Assembly (NCBI RefSeq): GCF_007752535.1
Contig: NZ_CP036426.1
Span: forward strand, 868,001 to 932,000
Direction: 5' to 3'
Source of the DNA: Tautonia plasticadhaerens
GTDB taxonomy: Bacteria; Planctomycetota; Planctomycetia; Isosphaerales; Isosphaeraceae
DNA: 64,000 nt
Within the stretch, counting starts at the first letter, position 1; the number at the start of each line of letters is the position of its first letter. The notes under the pieces are model-generated. The model did no database searches and had not been told where the DNA came from. It saw only the letters and a list, made by a program, of their open reading frames with translations. This document shows positions 1 to 64,000 of this stretch, piece by piece. Made by a program: the position numbers and the translations under genes.

Positions 1-1197
1 CGCGTCGAGCAGGCCTTGGAGTCGGGACTCCAGCTCGACGGTGACGGCCGCGGCGGCCTTCCGGGGGCGCTCGGAGGCCGGGGAGAACGCGCCGACGTCG
101 ATCGGCTCCCCGACCCGGACGACCGCCCGCCGGGGCCCCCGGGGCCGGGGGAAGGGGGTGCCCAGCGTGTCCTGCTCCAGCTTCATGAGGACCTCGGCGA
201 CCCGCTCCAGGGTCGGGCAGTCTCGCACGTAATCGCCGGGGTAGCTGAACAGCTGGACGACCACGAACAGGTCGCCCAGGTCGTGCCGGGCCTGCTCAAC
301 CTGGCCCCGATCCGCCGCGGGGTCCGCGAGCACGTCGAGGCAGACGCGTCGCAGCTCCTTCACGCGGACCGGCATCGGGTCGGACTTCCTCCTCCCGAGC
401 CGTCGGTCCTCGATCCCGCCGACGATGTGCTCCCGGAGGTCGGCCAGCCGGGCCGGGAGCGGGCCGGATCGGGCCGAGCCGAGGTATTCCGCCTCCTTCA
501 AGGCCACCGCCCCCTCGGCGAAGGCGTAGATCCGGTCGACGAGCGGCTTGCCCGGCCTCGGCTGGCGTCGGAAATGGGCCTCCAGCGTGGTCATCTGGGC
601 ATCCATCGCGGGCCGGGGGTCGTGGTCGTCGAGGAACCGATACTTCAGGCCCACCGGGACGATCCACACGGTCCTGCCCGCGGCCCGCCGCTTCCTGAGC
701 GCCGAGGAGGCGATGGCGGCCACCCCTTCCCGGATCGGGGTCAGCCGGTCCGCCATGTGGTAGATCTCCCCCTCGGGGAAGACGACCAGCGGGTTGGGGC
801 TGCCGCCGAGCAGCTCGACCGCGGTCTTAAATGCTCGGAGGTCGGCCCCCTCGCGGTCGACCGGGAAGCAGCCGACCCGGGGCAAGACGAAGGCCGCCTT
901 GCCCTTGAAGATCTGGTAGGCGGCCATGAAGTAGAAGGGGCGGCGGAGGGCCATGCCCAGCTCGAAGACGATGCCGGCGTCGGCGTCGTCGCAGTGGTTC
1001 GGGGCGATCAGGACGCCGTCGCCCCGCTCGATCAACGGGGAGATTCGGTCGAGGCCCTCGACGTCTCGTGCCTCGATCCGCAATCCCCGGCGGAGCATTT
1101 GCCGGAACGCGACCGCCCCGGCTCGGACCCAGAGCGGATGGACGCTCGGCGATCGGAAGCGGTAGGGGAACTCATCGGCCAGGGGCATGCGTCGCAT
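1..1197 (-). CDS. PlsC-like lysophospholipid acyltransferase (3' end missing)
   Basis: Probable membrane-associated acyltransferase that moves an acyl chain onto a lysophospholipid or related acceptor. The translation carries the PlsC-family block NHCDDAD at residues 67-73 (His68-x4-Asp73 catalytic pair) and the acceptor-site block FPEGE at residues 140-144. The frame stays open for 399 codons and leaves the window at base 1, so the C-terminus is not seen. The start at 1197 is preceded by GGAGGA at good spacing; an ATG three codons later is possible. After the acyltransferase core there are about 200 further residues with no motif I recognise, which is longer than a minimal PlsC. The gene is divergent from the esterase starting at 1398. 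The substrate cannot be told from sequence. Confidence 0.85.
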   Translation of the reverse strand, partial: MRRMPLADEFPYRFRSPSVHPLWVRAGAVAFRQMLRRGLRIEARDVEGLDRISPLIERGDGVLIAPNHCDDADAGIVFELGMALRRPFYFMAAYQIFKGKAAFVLPRVGCFPVDREGADLRAFKTAVELLGGSPNPLVVFPEGEIYHMADRLTPIREGVAAIASSALRKRRAAGRTVWIVPVGLKYRFLDDHDPRPAMDAQMTTLEAHFRRQPRPGKPLVDRIYAFAEGAVALKEAEYLGSARSGPLPARLADLREHIVGGIEDRRLGRRKSDPMPVRVKELRRVCLDVLADPAADRGQVEQARHDLGDLFVVVQLFSYPGDYVRDCPTLERVAEVLMKLEQDTLGTPFPRPRGPRRAVVRVGEPIDVGAFSPASERPRKAAAAVTVELESRLQGLLDA

Positions 1198-1397
1198 GGC
1201 GATGTCCTCCGAGTGACCCGATCCCTCCGGATCGGATCGGACCGGGCCGTCGAGGGGGATTCTACCAGGCATTCCTCTGGGAATCGGCATCCCCGATGTG
1301 CCATCCGCCCCTCGACCGCTCCCTTCCGCCGACCCGGCCGAGGGCGTAGGATACGGCAACGGTTCGCCCCGAGCCGTCCCCGGAGGGAAGACATTCG

Positions 1398-3035
1398 ATG
1401 AGAGCGATCCCGAGGCTCGCGCCCCCCTTCGTCCTGCTCGCCCTCCCGGTCCTGGCCCGGGCCTTCGGCCCCGCCGAGCCCCCGACCCCCCGAGCCGAGC
1501 CCTTGGAACCGATCCCCTCGACGACCTCCGCCTCGATGCCGGTGGACGCCCACTCGGCCGTACCAGCCCTGTCACGCCGGTTCGATGTGACCGTGGCCGA
1601 AGGCCTGGTCGACGAGCCGACCGACGGGCGGCTCCTCGTGATCCTCTCCCGACGTTCCCGGCCCGAGCCGAGGGACGCGATCGGCCTGCCGCTGCCGGGT
1701 TCTCCCGCCGTGCTCGGGGTCGACGCGATGGGGATCGCCCCGGGGCAGGTCGTGGCGGTCGACGCCTCGGCCGAGGGCTTCCCCGCCTCGGGGCTCGACC
1801 GCCTGCCGCCCGGCGATTACTTCGTCCAGGCGGTGCTGATGCGGAACCCCGACTTGCTGCTGATCGACGCCCCCGGCAACCTCTCCAGCGAACCGGTCCC
1901 CGTCCGCCTCGACCCGGAGGCCGACGGATCGATCGGGCTCGAACTCTCCCGGATCGAGCCTCCAGAGCAATTGCCGGGCGACACGGACCTCGTCCGCTAC
2001 GTGAAGTTCCCCTCGAAGCTGCTGAGCGAGTTCCACGGCCGGCCGATCTCCCTGAGGGCCGCCGTCGTCCTGCCCCGCGACTTCGATCGGGAGGCCGATC
2101 GCCGCTACCCGCTCCGGGTCCACATCGGCGGGTTCGGGTCCCGGTACACGGCCGCCCGTCGTCGGATGGCCGAAGGGTCCTCATTCCGGCAGATGTGGCT
2201 GGCCGACGACACGCCCCGGTTCCTGATGCTCTTCCTCGACGGCGCCGGGCCGCTTGGCGACCCGTACCAGGTGAACTCGGCCAATCACGGTCCGTATGGA
2301 GACGCGATCACCCGGGAATTGATCCCCTACGTCGAGGAGGCCTTCCGGGGGATCGGCGAGGGGCATGCCCGGGTGCTCGACGGCGGTTCGACCGGGGGCT
2401 GGGTGTCGATCGCGCTCCAGGTCTTCTACCCGGATTTCTTCAATGGCTGCTGGTCGAGCTGCCCCGACAGCGTCGACTTCCGTTCGTTCCAGCTCGTGAA
2501 CATTTACGAGGACCCCAACGCCTACACCTCCCCCGACGGCACCCCCCGCACCGCTTTCCGGCGCGAGGATGGCACGCCCGTCTACGCGATGCGAGAGGAG
2601 TGCCAGCTCGAGAACGCATTGGGCCTCGGTGATTCCTGGACGATGTCCGGCGGCCAGTGGGGCTCCTGGAACGCCACCTACGGCCCGAAGGGGGCCGACG
2701 GTCGGCCGGTTCCACTCTGGGATCCCGACACCGGCGCGATCGACCGGTCCGTCCTCGACCACTGGGCCCGCTACGACCTCCGCCGGATCCTGGAAGCGGA
2801 CTGGGCGACCCTCGGCCCGAAGCTCCGGGGCAAGCTGCACATCTGGGTCGGCGAGGCGGACAACTTCTTCCTCGAAGACGCCGTCCACCGCCTCGACGCC
2901 TTCCTCCGGGCCGCCGACCCGCCCTTCGAGGGGACCATCGCCTATGGCGACGGCGAGGGCCACTGCTGGTCCGGCATCACCGAGGCCGAGATGATGCGAC
3001 AGATGGCCGGGGCGGTCGCCTCGGGAGCATCCTGA
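1398..3035 (+). CDS. secreted esterase-like alpha/beta hydrolase
   Basis: Predicted exported hydrolase of the esterase D/enterochelin esterase-like group, 545 aa. An N-terminal signal peptide (hydrophobic stretch at residues 8-22, then AFGPAEP) directs it out of the cytoplasm. The nucleophile elbow is GGSTGG with Ser331, and the likely catalytic His is in GEGHCWSG near residue 522. About 200 residues precede the hydrolase domain and may form a beta-rich N-terminal domain, as in other planctomycete esterases of this type. The start has a GGAGGGA ribosome site about 10 nt upstream. The GNAT gene begins 35 nt downstream on the same strand, so they may share a transcript. The substrate is unknown. 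Confidence 0.8.
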   Translation: MRAIPRLAPPFVLLALPVLARAFGPAEPPTPRAEPLEPIPSTTSASMPVDAHSAVPALSRRFDVTVAEGLVDEPTDGRLLVILSRRSRPEPRDAIGLPLPGSPAVLGVDAMGIAPGQVVAVDASAEGFPASGLDRLPPGDYFVQAVLMRNPDLLLIDAPGNLSSEPVPVRLDPEADGSIGLELSRIEPPEQLPGDTDLVRYVKFPSKLLSEFHGRPISLRAAVVLPRDFDREADRRYPLRVHIGGFGSRYTAARRRMAEGSSFRQMWLADDTPRFLMLFLDGAGPLGDPYQVNSANHGPYGDAITRELIPYVEEAFRGIGEGHARVLDGGSTGGWVSIALQVFYPDFFNGCWSSCPDSVDFRSFQLVNIYEDPNAYTSPDGTPRTAFRREDGTPVYAMREECQLENALGLGDSWTMSGGQWGSWNATYGPKGADGRPVPLWDPDTGAIDRSVLDHWARYDLRRILEADWATLGPKLRGKLHIWVGEADNFFLEDAVHRLDAFLRAADPPFEGTIAYGDGEGHCWSGITEAEMMRQMAGAVASGAS

Positions 3036-3070
3036 ATCGATCGAGGTCGGCGACCGGACCCGAGCCCGCC

Positions 3071-3577
3071 ATGACGACCACCATCCGCCCCTTCCTCGAA
3101 TCCGACCGCCCCATCCTCCGCGAGATGACCATCGCCGCGTTCGAGGGGGTGTCGATCGACCATAACATCGACCGCGTGCTCGGCCCGATCGCCGCCCAGG
3201 ACTGGAGGATCCGCAAGGGGAGGCACGTCGACGACGACCTCGACGCCCCCGGCGGGGAGATCGCCGTGGCGGTCGAGGAGGACGGGACGGTGGTCGGCTA
3301 TGTGTCGATGCGGTGCGATCGGGAGGCGCTGGTGGGGCAGATCCCGAACCTGGCCGTTTCGGCCGATCGGCGGGGGCAGGGGATCGGCCGCCTGCTGCTC
3401 GAACATGCGATCGCGCGATTCACGGAACTGGGGATGGCCGTCGCCCGGATCGAGACGCTGGAGCAGAACCCGGTCGGCCGGCACCTCTACCCGTCGGTCG
3501 GCTTCCGGGAGGTCGCCCGTCAGATCCACTTCGCCATGTCGCTATCGGTCGAGGACGGGGAGCAGGCGCCGAGATGA
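3071..3577 (+). CDS. GNAT-family N-acetyltransferase
   Basis: A 168-residue GNAT acetyltransferase. Motif A, the acetyl-CoA pyrophosphate-binding loop, is visible as DRRGQGIGRLLLEHA, followed by the usual late segment (NPVGRHLYPSVGFREV) in which a Tyr aligns with the general acid of many GNATs. The acceptor is unknown. The start ATG at 3071 gives the expected N-terminus TTTIRPFLESD. The stop TGA overlaps the ATG of the next gene (ATGA at 3574-3577), so the two are probably translationally coupled. A GNAT coupled to a sugar-type ABC ATPase is unusual, and no functional link is obvious. Confidence 0.88.
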   Translation: MTTTIRPFLESDRPILREMTIAAFEGVSIDHNIDRVLGPIAAQDWRIRKGRHVDDDLDAPGGEIAVAVEEDGTVVGYVSMRCDREALVGQIPNLAVSADRRGQGIGRLLLEHAIARFTELGMAVARIETLEQNPVGRHLYPSVGFREVARQIHFAMSLSVEDGEQAPR

Positions 3578-5151
3578 ACACCGACGACATCGACACCCTG
3601 ATCCTGGGAGGGCCGGAGGGGACCGTCCCCCGGCTCTGGATGGAGCAGATTGCCAAGCACTTCGGCGGCGTCCATGCACTGGAGGGGGTGACGGTCAAGT
3701 CGTACGCCGGGGAGGTCCACGCGATCTGCGGCGAGAACGGCGCGGGCAAGAGCACGTTGATGAAGATCCTGGCCGGCGCCATTGCCGAGTACGAGGGCCG
3801 CATCCTGTTCGACGGGAAGCCGGTCCGATTCGACGGGCCGCGCGACGCCGAGGATGCCGGGATCCGGATCATCTACCAGGAATTGAACCTCGTCCCCGAA
3901 CTCTCCGTCGCCGCGAACATCTTCCTCGGCCGGGAGCGGACCAACCGGCTGGGCCTGCTGGACGACCGGGAGATGGAGCGCCTGGCCGCCGCCCTGTTCG
4001 AGCGGCTCGGCACGCCGATCCCGGTCCGGGCCCGGGTGGCCGACCTGAGGATCGGCGACCAGCAGCTCGTCGAGATCGCCAAGGCCCTGGCCTTCGACGC
4101 GGCCGTGGTCATCATGGACGAGCCGACCTCGGCCCTCTCCGACGCGGAGGTCGCCCGGCTGTTCCGGGTCATCGGCGACCTGAAGGCGTCGGGGACGATG
4201 GTGCTCTACATCTCCCACAAGATGAACGAGGTCTTCACCCTCGCCGACCGGGTCACGGTGCTCCGGGACGGCCGGTTCGTGGCCTCGGCCCCCCGTCGGG
4301 AGATCGAGCCGGGGCAGGTCGTCCGCTGGATGGTCGGCCGGGAGATTGCGACCTTCGACGTGGAGGCGAGCGAGGCCCAGGGGCCCCCGCTCCTGGAGGT
4401 CGAGGGGCTGTCGCTCCCGAGCCCGCCCGGCAGCGGCCGACCGAGCCTGAGGGACCTCCGCTTCGCCGTGAGGCCGGGGGAGGTGGTGGGGATTGCCGGG
4501 CTGCTCGGTGCCGGGCGGACCGAACTGCTCGAGTGCCTCTTCGGCGCCTCCGCCGAGCCCCCGGGCGGCACGATCCGCCTCGACGGCCGGCAGGTCCGCT
4601 TCGAAGGCCCCTCGGACGCCATCGAGGCCGGGGTCGCCCTGGTGACCGAGGACCGCAAGACCCTCGGCCTGTTCGACCAGATGACGGTGGCGGAGAACAT
4701 CAGCCTCGCCCGGCTCGACGCGATGGCGACGCTGGGCGTGGTCAACCCGGCCGAGGAGCGGAGGGCGATCCGGGAGTCGATCGAGACCCTGAGGATCAAG
4801 ACCCGGTCCGGCTCCGCGCCGGTGGTCAGCCTCTCCGGGGGCAATCAGCAGAAGTGCATCATCGCCCGATGGCTCTTGACCGAGCCCAGGCTGCTGCTGC
4901 TCGACGAGCCGACCCGGGGGATCGACGTGGGCGCCAAGGCCGAGATCTACGCCCTCATCCACCGGCTGGTCGAGCGGGGGATGGCGATCCTGATGACCTC
5001 CAGCGAGCTGCCGGAGCTGCTCGCCGTCAGCACCCGGATCCTCGTCCTCTGCGAGGGCCGCCTGACCGCCGAGCTCCCCCGCTCGGAGGCGACCGAGGAG
5101 CGCATCATGCACGCCGCCACGAGGTTCCTCGACCGGGCGGCGGCCTCCTGA
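3574..5151 (+). CDS. sugar-type ABC transporter ATP-binding protein (RbsA/MglA family)
   Basis: A duplicated ATPase of 525 residues that would energise import of a monosaccharide or nucleoside through an RbsC-type permease. The first half has Walker A GENGAGKST (about residues 53-61), a signature-like LRIGDQQLVEIAKAL and Walker B VVIMDEPTSAL. The second half has a degenerate Walker A (GLLGAGRTE), a good signature LSGGNQQKCIIARWL and Walker B LLLLDEPTRGID. This asymmetry is typical of RbsA, MglA and XylG. The ATG lies inside the stop of the upstream GNAT. No permease or periplasmic binding protein is adjacent: the next gene is on the other strand. Its partners must be encoded elsewhere, or the ATPase is an orphan. 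Confidence 0.92.
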   Translation: MNTDDIDTLILGGPEGTVPRLWMEQIAKHFGGVHALEGVTVKSYAGEVHAICGENGAGKSTLMKILAGAIAEYEGRILFDGKPVRFDGPRDAEDAGIRIIYQELNLVPELSVAANIFLGRERTNRLGLLDDREMERLAAALFERLGTPIPVRARVADLRIGDQQLVEIAKALAFDAAVVIMDEPTSALSDAEVARLFRVIGDLKASGTMVLYISHKMNEVFTLADRVTVLRDGRFVASAPRREIEPGQVVRWMVGREIATFDVEASEAQGPPLLEVEGLSLPSPPGSGRPSLRDLRFAVRPGEVVGIAGLLGAGRTELLECLFGASAEPPGGTIRLDGRQVRFEGPSDAIEAGVALVTEDRKTLGLFDQMTVAENISLARLDAMATLGVVNPAEERRAIRESIETLRIKTRSGSAPVVSLSGGNQQKCIIARWLLTEPRLLLLDEPTRGIDVGAKAEIYALIHRLVERGMAILMTSSELPELLAVSTRILVLCEGRLTAELPRSEATEERIMHAATRFLDRAAAS

Positions 5152-5161
5152 GGGGGTCGAA

Positions 5162-5971
5162 TCAGCGGGGGGCGTCGGGTCCCCCGGCGGGGGTCGGCTC
5201 GTCCCCCGACTCGGGCTCGGTCCCGGGGACGGGCGGATCGGCCAGGTCGATCAGCGTGGCGTCGAGCCGTTGCAGGAAGTCGACCGCCGCCTGGTAGGAG
5301 AGCGGGTCGTCGGTCGCGGCCACCCGGGAGAGGACCGGGCCGGCGAACTCGGAGAGGCGCTGACGAGCGAAGGTGACGTCGGCGACCTCGGCGTGGCCCT
5401 GGAGCTGGTACTCCTCCAGCGCGATCGTCGCCGCCTGCTCCACCTGGGTCCGTGCGGCGGGGGTCGCCGAGTCGAGGCCGGCGGGCCAGGAGAGCGTGCC
5501 GTCTTCCTCGAAGAGGGCCTTGATCCGCTCCGCCAGGGGCAACTCCTCGGGGGAGAGCCGTGAGGGGACCATCCGGGGACGCCCGGTGCTGACGTCGTAC
5601 CTGGCTTGCATGCTCAGGGCCTGGCGCTGACGCTCGCGGTAGGAGGCGGCCATCTGCTGGCGTTGGAGCAGGTCGTTGGTGGTGTTCGGTCGGGCCATCC
5701 GGGCGGTGAGGATCTGGTAGCGAGGGTCGGGGGCCGCCCCCGCGGGAGGCATGGCCGGGCCGGTCCCGGCGGTGGTGAAGCCGCCCCAGCCGAACGAATA
5801 CGGCCCCCAGCCGTAAGGGCCCGCGCCGCCGAAGTATCCGTAATTCCCCATCGCCCCGTAGGGCCCCGCGGCGCCGAGCTGGGCGGAGCCGGTGTCGGGC
5901 ACCGCCAGGATCAGGATCGCCGCGGTCAGGGGGGCGATCATCCCCCGGGGGAGGAGTTTGCTTAAGTGCAT
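5162..5971 (-). CDS. secreted Gly/Tyr-rich hypothetical protein
   Basis: A 269-aa protein of unknown function. It has a signal peptide (hydrophobic residues about 11-24, cleavage likely after GSAQ), then a low-complexity Gly/Tyr/Phe segment (GAMGNYGYFGGAGPYGWG) at about residues 33-65, and a helical, charged second half rich in Gln, Arg and Glu. The tail is Pro/Glu/Gly-rich. No enzyme motif is visible. A GAGGA ribosome site precedes the ATG. It converges on the ABC ATPase gene with only 10 nt between the stops. Proteins of this build are common in planctomycete genomes and may be envelope components, which is inference. Confidence 0.65.
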   Translation of the reverse strand: MHLSKLLPRGMIAPLTAAILILAVPDTGSAQLGAAGPYGAMGNYGYFGGAGPYGWGPYSFGWGGFTTAGTGPAMPPAGAAPDPRYQILTARMARPNTTNDLLQRQQMAASYRERQRQALSMQARYDVSTGRPRMVPSRLSPEELPLAERIKALFEEDGTLSWPAGLDSATPAARTQVEQAATIALEEYQLQGHAEVADVTFARQRLSEFAGPVLSRVAATDDPLSYQAAVDFLQRLDATLIDLADPPVPGTEPESGDEPTPAGGPDAPR

Positions 5972-6017
5972 GGTCGCGATCCTCGAAGGGGACGGATCGG
6001 AAGGTGATTAACACGCC

Positions 6018-6023
6018 ATTGTA
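6018..6023 (-). promoter_or_regulatory. candidate -10 box for the secreted protein gene at 5162-5971
   Basis: On the minus strand the sequence reads TACAAT, 47 nt upstream of the start codon at 5971. It lies in a relatively AT-rich patch of otherwise GC-rich DNA. The -35 region is weak (TGGTCA-like), so this is only a candidate sigma-70 site. Confidence 0.3.
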
Positions 6024-6201
6024 GGGCATCGATCGCGGATTGACCACGACTCGGCCCCGAATGCCCCTCGGGAGTCAAGCGGCAGGGGCCGGAGGCCGAT
6101 AGAGGAAACCAGGTGAGATGTCAAGGCCGGCAGGACATCACCGGGAGGGACCGGCGATGAATCTCGGCCTTGATTTCGTTGCGGATCGCGTGCCCGATCG
6201 G

Positions 6202-6224
6202 CCGATTACCAGGTGTGTAATCGG
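6202..6224. promoter_or_regulatory. perfect 8-bp inverted repeat, possible operator
   Basis: CCGATTAC and GTAATCGG flank a 7-nt spacer. The dyad is 140 nt upstream of the lipoprotein start and about 230 nt upstream of the divergent gene. Its size and symmetry suit a dimeric regulator, but a hairpin in a leader RNA is equally possible. Confidence 0.35.
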
Positions 6225-6364
6225 TCCCGACTCCCGACAGGAAGCCCGGCCCGAGTCGGGTGGATTGGTTCCGGCCCGAAGGGCCGGTCGGGATCGGCGA
6301 GCAGGATGACAGCCTCGCGGGCGGTCCGGAGTCGACCGCCGCTAGACCAAGGAGGGTCGAACCG

Positions 6365-6799
6365 ATGTCGACGTCCCGCATGGGAGGCCCGATCCGCGCC
6401 GGTCGTCGGGTGGTCTGGGCCGGGATCGCCGCCTTCGGCCTGTTCGGCGCCGTCGGGTGCCAGGTCGAATATGCCGGCATGACCTTGCCCACGGGCAAGT
6501 ACCTCTTCGACGACGTCCAGTACTTCGCCGAAGGCCCGCACTTCCCGATGGCCAACACGCTGGCCGCCACCCAACGGGCCCAGATGCAGGCCCAGGGGAT
6601 CGAGCCGTACGGAACCCCGCCCGCCGCGGGCCTGGCCCCGGCCGGGGGCCTGATCAATACCGTGCCCGGCCGGGGCATGATGGAGCAGATGCCCGGCGGC
6701 GGGATGAACCTCAATCCCGCCCAGGCTCAGCCGCCCATCAACGCCGAGCCGGCCGACCGCATGATGCAGCCGGAAATGGTTCCCCCGCCCGGCTTCTGA
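6365..6799 (+). CDS. putative small lipoprotein
   Basis: A 144-aa protein with Arg residues, a hydrophobic segment (VVWAGIAAFGLFGAVGC) and a Cys that could be lipidated; the lipobox AVGC is weaker than consensus. After the Cys comes VEYAGMTLPTGKYLFDDVQYF, then a Met/Pro/Gly-rich tail with several MQ/MM clusters. No catalytic motif is visible. I chose the ATG at 6365 because AAGGAGGG stands about 9 nt upstream; an in-frame ATG at 6260 would put an unlikely leader before the signal sequence. A strong hairpin follows 27 nt after the stop. Function unknown; probably envelope-anchored. Confidence 0.65.
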   Translation: MSTSRMGGPIRAGRRVVWAGIAAFGLFGAVGCQVEYAGMTLPTGKYLFDDVQYFAEGPHFPMANTLAATQRAQMQAQGIEPYGTPPAAGLAPAGGLINTVPGRGMMEQMPGGGMNLNPAQAQPPINAEPADRMMQPEMVPPPGF

Positions 6800-6825
6800 G
6801 CCCGGACCGAGGACGAAACGACGCG

Positions 6826-6863
6826 GACGAGGCCCGGATCGCCCCGACGATCCGGGCCTCGTC
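6826..6863. terminator. 16-bp perfect stem-loop after the lipoprotein gene
   Basis: GACGAGGCCCGGATCG pairs perfectly with the segment at 6848-6863 around the 6-nt loop CCCCGA, starting 27 nt after the stop codon at 6799. No T-run follows, so it is an intrinsic-terminator-like or RNA-end-stabilising hairpin. The remaining bases to 7075 show nothing I can name. Confidence 0.65.
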
Positions 6864-7075
6864 GTCGTGATCCCCGGCGGCGACTCCGCCCGACTTGGCC
6901 CTCGGCCCGGGGCCGAGTGTGCATCCGGGCCTGAGGGCCGATACCCCCGGGGGCCGGCGGGCGACGGGCGTGGCCCTCGGGCGAAGTCGCCGGGCGGCTC
7001 GCCGCCGGTGAGGAGGTCCATCGGGCGGTGGATCGGGCGAGGGCGGGTTGGGTCCCGCCATCCCCTACCCGTCAA

Positions 7076-7501
7076 TCACGGTTTGTGACTGACGTGACAG
7101 CGGGCACACGCCTGTTGGATCTTTTGATGGGCCGCGAGGGCCGCCTTGCGATCCCTGGCCTCGACGGCCTTGGCCAGGGTCTTCGCGCAATCGAGGTATG
7201 CTTCGGTGAGCCGCTTCCAGGACGCGGGCTCTCCCCGGGGGGGGGTGTTCTTGCCCAGGTGCTCGACGTTCTCGACGTAGATCTCGCACTGCTCGACCAG
7301 CGTCCCCCAGTTCGGCTCGGCCTTGTCGAGGTTGCGCCCGATCGCCGAGGTGAGGGCCTGGGGGCCGTTGTTGAGCTTCCCCATGATCTCCTTGATCGGC
7401 GGGGGCGGCGGGTCGTCCGCCTTCCGTCCGGCGACCGGGGACGACAGGATCACCGCCCCGGCCAGGCAGGCCAGGGTCATCGCGTTGCTCGGTCGCCTCA
7501 T
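7076..7501 (-). CDS. cytochrome c'-like (class II) periplasmic heme protein
   Basis: A 141-aa exported protein with an N-terminal signal (MTLACLAGAVILSSPVAG) and a single heme-attachment motif CARCH close to the C-terminus (CARCHVSHKP). A C-terminal CXXCH after a bundle of predicted helices is the layout of cytochrome c' and class II c-type cytochromes. GAGGAA precedes the ATG at 7501. The redoxin gene lies 109 nt upstream on the same strand, suggesting a periplasmic redox pair. Whether it transfers electrons or binds small gases cannot be judged from sequence. Confidence 0.75.
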   Translation of the reverse strand: MRRPSNAMTLACLAGAVILSSPVAGRKADDPPPPPIKEIMGKLNNGPQALTSAIGRNLDKAEPNWGTLVEQCEIYVENVEHLGKNTPPRGEPASWKRLTEAYLDCAKTLAKAVEARDRKAALAAHQKIQQACARCHVSHKP

Positions 7502-7610
7502 GGCCGGTTCCTCGGGGTTCGAGGTTTGGCGCCCCGCATCGACGCGACCGGGGACCTGGTGGGACGGACTGCGGACCGATCGGGGTCGGAGCAGGGGCCA
7601 GCCAGTCGGC

Positions 7611-8303
7611 TCAACCGGTCGGTCCCCCCCCCGTCCCGACGGGGAAGGGACAGCCGGAGTAGGGCAGTTCGGGCGCCTCGGATGCGCCGACGTCGGCCCG
7701 GGGGAGGCCGGTCAGCTCCGAGAGCCGCGCGGCGATCTCGTCCAGGATCCCCTCCGAGTACCCCGGCCAGAGGGAAACGATCTCGCCGTCCCGATCGATC
7801 AGGGCGACGTAGGCCGAGTTCCTCGCCTCGAAGTCCCGGGCGAGTTCGAGGGAGGGATCCGCCAGCACGGGATATGGGGTGCCGTGGTCGCCGACCCATC
7901 GGGAGGCGACGGATCGGTCGCCGTCGATCACGCCGAGGAACGCGGCCCGATCGCCATAGGCGTCGTGCAATCGGGCATAGAACGGCTCGGCCGAGGTGGA
8001 GCAGGGGCAGCCGTCCTTGATGAAGACGAGGACCACGGGCCGTTCGCCGAACATCGAGGACGAAACGACCCGGTTCCCGTCCTGGTCGACCGCCCGGAAG
8101 CCCGGTGCGGGGCGGCGGGCCATCTGCTCGCTGGCCCGCGTCATCTCGGGGGTGACGAGGTGCTCCTCGTCGGCCAGGACTCCGGACACGACCATCGGCC
8201 CCCTGGGTTTCGGGTCGCCGGCCACGGACCGCCACCAGGCGAAGCCCGTCCCGAAACCGATCGCCAGCGTGCCGATCGCGATGACCTGGTCCCTCGTCGA
8301 CAT
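7611..8303 (-). CDS. membrane-anchored redoxin (AhpC/TSA- or TlpA-like)
   Basis: A 230-aa protein with one N-terminal hydrophobic segment (VIAIGTLAIGFGTGFAWW) that probably anchors a thioredoxin-fold domain outside the membrane. The active site is in FIKDGCPCSTSAEPFY: a CPC rather than the usual CxxC, with the fold's later segments (GTPYPVLADPSLELARDFEA, then AYVALIDRDGEIV) intact. An extra C-terminal Cys sits in YSGCPFPVG. It could be a peroxiredoxin-like enzyme or a Cys carrier. It lies just upstream of the cytochrome c'-like gene on the same strand. Confidence 0.8.
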   Translation of the reverse strand: MSTRDQVIAIGTLAIGFGTGFAWWRSVAGDPKPRGPMVVSGVLADEEHLVTPEMTRASEQMARRPAPGFRAVDQDGNRVVSSSMFGERPVVLVFIKDGCPCSTSAEPFYARLHDAYGDRAAFLGVIDGDRSVASRWVGDHGTPYPVLADPSLELARDFEARNSAYVALIDRDGEIVSLWPGYSEGILDEIAARLSELTGLPRADVGASEAPELPYSGCPFPVGTGGGPTG

Positions 8304-8374
8304 CCGCGCCCCCGATCTGCTGAGAATCGTACCGGTCGGCCCGATCGAGTCGCGGGCCCGGCCGACGATGGACT

Positions 8375-8380
8375 ATTATA
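8375..8380 (-). promoter_or_regulatory. perfect TATAAT -10 box upstream of the redoxin gene
   Basis: Read on the minus strand this is an exact TATAAT, 72 nt upstream of the redoxin start at 8303, in DNA that is otherwise strongly GC-rich. I see no clear -35 element at the usual distance. Confidence 0.4.
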
Positions 8381-8539
8381 GGGGCGGCGTCTCGGGTCGG
8401 CCCTCCCCGGCCGAGGAACGACCTCGTCGGGTCTCCGATCTCCCAACCGTCGGATCGGGAAGGGACGCCCGGCCCTGACGTCGTCGCCGATGAGTCGGAG
8501 GCACGCCGTCCTCCCGAGATCCCGAGAGCCGAAGCCCCC

Positions 8540-9400
8540 ATGAGCAGCCCGCCGAGCCCCCTCCCGAACTTCATCATCATCGGTGCGGCGAAGTGCGGCA
8601 CCACCTATCTCGCCTCCCGCCTCAACGAGCACCCGCAGGCGTTCGCGGTCACCGTCCCCAAGGAGCCGCACTACTTCACGATGAACTTCGAACGGGGACT
8701 CGACTGGTACTCCTCCCTGTTCAAGGACGCCCGAGCCGCGAAGGCCATCGGCGAAAGCTCGCCCACGTACGCCGAGTGGGATGACGACCGGCCCGCCCGA
8801 CGGATCGCCGATCTGGTCCCGGATGCCCGGATCATCTACGCGGTCCGCAACCCACTGGAGCGGATCAAGTCGCACTGGATGGAGTCGCTCATGAACACCG
8901 GCCATGAGCAGAAGCCATTCCTAGAGGCGGTGCGGTCGCAGCCCTACCTGATCAGCTCCAGCCGATACTGGAGCCAACTGCAACGCTACCGTCGATTCTT
9001 CCCGGACGACCGGATCCTGGTCCTCTTCCAGGAGGACATGAAGGCCGACTCCGCCGGGACGCTCCGCCGCTGTTGCTCCTTCCTGGGCATCGACCCGGAC
9101 GCCGAGATCCCCGACCTCGAGCGGCCCGCCAACGTCAAGGAGGAACTCCGGCGTTCCACCCCGATCATGTCCGCCCTGCGCTCGACCAGTCGGAGGATGC
9201 TGGGGGAGTCGGTCACCGGTCGCATCCCCCCGGCGATCAAGGGCCGAATCTTCAAGGTCCTGGGGGCCCCGATCCCCCCCCCTCGTTACGACGAGCCGAC
9301 CAGGGCCTGGGTCGTCGACCGACTCCGGGACGAGGTCGTCCCACTCCTGGAGCACTGCGGCAAGCCCGCCGACTACTGGGACCTCGGACGGATCGGCTGA
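8540..9400 (+). CDS. PAPS-dependent sulfotransferase
   Basis: A 286-aa cytoplasmic sulfotransferase that would transfer sulfate from PAPS to a carbohydrate or other hydroxyl acceptor. The 5'-phosphosulfate loop is GAAKCGTT (residues 15-22), and the 3'-phosphate-binding block is AVRNPLERIKSHW at about residues 101-113, with the conserved Arg and Ser. Length and motif order match the Sulfotransfer_1/heparan-type family. There is no signal peptide or membrane segment. It stands alone between a divergent redoxin and a convergent DUF1559 gene, so the acceptor cannot be inferred from neighbours. Confidence 0.9.
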   Translation: MSSPPSPLPNFIIIGAAKCGTTYLASRLNEHPQAFAVTVPKEPHYFTMNFERGLDWYSSLFKDARAAKAIGESSPTYAEWDDDRPARRIADLVPDARIIYAVRNPLERIKSHWMESLMNTGHEQKPFLEAVRSQPYLISSSRYWSQLQRYRRFFPDDRILVLFQEDMKADSAGTLRRCCSFLGIDPDAEIPDLERPANVKEELRRSTPIMSALRSTSRRMLGESVTGRIPPAIKGRIFKVLGAPIPPPRYDEPTRAWVVDRLRDEVVPLLEHCGKPADYWDLGRIG

Positions 9401-9450
9401 TCCCCGGCCCCGGCGATCCGTCGCCCGAGTGATCCGGGGCAGGGCGCCAA

Positions 9451-10521
9451 TCAGAGCGCGTCGGCCGAGACGACCTCCCCACCGGCCCGGGTCGAGACGG
9501 CCCGCCAGGCGACCGGGTCGATCGTGTCCTTGACGAAGGCGACGTGCCCGTCGGCGAACAGGGCATTGACGCCGCCGGGGTGGAAGCTCCGGGCCGCCTT
9601 GATCGCCGGGTTGTGCGGCGGACTGGCCTGCCAGCAGTCGTGGAGCTTGGAGTTGGGGGTCAGGTAGTGGTTGTACAAGTTCGTGCGATAGTCGCCGTCC
9701 CACCAGCCGAATCCCAGGTCGAGCCGCCAGGTGGTGGGACGACCGCACGGGCCTGAGGGGTCATACCCCGCGGTCCCCGGGATGGCGTTCGGCAGCGGGG
9801 TCGAGCCGATGGCGGCGGCGAGCCGCGTGTCACTCGGCGGGGTCGAGCCGCCGGGGCCGATGAGCTGTTCGGAGGCGGCAACCGTGCCACTCAGGCCATC
9901 GCGAATGGTCGCGGCCGTCTGGGGACGACCGAGGACGAAGGCCCCGTTGGCCGGGACCTTCTGGCCCGCGTCGCCGGGGTTCGCACTATTGGGCGAGCCG
10001 TCGCCGGTGCTGAAGTGGTAGTTCGACGGGCCCGAGGTGACGCCGCCCGGCAGGGTCGTCGAGGGCCCGGCCCCGTCGCTGGGGCAGAGGAAGAACTTCA
10101 CCTTCGTGGCCAGGATGGACGTGTTGACCGGGAAGATTGTCCACGGCGGTGTGCCGAGGACCGCCGCCGGCCCGGGTGCGGTGGGCCAGTCCATGTTCAG
10201 GGCGTTGAAGACGGACGCCTGTTCCAGGTAGGGCGAGAGCTGGGCCAGGACCGACCAGCGGTAGTGGAGGAGCGGGACTCCCGGATAGACCCTGGCCGGG
10301 TCGGGGTAGAGGAAGCCGACCGGGAAGCAGTTCAAGGACGAGTGGTAGTTGTGCATCGCCAACCCGATTTGCTTCAGGTTGTTCGTGCATTCGGCCCGCC
10401 GTGCCGCCTCGCGGGCGGATTGGACGGCGGGCAGCAGCAGGGCGATCAGCACGCCGATGATGGCGATCACCACCAGCAGCTCGATCAGCGTGAAGGCTCG
10501 TCTCGGGCGGGGACGTCGCAT
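9451..10521 (-). CDS. DUF1559 protein with prepilin-type N-terminus
   Basis: A 356-aa member of the large planctomycete DUF1559 family of pseudopilin-like proteins. The type IV prepilin signal is [20 protein letters not shown] (residues 7-26), with cleavage expected before Phe10 and the usual Glu5 of the mature form. The family's conserved block [20 protein letters not shown] follows. Near the C-terminus is the typical [11 protein letters not shown]. The start at 10521 was chosen because it begins eight residues before the cleavage site and is preceded by GGAG. The protein is exported and inserted in the envelope; the precise role of this family is not established. Confidence 0.93.
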
Positions 10522-10901
10522 CGGGGAGCTCCGGGAGGTGGGAGGGCGATTCGAGGGAGGATCAGCGAGGATCTCGGAGCGATGCCGGGGCGCAGTCGAG
10601 GCGGCCTCCCCGTCCCCCGATCCGGCCGTGGATCGGGTACCAACGAGGAACATAAGCCGGCCGACCGTCGCATTCGCGAAGTGGGCCGGGCAATTTCGAG
10701 GCGGCTCGACGAGCACGGCCCCGGGGGGGCGACCTGGAGGCCGGGCCGGGCCGGACCGGTCCCGGACCCGGTCCGTCCCCGCGGTGCACGAACCGGGGGA
10801 AGGGCCGAGTGCCAGTGGTTGACCGGACGGCCGGAGGCCTCCGGCGGACGGGCCCCGGGGCGATCGGCATCCCGAACTTCAGGACGGACTCGCGCGGAGG
10901 A
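10522..10901. other. 380-nt intergenic region, no gene seen
   Basis: Lies between two minus-strand genes and should hold the DUF1559 promoter. No convincing -35/-10 pair, hairpin or small gene stands out; the GGAG of DUF1559 is at its left end. Confidence 0.5.
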
Positions 10902-11396
10902 TCAGGCGCGAGCGCCGAGGGTCGAGGATCTCGGAGGGTCCTCGGGGGGATCGCCCGGCAAGGCGGGCTCGAATCGGTCGGACGACCGGGGGGCGGGGAG
11001 CGAGACGGGGTCGAACTCGGGGGCGAGGAGGGTCAGCATCGCCGCCGGTCGATCCCGCTGGGAAGTCGGCGAGGTCGGCGAGTCGGAGGGTGCCCCGCAG
11101 GGCATCGGGCCGACGCAAGGGGACCGGTCGAGCGCGATCGACACCCCCGGGACGATCGCCGATGAGTCCGGCGATTGGGGAGGTCGACCCCGGCTCGGGG
11201 CTTTGGGAGGGCAGCAGCAGTTGGTCCGACAGGCGTTCCCGCAGCAGCAGGACTGACCCCGGCTCGGCGACCGAGGCTCGCCCGCCCGGCTCGCTGGAAT
11301 CGGCCCGACCGACGCCAACAGCACGACGGCGACCAGCCCCGCGATCGCGGGACGGTTCGGCGTCCGGCCGGGCTTCGGGTCGCGCCGCGTCCTCAT
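10902..11396 (-). CDS. secreted cysteine-cluster hypothetical protein
   Basis: A 164-aa protein of unknown function. A basic N-terminus and hydrophobic stretch (AIAGLVAVVLLASVGPIPAS) form a signal peptide. About 20 residues into the mature part is a dense cysteine cluster (CCCGNACRTNCCC), eight Cys in thirteen residues, followed by Pro/Ser-rich, probably disordered sequence. The cluster could bind a metal or form disulfides; neither is shown. A TATTAT-like -10 lies on the minus strand at 11430-11435, about 35 nt upstream. Codon structure is compatible with a gene, but no homolog is recognised. Confidence 0.5.
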   Translation of the reverse strand: MRTRRDPKPGRTPNRPAIAGLVAVVLLASVGPIPASRAGEPRSPSRGQSCCCGNACRTNCCCPPKAPSRGRPPQSPDSSAIVPGVSIALDRSPCVGPMPCGAPSDSPTSPTSQRDRPAAMLTLLAPEFDPVSLPAPRSSDRFEPALPGDPPEDPPRSSTLGARA

Positions 11397-11469
11397 GGAT
11401 GGTGGGCCTGGTCGGTTTGCAGCGATCCCATAATAGTCCCCGCGATTGTGGGGAGGGGTCGGGCACGCG

Positions 11470-11958
11470 TCAAGGCCCTGACATGACCCTCCGGACCGGG
11501 GCAGGGGGGGGGCCGAGGTTTTCGATCGCGTCGAGGATGTCCCGGGCGACCCGCTCGGCCGTCGTCGGGGGGGAGGGCCGGTGGACGACCGCCGATGCGG
11601 CCTGCGAGAGCATCAGGTTGATCGACGGGATCCGTTGGCCGGTCAGGTCGTCGCCGCCGGCGCGGAAGTCGGTCCGGACCGCGAGGATCGGGATGCCGAG
11701 GGCGAACGCCAGGCCGCATTCGAAGCTGGTGCCGCTATCCGGGTCGGCCCCGTCGAGCACGGCGACGAGCAGGTCGGCCGAACGGACCCCGTCGACGTCA
11801 AGCCGGAAGACCGGCTCGGCCCGGAGTTCGTCGAGATGCTGGATCTCGGACTGGGGCAGGAACACGTCGTGCCCGCCGTCGGCCAGCGCGCGGGCGATCG
11901 TCGCGTTCCAGGAGCGTTCGGCCTGGGTGAACAGGGGGCCGGCGAGGTAGATGCGCAC
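11470..11958 (-). CDS. nucleoside 2-deoxyribosyltransferase
   Basis: A 162-aa enzyme of the nucleoside 2-deoxyribosyltransferase family, which swaps bases on deoxyribonucleosides or hydrolyses the glycosidic bond in related members. The N-terminal strand IYLAGPLF and the active-site block AVLDGADPDSGTSFECG match the family; the Glu in SFECG corresponds to the nucleophile. The start is GTG at 11958: the family begins with this strand and GGAGG stands 12 nt upstream, while upstream in-frame codons look non-coding. The protein is cytoplasmic and likely in nucleotide salvage. A nucleoside hydrolase at 37627 acts in the same field but is far away. Confidence 0.85.
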   Translation of the reverse strand: MRIYLAGPLFTQAERSWNATIARALADGGHDVFLPQSEIQHLDELRAEPVFRLDVDGVRSADLLVAVLDGADPDSGTSFECGLAFALGIPILAVRTDFRAGGDDLTGQRIPSINLMLSQAASAVVHRPSPPTTAERVARDILDAIENLGPPPAPVRRVMSGP

Positions 11959-12255
11959 GGGCGTTGTGCCTCCGGCGGTCGGGCGCGGTCTCGAGGGACC
12001 CGGCGACGAACCGCCCGCCCGGGTCGTGCCGATTGGGTCGATTCTACGCGAAAGGCTAAGGATCCGCCGGCGGGAGGCCGATCTGAATGGTCGAGTCGCG
12101 GCGATCGACCGGGCTCGTTCGGCAACGCCCGAACGAACGGACCGGGTCGACCGAGGGGCCTCAGGAGGGTGCCCCGCCCCGAACCGGGAGGAGTCAGCCG
12201 ACTCCCGGACTCGGGCCCGCGAGGACATGGATCCTGTCCCGGAGGAGTGGACCCG

Positions 12256-12993
12256 ATGCCCCGCCTCGAGCGATTCGCCCCGGCCCTGATCGGCCTGGCC
12301 CTGGCCGCCCCGGCGACGGCCCAATCCCAGTCACACGCGCATACCTCCCAGGATTGCGCCTACTGCAATCCCGACAGCCGATCGACCCCGATCGTCGAGG
12401 AACGGCGGGGACCTCTGGCCCGGATGATGGGCGGCGACCGCGTGATCGTACCGGCCGGGCACCACGTCCAGCATCCCGGCCGACCCACCCCGGGGCCGGT
12501 CGCGGCGTACACCGACAATCCCGGCGCGCTGCCCCCGGCCTCTCCCTGGTACGGCTCCCACGACGCCGAGGCCGGCGTCGCGGTGGTCGGCCCCGGCTAC
12601 GCCCCCGCACCCGGCTACGCCCCCGTCCCCGGCATGGCCTACGGCCCGATCGCGGCCGAGGGCGAACCCATGCCCATCGGCGAGATGCGCACCAGCTTCG
12701 TCACCCCCCCTGGCTCCCCCGCCGGGATGGCCGGCCCCGCGATGCATGGCGCCGCCCCGGCACCGACCGGCTGGCAGCCCGACCCGGCCATCCAGGCCTG
12801 GCACCAGTACAAGCTCGGGGAGAGCGAGGTCCCCAGCCGCCCCGGGGCCCTGAGCAAGATGCTCGGCGTGGCGAGCGTCACCAACTGGCTCGAAGAACGA
12901 CGGACCATGAAGGCGATGCGCCGGGCCTCCCGGGCCGGGATGTACAGCCCGACCATGAACCAGATGCCATCCCGGGCCATCCCGGGCCACTGA
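12256..12993 (+). CDS. secreted Pro/Gly-rich hypothetical protein
   Basis: A 245-aa exported protein with a clear signal peptide (FAPALIGLALAAPATAQ). The mature N-terminus has a CxxC (DCAYCNPDS) and His residues (HHVQH). The middle is a Tyr/Ala/Pro/Gly repeat (GYAPAPGYAPVPGMAYGP), and the C-terminus is basic and helical (EERRTMKAMRRASRAGM). No catalytic motif is visible. GGAGGAG stands 9 nt upstream of the ATG. It is the first of three consecutive plus-strand genes for exported, unusually composed proteins (with 13465-14349 and 14463-14993). Function unknown. Confidence 0.7.
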   Translation: MPRLERFAPALIGLALAAPATAQSQSHAHTSQDCAYCNPDSRSTPIVEERRGPLARMMGGDRVIVPAGHHVQHPGRPTPGPVAAYTDNPGALPPASPWYGSHDAEAGVAVVGPGYAPAPGYAPVPGMAYGPIAAEGEPMPIGEMRTSFVTPPGSPAGMAGPAMHGAAPAPTGWQPDPAIQAWHQYKLGESEVPSRPGALSKMLGVASVTNWLEERRTMKAMRRASRAGMYSPTMNQMPSRAIPGH

Positions 12994-13464
12994 TCGCCCG
13001 CCAGGCCTGGCCTGATCGGCGGAATCGCGCCCCCGCGTCGGAGGATCGGCAACCGATCCCCCGGCCGGGGGTTCGTCATTTCGCCCCTGCGGCGGGGGCC
13101 CGGCGTGGGCGTCGGCCGGTCCCGGTCCCCCCGAATCCGAGACCTGCTCGCCATCCCTCCCCCGCCGTGAGCGCCCGGGATTTCCCGACCGGCGCGACCG
13201 GAACGACCCCCCCATGGCCTGCCCCGGTATCGATTCAGCCATCCCCCGGATCGGTCCGATTCAATGGGTCGAGAGCCCGGAGGTGTCGGCGAATCCGGCC
13301 GTCCCCCTCGCGTGGACCGCGGCGGGGTCGGCCCGCCGACTCGACCCGGGCGACTCCGTCGGCAGCCGGCGACGGCCCCGCACAGGACGGCGCGGACCAG
13401 ATCGCCTCGCTCGATTCCGAACCACTCCAGGAGGGAGACCGGCCATGTTGACAAGGGATTGATC
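12994..13464 (+). other. 471-nt intergenic region, no gene seen
   Basis: Between two plus-strand genes for exported proteins. Short frames here lack ribosome sites and look like shadows. An AAGGG element just before 13465 serves the next gene. I find no convincing promoter or terminator. Confidence 0.5.
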
Positions 13465-14349
13465 ATGCGTATCGGACATCGACGAGGACCGGGCCTGGCC
13501 GTCGTCCTCCTGGGCGTGCTGTCGAGCGACGCCTCGGCGGGCATCAGCGACATCGCCCCCTGGATCCACACGATCCCCCGGGTGACCTACGCCAGGGATT
13601 TGAGGACCGGCGGGATGTACTACGCCCCGCCAATCCCCTACGGCCACTACGCGAAGGATCCGGTCGGGCACCTCGTCGGCGGCGCCCAGGGTGCGGCCGG
13701 CCTCGTCACCGGCAAGCTCCACGGCCTGGGGGGGAAGCTTGGCCACGGCGGCGGCCTCGGCCACGGCGACGGCCTCGGCCACCACGGAGGATCGGACGGA
13801 TCGCTCGGCCATCATGATGGCGCGGTCCTCGGTGCGGGCCACGGGCTCGGCGGCGGCCTCGGCCACGGACTTGGCGGCGGGCTCGGCGGCCTCGGCCACG
13901 GCCATGACGACGGGCTGGGCCATCATGGTGGGGTTCATGGGTCGCCCCAATACCCCCCCGTGGCGGGTGCCGGGATCGCCTGCGATCCGTCGTCCTGCGA
14001 CGGCACGCATGGCGGGCTTTTCGGCGGGCACGGCCATGGCGGCGACGGCTTCGGCAATGGGGGCGGGTACGGGCATGGTGGTGGCCTCGGTCATGGAGAC
14101 GGACTGGGCCATGGAGATGGGCTCGGCCACGGCGGGCTGGGCGGCAAGCTCGGCCACCTGAAGGGCCTGGGCCATGGGGCACTCGGCTACCTGCACGGCC
14201 TGCACCCGGCCAACAAGGTCCGCTACTTCGTCGGACCGGGCGGCCCGGTCCCCCTGACCCCCGGTTACGTGCCCTACATCAACGTGACCCGATCCCCTCG
14301 TGATTTCTTCGCGTTCCCGCCCTACAGCTCCCGGGCCATGGATTACTGA
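13465..14349 (+). CDS. secreted Gly/His-rich repeat protein
   Basis: A 294-aa exported protein. After a signal peptide (GLAVVLLGVLSSDASA) and a 60-residue ordered lead (IPRVTYARDLRTGGMYYAPP), about 150 residues are built from variations of a GLGHGDGLGHG motif, with dozens of His and Gly. The C-terminal 60 residues are again complex (NKVRYFVGPGGPVPLTPGYV, then a Tyr/Ser/Arg end). The repeat could bind metals such as Ni, Zn or Cu, or form an extended envelope fibre; both are inferences. A 13-bp hairpin follows 30 nt after the stop. The long opposite-strand reading frame is a mirror of the repeat and not a gene. Confidence 0.75.
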   Translation: MRIGHRRGPGLAVVLLGVLSSDASAGISDIAPWIHTIPRVTYARDLRTGGMYYAPPIPYGHYAKDPVGHLVGGAQGAAGLVTGKLHGLGGKLGHGGGLGHGDGLGHHGGSDGSLGHHDGAVLGAGHGLGGGLGHGLGGGLGGLGHGHDDGLGHHGGVHGSPQYPPVAGAGIACDPSSCDGTHGGLFGGHGHGGDGFGNGGGYGHGGGLGHGDGLGHGDGLGHGGLGGKLGHLKGLGHGALGYLHGLHPANKVRYFVGPGGPVPLTPGYVPYINVTRSPRDFFAFPPYSSRAMDY

Positions 14350-14378
14350 GCCGAGCCCGCAACCCGGCGATCGAACGT

Positions 14379-14411
14379 CGGGCGGCCCGACCGGAGCGTC
14401 GGGGCCGCCCG
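14379..14411 (+). terminator. 13-bp stem-loop after the Gly/His-rich gene
   Basis: CGGGCGGCCCGAC pairs with 14398-14411 with a single bulged G around the loop CGGAGC, 30 nt after the stop codon. No T-run follows. Confidence 0.55.
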
Positions 14412-14462
14412 CACCGGGCACCGGATGGACCGCGGGCGTACCCTTCGCACGGAGGCGAACGG

Positions 14463-14993
14463 ATGTCGAGTTTGCGATTGCTGGTCCCGCTCGCGGTGGC
14501 CGGGGCGACGATCTTCCTGCCGACGGCCCGGGTCTCGGCCCAGGCCGACGGCCCGGCCGTGCCGGACCTCCGGGAGCGGAGCGGCCTGCTCACCCGGATC
14601 GTGCCCATCGAGCCCCGGCTGCCGGTCGATCGGGACCGCGACGTCTTCTATAACTCCAAGTGGTTGCCCCGCCACGAGCACTCCCGGGGCCACTGGGTCA
14701 ACTCGTGGAAGGATGGCGGCCTCTACGGGCGGGTGCTGCCCGGCGGCTGCACGACGTGCCGGTCCCCCTACTTCCGGGGCTCCCCCGGCCGCCAGACGGC
14801 CGGCGAGGCCTGCAAGCCCTTCAATCAAACCGAGCGCGTCTTCGGCAATCTGATCAAGCCGTTCCGACCCGTCGACACGTACTATTCCGGCGGGTGCTAC
14901 GTCCCTGTCTACGACCTCGACCCGCTCGTGCCCGGCCCCGGCTGGTTCCCCTGGTGGGTGCCAGACCTGGCGAACAAGCACATCGGCGGCTGA
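14463..14993 (+). CDS. secreted hypothetical protein with CxxC
   Basis: A 176-aa exported protein with a signal peptide (LLVPLAVAGATIFLPTARVSA). The mature part has a Trp/Tyr/Cys-rich make-up: CTTC (residues about 98-101), a single Cys in EACKPF, and a C-terminal segment GGCYVPVYDLDPLVPGPGW followed by aromatic residues. Four or more Cys suggest disulfides or a metal site. GGAGG precedes the ATG by about 8 nt. It is the third of the exported trio. I do not recognise the family. Confidence 0.65.
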   Translation: MSSLRLLVPLAVAGATIFLPTARVSAQADGPAVPDLRERSGLLTRIVPIEPRLPVDRDRDVFYNSKWLPRHEHSRGHWVNSWKDGGLYGRVLPGGCTTCRSPYFRGSPGRQTAGEACKPFNQTERVFGNLIKPFRPVDTYYSGGCYVPVYDLDPLVPGPGWFPWWVPDLANKHIGG

Positions 14994-15033
14994 TCGACCC
15001 CCCTCCTGACGCCTCAATTCGTGTCGCCCCCAT

Positions 15034-15070
15034 CGCGGCCCGGCCCTCCTCCCGGGGGTGCCGGGCCGCG
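15034..15070 (+). terminator. 10-bp stem-loop after the CxxC secreted protein gene
   Basis: CGCGGCCCGG at 15034-15043 pairs perfectly with 15061-15070; the 17-nt loop contains a further C-rich/G-rich pair. It starts 41 nt after the stop codon at 14993. No T-run. Confidence 0.5.
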
Positions 15071-15244
15071 TTGCGTCCACCGCCGGACGATCCCGATGAT
15101 CGATCGCTCATCCTCGCCCCTTTGAATTCGTCCGACACCTCGGAACGGCGATTGCACCGGTGGCCCCTCGTCCCGATCGGCCTACCCGAACGGCCGACTC
15201 GGGCCGAACCCGATTCCGGTCCCGCAACCACTGCGGAGGCAGTC

Positions 15245-15514
15245 ATGGCCGACGAACCGAACACCCGCAACGAATACACGCCCGAGCAACTCCGAGAGGC
15301 CAAGGGGAATTTCGACCCCTCGACGCTGGCCCGGGAGGGCGAACAGGCGAACCCCCAGGCCCAGGGTAAGCCCCAACCGACCGCCGAGGAACTCGCCGAG
15401 CAGCAGCGCCGGGGCGAGAAGGCGATCGATCAGGATAGCCGGACCCGCGAGGATCGGCTCGTGAACACCGGCCGTGGCCAGCACACCTCCGGACGCCTCG
15501 GCGGGAACAACTGA
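15245..15514 (+). CDS. small hydrophilic protein (unknown)
   Basis: An 89-aa, very hydrophilic protein rich in Glu, Gln, Asn, Arg and Thr, with no hydrophobic core or signal; probably largely disordered. The ATG is preceded by GCGGAGG at good spacing. Two genes downstream on the same strand encode an SDR dehydrogenase and a DUF3140 protein, both of types often found with general stress genes, so a role as a stress or desiccation protein is a reasonable guess. I do not recognise a family. Confidence 0.65.
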   Translation: MADEPNTRNEYTPEQLREAKGNFDPSTLAREGEQANPQAQGKPQPTAEELAEQQRRGEKAIDQDSRTREDRLVNTGRGQHTSGRLGGNN

Positions 15515-15554
15515 ATCGTCCCCCCGGACGACCTGCCCGGGCTGCCCCGCCGGG

Positions 15555-15581
15555 CGGGCGGGCGATCTCGATCGCCGCCCG
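15555..15581 (+). terminator. GC-rich stem-loop before the SDR gene
   Basis: About 11 bp of stem with one bulged G around the loop CTCG, between the small hydrophilic protein gene and the SDR gene. It could be a terminator or attenuator. Confidence 0.4.
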
Positions 15582-15613
15582 AACCCCCTCAAAACGCACC
15601 CAGGAGCGAACCG

Positions 15614-16495
15614 ATGGCCTCCAAGAGCCCGGTGACGGAGCCCTCCCCCCCCTTCGAGCCCCAGTCCCAGGAACGACCCGGCCTCGATGCGGAGATGAAC
15701 CCGAGGCCGAAGCATTCCGGCGCCGGATACCGGCCGGCCGACAAGCTCAAGGGACAGGTCGCCCTGATCACCGGGGGCGACTCGGGCATCGGCGCGGCCG
15801 TGGCCATCCTCTTCGCCCGGGAAGGGGCCGACGTGGCGATCGTCTACCTGCCCGAAGAGCAGGCCGACGCCGACCACGTCCGGGACCACGTCGAGCAGGT
15901 CGGCCGCAAGGCCCTGCTCATCCCCGGCGACATCCAGGACTCCGGATTCTGCACGCGGGCCGTCGAGGCGACCGTCAAGGAACTCGGCAAGCTCGACATC
16001 CTCGTCAACAACGCCGCCTACATGGCCAGGCGGCAGTCGATCGAGGAGATCACCGACGAGGAGCTGGATCGGACCTTCCGGACGAACATCTACTCGTACT
16101 TCTACATGACCCGAGCCGCCCTGAAGCACCTGAAGCCCGGCGGGGCGATCATCAACACGGGGTCGGTCGCCGGCATGGACGGGTCCAAGGGGATCCCGGA
16201 CTACTCGTCGTCGAAGGGGGCGATCCATTCGTTCACGAAGGCCCTGGCCCAGATGCTGGTCGAGCGCCGGATCCGGGTCAACTGCGTCGCCCCCGGGCCG
16301 GTCTGGACCCCCCTGAACGCGTCGGCCCGGGTTGAGCAGGACATGGCCGGCTACGGCAAGTCCGTGCCGATGGGCCGGCCCGGCCAGCCCGAGGAGATGG
16401 CGCCGGCCTACGTCTACTTCGCCTCGAACCCCGACAGCAGCTACGTCACCGGGGAGGTCCTCTCCCTCTACGGCGGCGTCACCCAGGCGGGTTGA
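15614..16495 (+). CDS. SDR-family oxidoreductase (YghA-like)
   Basis: A 293-aa short-chain dehydrogenase/reductase, NAD(P)-dependent. The dinucleotide loop is TGGDSGIG, followed by NNAA and the catalytic Ser-Tyr-Lys set in SVAGMDGSKGIPDYSSSKGA. The about 45-residue N-terminal extension containing KLKGQVALITGGDSGIG is typical of the E. coli YghA/B. subtilis general-stress SDR group, thought to reduce aldehydes or sugars. AGGAG lies 9 nt before the ATG. It sits between the small hydrophilic gene and DUF3140, consistent with a stress cluster. The physiological substrate is not known. Confidence 0.92.
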   Translation: MASKSPVTEPSPPFEPQSQERPGLDAEMNPRPKHSGAGYRPADKLKGQVALITGGDSGIGAAVAILFAREGADVAIVYLPEEQADADHVRDHVEQVGRKALLIPGDIQDSGFCTRAVEATVKELGKLDILVNNAAYMARRQSIEEITDEELDRTFRTNIYSYFYMTRAALKHLKPGGAIINTGSVAGMDGSKGIPDYSSSKGAIHSFTKALAQMLVERRIRVNCVAPGPVWTPLNASARVEQDMAGYGKSVPMGRPGQPEEMAPAYVYFASNPDSSYVTGEVLSLYGGVTQAG

Positions 16496-16632
16496 CGGCG
16501 GCCGATCGGGGCGGGGACGGGGGAGGGTCGAGGAGGCCGGGAGCGGGCGGTCGGCCTCGACCCCCCTGGAGCCGCCGCCCGACCCCGGACTCCCGTCCCG
16601 CCCGCCACTCCCACGAACGGAGCAGTCCACCG

Positions 16633-17013
16633 ATGGCCCAATCACCCACCTCGAAGCCGAAGCCGAAGCGGGACGGCGAGCAGACGCGCCGGGACGAGAC
16701 GATCGCGTCCTTCAAGGCTCACGTCAACATGTCCGCCTCCCAGGTCGAGGCGTGGCTCAAGACCAAGGACTCCCGCTCGGTCGGCCGCCGGAGGAGCGGG
16801 GAAGATGAGGCGGTCGGCCACAAGTCGGGGCGGAGGATCGTCGAGATCCTGCGCACGCGGAAGGCGGAGTACGGCGACGACGACTTCGCCCACATGCGCA
16901 AGGTCGTCGGCTACATCAAGCGACACCTGAAGCAGCGTCCCTCGGGCGACGTGGCCGACACGAGGTGGCGATACTCACTGATGAACTGGGGCCATGATCC
17001 GCTGAAGGATTAA
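16633..17013 (+). CDS. DUF3140 family protein
   Basis: A 126-aa protein matching the DUF3140 pattern: FKAHVNMSASQVEAWLKT, then GHKSGRRIVEILRTRKAEYG, FAHMRKVVGYIKRH and the family's terminal RWRYSLMNWGHDPLKD. The protein is basic, cytoplasmic and helical. A DNA- or nucleic-acid-related role has been suspected for the family but is not established. The ATG is preceded by GGAG. It follows the SDR gene on the same strand after a 137-nt gap. Confidence 0.88.
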   Translation: MAQSPTSKPKPKRDGEQTRRDETIASFKAHVNMSASQVEAWLKTKDSRSVGRRRSGEDEAVGHKSGRRIVEILRTRKAEYGDDDFAHMRKVVGYIKRHLKQRPSGDVADTRWRYSLMNWGHDPLKD

Positions 17014-17038
17014 TTCCCCCGGAATCGACCTCGTTCGC

Positions 17039-17068
17039 TTGACATGAGTCGCGGCGTTGCTCTATGTT
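17039..17068 (+). promoter_or_regulatory. sigma-70-type promoter for the Tex-like gene
   Basis: An exact -35 TTGACA (17039-17044), an 18-nt spacer and the -10 TATGTT (17063-17068). It would give a leader of about 130 nt before the ATG at 17204. The exact -35 box is striking in such GC-rich DNA. Confidence 0.6.
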
Positions 17069-17203
17069 GCAGCCTCCGTCGCCGCGCACCGGCCATGCTG
17101 CGCGCCGCACCATAACCCCACGACCCGGGCGCCCGATCCGCTTCCGCCTCCGCGCCCGAGGGTCTCCGCCGTCCCCCCGCGAGTTTGCCAGGTGGTCGCT
17201 CCC

Positions 17204-20200
17204 ATGGACACCCCGATTCAAGTCGACCTGGGCCGGATCGCGCAAGATTTGCAGATCCGGAGGATTCAGGTCGAGAGCGTCGTGCAGTTGCTCGACGAGG
17301 GCAACACCGTCCCCTTCATCACCCGGTATCGCAAGGAGCGGACCGGGAACCTGGAGGAGACGGCCATCCGCGAGATCCAGCGCCGGGTCGGGCGCCTCAG
17401 GGAGTTGGCCGAGCGCAAGGAGACGGTCCTCCGATCCATCGAAGCCCAGGGGAGATTGACCGAGGAACTGGCCGAGGCGATCCGACGCGCCGACTCTCCC
17501 CAGCGGCTGGAAGACCTGTACCTCCCCTTCAAGCCCAAGAAGAAGACCAAGGCCGGCGACGCCCGGGAGAAGGGCCTCGAGCCGCTCGCCCTCCGCATCT
17601 GGAACCGGGACGAGACGCTCACCGACCTCCGGACCGCCGCGGAGGCCTTCGTCGACCCCTCGAAGGGGGTCGATTCGGTCGACCAGGCGATCGAGGGGGT
17701 CGGCCACATCCTGGCCGAGTCGATCAGCGAGCTGGCCACGGTCCGGGATGCCATCCGTCGCGTCGTCTGGAGGCTCGGCCGGGTCGTCACCCGCAAGGCC
17801 GACAACCTGCCCGACGGCCAGGGCGTGAAGTACTCCGACTACTTCGAATACTCCGAGCCCCTCGGCCAGGTCCCCCCCCACCGCGTCCTCGCCATCAACC
17901 GGGGCGACAAGGAAGGCCCGCTGAAGGTCAAGATCGAGGTCCCCCGGGACGACCTGGAACGCACGATGCGCGCCCAGCTGCCGCTGGAGGACCACCCCCA
18001 GTCCGAGGCATTCACCAACGCGGCCTTCGACGCGCTGGACCGCCTGCTCATGCCGAGCCTGGAGCGGGAGGTCCGCCGGGAGCTGACCGAGCGGGCCGAG
18101 CTGCACGCCGTCGAGGTGTTCGCCCGCAACCTCCGCAGCCTGCTGCTGCAGCCGCCGATCTCCAAGCAGACGGTCCTCGCCGTCGATCCCGGCTTCCGGA
18201 CCGGCTGCAAGGTCGCCGTGCTCGACCCCCATGGGACCGTCAAGGAGCACGGCGTCGTCTTCCTGATGCCGGCCCACCGCCGGGCCGAGGGGAAGCGGTA
18301 CATCAAGGATCTCGTCGGCCGTCACGAGGTCGAGGTCATCGCCATCGGCAACGGCACCGCCAGCCGAGAGACCGAGGAGTTCGTCGTCGAAGTCCTCGAG
18401 GAAGGGACCAGGTTCCACGAGATGGCCCTCCGAGGCGAGGAGTACGTCCCGCCCCCGCCCGAGGTGCAGGACCTCCCCCCCCTGCAGGCCCCCGAGACGT
18501 TCGGCTCCGGCCTCGCCGATCCGGCGACCGGCATGACCACCGAAGCCGAGTCGACGAGCCCGCCCCCGCCCCCGGAGGCCGAACAGCCCGACAACTCCCA
18601 GGGGGTCCCGGCCGAGGGACATCCCACCGCCCCGGTGGCCGGGGACGTCCCGGAGACCCCCGGGCCCACCGCCCCCGGGCCCGACCCGGAGCTACCCCAC
18701 CCCGCCCGGGAAGTCGACTCGGCACCCGACCCCTCCCCCGAGGAATCGCCCGACGCGCCCGCCGGATCGGCCGCCAACGGCGACGGGGACCATGGCCGGA
18801 CCTCCCGCCCGGATGAGTCCGCCGAGGCGCTCCCCCCCCTCTCCGGAGGTGCCCCGGACGATCTCCCCCCGATCCGGGGGGGGGCACCTACCGACGACGA
18901 GTCTCGCCCCGAGCCCGACCCCCAGGATCCCCCCCCCTCAGGCCCCAAGCCCGACCTCCCCGCCGAGCCCGATCCCGGCGCCAACCCGGCCGACGAGCCG
19001 ACCGGCTCCCCCGAGCACGACGCCGAGCAGCCCGGCCAGTCCTCCTACGACGTCACGCCGCCGCCCGAGGGCCCCGACGCGTCCCGGGCCATGGCCGAGC
19101 AGCCCGCCGTCGCCCAGCATCTCGACACTACTCCCCATGCCCCCGCGGCGGGCACTCCTCCCGAGGAGTCCCCGGACGAGCCGACGAGCGCTTCCTCCTC
19201 ACCGTCGAGCATCGTAGCCCCCGATCCCGCCCCTGGGGCGCCGGAATTCGTGCCGGACCCCTCGGCCATCGAGGCCCCCACCGGCGCGGGCCCGGGTCCG
19301 GAGCCGTCGACCCCCGGCGAGGGGACGGCGTCCGAGGCCCCCTCGGGACCGCCGTTTGACCACGCCGACCCGGCCGAGGCCGAGGTCGCCCGGGCCGAGG
19401 CCGGGGGCGGCGAGATCGAGGCCGCACCGCTCCCGGGCGAGGCCCCGGATCCCTCCTCCTCGGCCGGCGCCACCGCCGAAGGCCAGCCCGCCGGCACCTC
19501 GGTGGTCGACCTGACCAAGCCGCCGGTCGGCTCGGGCACCAAGCCCGCCAAGGGACAGCAAACCGGCAAGAAGCAGCGCGACCGCGACCAGCGGCCCAAG
19601 CCGAAGGGCCCGCCCCCGCCGCCGATGCCCCACGCGGCCGACCCGATCCTGGCCAGGCTCTCCTACGTCATCGTGAATGAGGCGGGGGCCAGCGTCTATT
19701 CGGCCAGCCCGATCGGCAAGGAAGAGTTCCCCAGCTACGACGCCACCACGAGGGGGACGATCTCCATCGGCCGTCGGCTCCAGGATCCCCTGGCCGAATT
19801 GGTCAAGATCGAGCCCCAGAACATCGGCGTCGGCCTCTATCAACACGACGTCGGCACGAAGCAGCTCAAGGACTCGTTGGAGTCGGTCATCGAGAGCTGC
19901 GTCAATTACGTCGGCGTCGACCTGAACTCGGCCAGCGTCCCGCTGCTGAGGCACGTCTCCGGCCTGAACTCCTTGACCGCCCGTCGGTTGGTCGAGTACC
20001 GCCAGCAGCACGGCCCCTTCGTCAGGCGCGATCAGATACGGCAGATCGAGGGGGTCGGCGACGTCACCTTCACCCAGGCCGCCGGCTTCCTCAAGGTCCT
20101 CGAGGGGGAGAACCCCCTGGACCGGACCTGGGTCCACCCCGAGAGCTATCCGGCGGCCGAGTCGCTCCTGACGAGGCTCGGATTCGACCTGGGCACCCTG

Positions 20201-21277
20201 CTCGACCGCGAACGCCTGACCGCCCTCCAGGCCCGGCTCGGCGAACTGAGGGAGAAGCCCGAGGAGCTCGCCGAGCTCGCCAAGGAACTCGAACTCGGCG
20301 AGCCGACGCTCGTCGACATCATCGAGGCCCTCTCCCGACCCGGCCGGGATCCCCGCGAGGACCTGCCCAAGCCGGTCTTCAAGAAGGGCTTCCTCAAGCT
20401 GGAGGACCTTCAGGCCGGCATGGAGCTGCGGGGCACGGTCCTCAACGTGGTCGACTTCGGCGCCTTCGTCGACATCGGCCTGAAGGACTCCGGCCTGGTC
20501 CACATCAGCCAGCTCGCCAACCGGTACGTCAAGAGCCCGCACGACGTGGTCAGCGTCGGCGACGTGGTCACCGTCTGGGTCCTCAGCGTCGATCAAGACC
20601 GGAAGAAGGTCTCCTTGACGATGGTCCCCCCCGGCACCGAACGCCCCCGGGGCCGAGGCCATGGGCACGGAGACGGCGGCGAGGGCGAGGCCCGAGGCCA
20701 GGGCCAGGGCCGACCGCCCCGGGGCCGGGGTCGAGGCCGAGGCCCCGGCCATCCCCCGGAGGGGCAGGCCGCCCCGACCGAGGGGGCCGCACCCTCCGCC
20801 GAAGGAGGGACCACCGAGCGTCGCCCGGGCACCGGACGGATCCCCGGACCACCCCTGCGAGCCCAGCAAGGCCCTCGCGGTCGAGGCGGCCGGGGAGGCC
20901 CCGGAGGCCCTGGAGGCCCCGGAGGAGGCGGACGCGGTTTCGGCCGGGGAGGGCCCGGTGGTCGCGGGGGGCCCGGCGGCGGTCGTCCCGACCAGGCGGC
21001 CCCGCCCCCGCCCCGCCCGTCCCAGCCCCGAAAGCCCGCCCCACCCCCCGAGCCGCTCTCGCAGGACGCCATCAAGGGCTCCGTACCGCTCCGCTCCTTC
21101 GGCCAGTTGGCCCAGCTCTACAAGACGCGCACCCCGGACGACCCGGAGCAGGGAGATGAGCCCCAGCCGGCCCCGCCGCCGACGGCGACGACCACGGGCC
21201 AGTCCACCCCTCCCCCGGCCGATCCGGCTGCCCCCGAGTCGTCGACACCCCCCGACGAGTCGAAGCCGGACGCGTGA
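17204..21277 (+). CDS. tex: Tex-like S1 RNA-binding protein with a large internal insertion and RGG tail
   Basis: Homolog of Tex, a nucleic-acid-binding factor linked to transcription and RNA handling. Order: helical N-domain (about 1-310), RNase H-like YqgF domain from about 322 (TVLAVDPGFRTGCKVAVLD), helix-hairpin-helix region (about 900-990, SGLNSLTARRLVEY), S1 domain (about 1062-1140, GTVLNVVDFGAFVDIG). Usual Tex proteins are near 750-800 residues; this one has 1,357. Two parts explain the excess: about 410 Pro/Glu/Ala/Ser-rich residues (about 400-812) inserted within the YqgF domain, between EVLEEGTRFHE and LSYVIVNEAGASVYSA; and a C-terminal RGG/Gly-rich tail (about 1146-1286) with a short conserved-looking end (PLRSFGQLAQLYKTR). 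ATG 17204 was chosen because the family begins there and AGGTGG precedes it. Confidence 0.93.
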   Translation: MDTPIQVDLGRIAQDLQIRRIQVESVVQLLDEGNTVPFITRYRKERTGNLEETAIREIQRRVGRLRELAERKETVLRSIEAQGRLTEELAEAIRRADSPQRLEDLYLPFKPKKKTKAGDAREKGLEPLALRIWNRDETLTDLRTAAEAFVDPSKGVDSVDQAIEGVGHILAESISELATVRDAIRRVVWRLGRVVTRKADNLPDGQGVKYSDYFEYSEPLGQVPPHRVLAINRGDKEGPLKVKIEVPRDDLERTMRAQLPLEDHPQSEAFTNAAFDALDRLLMPSLEREVRRELTERAELHAVEVFARNLRSLLLQPPISKQTVLAVDPGFRTGCKVAVLDPHGTVKEHGVVFLMPAHRRAEGKRYIKDLVGRHEVEVIAIGNGTASRETEEFVVEVLEEGTRFHEMALRGEEYVPPPPEVQDLPPLQAPETFGSGLADPATGMTTEAESTSPPPPPEAEQPDNSQGVPAEGHPTAPVAGDVPETPGPTAPGPDPELPHPAREVDSAPDPSPEESPDAPAGSAANGDGDHGRTSRPDESAEALPPLSGGAPDDLPPIRGGAPTDDESRPEPDPQDPPPSGPKPDLPAEPDPGANPADEPTGSPEHDAEQPGQSSYDVTPPPEGPDASRAMAEQPAVAQHLDTTPHAPAAGTPPEESPDEPTSASSSPSSIVAPDPAPGAPEFVPDPSAIEAPTGAGPGPEPSTPGEGTASEAPSGPPFDHADPAEAEVARAEAGGGEIEAAPLPGEAPDPSSSAGATAEGQPAGTSVVDLTKPPVGSGTKPAKGQQTGKKQRDRDQRPKPKGPPPPPMPHAADPILARLSYVIVNEAGASVYSASPIGKEEFPSYDATTRGTISIGRRLQDPLAELVKIEPQNIGVGLYQHDVGTKQLKDSLESVIESCVNYVGVDLNSASVPLLRHVSGLNSLTARRLVEYRQQHGPFVRRDQIRQIEGVGDVTFTQAAGFLKVLEGENPLDRTWVHPESYPAAESLLTRLGFDLGTLLDRERLTALQARLGELREKPEELAELAKELELGEPTLVDIIEALSRPGRDPREDLPKPVFKKGFLKLEDLQAGMELRGTVLNVVDFGAFVDIGLKDSGLVHISQLANRYVKSPHDVVSVGDVVTVWVLSVDQDRKKVSLTMVPPGTERPRGRGHGHGDGGEGEARGQGQGRPPRGRGRGRGPGHPPEGQAAPTEGAAPSAEGGTTERRPGTGRIPGPPLRAQQGPRGRGGRGGPGGPGGPGGGGRGFGRGGPGGRGGPGGGRPDQAAPPPPRPSQPRKPAPPPEPLSQDAIKGSVPLRSFGQLAQLYKTRTPDDPEQGDEPQPAPPPTATTTGQSTPPPADPAAPESSTPPDESKPDA

Positions 21278-21304
21278 ACTCCTGACGCGTCATCCCTCAG
21301 GACT

Positions 21305-21343
21305 CAGGCCCGTCCCGGCCCGATCGGTCCGGGGCCGGGCCTG
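21305..21343 (+). terminator. nested stem-loop after the Tex-like gene
   Basis: CAGGCCCG (21305-21312) pairs with 21336-21343, and an inner CCCGG/CCGGG pair extends the stem. It starts 27 nt after the stop. No T-run. Confidence 0.55.
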
Positions 21344-21390
21344 CGTGCAGGCCGGATCCGGTCCGGACTAACCCACCTCCGCGCCCGACC

Positions 21391-21418
21391 TTGGCCTTCG
21401 GCCTGCAGCGCCTAGAAT
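21391..21418 (+). promoter_or_regulatory. candidate promoter of the FtsX/LolD-type pair
   Basis: TTGGCC (21391-21396), a 16-nt spacer and TAGAAT (21413-21418), 72 nt upstream of the permease start. The -10 matches consensus at 5 of 6 positions and the -35 at 4 of 6. Confidence 0.45.
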
Positions 21419-21489
21419 TCTCGGCGGCCGCTGGCCCGGCCCGATCCGCTGACGATCGACCACGCAACCGTGAGTGACCGACCCCCACC

Positions 21490-22767
21490 ATGTGGCGTTT
21501 CGCCTGGAAAAACCTGCTCACCCGACCGTTGCGCACCACCCTGGCCCTGGTCGGACTCTCCATCCCCATCCTCGGGGTGCTGGGCCTCTACAGCGTCTCG
21601 GGGGGGCTGAAGAATCTCGTCGACGACACGCTGGAGAAGATCCAGGGGGTGGTCGTCCTCCGGGAGAATGCGCCGAGCCCGGTCTTCAGCAGCGTGGATC
21701 CCGCCTACGTCGATCGGATCGCCGCGATCCCCGGCGTCCGGGCCGTCGCGCCGGAGGTCTGGGGCATCCCCCCCACCGTCGAGGGCTCCAGCCTGATGAC
21801 CAGGGCGGTCTCCGGGGAACTCGGCGGCCTGCTCAGCGGCGAGGGCGACCGGGAGCGCATGGAGCGCAGGATGCAAACCATGTTCGACGCGATCGTCCTC
21901 TCCGGGCAAGACATCCCGTCGCACATGGACCTGAACACCGCCGTCTTCGCCAACGCCATGGTCCCACCGGGGCAGGGGGGGGGGCGGTTCCTCGACGAGT
22001 CGGACATCGGCGAGAACCACATCGTCATCAGCGCCAAGATCGCCGAGAACCTCGCCTCCCCCGACGGCACCCCGAAGCGGGTGGGCGACACCCTCCGCAT
22101 CGGCTCCGACCCCGAGACGGCCGACGTCTTCGAGATCATCGGCATCTACAACACCGGTTCGATGTTCCTCGACGTGGTGATGATCACGGACATCGACGTC
22201 GCCCGCCGGGTCCTCAAGGAGCGCGAGGACAAGATCTCCAACATTTACGTCGAGTCCGACGACCCTCGACGCATCAACGAGATCGCCGCCGCCATCGAGG
22301 CCGAGCTGCCCGACGTCGACGCCCGCGAGATGGACGAGCTGGCCTCGGATTTCACCCGACTGCTCGGCGACCTGGACAAGTTCCTGCTGATGATCGTCAG
22401 CCTCGCGCTGCTCGTCGGCGTCGTCGGGATCGTGAACACGATGCTCATGAGCACCACCGAGCGGTTCGCCGAGTTCGGCGTGCTCCGCACCAATGGCTGG
22501 TCCCGGGGCGACGTGCTGCTGCTGGTGACGGCCGAGAGCGCCTACCTCGGCCTTTGGGCCGGGCTGGTCGGCTGCGGGCTGTCGATGATCCTCGTCGCCA
22601 TCGGCAATCAGTTCGTCGGCGGCGGCCTGAAGCTCGCGCTCGGCCCCGGCCTGATGGCCTTCGGCCTCGGGCTGTCCGTGGTCATGGGCGTCCTCGGGGG
22701 GCTCTATCCGGCCTGGCGGGCGTCTCGGCTGGTGCCGATGGACGCCATCCGCCTCGGCGCCCACTGA
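21490..22767 (+). CDS. FtsX/MacB-type ABC transporter permease
   Basis: A 425-aa inner-membrane permease: one transmembrane helix near the N-terminus (residues about 15-37), a periplasmic domain of about 250 residues (MacB_PCD-like), then three helices in the last 150 residues (segments LLMIVSLALLVGVVGIVNTM, AYLGLWAGLVGCGLSMILVA and GLGLSVVMGVLGGLYPAWRA). This is the LolC/MacB/FtsX topology, used for mechanotransmission and lipoprotein or small-molecule export rather than import. It pairs with the ATPase 46 nt downstream. Only one permease type is present, so a homodimer is likely. Confidence 0.9.
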   Translation: MWRFAWKNLLTRPLRTTLALVGLSIPILGVLGLYSVSGGLKNLVDDTLEKIQGVVVLRENAPSPVFSSVDPAYVDRIAAIPGVRAVAPEVWGIPPTVEGSSLMTRAVSGELGGLLSGEGDRERMERRMQTMFDAIVLSGQDIPSHMDLNTAVFANAMVPPGQGGGRFLDESDIGENHIVISAKIAENLASPDGTPKRVGDTLRIGSDPETADVFEIIGIYNTGSMFLDVVMITDIDVARRVLKEREDKISNIYVESDDPRRINEIAAAIEAELPDVDAREMDELASDFTRLLGDLDKFLLMIVSLALLVGVVGIVNTMLMSTTERFAEFGVLRTNGWSRGDVLLLVTAESAYLGLWAGLVGCGLSMILVAIGNQFVGGGLKLALGPGLMAFGLGLSVVMGVLGGLYPAWRASRLVPMDAIRLGAH

Positions 22768-22813
22768 TCTCCCCCCGATCCACACCGCCGAAGCCAGCCA
22801 GAGGCGACCCCCG

Positions 22814-23515
22814 ATGATCGACGTCCTCGACGTGACCAAGACCTACCGCCGGGGAGAGCAGCAGGTCGACGCCCTCCGGGGGGTCACCTGCCACATCCCC
22901 CGCGGCTCCTGCGCCTTCATCGTCGGCCCGTCGGGGTCGGGCAAGAGTACCCTCCTGTACCTGCTCGGGGCCCTCGACCGCCCCGGCGGCGGCTCGATCC
23001 GCATCGAGGGTTCCGACCTCACCGCCATGTCCGAACCCGAGCTGAACGCCTACCGGCGCGACCACATCGGCTTCATCTTCCAGTCGTTCAACCTGATCAA
23101 CAATCTCACGGCGATCGAGAACGTCCTCATCCCCTTCCTGCCCCGGGGCATCACCCCCGAGCAACGCGAGCGGGCCGAGCGGCTCCTGGGCGAGGTCGGC
23201 CTCGGCGACCGGACGCACCATCGCCCCCGCCAGCTCTCCGGCGGCGAGCAGCAGCGCGTCGCCATCGCCCGGGCCCTGATCAAGGACCCGGTCCTCGTCC
23301 TCGCCGACGAGCCCACCGGCGAGCTCGACTCGAAGACCGGGGACGAGATCTACCGGATCCTCCGCCGCCTCCAGGCCGAGCAATCGACGACCCTGGTCGT
23401 CGTCACCCACGACCGCCGCTTCATCCGCCCCGACGACATCGTCCTCGAGATCCAGGACGGCCTGCTCCGCACCGACGCCCAACCCCAGCCCGGCCACCTC
23501 GCCGAGGCCCGCTGA
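22814..23515 (+). CDS. LolD/MacB-type ABC transporter ATP-binding protein
   Basis: A 233-aa ATPase with Walker [10 protein letters not shown], signature [15 protein letters not shown], Walker [14 protein letters not shown] and the switch His in VVTHD. The TGELD variant and short length are those of the LolD/MacB/FtsE group. It works with the permease encoded just upstream, and together they form a complete transporter. No outer-membrane or periplasmic partner is next to them, so whether it releases lipoproteins or exports another substrate is open. It converges on the cupin gene with 10 nt between the stops. Confidence 0.94.
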
Positions 23516-23525
23516 CCGCCGCCGA

Positions 23526-24026
23526 TCAGCGCGTCAGCCGGGCGATCACCCCGGCGTGCTCCGGGTATCGCCGGGTCAATTCGTCCCGATCGGCCAGCTC
23601 GAAATCGGCGAAGTCGAATCCGGGGGCCACGGTGCACCCCACCAGCGCATACTCACCCGGTCCATCCACCGTCGCCCCGAACCAACATCCCGCGGGCACC
23701 ACCGCCTGGGGACGTTGCCCGGCGTCCAGGTCCAGGCCCACGCGATGCGCCCGATACGCCCCGCCGGGCTCGATCACGTGGACCGTCAGCGCCGAGCCCG
23801 CGTGGAAGTGCCAGACCTCGTCTGACTTCAGGCGGTGCAGGCTCGAGTACTCCTCGCCGGTCAGCAGGAAGTAGATCGCCGTCGACGCCGGCCGAGGGGC
23901 CCCATACCTCCCGCCGAGGATCCCCCCCTCGAGCCGATCGGCCGATCGGTACGACTCCCGGAAGTAACCCCCCTCGGGATGGGGCTGGAGGCCGAGGCGG
24001 TCGATCCAGGTGTTTGCATTTGTCAT
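23526..24026 (-). CDS. cupin domain protein (DUF985 family)
   Basis: A 166-aa single-domain cupin of the DUF985/Cupin_5 type. The family opening HPEGGYFRESYRS, the segment STAIYFLLTGEEYSSLHRL and the metal-site stretch SDEVWHFHAGSALTVHVI are all present; later come VPAGCWFGATV and CTVAPGFDFADFELADRDEL. Cupins of this group fold as beta-barrels, and their substrate is generally unknown. GAGGAA precedes the ATG at 24026. It is divergent from the esterase gene at 24222, with a 195-nt spacer that shows no clear promoter. Confidence 0.9.
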   Translation of the reverse strand: MTNANTWIDRLGLQPHPEGGYFRESYRSADRLEGGILGGRYGAPRPASTAIYFLLTGEEYSSLHRLKSDEVWHFHAGSALTVHVIEPGGAYRAHRVGLDLDAGQRPQAVVPAGCWFGATVDGPGEYALVGCTVAPGFDFADFELADRDELTRRYPEHAGVIARLTR

Positions 24027-24221
24027 GGGTTCCTCGCAGGTTCGGATCGGGCCCGAGCCGGGCCGGGCGGCGACGCGGGCCCCGAAACCCGACGGCCCGC
24101 ATTCTAACGGGCGGTCCCCCGCGACACACCCCCGGGACGACGGGGGACGGTTGCCATCCGTCGCGGGGGCCGGGACAATCGCCGGATCGAACGACCCGAC
24201 GACCGCCGAGGCCCGCCCCCC

Positions 24222-25064
24222 ATGCGACTCCCATGGATCGCCGCACTCCTGATCGGCCCGATCCTGCCGGCCGCCCCCGCCCTGGGCGACACGCCCGAGC
24301 CCTCGGTCGCCGACGTCTCCTACTACGGCGAGGCAGCCCCGGATGCCTACGCCGCGGAGCGTTGTCGGCTCGACGTCTTCCGGCCGGAGGGGGTCGACGG
24401 GTATCCGAGCGTCGTCTTCTTCCACGGCGGCGGCCTGCGCGACGGCAGTCGGCGGGCCGGCGACCTGCTCGCGGCGCGGTTCCTGCCCGAGGGGATCGGC
24501 GTGGTGGTGGCCGACTATCGCCTCTCGCCCAGGGCCGAATGCCCGGCGTACGTCGAGGACGCCGCGGCGGCCGTGGCCTGGACGCTCGATCACATCCGCG
24601 ATCTCGGCGGCGATCCCGACCGCGTCTTCGTCTCCGGGCACTCCGCGGGCGGCTACCTCGCGGCGATGGTCGGACTCGACCCGCAATACCTCGTCCGCCT
24701 CGACCACGACCCCGCCGAGCTGGCCGGGTTGCTGCCGATCTCCGGGCAGATGATCACGCACTCGACGGTCCGGGCCGAGGGGGGCATTCCCGAGGATCGA
24801 CCGATCATCGACGCCTTCGCCCCCGCGTTTCACGTCCGGCCCGATGCGCCGCCGATCCTCTGCCTGGCCGGCTCGGACGACCTCCCCGCTCGGGCCGAGG
24901 AGAATCTCTACTTCGTCGCCGCCCTAGAGGCCGCGGGTCACTCCCCGTCCCGCTGCCTGATCGTCGACGGCAGGGACCACGGCTCGATCTACTCCCGGAT
25001 GGCCGACGCCGACGACCCGGCGGCCGAGGCCATGCTGGCCGTCATCCGGGGTCCGAATCGCTGA
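24222..25064 (+). CDS. secreted alpha/beta hydrolase (carboxylesterase-like)
   Basis: A 280-aa exported hydrolase with a signal peptide (IAALLIGPILPAAPALG). The oxyanion block is FFHGGG, the nucleophile elbow GHSAGG, and the acid and His lie in CLAGSDDLPAR and DGRDHGSIYS. This set is characteristic of the hormone-sensitive-lipase/BD-FAE-like esterases. The likely action is hydrolysis of acyl or acetyl esters, perhaps on plant or algal polysaccharides, but no carbohydrate gene is nearby to support this. Convergent with the quinone oxidoreductase gene. Confidence 0.85.
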   Translation: MRLPWIAALLIGPILPAAPALGDTPEPSVADVSYYGEAAPDAYAAERCRLDVFRPEGVDGYPSVVFFHGGGLRDGSRRAGDLLAARFLPEGIGVVVADYRLSPRAECPAYVEDAAAAVAWTLDHIRDLGGDPDRVFVSGHSAGGYLAAMVGLDPQYLVRLDHDPAELAGLLPISGQMITHSTVRAEGGIPEDRPIIDAFAPAFHVRPDAPPILCLAGSDDLPARAEENLYFVAALEAAGHSPSRCLIVDGRDHGSIYSRMADADDPAAEAMLAVIRGPNR

Positions 25065-25111
25065 CCCCTCGCGCAGCCGTCGGGGCGTCTTCCCGGGAGA
25101 AGAGGCACGGC

Positions 25112-26101
25112 TCAATCGCCCATCATCAGGACCACCTTGCCGAATCCCCGGTTCGACTCCATGTGCGATGCCGCAGCGACCACCTCGTCCAAAGGGAAGG
25201 CCCGGTCGACGACGGGCATGACCGTCCGGCGTTCCAGCCACGGGACCACCCGATCGGCGAAGCGACGCGTCGCGGCGATCTTCTCCTCGATCGGGCGGGC
25301 GCGGAGTGTCGTCCCGACGAGCCGGGCCCGCTTCGCCAGCAATTGCGATAGGTCCAGTTCCGCCTTCCTCCCGCCGAGCAGGCCCACGACCACCAGCCGG
25401 CCCTTCGTCGCAAGCGCGTCGAGGTTGGCCGACAGGTAGGGGCCGCCGACGTGGTCGATGATCGCCGGCACCCCCTCCCCCCCGGTCCGATCCAGGATGA
25501 CCTTCGGGAACTCCTCGGTCGAGGTGTCGATGCCGACATCCAAGCCGTAGGCCCCGGCCCGCTCCAGCTTGCTCGCCGTCCGGGCGGTGCCGAAGGTGGG
25601 GCAGCCCATCGCCCGGGCGATCTGGAGCGCCGCCGAGCCGACCCCGCCGCCGACGGCGTGGATCAGCACCGCCTCGCCCGGCCGCAGCTCGGCCTGCAGG
25701 TCGATCGCGTCGAAGGCCGTCAGGAAGACCTCCGGCACGGCGGCGGCCTCCGCCCAGTCGAGGTTCGCCGGGATCCGGACCAGCATCCGCTCGGGGACCG
25801 AGACGTACTCCGCCAGCCCCCCGCCGCCGACGATGCCGAAGACCCGGTCGCCCGGCCGGATCGACCCGATCGCGTCGGGGCCCTTGTTCTCGACCTCGCC
25901 CGCGAATTCCAGCCCCGGGACGTCCGGGGGGCTTCCCGGGGGCGCGGGGTACATCCCCCGGGCTTGCAGCGTGTCGGCCCGGTTCAGGCCCGAGGCCCGC
26001 ACCCGGACCAGCACCCGATCCCCCCTCGCCTCCGGCCGGGGGACCTCGCGGACCTCCAGGACCTCGGGGCCCCCGGGGCGGGTGATGACGACGGCTCGCA
26101 T
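25112..26101 (-). CDS. NAD(P)H:quinone oxidoreductase (PIG3-like, MDR family)
   Basis: A 329-aa medium-chain dehydrogenase without the structural zinc Cys cluster. The N-terminus MRAVVITRPGGPEVLEVREV, the segment ASGLNRADTLQARGMYPAPP and the NADPH loop HAVGGGVGSAALQIARAMG match the quinone oxidoreductase group that includes human TP53I3 (PIG3). It probably reduces quinones or alkenals in the cytoplasm. Its start lies 7 nt after the stop of the HGSNAT-like gene, so both are surely on one transcript with the FG-GAP gene. Confidence 0.92.
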   Translation of the reverse strand: MRAVVITRPGGPEVLEVREVPRPEARGDRVLVRVRASGLNRADTLQARGMYPAPPGSPPDVPGLEFAGEVENKGPDAIGSIRPGDRVFGIVGGGGLAEYVSVPERMLVRIPANLDWAEAAAVPEVFLTAFDAIDLQAELRPGEAVLIHAVGGGVGSAALQIARAMGCPTFGTARTASKLERAGAYGLDVGIDTSTEEFPKVILDRTGGEGVPAIIDHVGGPYLSANLDALATKGRLVVVGLLGGRKAELDLSQLLAKRARLVGTTLRARPIEEKIAATRRFADRVVPWLERRTVMPVVDRAFPLDEVVAAASHMESNRGFGKVVLMMGD

Positions 26102-26108
26102 GTTCGCC

Positions 26109-27239
26109 TCAAAGCTTGAGATAGATTTGATTCTTCTCCAGGTGCCGCACCAGGAGGTACGTGATGGCGAACGCGACGCCGAATCCCGCCGCGGCGTACC
26201 AACCCGGGGCGTCCCTCGGGACGTACGGCGTCACCGCCGAATTCACCAGCGGGTGCAGCACATACGCCGCCAGCGCGTTCCGGCCGAAGGTCCGGAAGAT
26301 CCCGAGGCGGATCGGGCCCAGGTCGCAGAGCAGCACGAACAGGGCGAATATTGCCGCCGAGAACCCGGCCGCGAAGGTCAGGTAGCTGACGGTCCCGGCC
26401 CTCTGGCTCATCGTCCAGAGGTTCGGCTCGATCCCGGGGGGGAAGAACGGCGGCGCCGCCCAGCCGGGCCGGGGCGACCCGTCGCTCGCCTCCGCCCCTC
26501 CCAGACATGACAGGCCGTAACCGGCCGCCATGAGCACCAGCGCCCAGCCGAGCAGCGGGGCCAGCGACCCCCGTGGGCCCCGGGAGGCCATCAGGTCGTA
26601 GGCGACCGAGCCGAGGATCATCGGCGTCGTCCAGCTCAGGAAGGCGAGCTGGCCGCCGTCGATCACCGGGCGGCCCATCGCCCAGTCGAAGAAGAACAGG
26701 TCCGAAAGCCACAGGTGCAGGGCCGCCGACCCCGCCGCGAACGCGAGCCTCGCGGCCGTGCCGGCGGCGATCACCGGCATGATCCACAGCGAGGCCAACG
26801 CGATGTGCGTCAGGGTCTGGAACCAGCTCCGCTGGAACGCCGTCTCGAAAAAGCCGGGGAGCCCGAGGCCCTTCAGCTCCTCCCAGGACTTCACGCCCCC
26901 GTCGAGGTGGTACACGATGAAACCGATGAGCATCAACCCCATCGACCTCGACGCGACGTGCCCGTAGGCCGACCGCCGTCCCTCGCGTCGCAGGCGCTTG
27001 AGCAGGGTCAGCCGGTATGCATACCCCACGGCGAAGAAGAACTGGGGCATGATCGTGTCGGCATAGCTGCAATACGTGTTGTGGTGATCGAGCACCGGGA
27101 GGTTGCGCGAGACCCAGTCGTAGCTCCCCAGGAAGTTCACGAGCAGCATCCCGACCACGGTGTAGCCGCGGAACTGGTCGAGCGAGGCGATCCGCCTCGA
27201 CGCCGGCTCGGTACCAACCTGCACGTGCGCCGTCGCCAT
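26109..27239 (-). CDS. HGSNAT-like membrane acyltransferase (DUF1624/DUF5009)
   Basis: A 376-aa polytopic membrane protein with the family opening SLDQFRGYTVVGMLLVNFLG and the motif around the catalytic His (LDHHNTYCSYADTIMPQFFF). Nine to eleven hydrophobic segments follow. This is the bacterial heparan-alpha-glucosaminide N-acetyltransferase-like family, thought to acetylate sugars across the membrane using cytoplasmic acetyl-CoA. It sits in the middle of a three-gene minus-strand operon (40 nt after the FG-GAP gene, 7 nt before the quinone oxidoreductase). The substrate is unknown. Confidence 0.85.
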   Translation of the reverse strand: MATAHVQVGTEPASRRIASLDQFRGYTVVGMLLVNFLGSYDWVSRNLPVLDHHNTYCSYADTIMPQFFFAVGYAYRLTLLKRLRREGRRSAYGHVASRSMGLMLIGFIVYHLDGGVKSWEELKGLGLPGFFETAFQRSWFQTLTHIALASLWIMPVIAAGTAARLAFAAGSAALHLWLSDLFFFDWAMGRPVIDGGQLAFLSWTTPMILGSVAYDLMASRGPRGSLAPLLGWALVLMAAGYGLSCLGGAEASDGSPRPGWAAPPFFPPGIEPNLWTMSQRAGTVSYLTFAAGFSAAIFALFVLLCDLGPIRLGIFRTFGRNALAAYVLHPLVNSAVTPYVPRDAPGWYAAAGFGVAFAITYLLVRHLEKNQIYLKL

Positions 27240-27279
27240 CCCGCGGCTCCCCCGCCCGGTCGCCGCCGGGCATCGACGA

Positions 27280-28542
27280 TTAGCGGTCGCCCCCGGCCTC
27301 GACGGCCGGGCGGTTCCAGTAGATGCGGACGTTGTGCGAGGCCCGGCCGCCGGCGATCAGCTCCGGCCGGCCGTCGCCGTCCAGGTCGGCGGCCATCGCG
27401 TCCTCGACCGCGACCCCGCCGTCGTCGATCGCGTGCTTCGTGAAGGCGATCGGGTCCGACCCCGGCACCGGGTCGTACACGAACACGCCGGGGCCGGCGT
27501 GATTGGCCGTCCCCTCGGGATTGGGGTCACGCTGGCCGATGATCAACTCCTCCGCCGGGTCGCCGTCCAGGTTGGCCGTCCAGACGGCGTGGCCCCAGGT
27601 CAGCGGCTCGTCGATCACGCGACGCTCCCACGGCGCTTCGGCCGTTTCGGGCTCGGTGTAGACGACGACCTGGAAGCCGTGCCACGGCTCGATCGTCCCG
27701 ATGTACTCGCTCCCGTCCCCGAGGCGGCCGACCTTCACCTCGCTCGCCCCCTTGTTCGGCACGGCCTCCTGGTTCCCCGATCCCAGCTTCGAGCGAGCCC
27801 ATCCCCCGTCCCCCCGGTCGAGCTGGAAGACCCCCTCCCAGGAGCCGATGACCAGCTCCTCCTCGCCGTCCCCGTCCCGGTCGATCGGGTGAAAGTTGTG
27901 CGTCGCGTGCAGCCCGTCCTCGGCGACCTCGACCGGCCAGTCGTCCCCCGAGGGATCCCCCGGGATCGAGAAGACGAGGACGCGGGTCCCCGCACCCGCC
28001 CCCCAGTCCGGTCCCGACGTGCCCCTCCCCTGGAGCGGGAGCACGACCAGCTCGGGACGGCCCTCGCCGTCGATTTGCGCCCAGCGCATCCGGTGGACGG
28101 TCGGCTCGCCGCCGATCGGGATCAGCGCCCAGTCCTCCGGACCGTCCTGGCGGGCCCAGAAGAGGGTGCCGCCCGCCTGCGTGTCGGTCGGCCGCCAGTC
28201 GGCGCCGATGGCGAAGTCGAGGTCGCCGTCGCCGTCGATGTCCAGCGGGGCGAAGCAGACGTTGTCCCTGCGGGTCCCCGCCGCCTCCTGCGTGGCCCCC
28301 TTGAGGATCTCGTGCCGGGTCCAGCCGGGGCTCTCGTACCAGACGATCGCGTCCTCGGTCAGGGCGCAGACGTCCGGCCGGTCGTCGCCGTTCACGTCCG
28401 CCACGTTCACGGCATAGACCACGTTCCCGGCGTGCGGGTCGATCTCCTGCACCTCGAACGCGGGGAACGGCGCGGCCTCCTGGGACGCCGCCGGGGATGG
28501 GAGCAGGAGCACGAGGCAGGGGGAATAACGCAGGAGTCGCAT
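27280..28542 (-). CDS. secreted FG-GAP/VCBS beta-propeller protein
   Basis: A 420-aa exported protein with a signal peptide (CLVLLLPSPAASQ). It is built from FG-GAP/VCBS repeats with calcium-type loops: DVNGDDRPD, DIDGDGDLD, DRDGDGEEE, DLDGDGRPE. These repeats fold as a seven-bladed propeller, used for binding in cell-surface or extracellular proteins. Such proteins are abundant in planctomycetes and their ligands are mostly unknown. It heads an operon with the HGSNAT-like acyltransferase and the quinone oxidoreductase. Confidence 0.9.
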   Translation of the reverse strand: MRLLRYSPCLVLLLPSPAASQEAAPFPAFEVQEIDPHAGNVVYAVNVADVNGDDRPDVCALTEDAIVWYESPGWTRHEILKGATQEAAGTRRDNVCFAPLDIDGDGDLDFAIGADWRPTDTQAGGTLFWARQDGPEDWALIPIGGEPTVHRMRWAQIDGEGRPELVVLPLQGRGTSGPDWGAGAGTRVLVFSIPGDPSGDDWPVEVAEDGLHATHNFHPIDRDGDGEEELVIGSWEGVFQLDRGDGGWARSKLGSGNQEAVPNKGASEVKVGRLGDGSEYIGTIEPWHGFQVVVYTEPETAEAPWERRVIDEPLTWGHAVWTANLDGDPAEELIIGQRDPNPEGTANHAGPGVFVYDPVPGSDPIAFTKHAIDDGGVAVEDAMAADLDGDGRPELIAGGRASHNVRIYWNRPAVEAGGDR

Positions 28543-28994
28543 GGGCGTCCTCGCGGATGTCGGTCCGTTGCGCGGGAGGGGCGCGGTGCGGGGCGAATCG
28601 GCGTCGGGCCCACCGGTCGAGCGGGAATCGGTGATGGGCGGCCGGGACGCCGGCGTCGATGTCCCTCGTCACGACCTCGCCCCGATCCTCCAGGGCGCGA
28701 CTATACGGGCTCGGGTCGCCCAGGTCCACGATCCGCACCCGGCAGGCCCCCAACGGCTCGGGTCGATCGTCATCGATCCCCTCGGCCATCGCCGCACGGT
28801 TGGCCCCGTCGCCACCGCCAGCATCTCGAAGTTCCGGGCCGAATCCGGCATCGGCCCCGCGACCGGTCGGGAACAGGGGGGCGACACGCCGAGGGCCTGG
28901 GCTTCGAGGCCAAGAACGACGGCCGATCGCCCCCGGGGAAAGGATGAGGGCGTCGGCCGGAGTCGGGTCGATCGGGGGGACGGGCGGTCGGCGA
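28543..28994. other. 452-nt intergenic region
   Basis: Holds the candidate -10 TATAGT at 28700-28705 and otherwise nothing I can support. Frames through the region lack ribosome sites and look like chance readings. Confidence 0.45.
28700..28705 (-). promoter_or_regulatory. candidate -10 box of the FG-GAP operon
   Basis: TATAGT read on the minus strand, about 158 nt upstream of the FG-GAP start. No good -35 seen; weak candidate. Confidence 0.25.
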
Positions 28995-29450
28995 TCAGCC
29001 GTGCTGGTGGCCGTCCGTGGCGAGCGATCGGCAGTGCTCGGCACACTTCCGGCACTGCTCGGCGCATTCCTTCATGATCGCCTCGTCGGACTTCTCGCAG
29101 ACCTCGGCGCAGGCGTCGCAGGCCTTCGCGTTCGCTTCGTGGGCGACGCCCGCCAACGAGCTGTGACGGGCCATCAGCTGGGCCGAGAGGTGGCAGAACT
29201 CCTGGCAAGCCACGGTGATCTCGTGGGCCTGCGCGTGGTACGCCGCGTCCCCCTCCCCCTTGCTGAGCTGAGTGAGGCAGTGCAGGGCGGCCTCATTGCA
29301 ATACTTGGCGCAGACTTCCATGACGCTGACGCCCTCGTCATGGGCGTGAACGTCGCCTTGCGCCTGGGAGCCGGCCAGGGCGGATCGTCCGGTCACGGTG
29401 AGGGCGGCGGCCCCGAGGCCGAGGGTGCTGAGCAGATCCCGGCGTTGCAT
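28995..29450 (-). CDS. Tat-exported Csp1-like copper-storage four-helix protein
   Basis: A 151-aa cysteine-rich protein. The N-terminus MQRRDLLSTLGLGAAALTV is a twin-arginine signal. The mature part is helical, with 12 Cys in spaced patterns pointing into a bundle: CAKYC, HC, CQEFC, CDACAEVC and CAEQCRKCAEHC. Cys-x2/x3-Cys spacing along four helices, plus Tat export, are the marks of the Csp1 copper-storage family of methanotrophs, in which the bundle is filled with Cu(I). His residues at both ends (HAHDEG; DGHQHG) may help loading. It likely buffers periplasmic copper. An RND metal-efflux locus lies elsewhere in the window. Start at 29450 gives the intact signal. Confidence 0.88.
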   Translation of the reverse strand: MQRRDLLSTLGLGAAALTVTGRSALAGSQAQGDVHAHDEGVSVMEVCAKYCNEAALHCLTQLSKGEGDAAYHAQAHEITVACQEFCHLSAQLMARHSSLAGVAHEANAKACDACAEVCEKSDEAIMKECAEQCRKCAEHCRSLATDGHQHG

Positions 29451-29588
29451 GGTGATGCTCCTTATCGTCGTCGTCGGGGGCGGGACCAGGCGTCCCGCCC
29501 CGTCGGCCGCCCGAGGCGGCCCGTGCCCTCGGGCGGGGAGGGCTCTCCCCGGTCGGGGGGACGGGGGTCGGAGGAGCAACTGTTGCGC

Positions 29589-29625
29589 CGGATCGGGATA
29601 CCTCGGGGCGAGATATCCCGATCCG
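29589..29625 (-). terminator. 12-bp perfect stem-loop after the subtilase gene
   Basis: CGGATCGGGATA and TATCCCGATCCG flank a 13-nt loop, 43-79 nt after the subtilase stop (minus strand) and 139 nt before the Csp1-like start. It probably ends the subtilase transcript. No clear T-run. Confidence 0.6.
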
Positions 29626-29667
29626 AATGAGGCGAATGCTCGCCTCCGGGCCAGGCGGCCTTCGGGC

Positions 29668-31800
29668 TCATCCCCTGGGCAGGAGGTTCGCCCAGAAATT
29701 CACCCCCGCATCGAGCTTCAGCTCCGCGATCGAGGCGGTGCGTCCCAGGTCGCTGCGGTACCAGGCGGCCACCTTGGCCCGGGCGGCCTCCTCGATCGAC
29801 TGGATCGAGAGGATCATGGTCGGGGCGTCCCAGGACCGGCCGTTGATCTCGGCGGCGGCGGCGGCGACGGTCGCCGCGTTCGGCTCCCGGCCGAGCAGCG
29901 ATCGATAGGCACCGACCACCAGCCCCTCTGCCGAGCCCCCTTGCCGTTCGAAGAACTCCGGGGAGGCCAGGATCGCCGCCCGGACCTCGTCGGGGCGGGT
30001 GCCGCCGGCGAGCATCGAGGCCCAGAAGGCGACCCCGGGATCCGCCTTCAAGTCGGCGATCGACCCGGGCCGTCCGAGGTCGCCGCGATACCAGCCGGCC
30101 ACAAGCGTCCGCCTCGCCTCGTCCGACCGGAGGATCGACTCTGCCACGTCGAGCCGGGGCGATCCCGATCGCAGCCGGGCCGACCAGAAGTCCAGCCCGC
30201 CCGGCTCGACCTCCCGTCCCAGGACCAGCCGGTAGAGCGTCGAGACGTACGCCTCCGGCGTGCCCCCGGCCCGGGCGTAGAATTCGTCCGACGAGATCAG
30301 GGACGCTCGCAGTTGCTCGTCGGTCCAGGTGCCGGCGACCGGCCTCGGGGCGAGCGGGAGCGGATCGATCGATCCCGAGGCGGGAGGCGTCGGGGTCGGC
30401 TCGGGAACCGGAGTCGGCTCGGGAACCGGGGTCGGCTCGGGAACCGGAGTTGGGGTCGGAGTCGGCTCCGGTGTCGAGGGGGCGACGATCCGAGAGGCGT
30501 CGAGGAGGCCGCCGGTCGCGACGAGCCCGCCCAGGGAGGGCAACGGCCGGGTCGAGGAGACGACCCGCTGCGCGAGCTGGGCGGCCGACTCGCCGGGGAA
30601 GACCGCCGCCGCGATCGCCACCGCCCCGCTGACGTGCGGCGCCGCCATCGAGGTGCCGGTGTACGACGCGTAGCCTCCCGGCACCGTACTGACGATCCGG
30701 TCGCCCGGCGCCGCCAGGTCGACCGTCCGGGCGCCGTAGTTCGAGTAGCTCGCCAGCGCCCCGGACTGGTCGATGGCCGCCACGGTGATCGTGTGGGGGT
30801 ATCGGTAATTCGACGGATAACTCGGCCGGACGTCGTTGTTCACCGCCTCGTTGCCCGAGGCCGTGACGAACACCGCGCCGAGCGAGCCGGTCGCCGGATT
30901 CGCCTGGCCGGCGGACCGGATCGCGTCATCGAGCGCCTTGGAGTAGCCCGGCCCCCCCCAGCTCGCGTTGAGGACCCGGGCCCCGTGGGACGCGGCATAG
31001 TAGATCGCGTCCACGGCGTCGGAGATGAGGCCGCTCCCCTCGGCGTCGAGGACCTTCAGCGGCATGATCGTGGCGCCGAAGGCGACGCCCGCCACCCCCT
31101 CGCCGTTGCCGGCCGTCGCGGCAATGGTCCCGGACACGTGCGTCCCGTGGCCGTTGTCGTCCCGAACGTCCGCGGAGGAGGAGACGAAGTCCCAGCCGTG
31201 GACGTCGTCGACCAGCGTGTTGCCGTCGTCGTCGATGCCGTTGCCGGGGATCTCGACCGGGTTGACCCAGATCCGGCCGGCCAGATCCGGGTGATCCAGG
31301 TCGATCCCGGTGTCCAGGACCGCCACCACCACCCCCGCCCCCGCCCCGGCCGACGCCCAGGCCTCCGGGGCGTTGATGTCCCGGTCGTCCGGGTTGTCCA
31401 GGCCCCAGAGCTGGGAGAAGTTCGGGTCGTCGGGCACCATCCGGGCGGCCGACGACCGCACCAGGGGCGCGTCCGCCTCGGCGTAGGCCACCCAGGGGCG
31501 GGCATTGAGCCAGCCGACCGCCGCGTCCCTCGCCGATCGGCTCGACAATCGCAGCAGCGAAGGGCCGTCGGGGAAGGCCTGCTCGACGTAGGCCCCGAGC
31601 GAGCGATACGCCCGTTGCACCGCGGCCGGGTCGACCCCGTCGACCGTCCGGACCAGCAGCGCGGTCGAGGCGCTCGCGAGCGCGGAGGCGCTCGGGCCCC
31701 CCGAGGTCGAGGGGGTCGAGGCGAGGACGCTGAGCAGCTCGCGGGCCTCCAGTGCCTCCACCGCCGGCGCGCAGCGCGATCGTTGAGCCGTTCTTGGCAT
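29668..31800 (-). CDS. secreted subtilisin-family (S8) serine protease with DUF4214-like repeats
   Basis: A 710-aa exocellular protease. The N-terminus contains APAVEALEARELLS, the planctomycete-specific tag seen on large secreted proteins. The S8 triad is Asp163 (AVLDTGID), His218 (NGHGTHVSG) and Ser384 (GTSMAAPHVSG), preceded by an inhibitor-like prodomain. A (PEPTP)n linker joins it to two tandem DUF4214-like units, each ending in WYRxDLGRxxSIAxLKxDxG and FWA; the second copy ends the protein. DUF4214 is often found on surface or secreted proteins. The start at 31800 gives the compact tag; an in-frame ATG at 31824 is equally possible, and neither has a clear ribosome site. Confidence 0.9.
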   Translation of the reverse strand: MPRTAQRSRCAPAVEALEARELLSVLASTPSTSGGPSASALASASTALLVRTVDGVDPAAVQRAYRSLGAYVEQAFPDGPSLLRLSSRSARDAAVGWLNARPWVAYAEADAPLVRSSAARMVPDDPNFSQLWGLDNPDDRDINAPEAWASAGAGAGVVVAVLDTGIDLDHPDLAGRIWVNPVEIPGNGIDDDGNTLVDDVHGWDFVSSSADVRDDNGHGTHVSGTIAATAGNGEGVAGVAFGATIMPLKVLDAEGSGLISDAVDAIYYAASHGARVLNASWGGPGYSKALDDAIRSAGQANPATGSLGAVFVTASGNEAVNNDVRPSYPSNYRYPHTITVAAIDQSGALASYSNYGARTVDLAAPGDRIVSTVPGGYASYTGTSMAAPHVSGAVAIAAAVFPGESAAQLAQRVVSSTRPLPSLGGLVATGGLLDASRIVAPSTPEPTPTPTPVPEPTPVPEPTPVPEPTPTPPASGSIDPLPLAPRPVAGTWTDEQLRASLISSDEFYARAGGTPEAYVSTLYRLVLGREVEPGGLDFWSARLRSGSPRLDVAESILRSDEARRTLVAGWYRGDLGRPGSIADLKADPGVAFWASMLAGGTRPDEVRAAILASPEFFERQGGSAEGLVVGAYRSLLGREPNAATVAAAAAEINGRSWDAPTMILSIQSIEEAARAKVAAWYRSDLGRTASIAELKLDAGVNFWANLLPRG

Positions 31801-32256
31801 TGGTGCGAGATCCCAGGTGTGCATCAATTGGTGTGGAGGGCCGGGGGTGGAGACCTCCCGGGTCCTCTGAAGGCCGGCGCGACGGTCGAGGAGGGCCGGG
31901 GCCCTCGGGCCGTCGCTCGACCGATGCCCGGGCACGCCGGGCGGCGGCGATCGACCGGCGAAGACGCGATCATCCGAGCCCGTAGGCCGGGTTCCGCGAC
32001 TGCTCGGCAAGACAACTATAGGTTGCTTTTCGGCCGGACGCGAATCCGGGCGGGGGTGTCCCGCCGTTTTCGGCATCGCGTGGGGAGGCCGCCGGGCGGC
32101 CCCGGAGGGCAGGGCGGGTGGGATCGCGACGGACCGAGGGCGATCCCGCCCCGCCCGGTTCGACGGCCCTTCCCGCATGGGAAGGGCCGTCGCTCGGGGG
32201 GTGGCAGTGCGGTTGTCGGCGGAGTCCGATCTGCGGGCCGGAGCCCGGCCGGCGGA
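31801..32256. other. 456-nt intergenic region with a hairpin
   Basis: Contains the terminator-like hairpin at 32161-32192, and on the minus strand a TATAGT at about 32009-32014 that could serve as a -10 for the subtilase about 210 nt away. No small gene is convincing. Confidence 0.45.
32161..32192 (-). terminator. 14-bp perfect stem-loop after the Gfo/Idh/MocA gene
   Basis: CGACGGCCCTTCCC pairs with 32179-32192 around the 4-nt loop, 64 nt past the minus-strand stop at 32257. No T-run; a strong RNA end. Confidence 0.65.
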
Positions 32257-33429
32257 TCAGGACGCGACCGATTCCCAGGTGCCGCCCCTGGCGCTCGAGG
32301 CGATCGCCTCGCAGAGCTGGACCTCGTGGTGGCCGTCGGCGAAGGTCGGGAAGGGCGCCGGGCCGGAGCAGCCGCCGCCGATCCAGCCGTAGAAGGACAG
32401 GGCGAGCTGCTTGAAGGCGTCGGGGAAGCCCTCGGCGTGGCCGCCCGGGTAGTGGGAGATGTCGGCGGCGGCGGGATCCATGATCGACCAGTCGCGCTCG
32501 AACGCCTCGCTCGGGCGCCCTCGGCGGCCGATCCACATCCGGTTGGGCGTCTCGCTGTCCCAGGCGATCGACCCCTCGGTGCCGGAGATCTCCAGCGACA
32601 GCCGATTCTTCCGACCGGCCTGACACTGGTTGACGTGGTAGACGCCGCGGACGCCCTCGGTCCAGTGCATGACCACGGCGCCGTAGTCCTCGGTGACGAT
32701 CGTCACCGGCTCGGTCGCCCGCTCGGCCGCGGCGGAGCCGGAGTACGTCTCCGAGCCGCCGACGGGCTTGCGGCGCTCGGGGTGGAAGATCGCCAGGTCG
32801 GCCATCACCCGCTCGATCTTCAGCCCGGTGGCGAACTGGGCCAGGTCCATCCAGTGGGTGCCGATGTCGGAGATGGCCCTCAGGTTGGTGGCGTGGTCGG
32901 GCTCGACCCGCCAGTTGTAGTCGGTGGCCTGGAGCAGCCAGTCCTGGGTGTAGGAGCCGGTGATCGAGAGGATCTTGCCGAGGTCCCCGCGGGCCACCCG
33001 GGCCCTCATCTCGTGGCAGAGCGGGTAGAACCGCACGTTGTAGTTCACCGCGGCGGCCTGCTTGGGACGCTCGGCGGAGAGCTTCGCCAGGTCGCCGGTC
33101 TCGGTCGAGTTCAACGCCAGGGGCTTCTCGCAGAGCACGTGCTTGCCGGCCAGCAGCGCGGCCCGGGCCTGCTCGTAGTGGACGAAGTTCGGCGAGGCGA
33201 TGTGCACCGCGCCGACCTCCGGGTCGGCCAGCATGGCGTCCAGGTCGGCGAAGACCCTGGGGATGCCCAGGCGTTCGGCCGTCTTCCTGCCCAGCTCGGG
33301 CGTCATCTCCAGCACGCCGACCACGGGCACGCCGATCCGTCGGAGGGTCTCGCAGTGGACCGGGCCGATGAAGCCGCCGCCGACGAGGGCGACCTTGGGG
33401 GGGGTGTTCAGGACGGTCGGGGCACCCAT
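32257..33429 (-). CDS. Gfo/Idh/MocA-family NAD(P)-dependent dehydrogenase
   Basis: A 390-aa oxidoreductase. The Rossmann motif VALVGGGFIGPVH is followed by the family's CEKPLA block (GKHVLCEKPLALNSTETG), in which the Lys aligns with the catalytic residue, and the later DIGTHWMDLAQF with the expected His. The C-terminal domain ends GTWESVAS. Enzymes of this group oxidise or epimerise sugars, inositols or amino sugars; the exact substrate is unknown. The start at 33429 has GGAG upstream. It follows NikR after 209 nt on the same strand. A second family member lies three genes up the same strand. Confidence 0.93.
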   Translation of the reverse strand: MGAPTVLNTPPKVALVGGGFIGPVHCETLRRIGVPVVGVLEMTPELGRKTAERLGIPRVFADLDAMLADPEVGAVHIASPNFVHYEQARAALLAGKHVLCEKPLALNSTETGDLAKLSAERPKQAAAVNYNVRFYPLCHEMRARVARGDLGKILSITGSYTQDWLLQATDYNWRVEPDHATNLRAISDIGTHWMDLAQFATGLKIERVMADLAIFHPERRKPVGGSETYSGSAAAERATEPVTIVTEDYGAVVMHWTEGVRGVYHVNQCQAGRKNRLSLEISGTEGSIAWDSETPNRMWIGRRGRPSEAFERDWSIMDPAAADISHYPGGHAEGFPDAFKQLALSFYGWIGGGCSGPAPFPTFADGHHEVQLCEAIASSARGGTWESVAS

Positions 33430-33638
33430 GTGTCGTCTCCATCTGGTCCGGACCGGGGGCGCGGCGGGGAGGGGCGGTCCTCCCGTCCTGGCCCGGATCG
33501 CATCATCTCGATTGAGCCGGCCCCCGGTTCGCGCGACGGACGGGCCCGAGAGGCCCGTCTCAGGAGCGGATCGCCGGGGGGCCCGGCGTACCTCGTCTCC
33601 GCAATGCCGCCCAACATAACGGACCGCCCGCCACCCGA

Positions 33639-34154
33639 CTAGGGCCCGCCTCCGCCGTCCGGCCCCGATGCGGGGCCGTGCTGATGCTCGTGCCGGTGGG
33701 GATGATCGTGGCCGTGGCCGTGAACGTGCCCCGCCTCCCCGATCGGGCTCGCCGGTGCCAGCACGAGCCTGCCCGTCTCGACGCCCTTGGTGCCGATCAG
33801 CCCATCGGCCATCTCCCGGACCAGCCGGACCGGCCCCCGGAGCAGGATGACCTCCAGGCAACGGTCGTGGTCGAGGTGCACGTGGGTCGTCGTCAGCACG
33901 CGCTCGAAGTGCCGGTGCTGGAGGTCGTTCAACCGGTCGGAGATGCCGGCCTTGTGGTGGTCGTAGACCAGGGTCAGCACCCCCACCGTCTCGGCCTGGT
34001 CCTGGTTCACCACGTCCTGGATCAGGGCCGCGCGCATCAGCCCCCGGACCGCCTCCGACCGGTTCGGGTAGCGGTGCTCCTCCCGGTAGCGATCGAATTT
34101 CTCCAGCAGGTCGCCGCCGATGGCGACGCTGAAGCGGACGAGGGGGTCGTTCAT
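33639..34154 (-). CDS. nikR: nickel-responsive regulator NikR with a His-rich tail
   Basis: A 171-aa ribbon-helix-helix repressor. Residues 1-50 form the CopG-type DNA-binding part (RFSVAIGGDLLEKFDRY, NRSEAVRGLMRAALI), and the rest the ACT-like metal domain. His80, His91, His93 and Cys99 keep the exact spacing of the E. coli high-affinity Ni site (H76, H87, H89, C95). The tail, residues 143-159 (HVHGHGHDHPHRHEHQH), carries ten His and should add nickel binding; usual NikR proteins end near residue 133-150. AGGAGG precedes the ATG. No nickel transporter, urease or hydrogenase gene is in the window, so its targets are elsewhere or include the neighbouring dehydrogenases. Confidence 0.93.
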   Translation of the reverse strand: MNDPLVRFSVAIGGDLLEKFDRYREEHRYPNRSEAVRGLMRAALIQDVVNQDQAETVGVLTLVYDHHKAGISDRLNDLQHRHFERVLTTTHVHLDHDRCLEVILLRGPVRLVREMADGLIGTKGVETGRLVLAPASPIGEAGHVHGHGHDHPHRHEHQHGPASGPDGGGGP

Positions 34155-34230
34155 CGGTCCTCCTGGCGCGATCCGGGGAGGGTCCGGCCGGGACTCCATC
34201 CTACCCCGGCCTCCGGGCCGATTCGAGCTG

Positions 34231-34809
34231 TCATTGGCCCCGGTCCCCCGGGTCGACCCCGAGGAATTCGGCCAGCGCACGGGCGAGCCGCCGGGCCACC
34301 TCCTCGTCCGACGCGACGAACAGGCGTTGCATCCCGCCCCGCCCGCCGACCCGGTAATGGAGCAGGACCGGGAACCGGATCCTCTCCGTGGCGGGGCCCG
34401 TCCCTCCCCCGGACTGCTCGACCTCCCGGGCCCATCCCACCGATCGGGGCTCGCCGATGGCCTTGCTCGTCCGGTTCTCGAGGCCGAGGAACCACCAGGA
34501 GCTGACGAGCCTCCCCTCCCGACGGTCGACGATCAGCCGGTACCGGCTCGACGCGAGGGCGACGCCCAGGGCCGACCCCGCCACGGCCGCGAACGCCCCG
34601 AGGGCCAGCAGGGCCGAGCGCTCCCTGGGCTCCCCGCTAGAGACGGCCCCCGCGACCGCCCCGGCGAGCGCCGCCAGCCCCAGCATCCCGATCACCACGC
34701 CGCACGACCGCCGGGGGCCCCGGACGAAGACCAGCCGGTCGTCGTCCGAGGCCGCCGGGTCGACCTCCATCACGGGAAGGCCGCCGCCCTCCACGTTGAA
34801 GAAGTCCAT
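34231..34809 (-). CDS. two-helix membrane hypothetical protein
   Basis: A 192-aa protein of unknown function with two adjacent hydrophobic segments (VVIGMLGLAALAGAVAGAV and ALLALGAFAAVAGSALGVAL, about residues 38-85) and a basic, beta-rich C-terminal half (RYRLIVDRREGRLVSSWWFL) on one side of the membrane, resembling small PH-like or DUF membrane proteins. Its ATG lies 3 nt after the stop of the Gfo/Idh/MocA gene, so both are on one transcript, and NikR follows 76 nt later. Confidence 0.7.
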   Translation of the reverse strand: MDFFNVEGGGLPVMEVDPAASDDDRLVFVRGPRRSCGVVIGMLGLAALAGAVAGAVSSGEPRERSALLALGAFAAVAGSALGVALASSRYRLIVDRREGRLVSSWWFLGLENRTSKAIGEPRSVGWAREVEQSGGGTGPATERIRFPVLLHYRVGGRGGMQRLFVASDEEVARRLARALAEFLGVDPGDRGQ

Positions 34810-34812
34810 CGA

Positions 34813-35979
34813 TCAGCCCACCGGCTCGACGTCGACCCACTCGCCGTCCTGCCGGCCGCTCCGGACGGCCGCGTCGAGGAAGGCCATCCCGGCCACGCCG
34901 TCCGCGATGCCGGGCAGGTGCATGTGGTCGGGGACCTGCTCCCCCAGCTTCGCCCGGATCTGCCACTCCAGGCAGCGGTGCAGGTTCGCCATCGCCTCGT
35001 GGAACCCCTCCGGGTGCCCCTCGGGGACCCGGATGAACGGGGTGATCGTCGAGGGGAAATAATTGTACATACCACCGAGGCGGTAGACATGCACCGGCTC
35101 TCCCGCCCGGTAGTACTTCAAGTTATTGTGATCGGTGATCGACCACTCCAGCGTCCCCTCGGTGCCGACGACCCGGAAGCCGTTGTCGTTCTGGGCGCCG
35201 ATGGTCACCTGGCTGGCGGCGATGGTGGCGACCCCGCCGTTGTCCAGGTCGGCCAGCACGGTGAAGTCGTCGTCCAGCGCCCGCCCGGGCACGAAGGTCT
35301 TCAGCCGGGCCCGGACCCGGGTGGCGGTCAGGCCGGCGACGAACCGGACGAATTCATACGCATGGGTGCCGATGTCGCCGCCGCAGCCCGAGGCGCCCGA
35401 CTTCGACGGGTCGACCCGCCAGGACGCCTGCTTCTGCCCCGCGGCGTCGGCCGTCGACTCCCGGCTGCCGGCCAGCCAGCCCTGGGGGTACCACGCCTCG
35501 ACCTTGCGGACCTCGCCCACCTTGCCGTCGGCGACCATGTGTCGGGCCATCATCACCATCGGGAAGGCCGTGTACGTATAGGCGACCACGAACGGGACGC
35601 CCGCCGTCTTCACCGCCTGATGCAGCGTCCTCGCCTCGTCGAGGTTCATCACCAGGGGCTTCTCGCAGAGCACCCCCATGCCGGCCTCGGCCGCGGCCAC
35701 GGCGGGGCCGAAGTGGGCGTCGTTGGGGGTGACGATCGTCACGTAGTCGATGCCGTCGTCCCGCTTCGCCTCCTCGGCGATCATCGACCGCCAGTCGCCG
35801 TATCCCCGCGTGAAGAACAGATCCCTGGCCGAGGCGATCGCGTCGTCGGGGTTCGACCGCAGGGCCCCGGCGGTCAGCTCGGCGGAGTTGTCGATCAGGA
35901 TGCCCCGGCGATGCGGCCCCCCGAAGAAATTCGCCGGCCCGCCGCCCCCCACCATCCCCACGCGCAGCTTGCGACCCAT
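34813..35979 (-). CDS. Gfo/Idh/MocA-family NAD(P)-dependent dehydrogenase
   Basis: A 388-aa member of the family that also contains the gene at 32257. The Rossmann region reads KLRVGMVGGGGPANFFGGPH, followed by VLCEKPLVMN with the catalytic-type Lys, and by GGDIGTHAYEFVRF with the expected His. It is of the 'MviM/scyllo-inositol-dehydrogenase-like' type abundant in planctomycetes, probably acting on a sugar or cyclitol. I chose the ATG at 35979 since AGGGG stands 9 nt upstream; the ATG at 35988 directly abuts that element. Followed within 3 nt by the membrane protein gene. Confidence 0.92.
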   Translation of the reverse strand: MGRKLRVGMVGGGGPANFFGGPHRRGILIDNSAELTAGALRSNPDDAIASARDLFFTRGYGDWRSMIAEEAKRDDGIDYVTIVTPNDAHFGPAVAAAEAGMGVLCEKPLVMNLDEARTLHQAVKTAGVPFVVAYTYTAFPMVMMARHMVADGKVGEVRKVEAWYPQGWLAGSRESTADAAGQKQASWRVDPSKSGASGCGGDIGTHAYEFVRFVAGLTATRVRARLKTFVPGRALDDDFTVLADLDNGGVATIAASQVTIGAQNDNGFRVVGTEGTLEWSITDHNNLKYYRAGEPVHVYRLGGMYNYFPSTITPFIRVPEGHPEGFHEAMANLHRCLEWQIRAKLGEQVPDHMHLPGIADGVAGMAFLDAAVRSGRQDGEWVDVEPVG

Positions 35980-36224
35980 GTTCGGCATCCCCTGTCCGGT
36001 CGGCTCGGATTCGGATCTGGATCGAGGAAGAGGCCGGGCCCGGCCGGCCCCGAGAAGGGCCAATCTAGGCCCACCCCGGGGCAACCGCAAGCCCTCGCCG
36101 ACGCCGCCGGGCCGTGGCGTCGGGCCGACTCATCTGCGAGATTATGACCGGAATCGGGGACCGACGCCTCCTCGACGGGCGTGGCACGCCGGGGCGTCTC
36201 CAAGGGGGGGAGGGGAGGGTCAGC

Positions 36225-37097
36225 ATGTCCAAGGCCTCGGCCGACGCCCGCCCGCAACTGGCGGGCATGAAGTTCCTCGTCGAGGCGTTGCTCGACGCCG
36301 AGGGCTCCGGCAAGGTCGTCCGCATCGGCGATCGAACCCAGCCCGGCCGGCGCTACGCCCTGAAGTTCATCAACCGGGAGGGGCCCGACGACGACGTCGA
36401 CCTCGCCCGGGCCAAGGCCGCCTGCGAGGCGAGCGCCAAGCTCGGCCACCCGGTCCCGCTCAGGTACCACGACTTCCGCGTCAAGCGGAAGTGGGTCTGG
36501 TTCGGGCCCGGGCGGGGCGAACTGCTCATGGAGTTCGTCCCCGGCAAGGCGATCGACGCCGTGCCGGACCTCTCCCTCGACCAGCTCGTCCTGATCTTCC
36601 AGAAGGTCGCCTCCGGCCTGGCCCACATGCACCGCCGCAGCGTCCGACACGGCGACCTCGCCCCGAGGCGCATCCTGCTCACCCGAACCGGCGACGTCAA
36701 GCTGCTCGGCTACGGCCTGGCCCAGGTCCCCCCCGCGCTCCGGGAGCAGTACAAGGGGGAGCGCCGCTACATGGCCCCGGAGCAGATCCGCGGCAAGATC
36801 CTCGGCGACCGCACCGACGTCTACTCCCTCGGCGCCGTCATGTACCACCAGATGACCGGCCAACCCGCCAACGTCGGCGGCCGCTCCAAGGGGGACGTCG
36901 AGAAGATCCCCCTCCCCGCCCGGCTCAACCCGGCGATCGGCGCCTCGCTGAATAACCTTCTCGTCGGCTGCCTCCAGAGCGACCCCCCGAAGCGCCCCGA
37001 GACGATGTACGAGGTCAGCCAGCGGCTCGACGCGATCGTCACCGAGATGGGCCTGGACGACTCCCTGCTCCGGGGCGTCGCCTCGACCGCCGACTGA
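36225..37097 (+). CDS. protein-kinase-fold pseudokinase
   Basis: A 290-aa cytoplasmic protein with the eukaryotic-type kinase fold. The beta-3 Lys (RRYALKFIN), the APE block (MAPEQI) and the subdomain IX Asp (DRTDVYSLGAV) are kept. The catalytic loop is changed from HRDxKxxN to HGDLAPRR, losing the Lys and Asn, and the metal-binding DFG is GYG (VKLLGYGLAQ). No Gly-rich loop is seen. Phosphotransfer is therefore unlikely, and a binding or scaffold role is more probable. The ATG at 36225 has GGGGAGGG upstream. It is divergent from the Gfo/Idh/MocA operon. There is no transmembrane segment and no fused sensor, unlike most planctomycete kinases. Confidence 0.85.
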   Translation: MSKASADARPQLAGMKFLVEALLDAEGSGKVVRIGDRTQPGRRYALKFINREGPDDDVDLARAKAACEASAKLGHPVPLRYHDFRVKRKWVWFGPGRGELLMEFVPGKAIDAVPDLSLDQLVLIFQKVASGLAHMHRRSVRHGDLAPRRILLTRTGDVKLLGYGLAQVPPALREQYKGERRYMAPEQIRGKILGDRTDVYSLGAVMYHQMTGQPANVGGRSKGDVEKIPLPARLNPAIGASLNNLLVGCLQSDPPKRPETMYEVSQRLDAIVTEMGLDDSLLRGVASTAD

Positions 37098-37230
37098 TGC
37101 CCGGCCATTTCGTGTGACTGTCCCTCGCCGATTCCACGATCTTAATGGGAGGCGGCCCTCAGTCCGCCCCCGGGCCCGCCCCGGGCATCCTGGCAGCGAT
37201 CCCCTCCCCCGATCCGAACCTCCCCAGCAT

Positions 37231-37316
37231 GGTGCGCAGTTCTACGGAGCGAACCCATTTTGCGTTTGAAATTCCTGGCCCTGAAACGACTTCCGTTCAA
37301 TGGGATTGGCGCACCG
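37231..37316 (+). repeat. 86-nt repeat unit 1
   Basis: Begins GGTGCGCAGTTCTACGGAGC and ends GGCGCACCG, so the ends are inverted (GGTGCGC/GCGCACC). Its first 31 nt match unit 2 almost exactly (GGTGCGC, then TTCTACGGAGCGAACCCATT), and an internal ACGGA can pair with TCCGT. The middle is diverged. May be a mobile hairpin-type repeat. Confidence 0.7.
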
Positions 37317-37412
37317 TCCGCGTCCCATCCCCGTCCTGTCCTGACAGCCGTACCCTCCGGAGTGTTGCAGGAAGTCCAGGAATCCCGGCCCGGCCCGGAT
37401 CCCCCCGGAGGC

Positions 37413-37498
37413 GGTGCGCGATTCTACGGAGCGAACCCATTTCGATTCCGATATCCCTGATCCTGGAATGACTTCCGTCCTCGGGGCTTGGCGCACCG
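37413..37498 (+). repeat. 86-nt repeat unit 2
   Basis: Same length and orientation as unit 1, 182 nt away start to start. Shares the terminal GGTGCGC/GCGCACC, the TTCTACGGAGCGAACCCATT block and GACTTCCGT at the same offset. The centre differs. Confidence 0.7.
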
Positions 37499-37626
37499 GC
37501 CCCGTCCCGGCCCTCGGACGATCCGTCCCTGGTCCCGTAGCAAGGCCCTGCCTCGCCCCCCGACCTGGGCCCCGGCCCTTCGACGCTCGAACCGTCCCGA
37601 CTCCCTCGATTTTCGCCCAGGCCATC

Positions 37627-38649
37627 ATGCTGACCACCCTCCTCCCCCTGATCCTCATGACCGCCCCGCAGACCCCCGCCGACGCCGGTCCGGTCCGGCT
37701 GATCTTCGACACCGACCTCGGCAACGACGTGGATGACGCGCTGGCCCTCGGCCTGATCCACGCGCTCCAGTCCCGGGGCAAGTGCGAGCTGCTGGCCGTC
37801 ACCGTGACCAAGGACCACGAGCTGGCCGCCCCGCTGGTCGACGCCATCAACCATTTCTACGGCCGGGGATCGATCCCGATCGGCGTCGTCCGGGACGGTG
37901 CGACCCCCGACCAGGGCAAGTTCCTGGGCCTGGCGACCGAGATGGGACCCGGCGGCGGCCCCCGCTACCCGCACGACCTCCGCTCCGGCAATGACGCCCC
38001 GGAGGCCGTCACCCTGCTGCGACGAGTCCTGGCCGGTCAGCCCGACGGCTCGGTGGTGATCGCCCAGGTCGGCTTCTCGACGAACCTGGCCCGGCTCATC
38101 GAGTCGGCCCCCGACGATGCCTCGCCGCTCTCCGGCCGGGAGCTAGTCTCGAAGAAGGTCCGACTGCTCTCGATCATGGCCGGCGCCTTCGCCCCGGTCG
38201 ACGGCCAGGAACGGTTCGGCGAGTACAACGTCGTCGAGGATCTCGATGCCGCCCGGTCCCTCGTCCAGGGCTGGCCGACGCCGATCGTCTTCAGCGGCTT
38301 CGAGGTCGGCAACGCCATCACCTATCCGGCGGCGAGCATCGAACGCGACTTCTCCTACGTCGACCGCCACCCGATCGCCGAGGCCTACCAGGGCTACGAG
38401 CCCACGCCCCACGAACGCCCGACCTGGGACCTGACCAGCGTGCTTTATGGCGTCGAGCCGGATCGGGGCTACTTCGACCTCTCTCCCCCGGGCCGGGTCG
38501 TCGTCGACGACGACGGCCACACCCGGCACCTGGCCGACCCGGAGGGGCCGCACCGCTACCTGATCGCCTCGGCGTCGCAGGTGGTCCGGGTCCGGGAGGC
38601 GTTCGCCCAGCTCGTCAGCCAGCCGCCCGATGCGAGGGAGGGCCGCTGA
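37627..38649 (+). CDS. exported inosine/uridine-preferring nucleoside hydrolase
   Basis: A 340-aa nucleoside hydrolase that cleaves the N-glycosidic bond of ribonucleosides. The calcium-binding DTDLGNDVDD motif is at about residues 31-40, followed by ALALGLIHAL. The later catalytic His region (NAIT...RHPIAEAYQG) is less standard than in IunH. The N-terminus MLTTLLPLILMTAPQTPADA looks like a signal peptide, so the enzyme is probably periplasmic, as in other planctomycetes that scavenge nucleosides. The ATG at 37627 starts this signal. It reads out of the repeat-containing region and converges on the hypothetical gene at 38697. Confidence 0.85.
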   Translation: MLTTLLPLILMTAPQTPADAGPVRLIFDTDLGNDVDDALALGLIHALQSRGKCELLAVTVTKDHELAAPLVDAINHFYGRGSIPIGVVRDGATPDQGKFLGLATEMGPGGGPRYPHDLRSGNDAPEAVTLLRRVLAGQPDGSVVIAQVGFSTNLARLIESAPDDASPLSGRELVSKKVRLLSIMAGAFAPVDGQERFGEYNVVEDLDAARSLVQGWPTPIVFSGFEVGNAITYPAASIERDFSYVDRHPIAEAYQGYEPTPHERPTWDLTSVLYGVEPDRGYFDLSPPGRVVVDDDGHTRHLADPEGPHRYLIASASQVVRVREAFAQLVSQPPDAREGR

Positions 38650-38696
38650 TGGCCGGGCCAGGGCGGCGCGACCCGAGGCGCCTCCCCCCACCTCGA

Positions 38697-39365
38697 TCAG
38701 GGCTGGCCGGGGGCGCCGAACGGCACGGCGAACCCACCGAGGTCGAACCCCCGGGCGTCGTCGTCCCACCAGTACCAGGAGCGACGGTCGAGCGAGAAGG
38801 CGATGTTCCAGGTCCCGTCCGGATTCGGCTGGGCGCCGAAGGCTAGCCAGAACGGGGAGGCGACGTCCCGGTAGAGGTGGGAGTCGAGGAACCGGGGCGC
38901 CCCGACCGAATTGGACCCGGCTCCGCCGAAGAAGACCTGCTCCCGGGACTCGAAGGCCAGGTCGCTCCGCCAGAAACGGTACGGGTTGCGGCGGTCCTGG
39001 GGCGCGTCGAGCCAGCGGTAGAGCCCCAGCCCGGTCCCACCGCTCAGTTCGAAGGAGCCGACCCGGCTGACGAACCCCCGGGCGATCCCCCCTTGCGGCG
39101 GGAAGGCCCCGCCCGGCGGGAACCCCGGGGCCACCCGGGCCTCGGGGGCCCCGGCGGCCGGGGCCTGCCGCTGGGCCTTCTGCCGGGCGACCGACCCCTC
39201 GGATCCGCCCTCGCTCGGCGAGCCGGGCTGCACGACCCCTCCCCCCTTGGTCACCTGCGCCCGGGCGCTGGCCCGGGGCGTCGGGGAGAGGAGCATCGAG
39301 GCCGACAACAGGACGAGGGCCGAGCCGGCGATCCAGGCGAGCTTGAGGGGCGTTGCGGTCGTCAT
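38697..39365 (-). CDS. secreted hypothetical protein
   Basis: A 222-aa exported protein with a signal peptide (LAWIAGSALVLLSASMLLS). About 70 residues of Gln/Ala/Pro/Gly-rich sequence lead to a C-terminal domain rich in aromatic and Arg residues (FELSGGTGLGLYRWLDAPQD, REQVFFGGAGSNSVGAPRFL, RSWYWWDDDA). No family recognised. It lies 61 nt downstream of the M48 peptidase gene on the same strand and may be co-transcribed with LemA and M48. Confidence 0.6.
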   Translation of the reverse strand: MTTATPLKLAWIAGSALVLLSASMLLSPTPRASARAQVTKGGGVVQPGSPSEGGSEGSVARQKAQRQAPAAGAPEARVAPGFPPGGAFPPQGGIARGFVSRVGSFELSGGTGLGLYRWLDAPQDRRNPYRFWRSDLAFESREQVFFGGAGSNSVGAPRFLDSHLYRDVASPFWLAFGAQPNPDGTWNIAFSLDRRSWYWWDDDARGFDLGGFAVPFGAPGQP

Positions 39366-39426
39366 CAGTGGTCACTCCGTCGGGGGGGCGGGGGAGGGGA
39401 GGGGCCGATCGGCCCGGCCGGGTCGC

Positions 39427-41358
39427 TCAGGCCGGTTCGCCGAGGATCGGGGGCATCGGGCTTCCCAGCGAGTCGGCGACGGCCCGGAGCAGTTCCCCCT
39501 CCTCGACGGAGACATGCCCATCGGCACCAACGACCGTGGCACAGGCCCGGAGCACGTCCCGCTTCAGCGTCGGGCTCGCCTCGGCCAGGGAGTCCAGCGC
39601 CTTGCTGATCGCCTCCAGCCCGGCCTCGGGGGACGGGCCGACGCGGGCCCCTCCCCAACCGAGCGCCCGGGCCCCCTCGTCGAAGGCCCGACGGGCCTGC
39701 TCGCCCTGATCGGGCTGGCCGACGCGGGCGATCGCGGTGAGCAGCGTGGCGGTCGGCCCCGAGATCGCCCCGGGGGTGGTGTGCCGGACCTTCGGCTCGG
39801 CCCGGCCGCCGAACTGCGGGGCGAGGTGCCGCATCAGCAACCGGAGCAGGGCGAACTCGAAGAGGCTGATCGACTGGTCGGCCTCCATCAGCATCCGGAC
39901 GTTCTGCTGGAAGGCCCGGAACTGGTCGGGCGACATCTGCCGGAGGCTCGGGATCGCCAGCTCGACGATCGGCAGCCGGGCCCCGGGGTCGAGCCGGTCG
40001 ACCTGCGTCAGGGCCTTCCCCGTCTCCTCGAAGACCTTCGGGTCGGCCGAGGAGGAGAGCGACCGGAGCTGGGCCTCGCGGATCCGTTCGTCCCGGTCGA
40101 GCAGCAGGGCATAGATGAGGGCCCGGGCGCTGTAAGGGTCCCGGGTCAGGCGCTGGACCGGCGTCGGCAAGGACTCCAGCAACCCGGCCGCGTAGGCGAG
40201 CCGCTGGGGGTCGACCGTGCCGATCTTCGTGATCGCCTCGACCGGGTCGAACTTCATCCGGGCCTTGCCGGTCGACTTCGGGGCCTCCGCGCCGCCCCGG
40301 TCGACCTGGGCGTGGCTGGGGGGGGCGAGCGAGACCTTGGAGAAGTCGCCGTCGAAGCCCGGGTCGATCCGCCGGATGCGGTCGGCCAGCGGGGGGTGGG
40401 TGGCCAGCATGGCCAGCCAGGCGCCCCCGACCCCGTCCCCGAAGTACATGTGGGCCGCCTCTCCCGCCTCGGGGGTCTCCAGCTTCGACCCCTCGGAGAT
40501 CGCCCCGATCTTCTTCAGGGCCCCGGCGATGCCCTCCGGGTTCCGGGTGAATTGCACCGCCGAGGCGTCGGCCAGGTACTCCCGCTGCCGGGAGACGGCC
40601 GCCTGGATCAGCCTGCCGAAGAACACGCCGACGTAGCCGATCACGTACAGGGCCAGGCCGATCAGCGGGAGCGGGTTGCCCCCCTTGCGGTCGTTCGACG
40701 CCCTCATGCCCGAGTAGAGCGTCGACCGGAACAGGATCCAGCCCGTGATGCCGATCAGCAGGATGCCGAACAGCACCCCCATGAGCCGGATGTTCAGCCG
40801 CATGTCCCCGTTGAGGATGTGGCTGAACTCATGCGCCATCACCCCCTGGAGCTCGTCCCGGGAGAGTGTTTGGATGCATCCGTGGGTTACGCCGATCACC
40901 GCGTCGTCGGGCGCATAGCCGGCGGCGAAGGCATTGATGCCCCGCTCCTTCTCCAGCAGGTACACCGGGGGCACGGGGGTGCCGGAGGCGATCGCCATTT
41001 CCTCGACGACGTTCAGGACCCGGCGTTCGTCGGCGTCCCTCGTGTCGGGGTGGAGCAGCCGGCCGCCGAGGAGTTCGGCCACCGTGTGCCCGCCCCCGGC
41101 CAGCGAGGCGATCTTGAACAGGCTGCCGCCCCCCACCAGGGCCGTCGTGCCCAGGGCCACGATCCCGAGCAGGCCGGGATCCCAGAAGTCCCGGGCCCGG
41201 ACGGCCTGCCCGCCCGAATCGCCGGGGCCGACGAGGGAGAAAATCAGGACGCAGGCCAGGTACACCGCCCCGATGATGGCGATCACCGCCAGGACGAAGT
41301 AGAAGACCAGCAGGCCCGTCTTGCGTCGGGCGACCTCTTGATGCTCGAAGAAATCCAT
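39427..41358 (-). CDS. membrane M48 (HtpX-like) metallopeptidase with C-terminal TerB-like region
   Basis: A 643-aa zinc peptidase, probably in membrane protein quality control. Two N-terminal transmembrane helices, then the zinc site HEFSH and a downstream Glu in QREYLADASAVQF, with two more hydrophobic segments between (LMGVLFGILLIGITGWILF). After about residue 330 it continues with some 310 helical residues; the last 60 (KRDVLRACATVVGADGHVSV) resemble a TerB-like acidic helical domain. HtpX is usually about 290 residues, so this is double length. It follows lemA on the same strand, a common pairing, but a 23-bp hairpin lies between them. Confidence 0.9.
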   Translation of the reverse strand: MDFFEHQEVARRKTGLLVFYFVLAVIAIIGAVYLACVLIFSLVGPGDSGGQAVRARDFWDPGLLGIVALGTTALVGGGSLFKIASLAGGGHTVAELLGGRLLHPDTRDADERRVLNVVEEMAIASGTPVPPVYLLEKERGINAFAAGYAPDDAVIGVTHGCIQTLSRDELQGVMAHEFSHILNGDMRLNIRLMGVLFGILLIGITGWILFRSTLYSGMRASNDRKGGNPLPLIGLALYVIGYVGVFFGRLIQAAVSRQREYLADASAVQFTRNPEGIAGALKKIGAISEGSKLETPEAGEAAHMYFGDGVGGAWLAMLATHPPLADRIRRIDPGFDGDFSKVSLAPPSHAQVDRGGAEAPKSTGKARMKFDPVEAITKIGTVDPQRLAYAAGLLESLPTPVQRLTRDPYSARALIYALLLDRDERIREAQLRSLSSSADPKVFEETGKALTQVDRLDPGARLPIVELAIPSLRQMSPDQFRAFQQNVRMLMEADQSISLFEFALLRLLMRHLAPQFGGRAEPKVRHTTPGAISGPTATLLTAIARVGQPDQGEQARRAFDEGARALGWGGARVGPSPEAGLEAISKALDSLAEASPTLKRDVLRACATVVGADGHVSVEEGELLRAVADSLGSPMPPILGEPA

Positions 41359-41414
41359 GGGAGTCGGCAGCGCGCGGGGGGGAGTCGGGGAGGTGGGAGG
41401 AGGCAGGGCGGATT

Positions 41415-41478
41415 CGCGGGAGGCCCGAAGGTCGGGGAATCGGCGGTTCGGTCCCCCCCGACCTTCTGGCCTCCCGCG
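41415..41478 (-). terminator. 23-bp hairpin between lemA and the M48 gene
   Basis: Arms 41415-41437 and 41456-41478 pair over 23 bp with a single C/T mismatch; the loop is 18 nt. It begins 7 nt after the lemA stop and ends 57 nt before the M48 start. It could be a partial terminator that makes lemA more abundant than the peptidase, or a processing site. No T-run. Confidence 0.6.
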
Positions 41479-41484
41479 ACCGGA

Positions 41485-42138
41485 TCAGGAGAACGACACC
41501 CGGGGCGCCTCGCGCTCCTTGGGGGACTCGACCTCGAAATACTGGGCCGGGGAGAAGCCGAAGATGCCCGCGAAGATGACGGCGGGGAAGACCTCCCGGG
41601 CGTTGTTGTAGGTCATGGCGGAATCGTTGAACGCCTGCCGGGAGAAGGCGACCTTGTTCTCGGTGCTCGTCAGCTCCTCCTGGAGCGCCAGCATATTCGT
41701 GTTGGCCTTCAGGTCGGGATACGCCTCGGACAGCGCGAACAGCCGGCCGAGCACGCCGGTGCCGGCGGAGATGGAACCCAGGTCCGACTCGGCGGCGTTG
41801 AGGCGCTTCATGGCGTCCGGGTCGGCGGGGTTAGCGGCCACCTGATTGCTGGCGTTCACCGCGGCGTTCCGGGCGTTGATGACGGCCTCCAGCGTCTCCC
41901 GCTCATGGCTCATGTAGCCCTTGGCCGTCTCGACGAGGTTGGGGATCAGGTCGTACCGCCGCTTCAGCTGGACGTCGATCTGGGCGTACGCGTTCTTGTA
42001 CCGGTTGCGGAGCTGGACGAGCTTGTTGTACGTCCCGATGGCCATGAAGATCAGGATGACGGCGATGACCCCGATCACGATCAGGGCGATGGCCGTCCCC
42101 CCGAGGCCACCGGCCTCCTGGGCGAAGAGCAGACTCAT
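41485..42138 (-). CDS. lemA: LemA family protein
   Basis: A 217-aa protein with an N-terminal hydrophobic segment (TAIALIVIGVIAVILIFMAI) and the LemA pattern YNKLVQLRNRYKNAYAQIDV, then QLKRRYDLIPNLVETAKGYM. The remainder is a coiled helical bundle ending FGFSPAQYFEVES. LemA is a membrane-anchored protein of poorly known role, often encoded next to an HtpX/M48-type peptidase, as here. The two probably act together in envelope homeostasis. Confidence 0.94.
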   Translation of the reverse strand: MSLLFAQEAGGLGGTAIALIVIGVIAVILIFMAIGTYNKLVQLRNRYKNAYAQIDVQLKRRYDLIPNLVETAKGYMSHERETLEAVINARNAAVNASNQVAANPADPDAMKRLNAAESDLGSISAGTGVLGRLFALSEAYPDLKANTNMLALQEELTSTENKVAFSRQAFNDSAMTYNNAREVFPAVIFAGIFGFSPAQYFEVESPKEREAPRVSFS

Positions 42139-42477
42139 GGGCGGTCGTTCCTCCGGTCGGGTGTTCGGGGATCCGGGGCCTGGCGTCGGGAAGGGGCGGC
42201 GGCCTCAGGCCGGGGCGAGGTCTTCACGAGCCTAACGAGAGTTCGCCGGCAAGTCCATTTCCTCAAGTCCGACGGCGCGGGGTCCCGTCGAGCGCCTCGC
42301 TCGCGTCCCGATCGCGGTTGACCTCACGGCCCGATTCTGCCAGAACACGGCCCACCCCTTCGCTGGCCCGAGTGACCCGGGACGCCGACGGATCCAGCCT
42401 CCCGATTCCCACCCTTCGACTCGGATCCCAACTCGGCTCGGCGGCGGGCTCCCGGTGCGACTCGTCGAGGGGTGGGG
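42139..42477. other. 339-nt divergent intergenic region
   Basis: Between lemA (minus) and the MBOAT gene (plus). I see the MBOAT ribosome site (AGGGG) at its right end but no firm promoter, operator or small gene. Confidence 0.5.
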
Positions 42478-44085
42478 ATGCTCTTCAACTCGTTGGCGTT
42501 CGCCGCCTTCTTCGCCGTCGTCTTCGCCCTTTACTGGGCCCTGGGACGACGCCATCGGGCCCAGAACGCCGTGCTGCTCGCCGCCGGATATGCCTTCTAC
42601 GGCTGCTGGGACTGGCGATTCCTCGGGCTGCTCGTCCTCTCGACGGTGGTCGATTACGGCTGCGGCCTCGCCGTCGCGCGGGTCGATGCCCCCCGGGCCC
42701 GGGGCCTGGTGCTCGGCCTGAGCCTGGCGGTCAACCTCGGCGTCCTGGGCTTCTTCAAGTATTGCGACTTCTTCACCGGCAGCCTCCAGGTGCTGCTCGA
42801 CCGGGTCGGGGTCGAGGCGTCGCTGCCGGTCCTGGACGTCCTGCTGCCGATCGGCATCTCGTTCTACACGTTCCAGTCGATGGCCTACGTCATCGACGTC
42901 TACCGCCGACACGTCGCGCCGACGCGGGACCTGCTCCAGTTCGCCGTCTTCGTCTCGTTCTTCCCGCACCTGGTCGCCGGGCCGATCATGCAGCCGAGGA
43001 CGCTGCTCCCCCAGGTCGCCCGGCCCCGGCGGTTCGACCTCGACCAGTTCTACCGGGGCGCCCACCTCATCGCCTGGGGCCTGGTGAAGAAGGTGGTGGT
43101 GGCCGACAACCTGGCGCCGATCGTCGACGACCTCTTCGGCCGCTGGGCGTCGATCGACGGCGGGCTCGCCCTGCTGGCGGTCTACGCCTTCGCCTTCCAG
43201 ATCTACTGCGACTTCTCCGGCTACACCGACATGGCCCGGGGCGTGGCCCGCTGCCTCGGCTTCGAGCTGGCGTTGAACTTCAACCTGCCCTACTTCGCCG
43301 CCAGCCCCCGGGAGTTCTGGCAACGCTGGCACATCAGCCTGTCCCAGTGGCTCCGGGACTACCTCTACATCCCGCTCGGCGGCAGCCGGGGAGATCGGGC
43401 CGTCTGGGCGGGGAATGTCGTGCTGGCGGCGCTGGTCGGCTGCTTCGGGGTGGCCGGATGCCTGGCGGTCGAGGAGTGGCCGGGGTTCGCCTCCTGGCGG
43501 TCGGCGGTGCCGACGCCCGCCCCGATGCTGGCCGCCGGTTTGCTGATCGGGTGCTCGGCGATCCTGGCGATCCGGGGGCGTTCGGCCCTTACGGGACGGA
43601 ACCTGATGCTGACGATGATTCTGGGGGGCCTCTGGCACGGGGCGGCCTGGACGTTCGTCGCCTGGGGTGCCTACCAGGGGATCCTGCTGGTCGGCCATCG
43701 CCTGCTGGAACCCCTGCTCGATCGACTCCGGCCGTCCGACCCGGTGCATCGGGCCTGCTGGACGGGGCTCTGCATCGTCGTGACGTTCCACCTCGTCTGC
43801 CTCGGCTGGCTCCTCTTCCGGGCCGACTCGATCGCCCAGGCGTCCGGGATGCTCGGCCTGATCCTCTCCGGCCCGACGCTCCCGCCCGCCTCCTCCCTCG
43901 TCCCGGTCCTGGCGGTCGTGCTGCCGCTCCTGCTCGTCCAGGCGGCCCAGCATGCGACGGGGGACCTTGAGATCCTGCAGCGGACGCCATGGTACGTCCG
44001 GAGCCTCGCCTACACGGCCGGCTTCTACGCGATCGTGCTCGGGGGAGAGTTCGGGGGCGGACAGTTCCTCTATTTCCAATTCTGA
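42478..44085 (+). CDS. MBOAT-family O-acyltransferase (AlgI-like)
   Basis: A 535-aa multi-spanning membrane acyltransferase that probably moves acetyl groups across the membrane onto an exported polysaccharide. The start MLFNSLAFAAFFAVVFALYW, the block SFYTFQSMAYVIDVYR, the ISLSQWLRDYLYIPLGGSR motif and the active-site His in GGLWHGAAWTFVAWGAYQG are all typical of AlgI/DltB. An upstream in-frame GTG (42472) exists, but AGGGG spacing favours the ATG. It is followed 112 nt later by an SGNH protein gene; together they make the standard membrane-carrier plus periplasmic-transferase pair. Confidence 0.93.
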   Translation: MLFNSLAFAAFFAVVFALYWALGRRHRAQNAVLLAAGYAFYGCWDWRFLGLLVLSTVVDYGCGLAVARVDAPRARGLVLGLSLAVNLGVLGFFKYCDFFTGSLQVLLDRVGVEASLPVLDVLLPIGISFYTFQSMAYVIDVYRRHVAPTRDLLQFAVFVSFFPHLVAGPIMQPRTLLPQVARPRRFDLDQFYRGAHLIAWGLVKKVVVADNLAPIVDDLFGRWASIDGGLALLAVYAFAFQIYCDFSGYTDMARGVARCLGFELALNFNLPYFAASPREFWQRWHISLSQWLRDYLYIPLGGSRGDRAVWAGNVVLAALVGCFGVAGCLAVEEWPGFASWRSAVPTPAPMLAAGLLIGCSAILAIRGRSALTGRNLMLTMILGGLWHGAAWTFVAWGAYQGILLVGHRLLEPLLDRLRPSDPVHRACWTGLCIVVTFHLVCLGWLLFRADSIAQASGMLGLILSGPTLPPASSLVPVLAVVLPLLLVQAAQHATGDLEILQRTPWYVRSLAYTAGFYAIVLGGEFGGGQFLYFQF

Positions 44086-44197
44086 ACCGGGCTCGATCAT
44101 GTGGCGGCCGTCCTCGGGACGGTCGATCCGGCATCCCTCGGCCGTCGACAGGGCGTTTCCCATCCACCCCACTTCAGCTCCCGGAGCGACTCTGGTC

Positions 44198-45346
44198 ATG
44201 GACTCGGCCTCCCGACGCTCCCGGCTCCCCCTCGGGCTGATCGGCGCCGCCGTGCTGGTGGCGCTGATCGAGGCGAGCCTGTCCGACCGGCCGATCGAGC
44301 ACGCGACCAAGCCGGGCCTCGCCTGGGGCTTCGGGGCGACCGCCTCGGCCTCGCATCCGGGGGCGATCGGGGCCGAGGTGCTCTGCCTGGGGGACAGCTT
44401 GGTCAAGCTGGGCGTCCAGCCTCCGGTCCTCGAAGGACGCCTCGGGCTGCGGTCGTTCAACCTGGCCGTCCCGGGGGCCCCGGCGCCGGCCAGCCTGTTG
44501 CTCCTCCGCAAGGCGATCGATGCCGGGGCGAGGCCGAAGGTCGTCGTGGTCGACTTCGACGAGAACCTGCTCGCCGTCTCCCCCCGGGAGGGCCTGGAGC
44601 AATGGCCCGAGCTGCTCGACGGCCGGGGCTGGCTCGACCTGACGCTGCTCACCGGCGACCTCGACCTCGCCGCCCGGGTCGGCCTGGGGATGGCCCTCCC
44701 GTCCTGGCGAGACCGCCGGGCGATCCGAGAACAGGTGGTCGCCGCGCTGAACGACCGGGAGCGAGCGATCCTGCCCGAGCTTCGGGCGCTGAGGCGCAAC
44801 TGGCTCCGCAACGGTGGTGCCCAGCTCGCCCCTCCCGGCGATCGGGTCCCCTCCGAATGGCGGCCTCCCGGCGGCGACGGCGGCCCGCCCGGCCGGCGCT
44901 GGAAGTCCCACCCGGCCAATGAGGCCGCCGTGCATCGGCTCTTCGAGCTGGCCGATCACTACGGGATCACCGTCGCCTGGCTCCTCCCGCCGACTCGCCC
45001 CGACTGGCAGTCCCGCCGAGACTCGCTCGGGATCGTCGACGCCGTGGATCGCTTCGTCGCCGAGGTCCGCTCCGGGCACCGGAACCTCGTCGTCCTCGAC
45101 GCCCGGGCCTCCGGCTTCCCCGCCGAGGTCTTCCGGGATCCGACCCACCTCGACGGCCTCGGCGCCGTCGCCCTCACCGAGTCGCTGGCCGAGGCGCTCC
45201 GCCCGATGCTCGACCCTTCCGCGGGCTCCCCTCCGCCCGGCCTCGTCTCACTCCGCCCCTTCGAGCCGCCCGCGGGGCCCATCTCCCAGGAGGACATGGC
45301 CCGATCCGCCGCGATCACGGCCGCCGAGGAGACCCGACGGCGTTGA
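44198..45346 (+). CDS. SGNH-fold protein partnering MBOAT (AlgJ/AlgX-like)
   Basis: A 382-aa membrane-anchored protein. An N-terminal hydrophobic segment (LPLGLIGAAVLVALIEASL) is followed by an SGNH fold: block I is LCLGDSLVKLG, with the nucleophile Ser, and block V is DPTHLDGLGA with the Asp-His pair. The adjacent MBOAT gene suggests it transfers acetyl to an exopolysaccharide outside the membrane, as AlgJ/AlgX do. GGAG lies 11 nt before the ATG; the block between has no other obvious start. The C-terminal 40 residues are Pro-rich and probably flexible. Confidence 0.82.
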   Translation: MDSASRRSRLPLGLIGAAVLVALIEASLSDRPIEHATKPGLAWGFGATASASHPGAIGAEVLCLGDSLVKLGVQPPVLEGRLGLRSFNLAVPGAPAPASLLLLRKAIDAGARPKVVVVDFDENLLAVSPREGLEQWPELLDGRGWLDLTLLTGDLDLAARVGLGMALPSWRDRRAIREQVVAALNDRERAILPELRALRRNWLRNGGAQLAPPGDRVPSEWRPPGGDGGPPGRRWKSHPANEAAVHRLFELADHYGITVAWLLPPTRPDWQSRRDSLGIVDAVDRFVAEVRSGHRNLVVLDARASGFPAEVFRDPTHLDGLGAVALTESLAEALRPMLDPSAGSPPPGLVSLRPFEPPAGPISQEDMARSAAITAAEETRRR

Positions 45347-45367
45347 TCCGAGGCGATCGGCCCGAGA

Positions 45368-45967
45368 TCAACCCTCGCCCGGGCCGGGCCCGCTCGTCGA
45401 GTCGGGCAGGGGCGGGAACAGTTCCCCGAGTCGGCAGGAGAAGCCGGGGATGACCGCCTCGCCGAGGAGGTTTTCGTCGGCTCGGATCCGGCCGGCCGAG
45501 CCGCCTTGCCGGTAGATCACGGCCGATCGGGCGATCGGGTAGATCACCCAGAGCAGGGGGATGCCGGCGTCAAGGTAGTCGAGCAGCTTGATCTCCAGGT
45601 CCTCCGCCTCGTCGTTGGGCGAGACGATCTCGACGGCGAGATCGGGCGGAATGGTCAGGAATCCCGCGGCGATCTGGGCGGCGCTCAGGCGATCGCGGCG
45701 GACGAAGCTCAGGTCGGGCTTCCGGACGCGACGGGGGCGGTCGGGGAAATAGCGGTGCATCGTGTCCGAGGCGAGGAGATAGCCCATCCCCTCTCGTTCG
45801 ATGTGATTGCCGAGGATTTGCGTGAGCCTCGTCGTCACGATGCCGGTGAGTACGCTCACGCTCCGCTCCACGAGATGTCCGTCGATGAGCTCGAAATTCG
45901 AGTCGCTGGGAAGCGAAAGCAGGTCCTCGGGCTCGTAGAGGCGGCCCGGCTCGACGATGGTCGCCAT
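45368..45967 (-). CDS. Uma2-family PD-(D/E)XK nuclease-like protein (DUF820)
   Basis: A 199-aa protein of the Uma2/DUF820 family, strongly expanded in planctomycetes and cyanobacteria. Motifs: NFELIDGHLVERSVS, VRKPDLSFVRRDRL, and the nuclease core DLAVEIVSPNDEAEDLEIKL followed by YLDAGIPLLWVIYP. These give the PD-(D/E)XK acidic residues and Lys. The biological role of the family is unclear; links to mobile elements or restriction have been suggested. It converges on the SGNH gene with 21 nt between stops. Confidence 0.92.
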   Translation of the reverse strand: MATIVEPGRLYEPEDLLSLPSDSNFELIDGHLVERSVSVLTGIVTTRLTQILGNHIEREGMGYLLASDTMHRYFPDRPRRVRKPDLSFVRRDRLSAAQIAAGFLTIPPDLAVEIVSPNDEAEDLEIKLLDYLDAGIPLLWVIYPIARSAVIYRQGGSAGRIRADENLLGEAVIPGFSCRLGELFPPLPDSTSGPGPGEG

Positions 45968-46015
45968 CGGTCTTGCTCCATTTCGGACACGTTGCTCGGG
46001 CCGTCCCCGCCGATT

Positions 46016-47077
46016 CTACCCGGAGACCTCGGCACCGTCGCTCGGGAAGACGAAGCCGTCCCGGTCGATCCGGGCCACTCGGCCCACGTCCTGCCAGCCC
46101 GGATGCCCGGCGACCAAGGCCTGGAGCCGCCCTTCGGCGTCCGGGGGCAGGGGCGTGCCATCTTCTTCGCCGACGACCCGGAGCGCCACCCCCGGCACCG
46201 ACTGGCCGAACGACCCCTCCTTGTGGCCGATCTGGTGGATGATCCCCTGGTGGAAGTCGGCGGTCGAGGCGGCGAGGAGGCCGAGCGTCGGGTGTTCCAG
46301 CGAGGGGAGGGATCGGTCGATCGTCTCGAGGTCCCGTTCCCGGTCGGTCTCGGGTCGGGCCTCAAAGGCCCTCACGCCGGCCTCGAGGATCGCCCGGCGG
46401 GCACCCGGGGCGGTGACGGGGCGTTCGATCGGCGGGCCGAAGGAGACGACGACCGTCCGGCGCAGCCCCTTCGGCCACTTCCGGAAGAACCGGCCCCCGG
46501 AGTAGCTGAAGATGCTGCCCCAGAGGTTGTCCAGGTAGACCGGGACCACCGCCGCGTGCTCCCGGTTCGAGGCCATCACCTCGATCCCCCGGTAGAGCGG
46601 CCCGAGCAGGCCGTTCCGGGAGATCTGGGCCTCGGGGAAGATGGCAAGCACCTCGCCCCGGTCGAGCACCTCGTAGGCGGCCTTGAGCATGGCGCGCTGG
46701 GCCCTCGGGCCGCGATCGGGCACGGGGATCATCCCCGACCGCTGCGCCAGGGGGCCGATCACCGGGATCCCGAGATACGGGGCATAAACCAGGGCCCTCC
46801 CCCTCCTCGGCACCACGGCCGCCAGGATGAAGCCGTCGAGCCAGGAGACGTGATTGGAAATCAGCAGCACCGGGCCCGTCATCGGCAGATGCTCCCGCCC
46901 GATCACCTTCAGGCGGTACCTCGGCGAGAGCACGACCCGCACCGCACGCTGGATCGACTCGGGCCGCACCGCCGCCACCAGGAGCAGGAAGATCAGGGGG
47001 GACAGCGCGATCGCCGCCAGCCCCAGCAGGGCGAGGAGGCCCCAGCCCAGGATCTCAAGCCATTCCATCGCCGTCAT
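46016..47077 (-). CDS. PlsC-type acyltransferase with a remnant acyl-CoA synthetase tail
   Basis: A 353-aa membrane acyltransferase. After a hydrophobic N-terminus (LGWGLLALLGLAAIALSPLI), the NHVSWLD block (His76-x4-Asp81) and FPEAQ (147-151; FPEG in most relatives) define the PlsC domain. Residues about 262-345 resemble part of an ANL (AMP-forming acyl-CoA/ACP synthetase) domain: GSFGQSVPGVALRVV, PLPPDAEGRL and GWQDVGRVARIDRDGF match synthetase core motifs, but the ATP-binding loop is absent. This recalls the Aas or MFS-PlsC-AMP fusions that recycle lysophospholipids. Its ATG overlaps the MFS gene by 23 nt, and the MFS may be the LplT-like partner. Confidence 0.88.
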   Translation of the reverse strand: MTAMEWLEILGWGLLALLGLAAIALSPLIFLLLVAAVRPESIQRAVRVVLSPRYRLKVIGREHLPMTGPVLLISNHVSWLDGFILAAVVPRRGRALVYAPYLGIPVIGPLAQRSGMIPVPDRGPRAQRAMLKAAYEVLDRGEVLAIFPEAQISRNGLLGPLYRGIEVMASNREHAAVVPVYLDNLWGSIFSYSGGRFFRKWPKGLRRTVVVSFGPPIERPVTAPGARRAILEAGVRAFEARPETDRERDLETIDRSLPSLEHPTLGLLAASTADFHQGIIHQIGHKEGSFGQSVPGVALRVVGEEDGTPLPPDAEGRLQALVAGHPGWQDVGRVARIDRDGFVFPSDGAEVSG

Positions 47078-48371
47078 CGGGGCGGTCCTTCGCGCTCGGG
47101 TCCGAATTCGAATCCAACTCCCGCGGCGCCAGCCGGCCCAGCGGCCCCGCGAGCAGCAGGGCCGGCACCGAGATCAGGCCCGCCGCGAGGAAGAGCGGCG
47201 GATACGAGCCCCCCAGCGCCACCAGGCCCCGGGCGAACAGGGATCCGCCGAGGATGTTCAGGTTCGTCACCGCCATGAACAGGGCGAAGGTCGAGGCCGC
47301 GAGCCTCGGGTCAGACGCCCCCATCGCCAGCGTCGCGAACAGCACGTCGTTCCAGCCGTTGGCCACGCCGAACAGGAAGCCGAGGGCCGTCGCCGAGGCC
47401 AGGTCCCCGGCGCCGACGAGGGCGTGGGCCGTCGTCGATCCGGCCAGCCCGACCAGCCCGCAGACGATCACCCCCCTGCGGCCGAGCATCGGCGTCGCCA
47501 GCGGCAGCAGGACCGCCCCGACCGCCCGGCCGCAGAGCCGGGCCGAGCCGAGGGCGCCCACCTCCGACTCGTCGAACCCGGTCGCGTGGTAGAAGAGGGG
47601 GAGGTTCGTCTCCACGCCCCAGCCCGGCATCGCGTAGAGCAGGCCGAAGGCGATCAGGGCCAGGCCGCCCGGCCGGACCAGGACCGACAGGGCCCGCCAC
47701 TCGAATCGATCGCCGGTCCGCACGGTTCGCCGTTCCCGGAGGATCAACGCCATCGCCAGCGGGGGCAGCCCGAGCAGCGCGCAACCGATCAGGAGCCCTT
47801 CGCTCCTCCCCGGCCCGATGCCGGTCCGCTCGAGGATCCGGCCGAAGGCGAAGGTCAGCACGGTGGCCGCGAGGAACCGGGAGACCATCAAGACCGACTG
47901 CACCCGGGGCCGGTCGGCCTCCGGCGTCTCGTCGAGCACCATGCCGTCGCAACAGGTGTCGTACATCGCCAGGCCGAGCACCGTGACCAGCGCCACCGAG
48001 GCGAACGCGAGGACGTGGGCCCCGGGGTCGATCATCGCCAGGCCGACCAGCCCGAGGCACTGCAAGGCGATCCCCAGCGCGATGAACGGCCGGCGGTGCC
48101 CCATCCCCAGCAGGTCCACGCGGTCGGAGAGCGGCCCGAACAGGAACTTCAGGGCGAACGGCAGGATGATCGCGAAGGTCTGCACGTCATTGCTCGTCCC
48201 CTCGTCCAGCCCGGCGGCCTTCATGTAGAGGAGGTTGAAGTTCACCACGTAGGCGAACACCACGCCTTGAAGCGCGTAGACCGAGGCGAACAGGACGAGG
48301 TGCCTCCGGCCGACCCGATCCCGGAGCGACCCCCCGCCCGGCCCTCCCGGGCCCGGTCCCCCCCCCCTCAT
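47055..48371 (-). CDS. MFS transporter (PAT/AmpG- or LplT-like)
   Basis: A 438-aa polytopic transporter with about 12 hydrophobic segments. The segment LAMYDTCCDGMVLDETP is like the signature loop of AmpG/acetyl-CoA/folate-biopterin transporters, and LSDRVDLLGMGHRRP is the MFS loop 2-3 motif. Its start codon overlaps the stop of the phosphoesterase gene (ATGA), and its end overlaps PlsC by 23 nt, so the order phosphoesterase - MFS - PlsC is translationally coupled. The pairing with a PlsC suggests lysolipid flipping (LplT-like), but a muropeptide or folate substrate cannot be ruled out. Confidence 0.85.
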   Translation of the reverse strand: MRGGGPGPGGPGGGSLRDRVGRRHLVLFASVYALQGVVFAYVVNFNLLYMKAAGLDEGTSNDVQTFAIILPFALKFLFGPLSDRVDLLGMGHRRPFIALGIALQCLGLVGLAMIDPGAHVLAFASVALVTVLGLAMYDTCCDGMVLDETPEADRPRVQSVLMVSRFLAATVLTFAFGRILERTGIGPGRSEGLLIGCALLGLPPLAMALILRERRTVRTGDRFEWRALSVLVRPGGLALIAFGLLYAMPGWGVETNLPLFYHATGFDESEVGALGSARLCGRAVGAVLLPLATPMLGRRGVIVCGLVGLAGSTTAHALVGAGDLASATALGFLFGVANGWNDVLFATLAMGASDPRLAASTFALFMAVTNLNILGGSLFARGLVALGGSYPPLFLAAGLISVPALLLAGPLGRLAPRELDSNSDPSAKDRPDDGDGMA

Positions 48372-49093
48372 ACCGTCCTCCCCTGCGGGGGCCCGGCCGC
48401 CTGGGGCAGGCGGCCGAGCCGGAGCCCCTCGGCGTAGAGCCGCTTGGCCTGTTCGGGAAGGTCGGAGGCCTCCGTCCGGGCGACCACCTCCTCGATCGGG
48501 TACTCCACCCGCTTCAGGAGGATCCGCCCGTCCTCGATCACCGCGTAGGCCGCCCTCGGGTCGCCGTCCCTCGGCTGGCCGACGCTCCCGGGGTTGAGAA
48601 CCACCACCCCGTCGGCCACGAGGTTGAACTGCATGTGGGAGTGCCCCACGCAGACGATATCCGCCTCGATCCCGGCGACCCGACGGGCCCAGGTCTCCGG
48701 GTCCCTCATCAGGTATTCGTCGAGCGGGTCCCTCGGCGTGCCGTGGACCAGCAGGTATCGCTTGCCGTGCGCGGTCAGCCGCTGGGTCAGGGGGAGCCGC
48801 AGCAGATACCTCCGCTCGTCCACCCCGAGCTCGCTCCAGTGGCGTTGCCGGGTGAGGCCGGTCAGGTAGCGATAGCCGTGGCCGCCGCCGACCTCGATCC
48901 CCTGGGCGACGCCGTGGTCGTGGTTCCCCCGGATCGAGTGGTCGGCGTGCCGCATCGCCCACCGGACGCAGGGCAGGGGGTCGGGCCCGTAGTCGACCAG
49001 ATCCCCGAGGCAGAGGCAGAGGTCGTGCGGCTCGTCGATCGCCGAGAGGGCGGCCCAGTTGGCGTGGATGTCCGAGACGACGAGGATCCTCAC
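48368..49093 (-). CDS. calcineurin-like metallophosphoesterase (YfcE-like)
   Basis: A 241-aa cytoplasmic dimetal phosphoesterase. All five family motifs are visible: SDIHANW, GDLVDYG, GNHDHG, VHGTP and GHSHMQF, the last followed by the typical NPGSVGQPRDGDP. This is the YfcE/MJ0936-like group with phosphodiesterase activity on small substrates. The GTG start at 49093 is supported by AAGGAGG 5 nt upstream and by the conserved strand beginning there. Its stop overlaps the ATG of the MFS gene. It follows asnB after 50 nt and is probably in the same operon. Confidence 0.92.
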   Translation of the reverse strand: MRILVVSDIHANWAALSAIDEPHDLCLCLGDLVDYGPDPLPCVRWAMRHADHSIRGNHDHGVAQGIEVGGGHGYRYLTGLTRQRHWSELGVDERRYLLRLPLTQRLTAHGKRYLLVHGTPRDPLDEYLMRDPETWARRVAGIEADIVCVGHSHMQFNLVADGVVVLNPGSVGQPRDGDPRAAYAVIEDGRILLKRVEYPIEEVVARTEASDLPEQAKRLYAEGLRLGRLPQAAGPPQGRTV

Positions 49094-49143
49094 GCCAACC
49101 TCCTTGTCCCGGGCGGTCACCCGGACCCCGTCCGGGGCGTCGA

Positions 49144-51036
49144 TCACGGCTCGCGAAGCCAGCGGTCCAGCCACAGTTGCAGGATCAAGAGCGTCCAGAG
49201 CGGCTTGCGATGGTCCCGCACCCCCCCCCGGTGCTCGGCCACCAGCCGGGACACCGCGTCGGGGCGCAAGAGCCCCTGGCTTCGGAGGCGATCCGGCTCC
49301 AGGAGGCGGCCGAGCAGGCCCGACAGCGGCCCGCGCAGCCACCGCGCGACCGGGATGCCGAACCCCTTCTTCGGCCTCCCGAGGATCGACGCCGGTAGCC
49401 TATCCGCGGCGGCCGCCCTGAGCAATCGTTTCCCCGTCCCCCTCGCGTACTTGTAGCGGGACGGCATCATCGCGACGAAATCGACCAGACCCGCGTCCAG
49501 GAACGGGGCCCGGACCTCCAGGCTCGTCGCCATGCTCGCGCGGTCGACCTTGGTCAGGATGTCCTCGGGGAGATAGGTGTCCTGATACAGCCGCAGCGAC
49601 CGAGAGAGGCCGTCCAGCCCCGGGCCGATCGCCGACGCCCTCGCCAGGTGCTCGGCCTCCACGTCGATCGGCGGCGGCTCGGCCAGGAGGCCCGCCAGCT
49701 CCGGCCCGCTGAACGAGCCGATCCAGCGCTGGTGGGCGAGCGGCCCGGGCTCCGACGCCCCCCGGACGAACTGCTTGAGCTTGAAGTCGAGGCTGATGTT
49801 CCCGTGGTTGACCGGCAACCTGCCGACCGCCGCCCCGACCATCGCCCGCGCCGGCCCGGGCAGCGACCGGAACAGCCGGGCGGCCCGCTCGGCGGCGAAC
49901 GTCGGGTAGCCGGCGAGCAGCTCGTCCGAGCCGTCCCCGCCGAGGCAGACCGTCACCTCCGACCGGGCGAACCGGCTGAGCAGGTGCGTCGGCAGGATCG
50001 AGGCGTCGCCGAACGGCTCGTCCAGCCAATCGACCACCCCGGGGAGGAGTTCCGGCACATCCGAGACGGCGAAGGTCCGCTCCCGGTGGTCGGTGCCGAG
50101 GTGCCGGGCGACCGCCCGGGCATGGCCGCTCTCGTCGAAGGTCGGGTCGTCGAAGCCGATCGAGAAGGTCCGGATCGACCCCGGCGGCTCCAGCTCCGCC
50201 AGGGCCGCCGCGACGCTCGACGAGTCGATCCCCCCCGACAGGAACACCCCGAGCGGCACGTCCGACCGGCGGTGCCGGGCCACCGACTCGCGGAACAGCC
50301 CCCAGAACCGGGCGGCCGCCTCGGGGAAGGGGGGGGCCTCGGCGTCGGGCAGGGGCGTCGGCGGCTCCCAGTAGCGTCGGACATCCGCCTCGCCCCGGTC
50401 GACCGACCATTGCAGCAGGTGCCCGGCCGGGAGCTTCGCCATCCCCCCCCAGATCGACCCCGGGGCGGGCACGTATTCGTAGAACAGGTACCGGGCCAGC
50501 CCGGCCGGGTCGAGCCGACGGGGCACGTCGGGGTGGGCCAGCAAGGCCTTCGGCTCGGAGCCGAAGACGAGTCCCCCCCGGGGAGTCACGGCGTAGAACA
50601 GCGGCTTCTGGCCCATCCGGTCCCGGGCCAGGACCAGGACCCGACGCCTCGAATCCCAGAGCGCCAGGGCGAACATGCCGTTGAGCCGCCGGACGAACTC
50701 GGGCCCCTCCTCCTCGTAGAGGTGGACCAGCGACTCGGTGTCGCAGCGGGTCCGGTAGCGATGCCCCCGGGATTCGAGCCCGGAACGCAGGTCGCGCTCG
50801 TTGTAGATCTCCCCGTTGTACGAGACCCAGACGGTCCCGTCCTCGTTGCCCATCGGCTGGGCGCCCGAGCCCGGGTCGATGATCGCCAGCAGCCGATGGC
50901 CCAGGCCGACGGGGCCGTCGACGAAGGCTCCCTCCCCGTCGGGGCCCCGGTGGGCGATGGGCCCGGTCATGCGGGCCAGCAGCGAGCGATCGGCCGCCTC
51001 GCCGTCGGGGTTGATGAAGCCGGCGATGCCGCACAT
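49144..51036 (-). CDS. asnB: glutamine-hydrolysing asparagine synthetase
   Basis: A 630-aa two-domain enzyme: N-terminal class II glutamine amidotransferase with the catalytic Cys2 (MCGIAGFINPDG) and the AHRGPDGEG and SYNGEIYN blocks, and a C-terminal ATP-pyrophosphatase synthetase with the loop LGVFLSGGIDSS. It converts Asp, Gln and ATP to Asn. Members of this long type also occur in exopolysaccharide/exosortase clusters, where they may amidate a sugar acid instead. It heads the operon asnB - phosphoesterase - MFS - PlsC (50 nt to the next gene), a set without an obvious shared pathway. Confidence 0.93.
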   Translation of the reverse strand: MCGIAGFINPDGEAADRSLLARMTGPIAHRGPDGEGAFVDGPVGLGHRLLAIIDPGSGAQPMGNEDGTVWVSYNGEIYNERDLRSGLESRGHRYRTRCDTESLVHLYEEEGPEFVRRLNGMFALALWDSRRRVLVLARDRMGQKPLFYAVTPRGGLVFGSEPKALLAHPDVPRRLDPAGLARYLFYEYVPAPGSIWGGMAKLPAGHLLQWSVDRGEADVRRYWEPPTPLPDAEAPPFPEAAARFWGLFRESVARHRRSDVPLGVFLSGGIDSSSVAAALAELEPPGSIRTFSIGFDDPTFDESGHARAVARHLGTDHRERTFAVSDVPELLPGVVDWLDEPFGDASILPTHLLSRFARSEVTVCLGGDGSDELLAGYPTFAAERAARLFRSLPGPARAMVGAAVGRLPVNHGNISLDFKLKQFVRGASEPGPLAHQRWIGSFSGPELAGLLAEPPPIDVEAEHLARASAIGPGLDGLSRSLRLYQDTYLPEDILTKVDRASMATSLEVRAPFLDAGLVDFVAMMPSRYKYARGTGKRLLRAAAADRLPASILGRPKKGFGIPVARWLRGPLSGLLGRLLEPDRLRSQGLLRPDAVSRLVAEHRGGVRDHRKPLWTLLILQLWLDRWLREP

Positions 51037-51157
51037 GGGCAGGGCGAAATCCGGGGAGGATGATGGCCGGGCTCGGGTCGCTCGGCCGATCGGGCGTGCG
51101 AAGGGACCGACTCTTCACTGTAGCCCGGGGAAAGGGGCCGTCCAAGCGGAGGCCGGC

Positions 51158-52726
51158 TCAGGGCAGGATCCGGCGCCCGACGGCGGTGTTCAGGTCCAGG
51201 AGGCTGCGGCGACGTCGGACGAGTTGGTCCCGGTACTGGCGGAGCACGTCATTATACTCTCGGCGGATGGCGAGGAAGGCGATGGCGTCGATCTCGCCGC
51301 CCGCGAAGAGGCGTTGCGCGTCGTCGAGCACGCGGCGGGCGTCGGACATGACCTCGACCTGCAGCCGGGCGACGGTCCGGCCGGAGACGCGGAACTCGCG
51401 CTCGGCCTGCTCGATCTCGGCAATGATCTGGCGCTGGAGCGAGGCGAGCTCGACCCTGGTCTGCGTGACGTTGAGCTGGGCGCGGCGGACGTTCCCTTGG
51501 TTGCGGTTGAAGACGGGGACCGCGGCCGTCACTCCCAGGGCCCAGGAGGTGGCGCTTCGCCGATCGAACGCGGAATTGTCCTGGAACGTATACGGCTGGT
51601 AGAGGACGTAGATGTCCGAGAAGGCGTTGGCGCGGGCGAGGTCGACGTCGGCCCGGGCCCGGTCGATGCCTAGGCGATAGGCGAGCAGATCCGGCCGCGC
51701 CTCCAGCGCCAAGCGGATGAGTCCCTCGATCGGACCGGGCTCGGGGGCGTCGACGCGGAGACCCCCGCGGACTTCGAGTGTCGATGCCTCACCCGGGGGG
51801 ATGTTCAGCAGCACGGCCAGGGTCCGGAGGGACTGATATTTCTGCTCCTCGGCGTCCTCCAGCGCGACGCGGGCGGCGGCGAGCTGGATGAGGACCCGGT
51901 CCAGCTCGGCCACGGTGGATTCGCCGCGGTCGACGAGATCCCGGGTCAGTGCGGCGGTCCGCTCCAGGCCCTCGAGGCCGGCCCGGGAGAAGCGGACGGC
52001 CTCTCGGGAGGCCAGGGCATCGACGAAGACAGTGTAGAGGTTGTCGATCTGGAGCCGGACGGCGTCCTGGAACTGGGCCTCCAGGACGCTCCTCGCGAGG
52101 CGGGCGACCCGGACGCGGGACCTCCGCTTGCCGGAGAGGTCGAGGGGCAGCGAGACGTTGACATCGTATTGGGTCGGGCCGCCGGGGCGGTCCGCCGAGT
52201 AGCCGCCGTAGGGGACGAGCTGGGTGTCGGCGTAGAAAATCGGGTTGGCCCGGAGCCCGGCGGTGAGGGTGTCGGCGTCGGCCTGGGGGAGTTCGTAGTA
52301 CGAGGCAAGCAGATCGAGGTTAGCGGCGACGAGCCGTTCGATCGCCGCGTCGAGCGTCAGGCCTCCGGGGGACCCTCCGTCCTCGGAGCCGGGGAGGCCG
52401 AGCGCCCCGGACGGCGGGGAGATGGCGGTCGGGAGCTGCTCCGGGGAGGCGATGCCCTGCTCGAGTCGGGTCGGGTAGCCGAGCCCGGGCACCGAGACGG
52501 TCGAGGGGACGCGGGGGACGGACGGGCCGGGCCGCCCGGAGACGGGGAAGCCGGCCTCGCCGGGGGTCGGCTGAGGTCGACCCGGCTGGCCGGGGGCCAG
52601 GCCCAGCCGAGACCGTTCGCCGCCGATCGGGGGGGGCTGCACCGAGTCGATCTGGGGGCCCTGGCCGACGGCCGGAACCGCCCACGCCGCGAGGATGATC
52701 CCGAGCAGCGTGATGGCCGTTCGCAT
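51158..52726 (-). CDS. TolC/CusC-family outer membrane efflux protein
   Basis: A 522-aa outer-membrane factor that would form the exit duct of a tripartite RND pump. A signal peptide (AITLLGIILAAWAVPAVGQ) is followed by about 100 Pro/Gly-rich residues, then two OEP repeats, each helical with motifs LTLDAAIERLVAANLDLLAS, LDRVLIQLAAARVALEDAEE and ALEARPDLLAYRLGIDRARA. It is divergent from the RND pump gene (52989 on) with a 262-nt spacer. With the adaptor at 57486, it completes a heavy-metal efflux set, though the pump itself is split by an insertion. Confidence 0.88.
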   Translation of the reverse strand: MRTAITLLGIILAAWAVPAVGQGPQIDSVQPPPIGGERSRLGLAPGQPGRPQPTPGEAGFPVSGRPGPSVPRVPSTVSVPGLGYPTRLEQGIASPEQLPTAISPPSGALGLPGSEDGGSPGGLTLDAAIERLVAANLDLLASYYELPQADADTLTAGLRANPIFYADTQLVPYGGYSADRPGGPTQYDVNVSLPLDLSGKRRSRVRVARLARSVLEAQFQDAVRLQIDNLYTVFVDALASREAVRFSRAGLEGLERTAALTRDLVDRGESTVAELDRVLIQLAAARVALEDAEEQKYQSLRTLAVLLNIPPGEASTLEVRGGLRVDAPEPGPIEGLIRLALEARPDLLAYRLGIDRARADVDLARANAFSDIYVLYQPYTFQDNSAFDRRSATSWALGVTAAVPVFNRNQGNVRRAQLNVTQTRVELASLQRQIIAEIEQAEREFRVSGRTVARLQVEVMSDARRVLDDAQRLFAGGEIDAIAFLAIRREYNDVLRQYRDQLVRRRRSLLDLNTAVGRRILP

Positions 52727-52988
52727 CGGTATGAGGGCCCCCTTGGGGTAATGACGAGGCCGAGACGCTCGCGCGATCCGGCCAATCGTGTTTATCGGCA
52801 AAGGCCCGATGAAAGGTGAGCGTCGGGGTCCGTCGGCCCTACGGCCCGAGAATTCCGATCGTCGTCCTCTGACCGGGGCGGCGGTCTCCATAAGATGGAA
52901 CCGAAGGGGGGCGAGCGTCCGGCTCGACTTCGAATCCTCGATCGCCGACAAGCCGAATCGACGACGCCTCCCCGGGGTGCCTGGGCCC

Positions 52989-54336
52989 ATGATCCGAGCC
53001 GTCATCGCGTGGAGCCTGCACAACCGGCTCATCGTCCTGCTGGGGGTCCTGGCCCTGATCGCGGCCGGGGTGCACTCGGCGCTTAACCTCAACGTCGAGG
53101 CCTATCCCGACCCGACCCCGCCGCTGGTCGAGGTGATCACGCAGCTCCCCGGGGCCAGCCCCGAGGAGATGGAGCGTCTGGTGGGCATCCCGTTGGAGAC
53201 GGCCCTCAACGGGATGCCGGGCCTGGTCGACCTGCGGAGCACCTCGATCTCGGGCCTCAACGACATCAAATGCCAGTTCTCTTACGGGACCGAGTACCGG
53301 CCGGCCCGCCAGGAGGTCATCAACCGACTGGGCATAATCGACGGGCTTCCGCCGGGGGCCTCGCCGCGGCTCTCCCCCTGGAGCCCGACCGGGGAAATCG
53401 TCCGCTACACCCTGGAGGGCCCCGCTTACACGACCAACCAGCTCAAGGCGCTGCAGGACTGGACGCTGAACCGCCAGCTCAAGCAGGTGCCCGGGGTGAT
53501 CGACGTGACCGGCTTCGGCGGGACGGTGAAGCAGTATCAGGTGCTCATCGATCCCCGCCTGATGCGGCAATACGGCGTGACCATGCGGCAGGTCGAGCAG
53601 GCGATCGCCGGCTCGAACGCCAATGTCGGCGGGGATCTGCTCAGCCTCGGCAGTCAGTCGCACAACGTCCGGGCGCTGGGGCTGCTCGGGGGCGGGGTCG
53701 ACTCGCTCGATACGGCCGAGGTCGGCCGGGCGGTGCTGATCGAGGCGGATACGCTCCGAGATATCGCCGATGTGGTCCTCGCCACGCAACCCGACGGCAC
53801 GCCGCTGTTCGTCCGGCAGGTCGCCCGCGTGATCATCGGCCACAAGCCGAGGCTCGGGGTGGTCGGCCGGGAGGAGCGGGACGACGTGGTCGAGGGGATC
53901 GTCCTGATGCGCAAGGGGGAACAGGCGCTGCCGGTGACCCGGGCCGTCCTGGCGAAGTTCGACGAGATCGAGTCGTCGGGCATCTTACCCCCCGATGTCC
54001 ACATCCGCGTCTTCAACCGGCGGACCGACCTGGTCTCGGTGACGACCGAGAATGTGCTGCATAACCTGCTGGTCGGGATGGCCCTGGTGATCGTGGTGCT
54101 GTTCGTCTTCCTCGGCGACCTGACCAGCGCGGGGATCGTGGCGGCGACGATCCCGCTGGCCCTGCTGTTCGCGATCTCGGCCATCTACTGGCGGGGTGCC
54201 TCGGCCAACTTGCTTTCGATCGGCGCGGTGGATTTCGGGATCATCGTGGATAGCTCGGTGATCATCGTCGAGAACATCTACCGGCATGTCGCCGGGCACG
54301 ACGCCGACCGCCGCCTCCCCGTCATCGATCGGATTA
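52989..54336 (+). pseudogene. RND heavy-metal efflux pump (CzcA/CusA-type), 5' part, disrupted by an IS
   Basis: The first 449 codons of an inner-membrane RND pump. The N-terminal helix (HNRLIVLLGVLALIAAGVHS), the porter-domain segment AYPDPTPPLVEVITQLPGAS, and the helix 4 proton-relay set GAVDFGIIVDSSVIIVEN, with the Asp-Asp-Glu of heavy-metal RND pumps, are intact. After the codon for Ile (ATT at 54333) the frame runs into the insertion sequence and stops at 54467, giving a chimeric tail of about 43 residues. With the 3' part and one copy of TTA removed, a 1,062-aa protein is restored. ATG 52989 was chosen by family alignment; no good ribosome site is seen. Confidence 0.9.
54334..54336 (+). 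repeat. 3-bp target-site duplication, left copy (TTA)
   Basis: Matches TTA at 55635-55637. Removing the element and one copy rejoins CGG ATT ATC CGG in frame. Confidence 0.75.
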
Positions 54337-54368
54337 GGCACCAGAAAGAAGCTACGTCTTCCGTGGCC
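54337..54368 (+). repeat. IS terminal inverted repeat, left
   Basis: Starts GGCACCAGAAAGAAGC. Aligned with the reverse complement of 55603-55634 without gaps, about 20 of 32 positions agree, concentrated in GAAAG and TCTTCCGT. Confidence 0.75.
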
Positions 54369-55104
54369 TGCCTCGCTTACGAGGGATCTTCACGAACCAC
54401 TTCTCAAGCGACGGCAGGCGGATCACCTCGGCCTCCAACGCCTCCATCTCCTCGGGCTTCAGCCTGACCCCCTTGGCGTAGGTCGTCTCCACCAGGCTGA
54501 CCACCGGGTGCTTCCGCTTCCAGGTCATCGATCGGGCGAATCCCAACACCGCCTCCACCGAGTCCAGCAGCGACCCGTTCCAGTGCATCTCCAGCACGCC
54601 CCAGCACCGCTCGATCGGGTTGTACTTGCTGTGGTACGGCGGGTAGTACGCCAACTGCACCACCAGGCGATACTTGCGGGCGAAGGCCACGATCCGCTTG
54701 AGGAACTGGCTCCGCCGGCTGTGGTTCTCCGGGCCGTTGTCCAGGTTGATCACCAGCGTCTTGACCCGCAGGAACCGCAGGCGGACGCCCTCCCACCATT
54801 GCTCCAGGCGATCGGCGATGAAGTCGCTGGTGACCTTCGACCGGGCCATGTACAGCCACAGGTCGTCGTGCTCGGGCAGGAAGATGCCGAAGGGGGTCAG
54901 CGTCGCCACGGGCTTGAAGTCGTGATCCGCCGCCTTCGTGCCGGTCCGGCTCCGGCCCCGCCGTGAGAAGGGGCCGACATGCACCGTCGCCTTGGCGTCG
55001 ATCGAGAGCCGCAGGGTGCCCCTGGCCCGATCCGCCTCGGGGTTGACCGCCTTCAGTTGATCGAAGATGGCATCGGTCTGCGGGACTCTTTTTGGGGGCG
55101 GCAC
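54352..55104 (-). CDS. ISAzo13-family transposase, C-terminal catalytic frame
   Basis: This 250-aa frame carries the catalytic core. Conserved stretches: LSIDAKATVHVGPFSRRG, FGIFLPEHDDLWLYMARSK, VINLDNGPENHSRR and YYPPYHSKYNPIERCWGVLE, which hold the expected DDE acidic residues. By itself it starts at a GTG (55104), a weak start; its real N-terminus is in the preceding frame (55053-55565). The frames join at CCCCCAAAAA (55089-55098, minus strand): a -1 shift there gives the normal family sequence PQKRVPQTDAIFDQL. It ends 15 nt from the left end of the element. Confidence 0.9.
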   Translation of the reverse strand: MPPPKRVPQTDAIFDQLKAVNPEADRARGTLRLSIDAKATVHVGPFSRRGRSRTGTKAADHDFKPVATLTPFGIFLPEHDDLWLYMARSKVTSDFIADRLEQWWEGVRLRFLRVKTLVINLDNGPENHSRRSQFLKRIVAFARKYRLVVQLAYYPPYHSKYNPIERCWGVLEMHWNGSLLDSVEAVLGFARSMTWKRKHPVVSLVETTYAKGVRLKPEEMEALEAEVIRLPSLEKWFVKIPRKRGRPRKT

Positions 55105-55565
55105 TTGGCCACCCTGGAGAGGCGATAGCCCAGCAGGTTCAGCTTGGTGTTGATGGTCTGCTGGGTGGGCAACTCCTCGTCGGTGTAGCCCTTCGTGGCG
55201 ATCAACTGGCGTCGGACCTCGGCGGCACTGATCCGGGTGAAGAGCCCCTTGGTCTGGAACTTGGGGTCGGCCTGGCTCTGCCCGTCGGCGATGCTGCGGA
55301 TGTCATCGAGGAGTCGGGGCAAGTGCTCCTCGGCGGGCTTGCGACGGCGGGCCGAGAAGGCGTCCACGCAGGTCATGCCCGAGCGGAGTTCGTGCGTGCC
55401 CTTGCGGATGGTCTCCCGGCACCAGCCGAGATGCTCCTGGGCCCAGCGTTGTCCACCCCGCCCCATCGCTGCGACGGTCTTGGCCATGAAGACTCGCTTC
55501 GGACTGCCCTTGAGGGCCTTGGCGGCATCGATGAGGACGGGGATCATCTCGGGGCTGGGCCGCAT
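55053..55565 (-). CDS. ISAzo13-family transposase, N-terminal frame
   Basis: A 170-aa frame with the family N-terminal helical region (GWCRETIRKGTHELRSG, QTKGLFTRISAAEVRRQLI, LPTQQTINTKLNLLGYRLSR). It starts at ATG 55565 behind AAGGAGAT. The frame breaks after RVAKCRPQK, in CCCCCAAAAAGAG, and continues into a short unrelated tail. A -1 shift links it to the catalytic frame. Either the transposase is made by programmed frameshift or the copy is inactivated by a single-base change. Confidence 0.88.
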   Translation of the reverse strand: MRPSPEMIPVLIDAAKALKGSPKRVFMAKTVAAMGRGGQRWAQEHLGWCRETIRKGTHELRSGMTCVDAFSARRRKPAEEHLPRLLDDIRSIADGQSQADPKFQTKGLFTRISAAEVRRQLIATKGYTDEELPTQQTINTKLNLLGYRLSRVAKCRPQKESRRPMPSSIN

Positions 55566-55602
55566 CTGCGTATCTCCTTGATCTCCTGGTGCGAAGGTCT
55601 CA

Positions 55603-55634
55603 GGATACGGAAGAGTTTTGTCCTTTCAATCCCC
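55603..55634 (-). repeat. IS terminal inverted repeat, right
   Basis: Read inward it starts GGGGATTGAAAGGAC and contains CTCTTCCGTATCC. Same offset as in the left end. The TTA duplication follows at 55635-55637. Confidence 0.75.
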
Positions 55635-57478
55635 TTATCCGGGCGTCGGACGAGATCCAGCGCCCGCTCTTCTTCTCGACGTCCATCATCATATGCGCCT
55701 TCATCCCGCTCTTCGCGATGACCGGCCCGGCGGGGGCGCTCTTCGGGCCGATGGCCAACACGTATGCCTTCGCCATCGGCGGGGCGCTGCTGCTGGCGCT
55801 GACGCTGGCGCCGGTGCTCTGCTCCTTCCTCTTCCGCCCGGCGATGAGCGAAAAGGAGACGCTGGTCAACCGCCTGATGACGCGGAGCTACCTGAGGGAA
55901 GTCGGGCACGTGCTCGACCACCGCTTCGCCTTCCTCTCGGTGATGGGGGGGCTGCTGATCGGGTCGGGGGTGATGATGACGACGCTCGGCGGCGAGTTCA
56001 TGCCCGAGCTGGAGGAGGGGAACCTCTGGATCCGGGCGAAGCTGCCGGCGACCATCTCCCGGGAGGAGGCGGCCCGGCTGGCCCCCCGCCTCCGCGCGGT
56101 GATCGCCGAGTCTCCGGAGGTCCGCGGGGTGATGTCCCACGTCGGCCGGCCCGACGACGGCACCGACGTGACCGGCTTCTCGAACCTGGAATTCAACGTG
56201 CCGCTGCGGCCGATGGCCGAGTGGCGGCCGGGCATGACCCGTTCCCGCCTCCAGGACGAGCTGCTGGCCCGATTCGAGGCATTCCCCGGGGTCGACTTCA
56301 GCTTCTCGCAACTGATCCGGGACAACGTCCAGGAGGCCCTCTCCGGGGTGAAGGGGGCCAACTCGGTGAAGATCTACGGCACCGACCTGGCGAAACTGGA
56401 ACAGGCCGCCGAGCGGATCGTCGAGGTGCTCGGCAGGGTACCCGGGGTGCGCAGTCCCGGCCTCTTCCCGGTCGTCGGCCAGCCGAACCTGGAGATCCGC
56501 ATCGACCGCCGGGCCTGCGCCCGCTACGGGATCAACGTGGCCGACGTGGAGGAGGTGGTGGCCGTGGCCATCGGCGGCCGGGCCTTCACGCAGGTCGTCG
56601 AGGGGGAGAAGCTCTTCGACATCGTCCTTCGCCTGCCCGAAGACCGCCGCTCCGACCCGTCGGCAATCGCGCGGATCCCGGTCGATGTGCCGCTGCCGGG
56701 GGGGAAGCAGGGGCGGATCCCGCTCGGCCAGCTCGTCGAGATCCGGCCGCACCAGCCGGGGGCCTCGGCGATCTATCGCGAGAACAACCGGCGGTTCGCG
56801 CCGATCAAGTTCAGCGTCGCCGGCCGGGACCTGGCCTCGACGATCGCCGAGGCCCAGCGGAAGGTCGAGGCCGCCGGGATCGTCCCGGAGGGCTACCGCC
56901 TGGAGTGGTCCGGCGAGTTCGCCCAGATGCAGGAGGCCAACGCCCGGCTGAGGTGGATCGTTCCGCTGTCGATCGCGCTGATCCTGATCCTGCTATTCAC
57001 GGCGTTCAACTCGCTCGTCTATGCCCTGCTGGTGATGGTCAACGTGCTGGCCGCGACGATGGGGGGGATCTGGGCCCTGAAGCTGACGGGGACGCCGTTC
57101 TCGATCTCGGCGGCGGTCGGCTTCATCTCGGTCTTCGGCGTGGCCGTGCAGGATGGAGTGCTGATGATCACCTACTTCAATCAGATGAGGGGGGAGGGGA
57201 TACCGGTGCGTGAGGCGATCCTCCGGGGGGCCGAGCTGCGGGTCCGGCCGGTGGTGATGACCTCGCTGACGGCGATCCTCGGCCTGCTGCCGGCGGCGCT
57301 GGCCACGTCGATCGGCTCGCAGGCCCAGAAGCCGCTGGCGATCGTGGTCGTCGGCGGCATGCTCGTGACGCTGCTGCTGACGCGATACCTGATGCCGGTG
57401 CTCTACAGCTTCGTGCCCGCGCCGGCCCCTGACGGCGCCCCCCCCGTCCCGGCCCCCATCGACTCCCAGGAAAGCTGA
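55635..57478 (+). pseudogene. RND heavy-metal efflux pump (CzcA/CusA-type), 3' part
   Basis: The remaining 613 codons of the pump gene, beginning with the right TTA copy and resuming in frame at ATC CGG GCG (residues IRASDEIQRPLFFSTSIIIC). It includes helices 5-12, the second porter domain and the last segments (GRDLASTIAEAQRKVEAAG, ILILLFTAFNSLVYALLVMV, LPAALATSIGSQAQKPLAIV). The open frame to 57478 is undamaged, so the disruption may be recent. The adaptor gene starts 7 nt after the stop and should be polar-affected unless transcribed from within the element. Confidence 0.9.
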
Positions 57479-57485
57479 TCCTCCC

Positions 57486-58745
57486 ATGCTCCGCAAGCTA
57501 CTCGTCCCCGCGTTCCTCCTGGCCATCGTCGTGACGGTGATGACGCTGGAGGGCTGGACCGCGCCACTGATCGCCGTCGTCCGGAATCGGCTGGTTGGCC
57601 ACCAGGTGCCGCTCGGCCCGGGGGCCCTCTCCCCCGCGACCGGCGACTCGGCCGATGCGGTCCCCGCCGACGGTCGCGTGCGGATCGATGGACACGAGGC
57701 CCTCGCCCTGGGGCTGGCGACCGCGGTGGTGGAGCCGCTGGAGGAGCCGATCCCCCTGGAATTGACCGGCACGACCGCCTACGACCCCGACTCGATGACC
57801 CGCATCCGGCCCCGCTTCGACACCCTGGTCCGCGAGGTCTTCGTCCGGCTCGGCCAGGAAGTCGAGCAGGGGGAACCGCTCGTCGAGCTGTACAGCGCCG
57901 CACTGGCCGAGGCGAAGACCAACGCCCAGACCGCCCGGGTGGAATGGGACTATCGACGGGGGATCCGGGACAAGCGGGCGCCGCTGGCCGAGTCGGGGGC
58001 GATCTCCCAGCAGCTCTGGGCGGAGACGCAGGACCAGGAACTCAGTGCCCGGCTGGCCGACATGATCGCCCGGGACAAGCTGCTCATCTACGGCGTGACC
58101 GAGGAGCAGATCGATCGGCCCGATCGGGAAGGCGGCGCCGACAAGGCCCGAATGACCATGACCTGCCCGACCGACGGCGTGGTCATTGCCCGGAATGTGG
58201 TGCCGGGAAACCTGTACGGGCCCGAAGACGAGCTGCTGGCGATCGCCCCGCTGGATCACCTCTGGGTCTGGGCCGACGTGTACGAGCGGGATCTTCCGGT
58301 GATCCGGATCGGCCTGGATTGGGAGGTCCGCTTTCCGTTCCTTGACGAGGCGGTCAAGGGGCGCGTCGAGTACATCGCCGACGAGGTCGATCCGTCCAGC
58401 AGGGCCGTCCGGATCCGGGGCGTCTTACCCAATCCCGACCGACGCTTCAAGGCCGACATGCTGGTGCGGACGGTGATCGCCATCCCCCCCGGCGCCGGCC
58501 GGGTGGCGATCCCCCGCGAGGCGATGATCAGCATCGACGGCGGCGACTTCGCCTTCGTCCGGGTCGGGACCGCCCCCGAAACCTTCGAGCGCCATCCGAT
58601 CCGGGTCGAGCGGGAGACGGCCGACCGCGTGATCCTCGAAGGCGGGCTGGAGGCCGGAGCGGTCGTGGCGACCCGGGGCGTCCTGCTGCTGGAGGAGCGC
58701 TTCGAGGATCTCCGCCTGTCCGCCGGCCAGCCGGCCGCGCGTTGA
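57486..58745 (+). CDS. RND efflux periplasmic adaptor (CusB/CzcB-like)
   Basis: A 419-aa membrane-fusion protein of the tripartite pump: N-terminal anchor (LLVPAFLLAIVVTVMTLEG), then paired lipoyl-type segments (IRPRFDTLVREVFVRLGQEV and MTCPTDGVVIARNVVPGNLY), helical hairpin between, and beta-barrel/membrane-proximal domains (YIADEVDPSSRAVRIRGVLP). The order matches CusB/CzcB adaptors. It links the inner-membrane pump with the outer-membrane factor. The pump gene upstream is IS-disrupted, so the adaptor may be idle unless another pump uses it. Confidence 0.88.
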   Translation: MLRKLLVPAFLLAIVVTVMTLEGWTAPLIAVVRNRLVGHQVPLGPGALSPATGDSADAVPADGRVRIDGHEALALGLATAVVEPLEEPIPLELTGTTAYDPDSMTRIRPRFDTLVREVFVRLGQEVEQGEPLVELYSAALAEAKTNAQTARVEWDYRRGIRDKRAPLAESGAISQQLWAETQDQELSARLADMIARDKLLIYGVTEEQIDRPDREGGADKARMTMTCPTDGVVIARNVVPGNLYGPEDELLAIAPLDHLWVWADVYERDLPVIRIGLDWEVRFPFLDEAVKGRVEYIADEVDPSSRAVRIRGVLPNPDRRFKADMLVRTVIAIPPGAGRVAIPREAMISIDGGDFAFVRVGTAPETFERHPIRVERETADRVILEGGLEAGAVVATRGVLLLEERFEDLRLSAGQPAAR

Positions 58746-58841
58746 ATTCGGTCGGGTCGGCGCATACGCTTGCTCTATCGCGAATTCGGGCCCGGTGCGC
58801 GCCGACGGCCCGTGGTGCCGGACGCCTGGAGACGCCCGCCG

Positions 58842-60350
<1,509 letters not shown>

Positions 60351-60464
60351 TCCCGTCGTGTCGGCGCGGGCGACGGTTTGCGGTCTTGTTCTCGGGCGGG
60401 GCCGTCACGCGAGGACGCGTCCCGCCGCCGAGCCCTCCCCTTGACTTGGACACCTGGGACGTGG

Positions 60465-60482
60465 GAGGGCCGTGTGGCCCTC
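60465..60482 (+). terminator. short stem-loop after the HtrA gene
   Basis: GAGGGCC and GGCCCTC with the 4-nt loop GTGT, 115 nt after the HtrA stop. Weak and far; tentative. Confidence 0.35.
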
Positions 60483-60679
60483 ACGCCACATCCTCGGGGC
60501 GTTCTTTCGCGGGCCGGGCCGGTCGGGTCGTCGGGAACGCTCCCGAGGGCCGTGTCAAGGGCCTGGCCCGGCCGCCCCGGCGAGTCGGCGGCGGCGTCCT
60601 CCGGGAGAATCGGCGTAAGTGCTAATCTTGTGCCGAGTTGGAGAGAGCCCCGGGCGTGTCGGCAGGACGGCGACCCAAC

Positions 60680-60707
60680 TTGACCGTATTCCGGTCAGAG
60701 GTATAAT
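60680..60707 (+). promoter_or_regulatory. near-consensus sigma-70 promoter of dnaG-rpoD
   Basis: TTGACC (60680-60685), a 16-nt spacer and a perfect TATAAT (60702-60707), about 145 nt upstream of the dnaG start. It is the best promoter match in the window. Confidence 0.7.
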
Positions 60708-60851
60708 TCCGCATCACCGCCGTGCAGGAGACGGCATACAACGGTCCGGCGTCCCAGCGGTACGACCTCCCCTCCCGGGGTCCGGTGCCGTGCTCGGTCG
60801 CCGTCCACACGCAACGAATCCGGGACTGCGACCTCAGCCCAGGAGCTCCCG

Positions 60852-62801
60852 GTGCCGCGACACTCCGAAGACACGCTCGCCGCGATCAAGGGGGCGATCG
60901 ACATCGTCAGCCTCGTCGGCGAGTACCTCCCCCTGCATCGGGCCGGATCGAAGTTCAAGGCCCTCTGCCCATTCCACGACGACCACAATCCCTCGCTCGA
61001 GCTGAATCCGGAGCGCCAGTCGTACAAGTGCTGGAGCTGCGGGGCCGGCGGCGACATCTTCGACTTCGTCAAGGATTACGAGCGGGTCGAGTTCCCCGAG
61101 GCGTTGCGCATGCTGGCCGAGCGGGCCGGAGTGGCCCTGGACAATCCGAGCGGCGGCGTCGCCACCGGCGGCCCGAGCAAGAGCGACCTGCTCTCGGCCT
61201 GCGACTGGGCCGGGCGGGCGTTCCGCACCGCCCTGGTCGGCTCCGACGAGTCCCGCCGGTATCTCGAACGCCGCGGGATCTCGGCCGAGATGATCGACCG
61301 CTTCGGCATCGGCTTCGCCCCCGACCGCCGCGACTGGCTCCTGAGCCGGGGGCGCCGGGAGGGGTACGAGGGGGCGTTGCTGGAGAAGGCCGGCCTCGTC
61401 TCCCGCAGCGAGAAGGACGGCACCCTCCGGGACCGGTTCCGCGGCCGGGTCGTCTTCCCCATCCGCGACATCCGGGGCCGGGCCATCGCCTTCGGCGGCC
61501 GGATCTTGCCGGATGCGGAGAAACGGATGGCCGAGTCGGGGCTGGGCGTCGCCAAGTACCTGAACAGCCCCGAGACGCCGCTGTTCCAGAAGCGGCGGAA
61601 CCTCTACGCCGTCGACCTCGCCCGGGACGCCGCCCGCAAGGAGGGCTGGGTGGCCGTCGTCGAGGGGTACACCGACGTCGTGGCCGCCCACCAGGTGAGG
61701 CTGCCGAACGTGGTCGGCACGCTCGGCACCGCCCTGGGGGACGACCACGTCCAGGCCCTCCGACGCCTGGCCGACCGCGCCGTGCTCGTCTTCGACGGCG
61801 ACGAGGCCGGGCAGAAGGCCGCGGATCGCAGCCTGGAGCTGTTCCTGAACCACGAGCTGGACGTCCGGGTCCTCACCCTCCCCGGGGGGCTGGACCCCTG
61901 CGACTTCCTGCTCGGCGCGGGCAAGGACGCCTTCCTCGCCCTGGTCGAGGCGGCGTCCGACCCCCTGGACCACCTGGTCGACCGGGCCTCCTCCAGCTTC
62001 GACCTGGACGACCTCGACGGCGCCCGTCGCGCCGCCGACGCCGTGCTCGACGTGCTCGCCCGCCTGCCCGGCCCCGGCGGCCGGGCCCGGGCCGGGCTGG
62101 ACCTGAAGGCCGCCAAGGCGCTGGATCGGCTGGCCCACCGGCTCCGCTTGCCGGTCGAGGCGTTGCGACGCGACCTCTCCCGGCGCCGAAAGCCCGACCG
62201 GCCCGCCCATCATCACGTACACTTAAGAAACGGTGAGGACGCGGCCGCCGCCGGCCGCGTCGGGGACGCGAGCGAGCCGCCCCCTCCCCCCGCGATCCGC
62301 CCGGGGGACCTCGACCCGCTGGACCGCGAGTTGATCGAGATCCTCTTGAACGAGCCCCAGGTCGTCGGCCAGGTGATCACCCGCGTGGAGGCCGCGTCGC
62401 TCCGGGACGCCCCGCTGCGGCGGATCCTCCAGGCCTGCTACGACCTGCACGGCGAGGGCCGGTCGGCGACCTCCTCCGAGGTGGCCGACCGGATCGAGGA
62501 TCCCGCCCTCCGCGCCCTGCTCGCCTCGCTCGTCTCGCCGCTCGACCCCCGGCCGCTCTCGGAGCGGTACCGCAACGGTCGCTACGAGCCCCGGCCCTGG
62601 CGCGACCGCCTGGCCGGGCTGCTCCCCCGGCTGGCCGAGCGGGCCGGCCGGGTCCGCCTCCGGGATCTCATCGGGGCGCTGGCCGAGGTCGACCGGGCCG
62701 CCGAGCCGGAGTCCTATCGCGAGCTCTGGCGCGAGAAGATCAGGCTGGAATACGAACTCAACCGGATGGTCGCCACCAAGAAGTCGTCCGACGCGTCTTG
62801 A
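60852..62801 (+). CDS. dnaG: DNA primase
   Basis: A 649-aa primase that makes RNA primers for replication. The N-terminal CHC2 zinc finger uses Cys39, His42, Cys60 and Cys63 (CPFHDD, KCWSCG). The TOPRIM catalytic region holds VVEGYTDVVAAHQ (Glu271) and VFDGDEAGQKAAD (about residues 313-325). A long acidic/Pro-rich linker (about 455-490) leads to the C-terminal helicase-binding region. Start is GTG at 60852 with AGGAG 6 nt upstream. It is followed 37 nt later by rpoD, the usual order. Confidence 0.96.
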   Translation: MPRHSEDTLAAIKGAIDIVSLVGEYLPLHRAGSKFKALCPFHDDHNPSLELNPERQSYKCWSCGAGGDIFDFVKDYERVEFPEALRMLAERAGVALDNPSGGVATGGPSKSDLLSACDWAGRAFRTALVGSDESRRYLERRGISAEMIDRFGIGFAPDRRDWLLSRGRREGYEGALLEKAGLVSRSEKDGTLRDRFRGRVVFPIRDIRGRAIAFGGRILPDAEKRMAESGLGVAKYLNSPETPLFQKRRNLYAVDLARDAARKEGWVAVVEGYTDVVAAHQVRLPNVVGTLGTALGDDHVQALRRLADRAVLVFDGDEAGQKAADRSLELFLNHELDVRVLTLPGGLDPCDFLLGAGKDAFLALVEAASDPLDHLVDRASSSFDLDDLDGARRAADAVLDVLARLPGPGGRARAGLDLKAAKALDRLAHRLRLPVEALRRDLSRRRKPDRPAHHHVHLRNGEDAAAAGRVGDASEPPPPPAIRPGDLDPLDRELIEILLNEPQVVGQVITRVEAASLRDAPLRRILQACYDLHGEGRSATSSEVADRIEDPALRALLASLVSPLDPRPLSERYRNGRYEPRPWRDRLAGLLPRLAERAGRVRLRDLIGALAEVDRAAEPESYRELWREKIRLEYELNRMVATKKSSDAS

Positions 62802-62838
62802 TCGATCCGACGTCGGTTCTTCCTAGGAGAGTGTGTCG

Positions 62839-64000
<1,162 letters not shown>

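Follow-up and report, generated by a model that had tools for sequence, protein, structure and literature searches.

Tex proteins are nucleic-acid-binding accessory factors of transcription; they are widespread in bacteria, and their function is poorly known. Two family members used here for comparison, Tex of Pseudomonas aeruginosa (PA5201; PDB 3bzc/2oce) and YhgF of Escherichia coli, have the same domain order as the protein described below, i.e., Tex_N, central region, YqgF, helix-hairpin-helix (HhH), and S1, with chains of 780–785 and 773 amino acids, respectively, and complete Tex frames of other phyla have about 700–870. Disordered arms on nucleic-acid-binding machines have usually been studied in eukaryotes, as in Spt6, the eukaryotic homologue of Tex, whose N-terminal region is acidic and whose core fold is shared with Tex (Z 19–28). 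Regarding function, PMC13340108 reports nucleic acid binding and an effect on transcription for P. aeruginosa Tex, and the title of 7o3d describes disordered regions of Spt6 that cooperate with the core.

Rho of Bacteroides thetaiotaomicron is unrelated to Tex but is, like the Tex considered here, a bacterial transcription factor that has a charged disordered region and short conserved motifs. Its condensation and its control by ppGpp were shown experimentally (PMC13269538), whereas for Tex such behavior would be a conjecture from composition.

The protein considered in this work is encoded by Tautonia plasticadhaerens (family Isosphaeraceae, class Planctomycetia), in a window of 64,000 nucleotides that is the whole stretch of DNA analysed and to which all coordinates refer.

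The tex reading frame and the predicted core

The tex coding sequence spans 17204–21277 on the plus strand, as do all the features below, and its translation of 1357 amino acids has no internal stops, which bears out the preliminary description of a Tex of nearly twice the normal length. Although the frame is open upstream to a TTG at 17057, translation very likely begins with the ATG at 17204, because two family relatives (L114 and L115) begin with the same MD.PI..DLGR[IV]AQDL. This is the single Tex in its genome (9.4 Mb, 6 contigs searched).

All six Tex families of Pfam exceed their cutoffs, in Tex order. The N-terminal half of the core (residues 1–401; 17204–18406) contains Tex_N (residues 11–80), Tex_central_region (143–306), and the first stretch of Tex_YqgF (323–401, profile positions 2–81), while the C-terminal half (19649–20638) contains the second stretch (19655–19783, profile positions 84–126), HHH_3 (residues 900–963; 19901–20092), HHH_9 (970–1051; 20111–20356), and S1 (1069–1139; 20408–20620). 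The tandem SH2 of Spt6 has no counterpart found by Pfam, in either the whole protein or the tail. The best 25 of 29 NCBIfam matches are to S1 or helix-hairpin-helix families, all below cutoffs; PHROGs gave zero matches, and so did Rfam within 14000–24000.

The preliminary description had proposed structure prediction of the folded parts, and in the AlphaFold2 model the core has pLDDT values mostly above 90 (86–98 by ten-residue blocks in the N-terminal half). The structure search used as query the model of a relative, L119, which matched 3bzc with Z 38.4 and 2.9 Å over 636 residues; the window model is linked to this result through its core, which has the same order of secondary-structure elements. 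On these models, the core is that of a Tex in both domains and predicted fold, and the insert leaves the RNase H-like YqgF domain between a helix and a strand.

An acidic insert within the YqgF domain

The YqgF domain is split by 414 amino acids rich in Pro, Ala, Glu, and Ser (residues 402–815; 18407–19648), an insert that P. aeruginosa Tex lacks when aligned. The first 350 residues (18407–19456) form an acidic body with a net charge per residue of −0.17, and the last 64 (19457–19648) are basic (+0.08), contain polyproline, and carry P-H-A-A-D near the border. With pLDDT below 50 over residues 430–797, the body is probably disordered, so that the earlier claim of some 400 disordered residues interrupting YqgF between flanks like those of usual Tex holds, the core domains matching Pfam on both sides. 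The acidic arm of this Tex (residues 402–751) lies in a YqgF loop and Tex_N starts at residue 11, whereas the acidic region of Spt6 is N-terminal.

The alignment of Isosphaeraceae Tex, suggested in the preliminary description, found insert and RG/RGG tail conserved in position. YqgF is in two pieces in 43 of 45 genomes of the family; in the other two, G019 gave the first piece only, near a contig end, and G023 gave none. After leaving out one partial frame (L113) and two from the same contigs as others (L114 and L115, with L104 and L108), every aligned frame (31/31) has the insert at core position 401, with lengths of 168–414 amino acids, a net negative body, a net positive last segment, and the border motif P-H-x-[AS]-D. 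These frames are related by descent, therefore 31/31 does not stand for 31 independent events. The preliminary description had mentioned neither the basic P-H-x-A-D end, nor the conserved C-terminal peptide, nor the inserts at other loops in other families of the class.

The insert continues the reading frame and, by sequence comparison, is under purifying selection: dN/dS is 0.14–0.54 in 13 of 14 pairs, with the fourteenth saturated and dS near saturation in many pairs, and changes are in excess at third positions. The 414 residues match no Pfam family at E values up to 0.1, intein or other domain included. An intein, a split gene, or an assembly error is thus hardly credible and was ruled out, since the frame is open in 31 frames of the family, also in genomes of 1–5 contigs, selection acts in frame, and no intein domain is present; every complete frame examined in the family is over-length.

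A more serious alternative is that the insert is a non-functional expansion of a permissive surface loop, tolerated in a large genome of 70% GC, with only the core and the terminal peptide being of importance. In favor of this reading, non-synonymous change in the insert exceeds that in either half of the core 6–9 times in five of the six pairs within a genus, and by more in the sixth; insert lengths vary widely, and other families use other loops. However, dN/dS stays below 1, with the saturation noted above, and both the insert and its charge pattern are kept in all 31 frames. Moreover, in a comparison within the same genome, which relied on a home-made gene caller that admits wrong frames and is a rough yardstick, no disordered run in the 326 called frames is longer than the insert, and ten other frames have long runs in their interior, none of them inside a Pfam-matched stretch. 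Five of these ten have Pfam domains over cutoff, although the HlyD match of one (L254) is partial, and an interrupted domain is conceivable there; four have no match, and L246 has one below cutoff only. On balance, we consider such drift rather unlikely. In the same crude control, with wrong-frame calls included, 13 of 39 non-Tex disordered runs were negative, so that some of the acidity may be a general trait of disordered segments in bacteria.

In the remaining families of the class, Tex inserts sit at different loops and most are acidic: of 80 inserts in the class with at least 60 amino acids, 78 have a net negative charge. The tail linkers are net positive in all 74 that could be delimited among 85 frames. 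The inserts of family f3 share the Isosphaeraceae site, with neither the basic end nor P-H-x-A-D seen. Sites were set by pairwise alignment with cheap long insertions, in broad agreement with phmmer segments; as a site finder, hmmalign placed the f4 and f8 inserts at 400 when its model was built with inserted rows, and one built without them moved other sites. The changes counted on a tree were 5, 3, 4, 5, and 1 for sites 200, 260, 357, 401, and 600, respectively, and 4 for the peptide, all approximate because they come from FastTree only, with long branches (L090, L056, L091, L044, and L058). This tree left out L071 and L273–L275, and 17 loci from outside the site alignment, whose phmmer matches are single stretches, entered it as insert-free. 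Some Tex of the class have no tail, peptide, or insert (e.g., L073 and L256–L259), and 13 nearly complete class genomes have no Tex_YqgF match; therefore, this apparatus is not indispensable.

The RG/RGG linker and the C-terminal peptide

Adjoining the S1 RNA-binding domain is a basic linker of 139 residues (1146–1284; 20639–21055) with 4 RGG, 13 RG, and 34% Gly, as the preliminary description had noticed in calling this tail RGG/Gly-rich; its dN/dS within the genus is 0.05–0.10, with dS near saturation. The tails of non-planctomycete Tex have 15 amino acids or less in 71 of 73 loci, and E. coli YhgF has its own short tail of about 50, with RRGGG and a hydrophobic end. No description of such an insert or RG/RGG tail for Tex was found in the literature searched, in line with what the preliminary description had supposed.

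The composition of insert and tail fits a eukaryotic-style RNA-condensing role, in which acidic loop and RGG tail would phase-separate Tex with RNA by analogy with the charged motifs of Bacteroides Rho. Oppositely charged disordered parts beside S1 are what such a role would use, an RG/RGG-rich segment next to an RNA-binding domain is a trait shared with RGG-type RNA-condensing proteins, and complex coacervation of this Rho (PMC13269538) is a precedent, but aromatic or aliphatic residues are scarce in the insert (about 10%), the RGG number is modest, and the RG content varies between families, so that we think condensation unlikely. The opposite charges may also fit a charge-based self-regulation.

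At the end of the basic tail lies a conserved peptide, LSQDAIKGSVPLRSFGQLAQLYKTR (residues 1285–1309; 21056–21130; consensus LxxxxxxGxxPLRSFGxLxxF), which is predicted to be part helix. After it comes a short, fast-evolving stretch of 48 residues (21131–21274), and in 41 of 44 class tails such an end has a net negative charge. Of 81 Tex frames from the class, 71 contain the pattern, and for 3 others it lies at the same locus but in a different frame. Profile A1, searched in 19 genomes (own included), had a single strong match in 18 of them, at Tex, and a weak one (E 0.069), also at Tex, in the nineteenth (G012). No second protein in these 19 genomes gave a strong match; the best ones outside Tex had E values of 0.037 or weaker. 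Of 15 class genomes with no Tex_YqgF match, 14 lack the peptide, as do all 102 genomes outside the class, even though 45 of these 102 have Tex; the peptide was seen neither in P. aeruginosa Tex, nor in E. coli YhgF, nor in the non-planctomycete loci compared. By these searches, the peptide is Tex-specific and, in the samples covered, confined to class Planctomycetia. In a search of solved structures it had no convincing match (one row, E 1.6).

In Tex-like proteins whose core is just 23–26% identical, the peptide is still 59–77% identical; it outlasts the core and therefore points to an outside partner. Between families, i.e., this protein versus five others, identities are 41–50% for the peptide and 53–57% for the core, and the peptide is not better conserved. 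Alternatively, the peptide might fold onto the Tex core itself as an intramolecular latch, with the linker running across S1. The L119 model could be read in this way, having pLDDT blocks of 76–88 over the peptide region (793–825), non-helical residues included, after a linker (742–791) below 50, and S1 positions 1080, 1095, and 1096 are among 24 that separate peptide-bearing from other Tex. Yet persistence of the peptide on so divergent a core argues against self-docking, and once 20 further loci were added, these S1 positions did not track the peptide (the tailless L258, L259, and L261 keep them, and the peptide-bearing L090 lacks them), making the latch improbable. These S1 residues were dropped as a candidate docking site.

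Proposed mechanism and significance

The reading that we prefer, to which we assign a probability of about 40%, is that of a normal Tex core to which three parts have been added: an acidic arm acting through its charge, a basic tether that binds RNA, and a peptide that docks on an outside partner. The RG linker would add RNA (or DNA) affinity beside S1, and the acidic loop would occupy the basic linker and the surfaces of S1 and HhH in competition with nucleic acid, which would keep unspecific binding low until the substrate is reached. The peptide would dock on a fixed partner in gene expression, RNA polymerase or the ribosome being candidates, with the linker as flexible tether between core and docked peptide. 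The length of the loop and, in other families, its attachment site may change because function would lie in charge and tethering, not in sequence. Collectively, loop, RG tail, and peptide suggest an undescribed mode of tethering Tex to a partner.

According to PMC13298495, E. coli YhgF interacts with sigma70, in a medium-dependent manner in vivo, and is on the nucleoid; these findings were counted in favor of the preferred reading.

A bolder and doubtful extension is that Planctomycetia Tex may be an elongation or ribonucleoprotein scaffold, Spt6-like in principle, with an acidic disordered arm, a basic tether rich in RG, and a peptide, specific to the class, that reaches into the ribosome or RNA polymerase. 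The arm would handle basic nucleoid proteins or keep RNA-binding surfaces shut, and its regrowth at several loops would mean that selection preserves the presence of such an arm, wherever on Tex it is attached.

A class-specific peptide that lasts beyond the divergence of the core would be a handle for finding the partner, and the partner would reveal the site at which Tex works. Acidic loop and tail, in turn, would amount to a natural experiment in which disordered arms were added to a conserved nucleic-acid-binding machine.

Architecture of an enlarged Tex

The tex gene of Tautonia plasticadhaerens is a single unbroken reading frame (17204–21277, + strand) encoding a protein of 1357 amino acids, in which Pfam recognizes a complete Tex architecture, with the Tex_YqgF match falling in two stretches. 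The interruption of the YqgF domain announced in the preliminary description is thus real, and corresponds to 414 residues between residues 401 and 816 (18407–19648, + strand), of which 23% are Pro, 14% Ala, 18% Asp plus Glu, and about 10% hydrophobic. The RG/RGG tail proposed in the same description is also present: the S1 domain is followed by a 139-residue RG/RGG linker, then by a C-terminal peptide of 25 residues and a terminal end of 48. No second Tex was found in this genome. Upstream, a small gene with a DUF3140 domain (16492–17013) has relatives in two loci of the same genus, L034 and L035, and downstream there are genes for a MacB/FtsX-type ABC permease and ATPase (21490–23515). A search of the planctomycete loci, many of which have short flanks, gave relatives of the permease in 23, including two duplicates, all in Isosphaeraceae.

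Within this family, Tex_YqgF occurs in two pieces in 43 of 45 genomes; G019 has one piece only, near a contig end, and G023 has none. Alignment of 31 Tex frames from the family, that of the window included, confirmed that the insert is fixed in position, at core position 401 in every frame, and that its length varies from 168 to 414 residues (median 267), the insert in the window being the longest. In all 31 inserts the body is net negative and the last segment net positive, with a P-H-x-[AS]-D motif at the border; this basic, motif-bearing end is absent from the inserts of family f3 sited at nearly the same place.

Structure prediction of the folded parts, suggested in the preliminary description, was run with AF2 on residues 1–1200 (alignment of 42 rows) and placed most of the core above 90 pLDDT and residues 430–797 below 50, the insert leaving between helix 387–409 and strand 820–824. 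The insert is therefore predicted to be disordered, bearing in mind that a shallow alignment also reduces pLDDT. For L119, a relative of 830 residues that has no insert, the model matches the folds of Tex (3bzc, Z 38.4) and Spt6 (Z 19–28); its linker (742–791) falls below 50 pLDDT, and the peptide region (793–825) reaches 76–88 by blocks, with helices at 800–803 and 812–824.

As a yardstick, 326 frames were called in 464 kb of the same genome, and hydrophobic-poor runs of at least 80 residues occur in 37 of them, the longest being the Tex insert (396). A Pfam scan of the ten other frames with internal runs gave domains over the cut-off in five, one match below it, and none in four; in none of the five domain-bearing frames did the run lie inside the matched stretch. 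Net charge is negative in 13 of the 39 runs outside Tex.

Selection was measured on 14 pairs of near relatives. The core halves have dN/dS of 0.02–0.13, and the insert, with a third-position excess, 0.14–0.54 in 13 pairs, the fourteenth being saturated. Values for the RG linker, where dS is often near saturation, are 0.05–0.10 within the genus and 0.05–0.18 over all computable pairs. The peptide (dN/dS 0–0.17) is 95–100% identical in 11 of 13 pairs, and 73 and 86% in the other two, while the segment after it reaches a dN/dS of 0.93. From these figures, insert and tail look translated, with loose constraint on the insert and tighter constraint on linker and peptide.

Acidic inserts across Planctomycetia

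Tex_YqgF is present in 133 of 148 genomes of the class, and inserts of at least 25 residues, mapped in 85 frames, cluster mainly at a few core loops. Site 394–404 is used by all 31 Isosphaeraceae frames, 11 of 16 from f3, and L116; site 353–364 by f4, f8, and two of f3; site 192–209 by f7, f9, f10, f13, and f16, as well as by 7 of 8 from f5, one of two from f14, two of f3, and L117. The same fraction of f5 (7 of 8) uses 581–610, five of f3 use 250–280, and L094 and L071 use about 130–155. Further inserts lie near the N terminus (L051, L074, L091) or at the core end (L070), and f2, f6, f11, and f15 have none of at least 25 residues at those loops in the frames mapped.

The charge plan is nearly constant: 78 of 80 class inserts of at least 60 residues are net negative, all 74 delimited linkers preceding the peptide are net positive, and 41 of 44 ends of at least 25 residues following it are net negative. 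In the FastTree phylogeny, several changes are needed at four of the five insert sites, which suggests repeated gain or relocation of the acidic arms; the change counts are rough.

YqgF inserts may also occur elsewhere in the phylum, judging from genomes outside the class whose Tex_YqgF match starts at profile position 37–40 (G183, G204, G251) or is divided in two (G195). Thirteen nearly complete class genomes (94–100%) from three family codes lack any Tex_YqgF match (G058, G060, G075, G108, G113, G116, G118, G128, G133, G136, G137, G148, G152), and Tex seems to have been lost more than once.

The C-terminal peptide

The peptide pattern occurs in 71 of 81 class Tex frames. In L048, L096, and L097 the reading frame of the tail is lost within the GC-rich linker and an intact peptide is encoded in a different frame of that locus, probably because of frameshifts, either true or due to sequencing error. 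The other seven comprise five tailless Tex (L072, L073, L077, L078, L080), one cut by a contig end (L059), and one degenerate (L094). Eleven of 20 further loci, chosen to include tailless Tex, also have the peptide. A profile built from 34 peptides was run against 19 genomes: 18 gave a single strong match, located at Tex, and the nineteenth (G012, which holds L094) a weak one, also at Tex. The peptide is absent from 14 of 15 class genomes that have no Tex_YqgF match, the exception (G156) having it in a 144-residue frame near a contig start, and from all 102 genomes searched outside the class, 45 of them with Tex.

Between families, the peptide is 41–50% identical to that of the window, versus 53–57% for the core, and it is therefore conserved, yet not beyond the core. 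The strongest hint that its partner is not the Tex core comes from three divergent Tex-like f5 proteins (L273–L275), in which the core is 23–26% identical to orthologues and the peptide 59–77%. These very divergent proteins, of 1259–1427 residues, come from G139, G151, and G062, and keep the peptide at the terminus; one of the three genomes, G139, carries a tailless Tex as well.

Seven short Tex that lack a tail (L072, L077, L078, L080, L269, L270, L272) cluster on the tree although they come from four families (f2, f3, f5, f11), a pattern suggestive of horizontal spread. G115, G130, G139, and G141 each carry such a protein in addition to a further Tex-type frame or a match to the peptide.

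Tex tails elsewhere and significance

Tails of at most 15 residues are found in 71 of 73 non-planctomycete loci. Two Lachnospiraceae tails (L177 and L189, 38 and 86 residues) terminate in LDLSALLRKWT and LDLSRLMNKWH, and that of E. coli YhgF (L255), about 50 residues with RRGGG, has the C-terminal sequence NSAMMDALAAAMGKKR. These short hydrophobic terminal motifs are unlike the planctomycete one. Planctomycetes may have extended an old Tex theme, in which the protein closes with a flexible basic tail and a short hydrophobic terminus.

In the literature, Tex is presented as a DNA-binding repressor (PMC13340108), and Tex and Spt6 (PMC13289920), YhgF and sigma70 (PMC13298495), and a disordered region of Rho (PMC13269538) are treated; PMC4824073 reports that YhgF co-purified with the small RNA IsrA. 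Among the literature matches listed, none was recognized as dealing with the insert, the RGG tail, or the terminal peptide of Tex in planctomycetes.

The Tex of T. plasticadhaerens is a genuine and conserved variation on a known protein family, for which the RNA-condensing role evoked in the preliminary description is one candidate function among several. What is new and open to testing is the terminal peptide, together with the constant charge plan.
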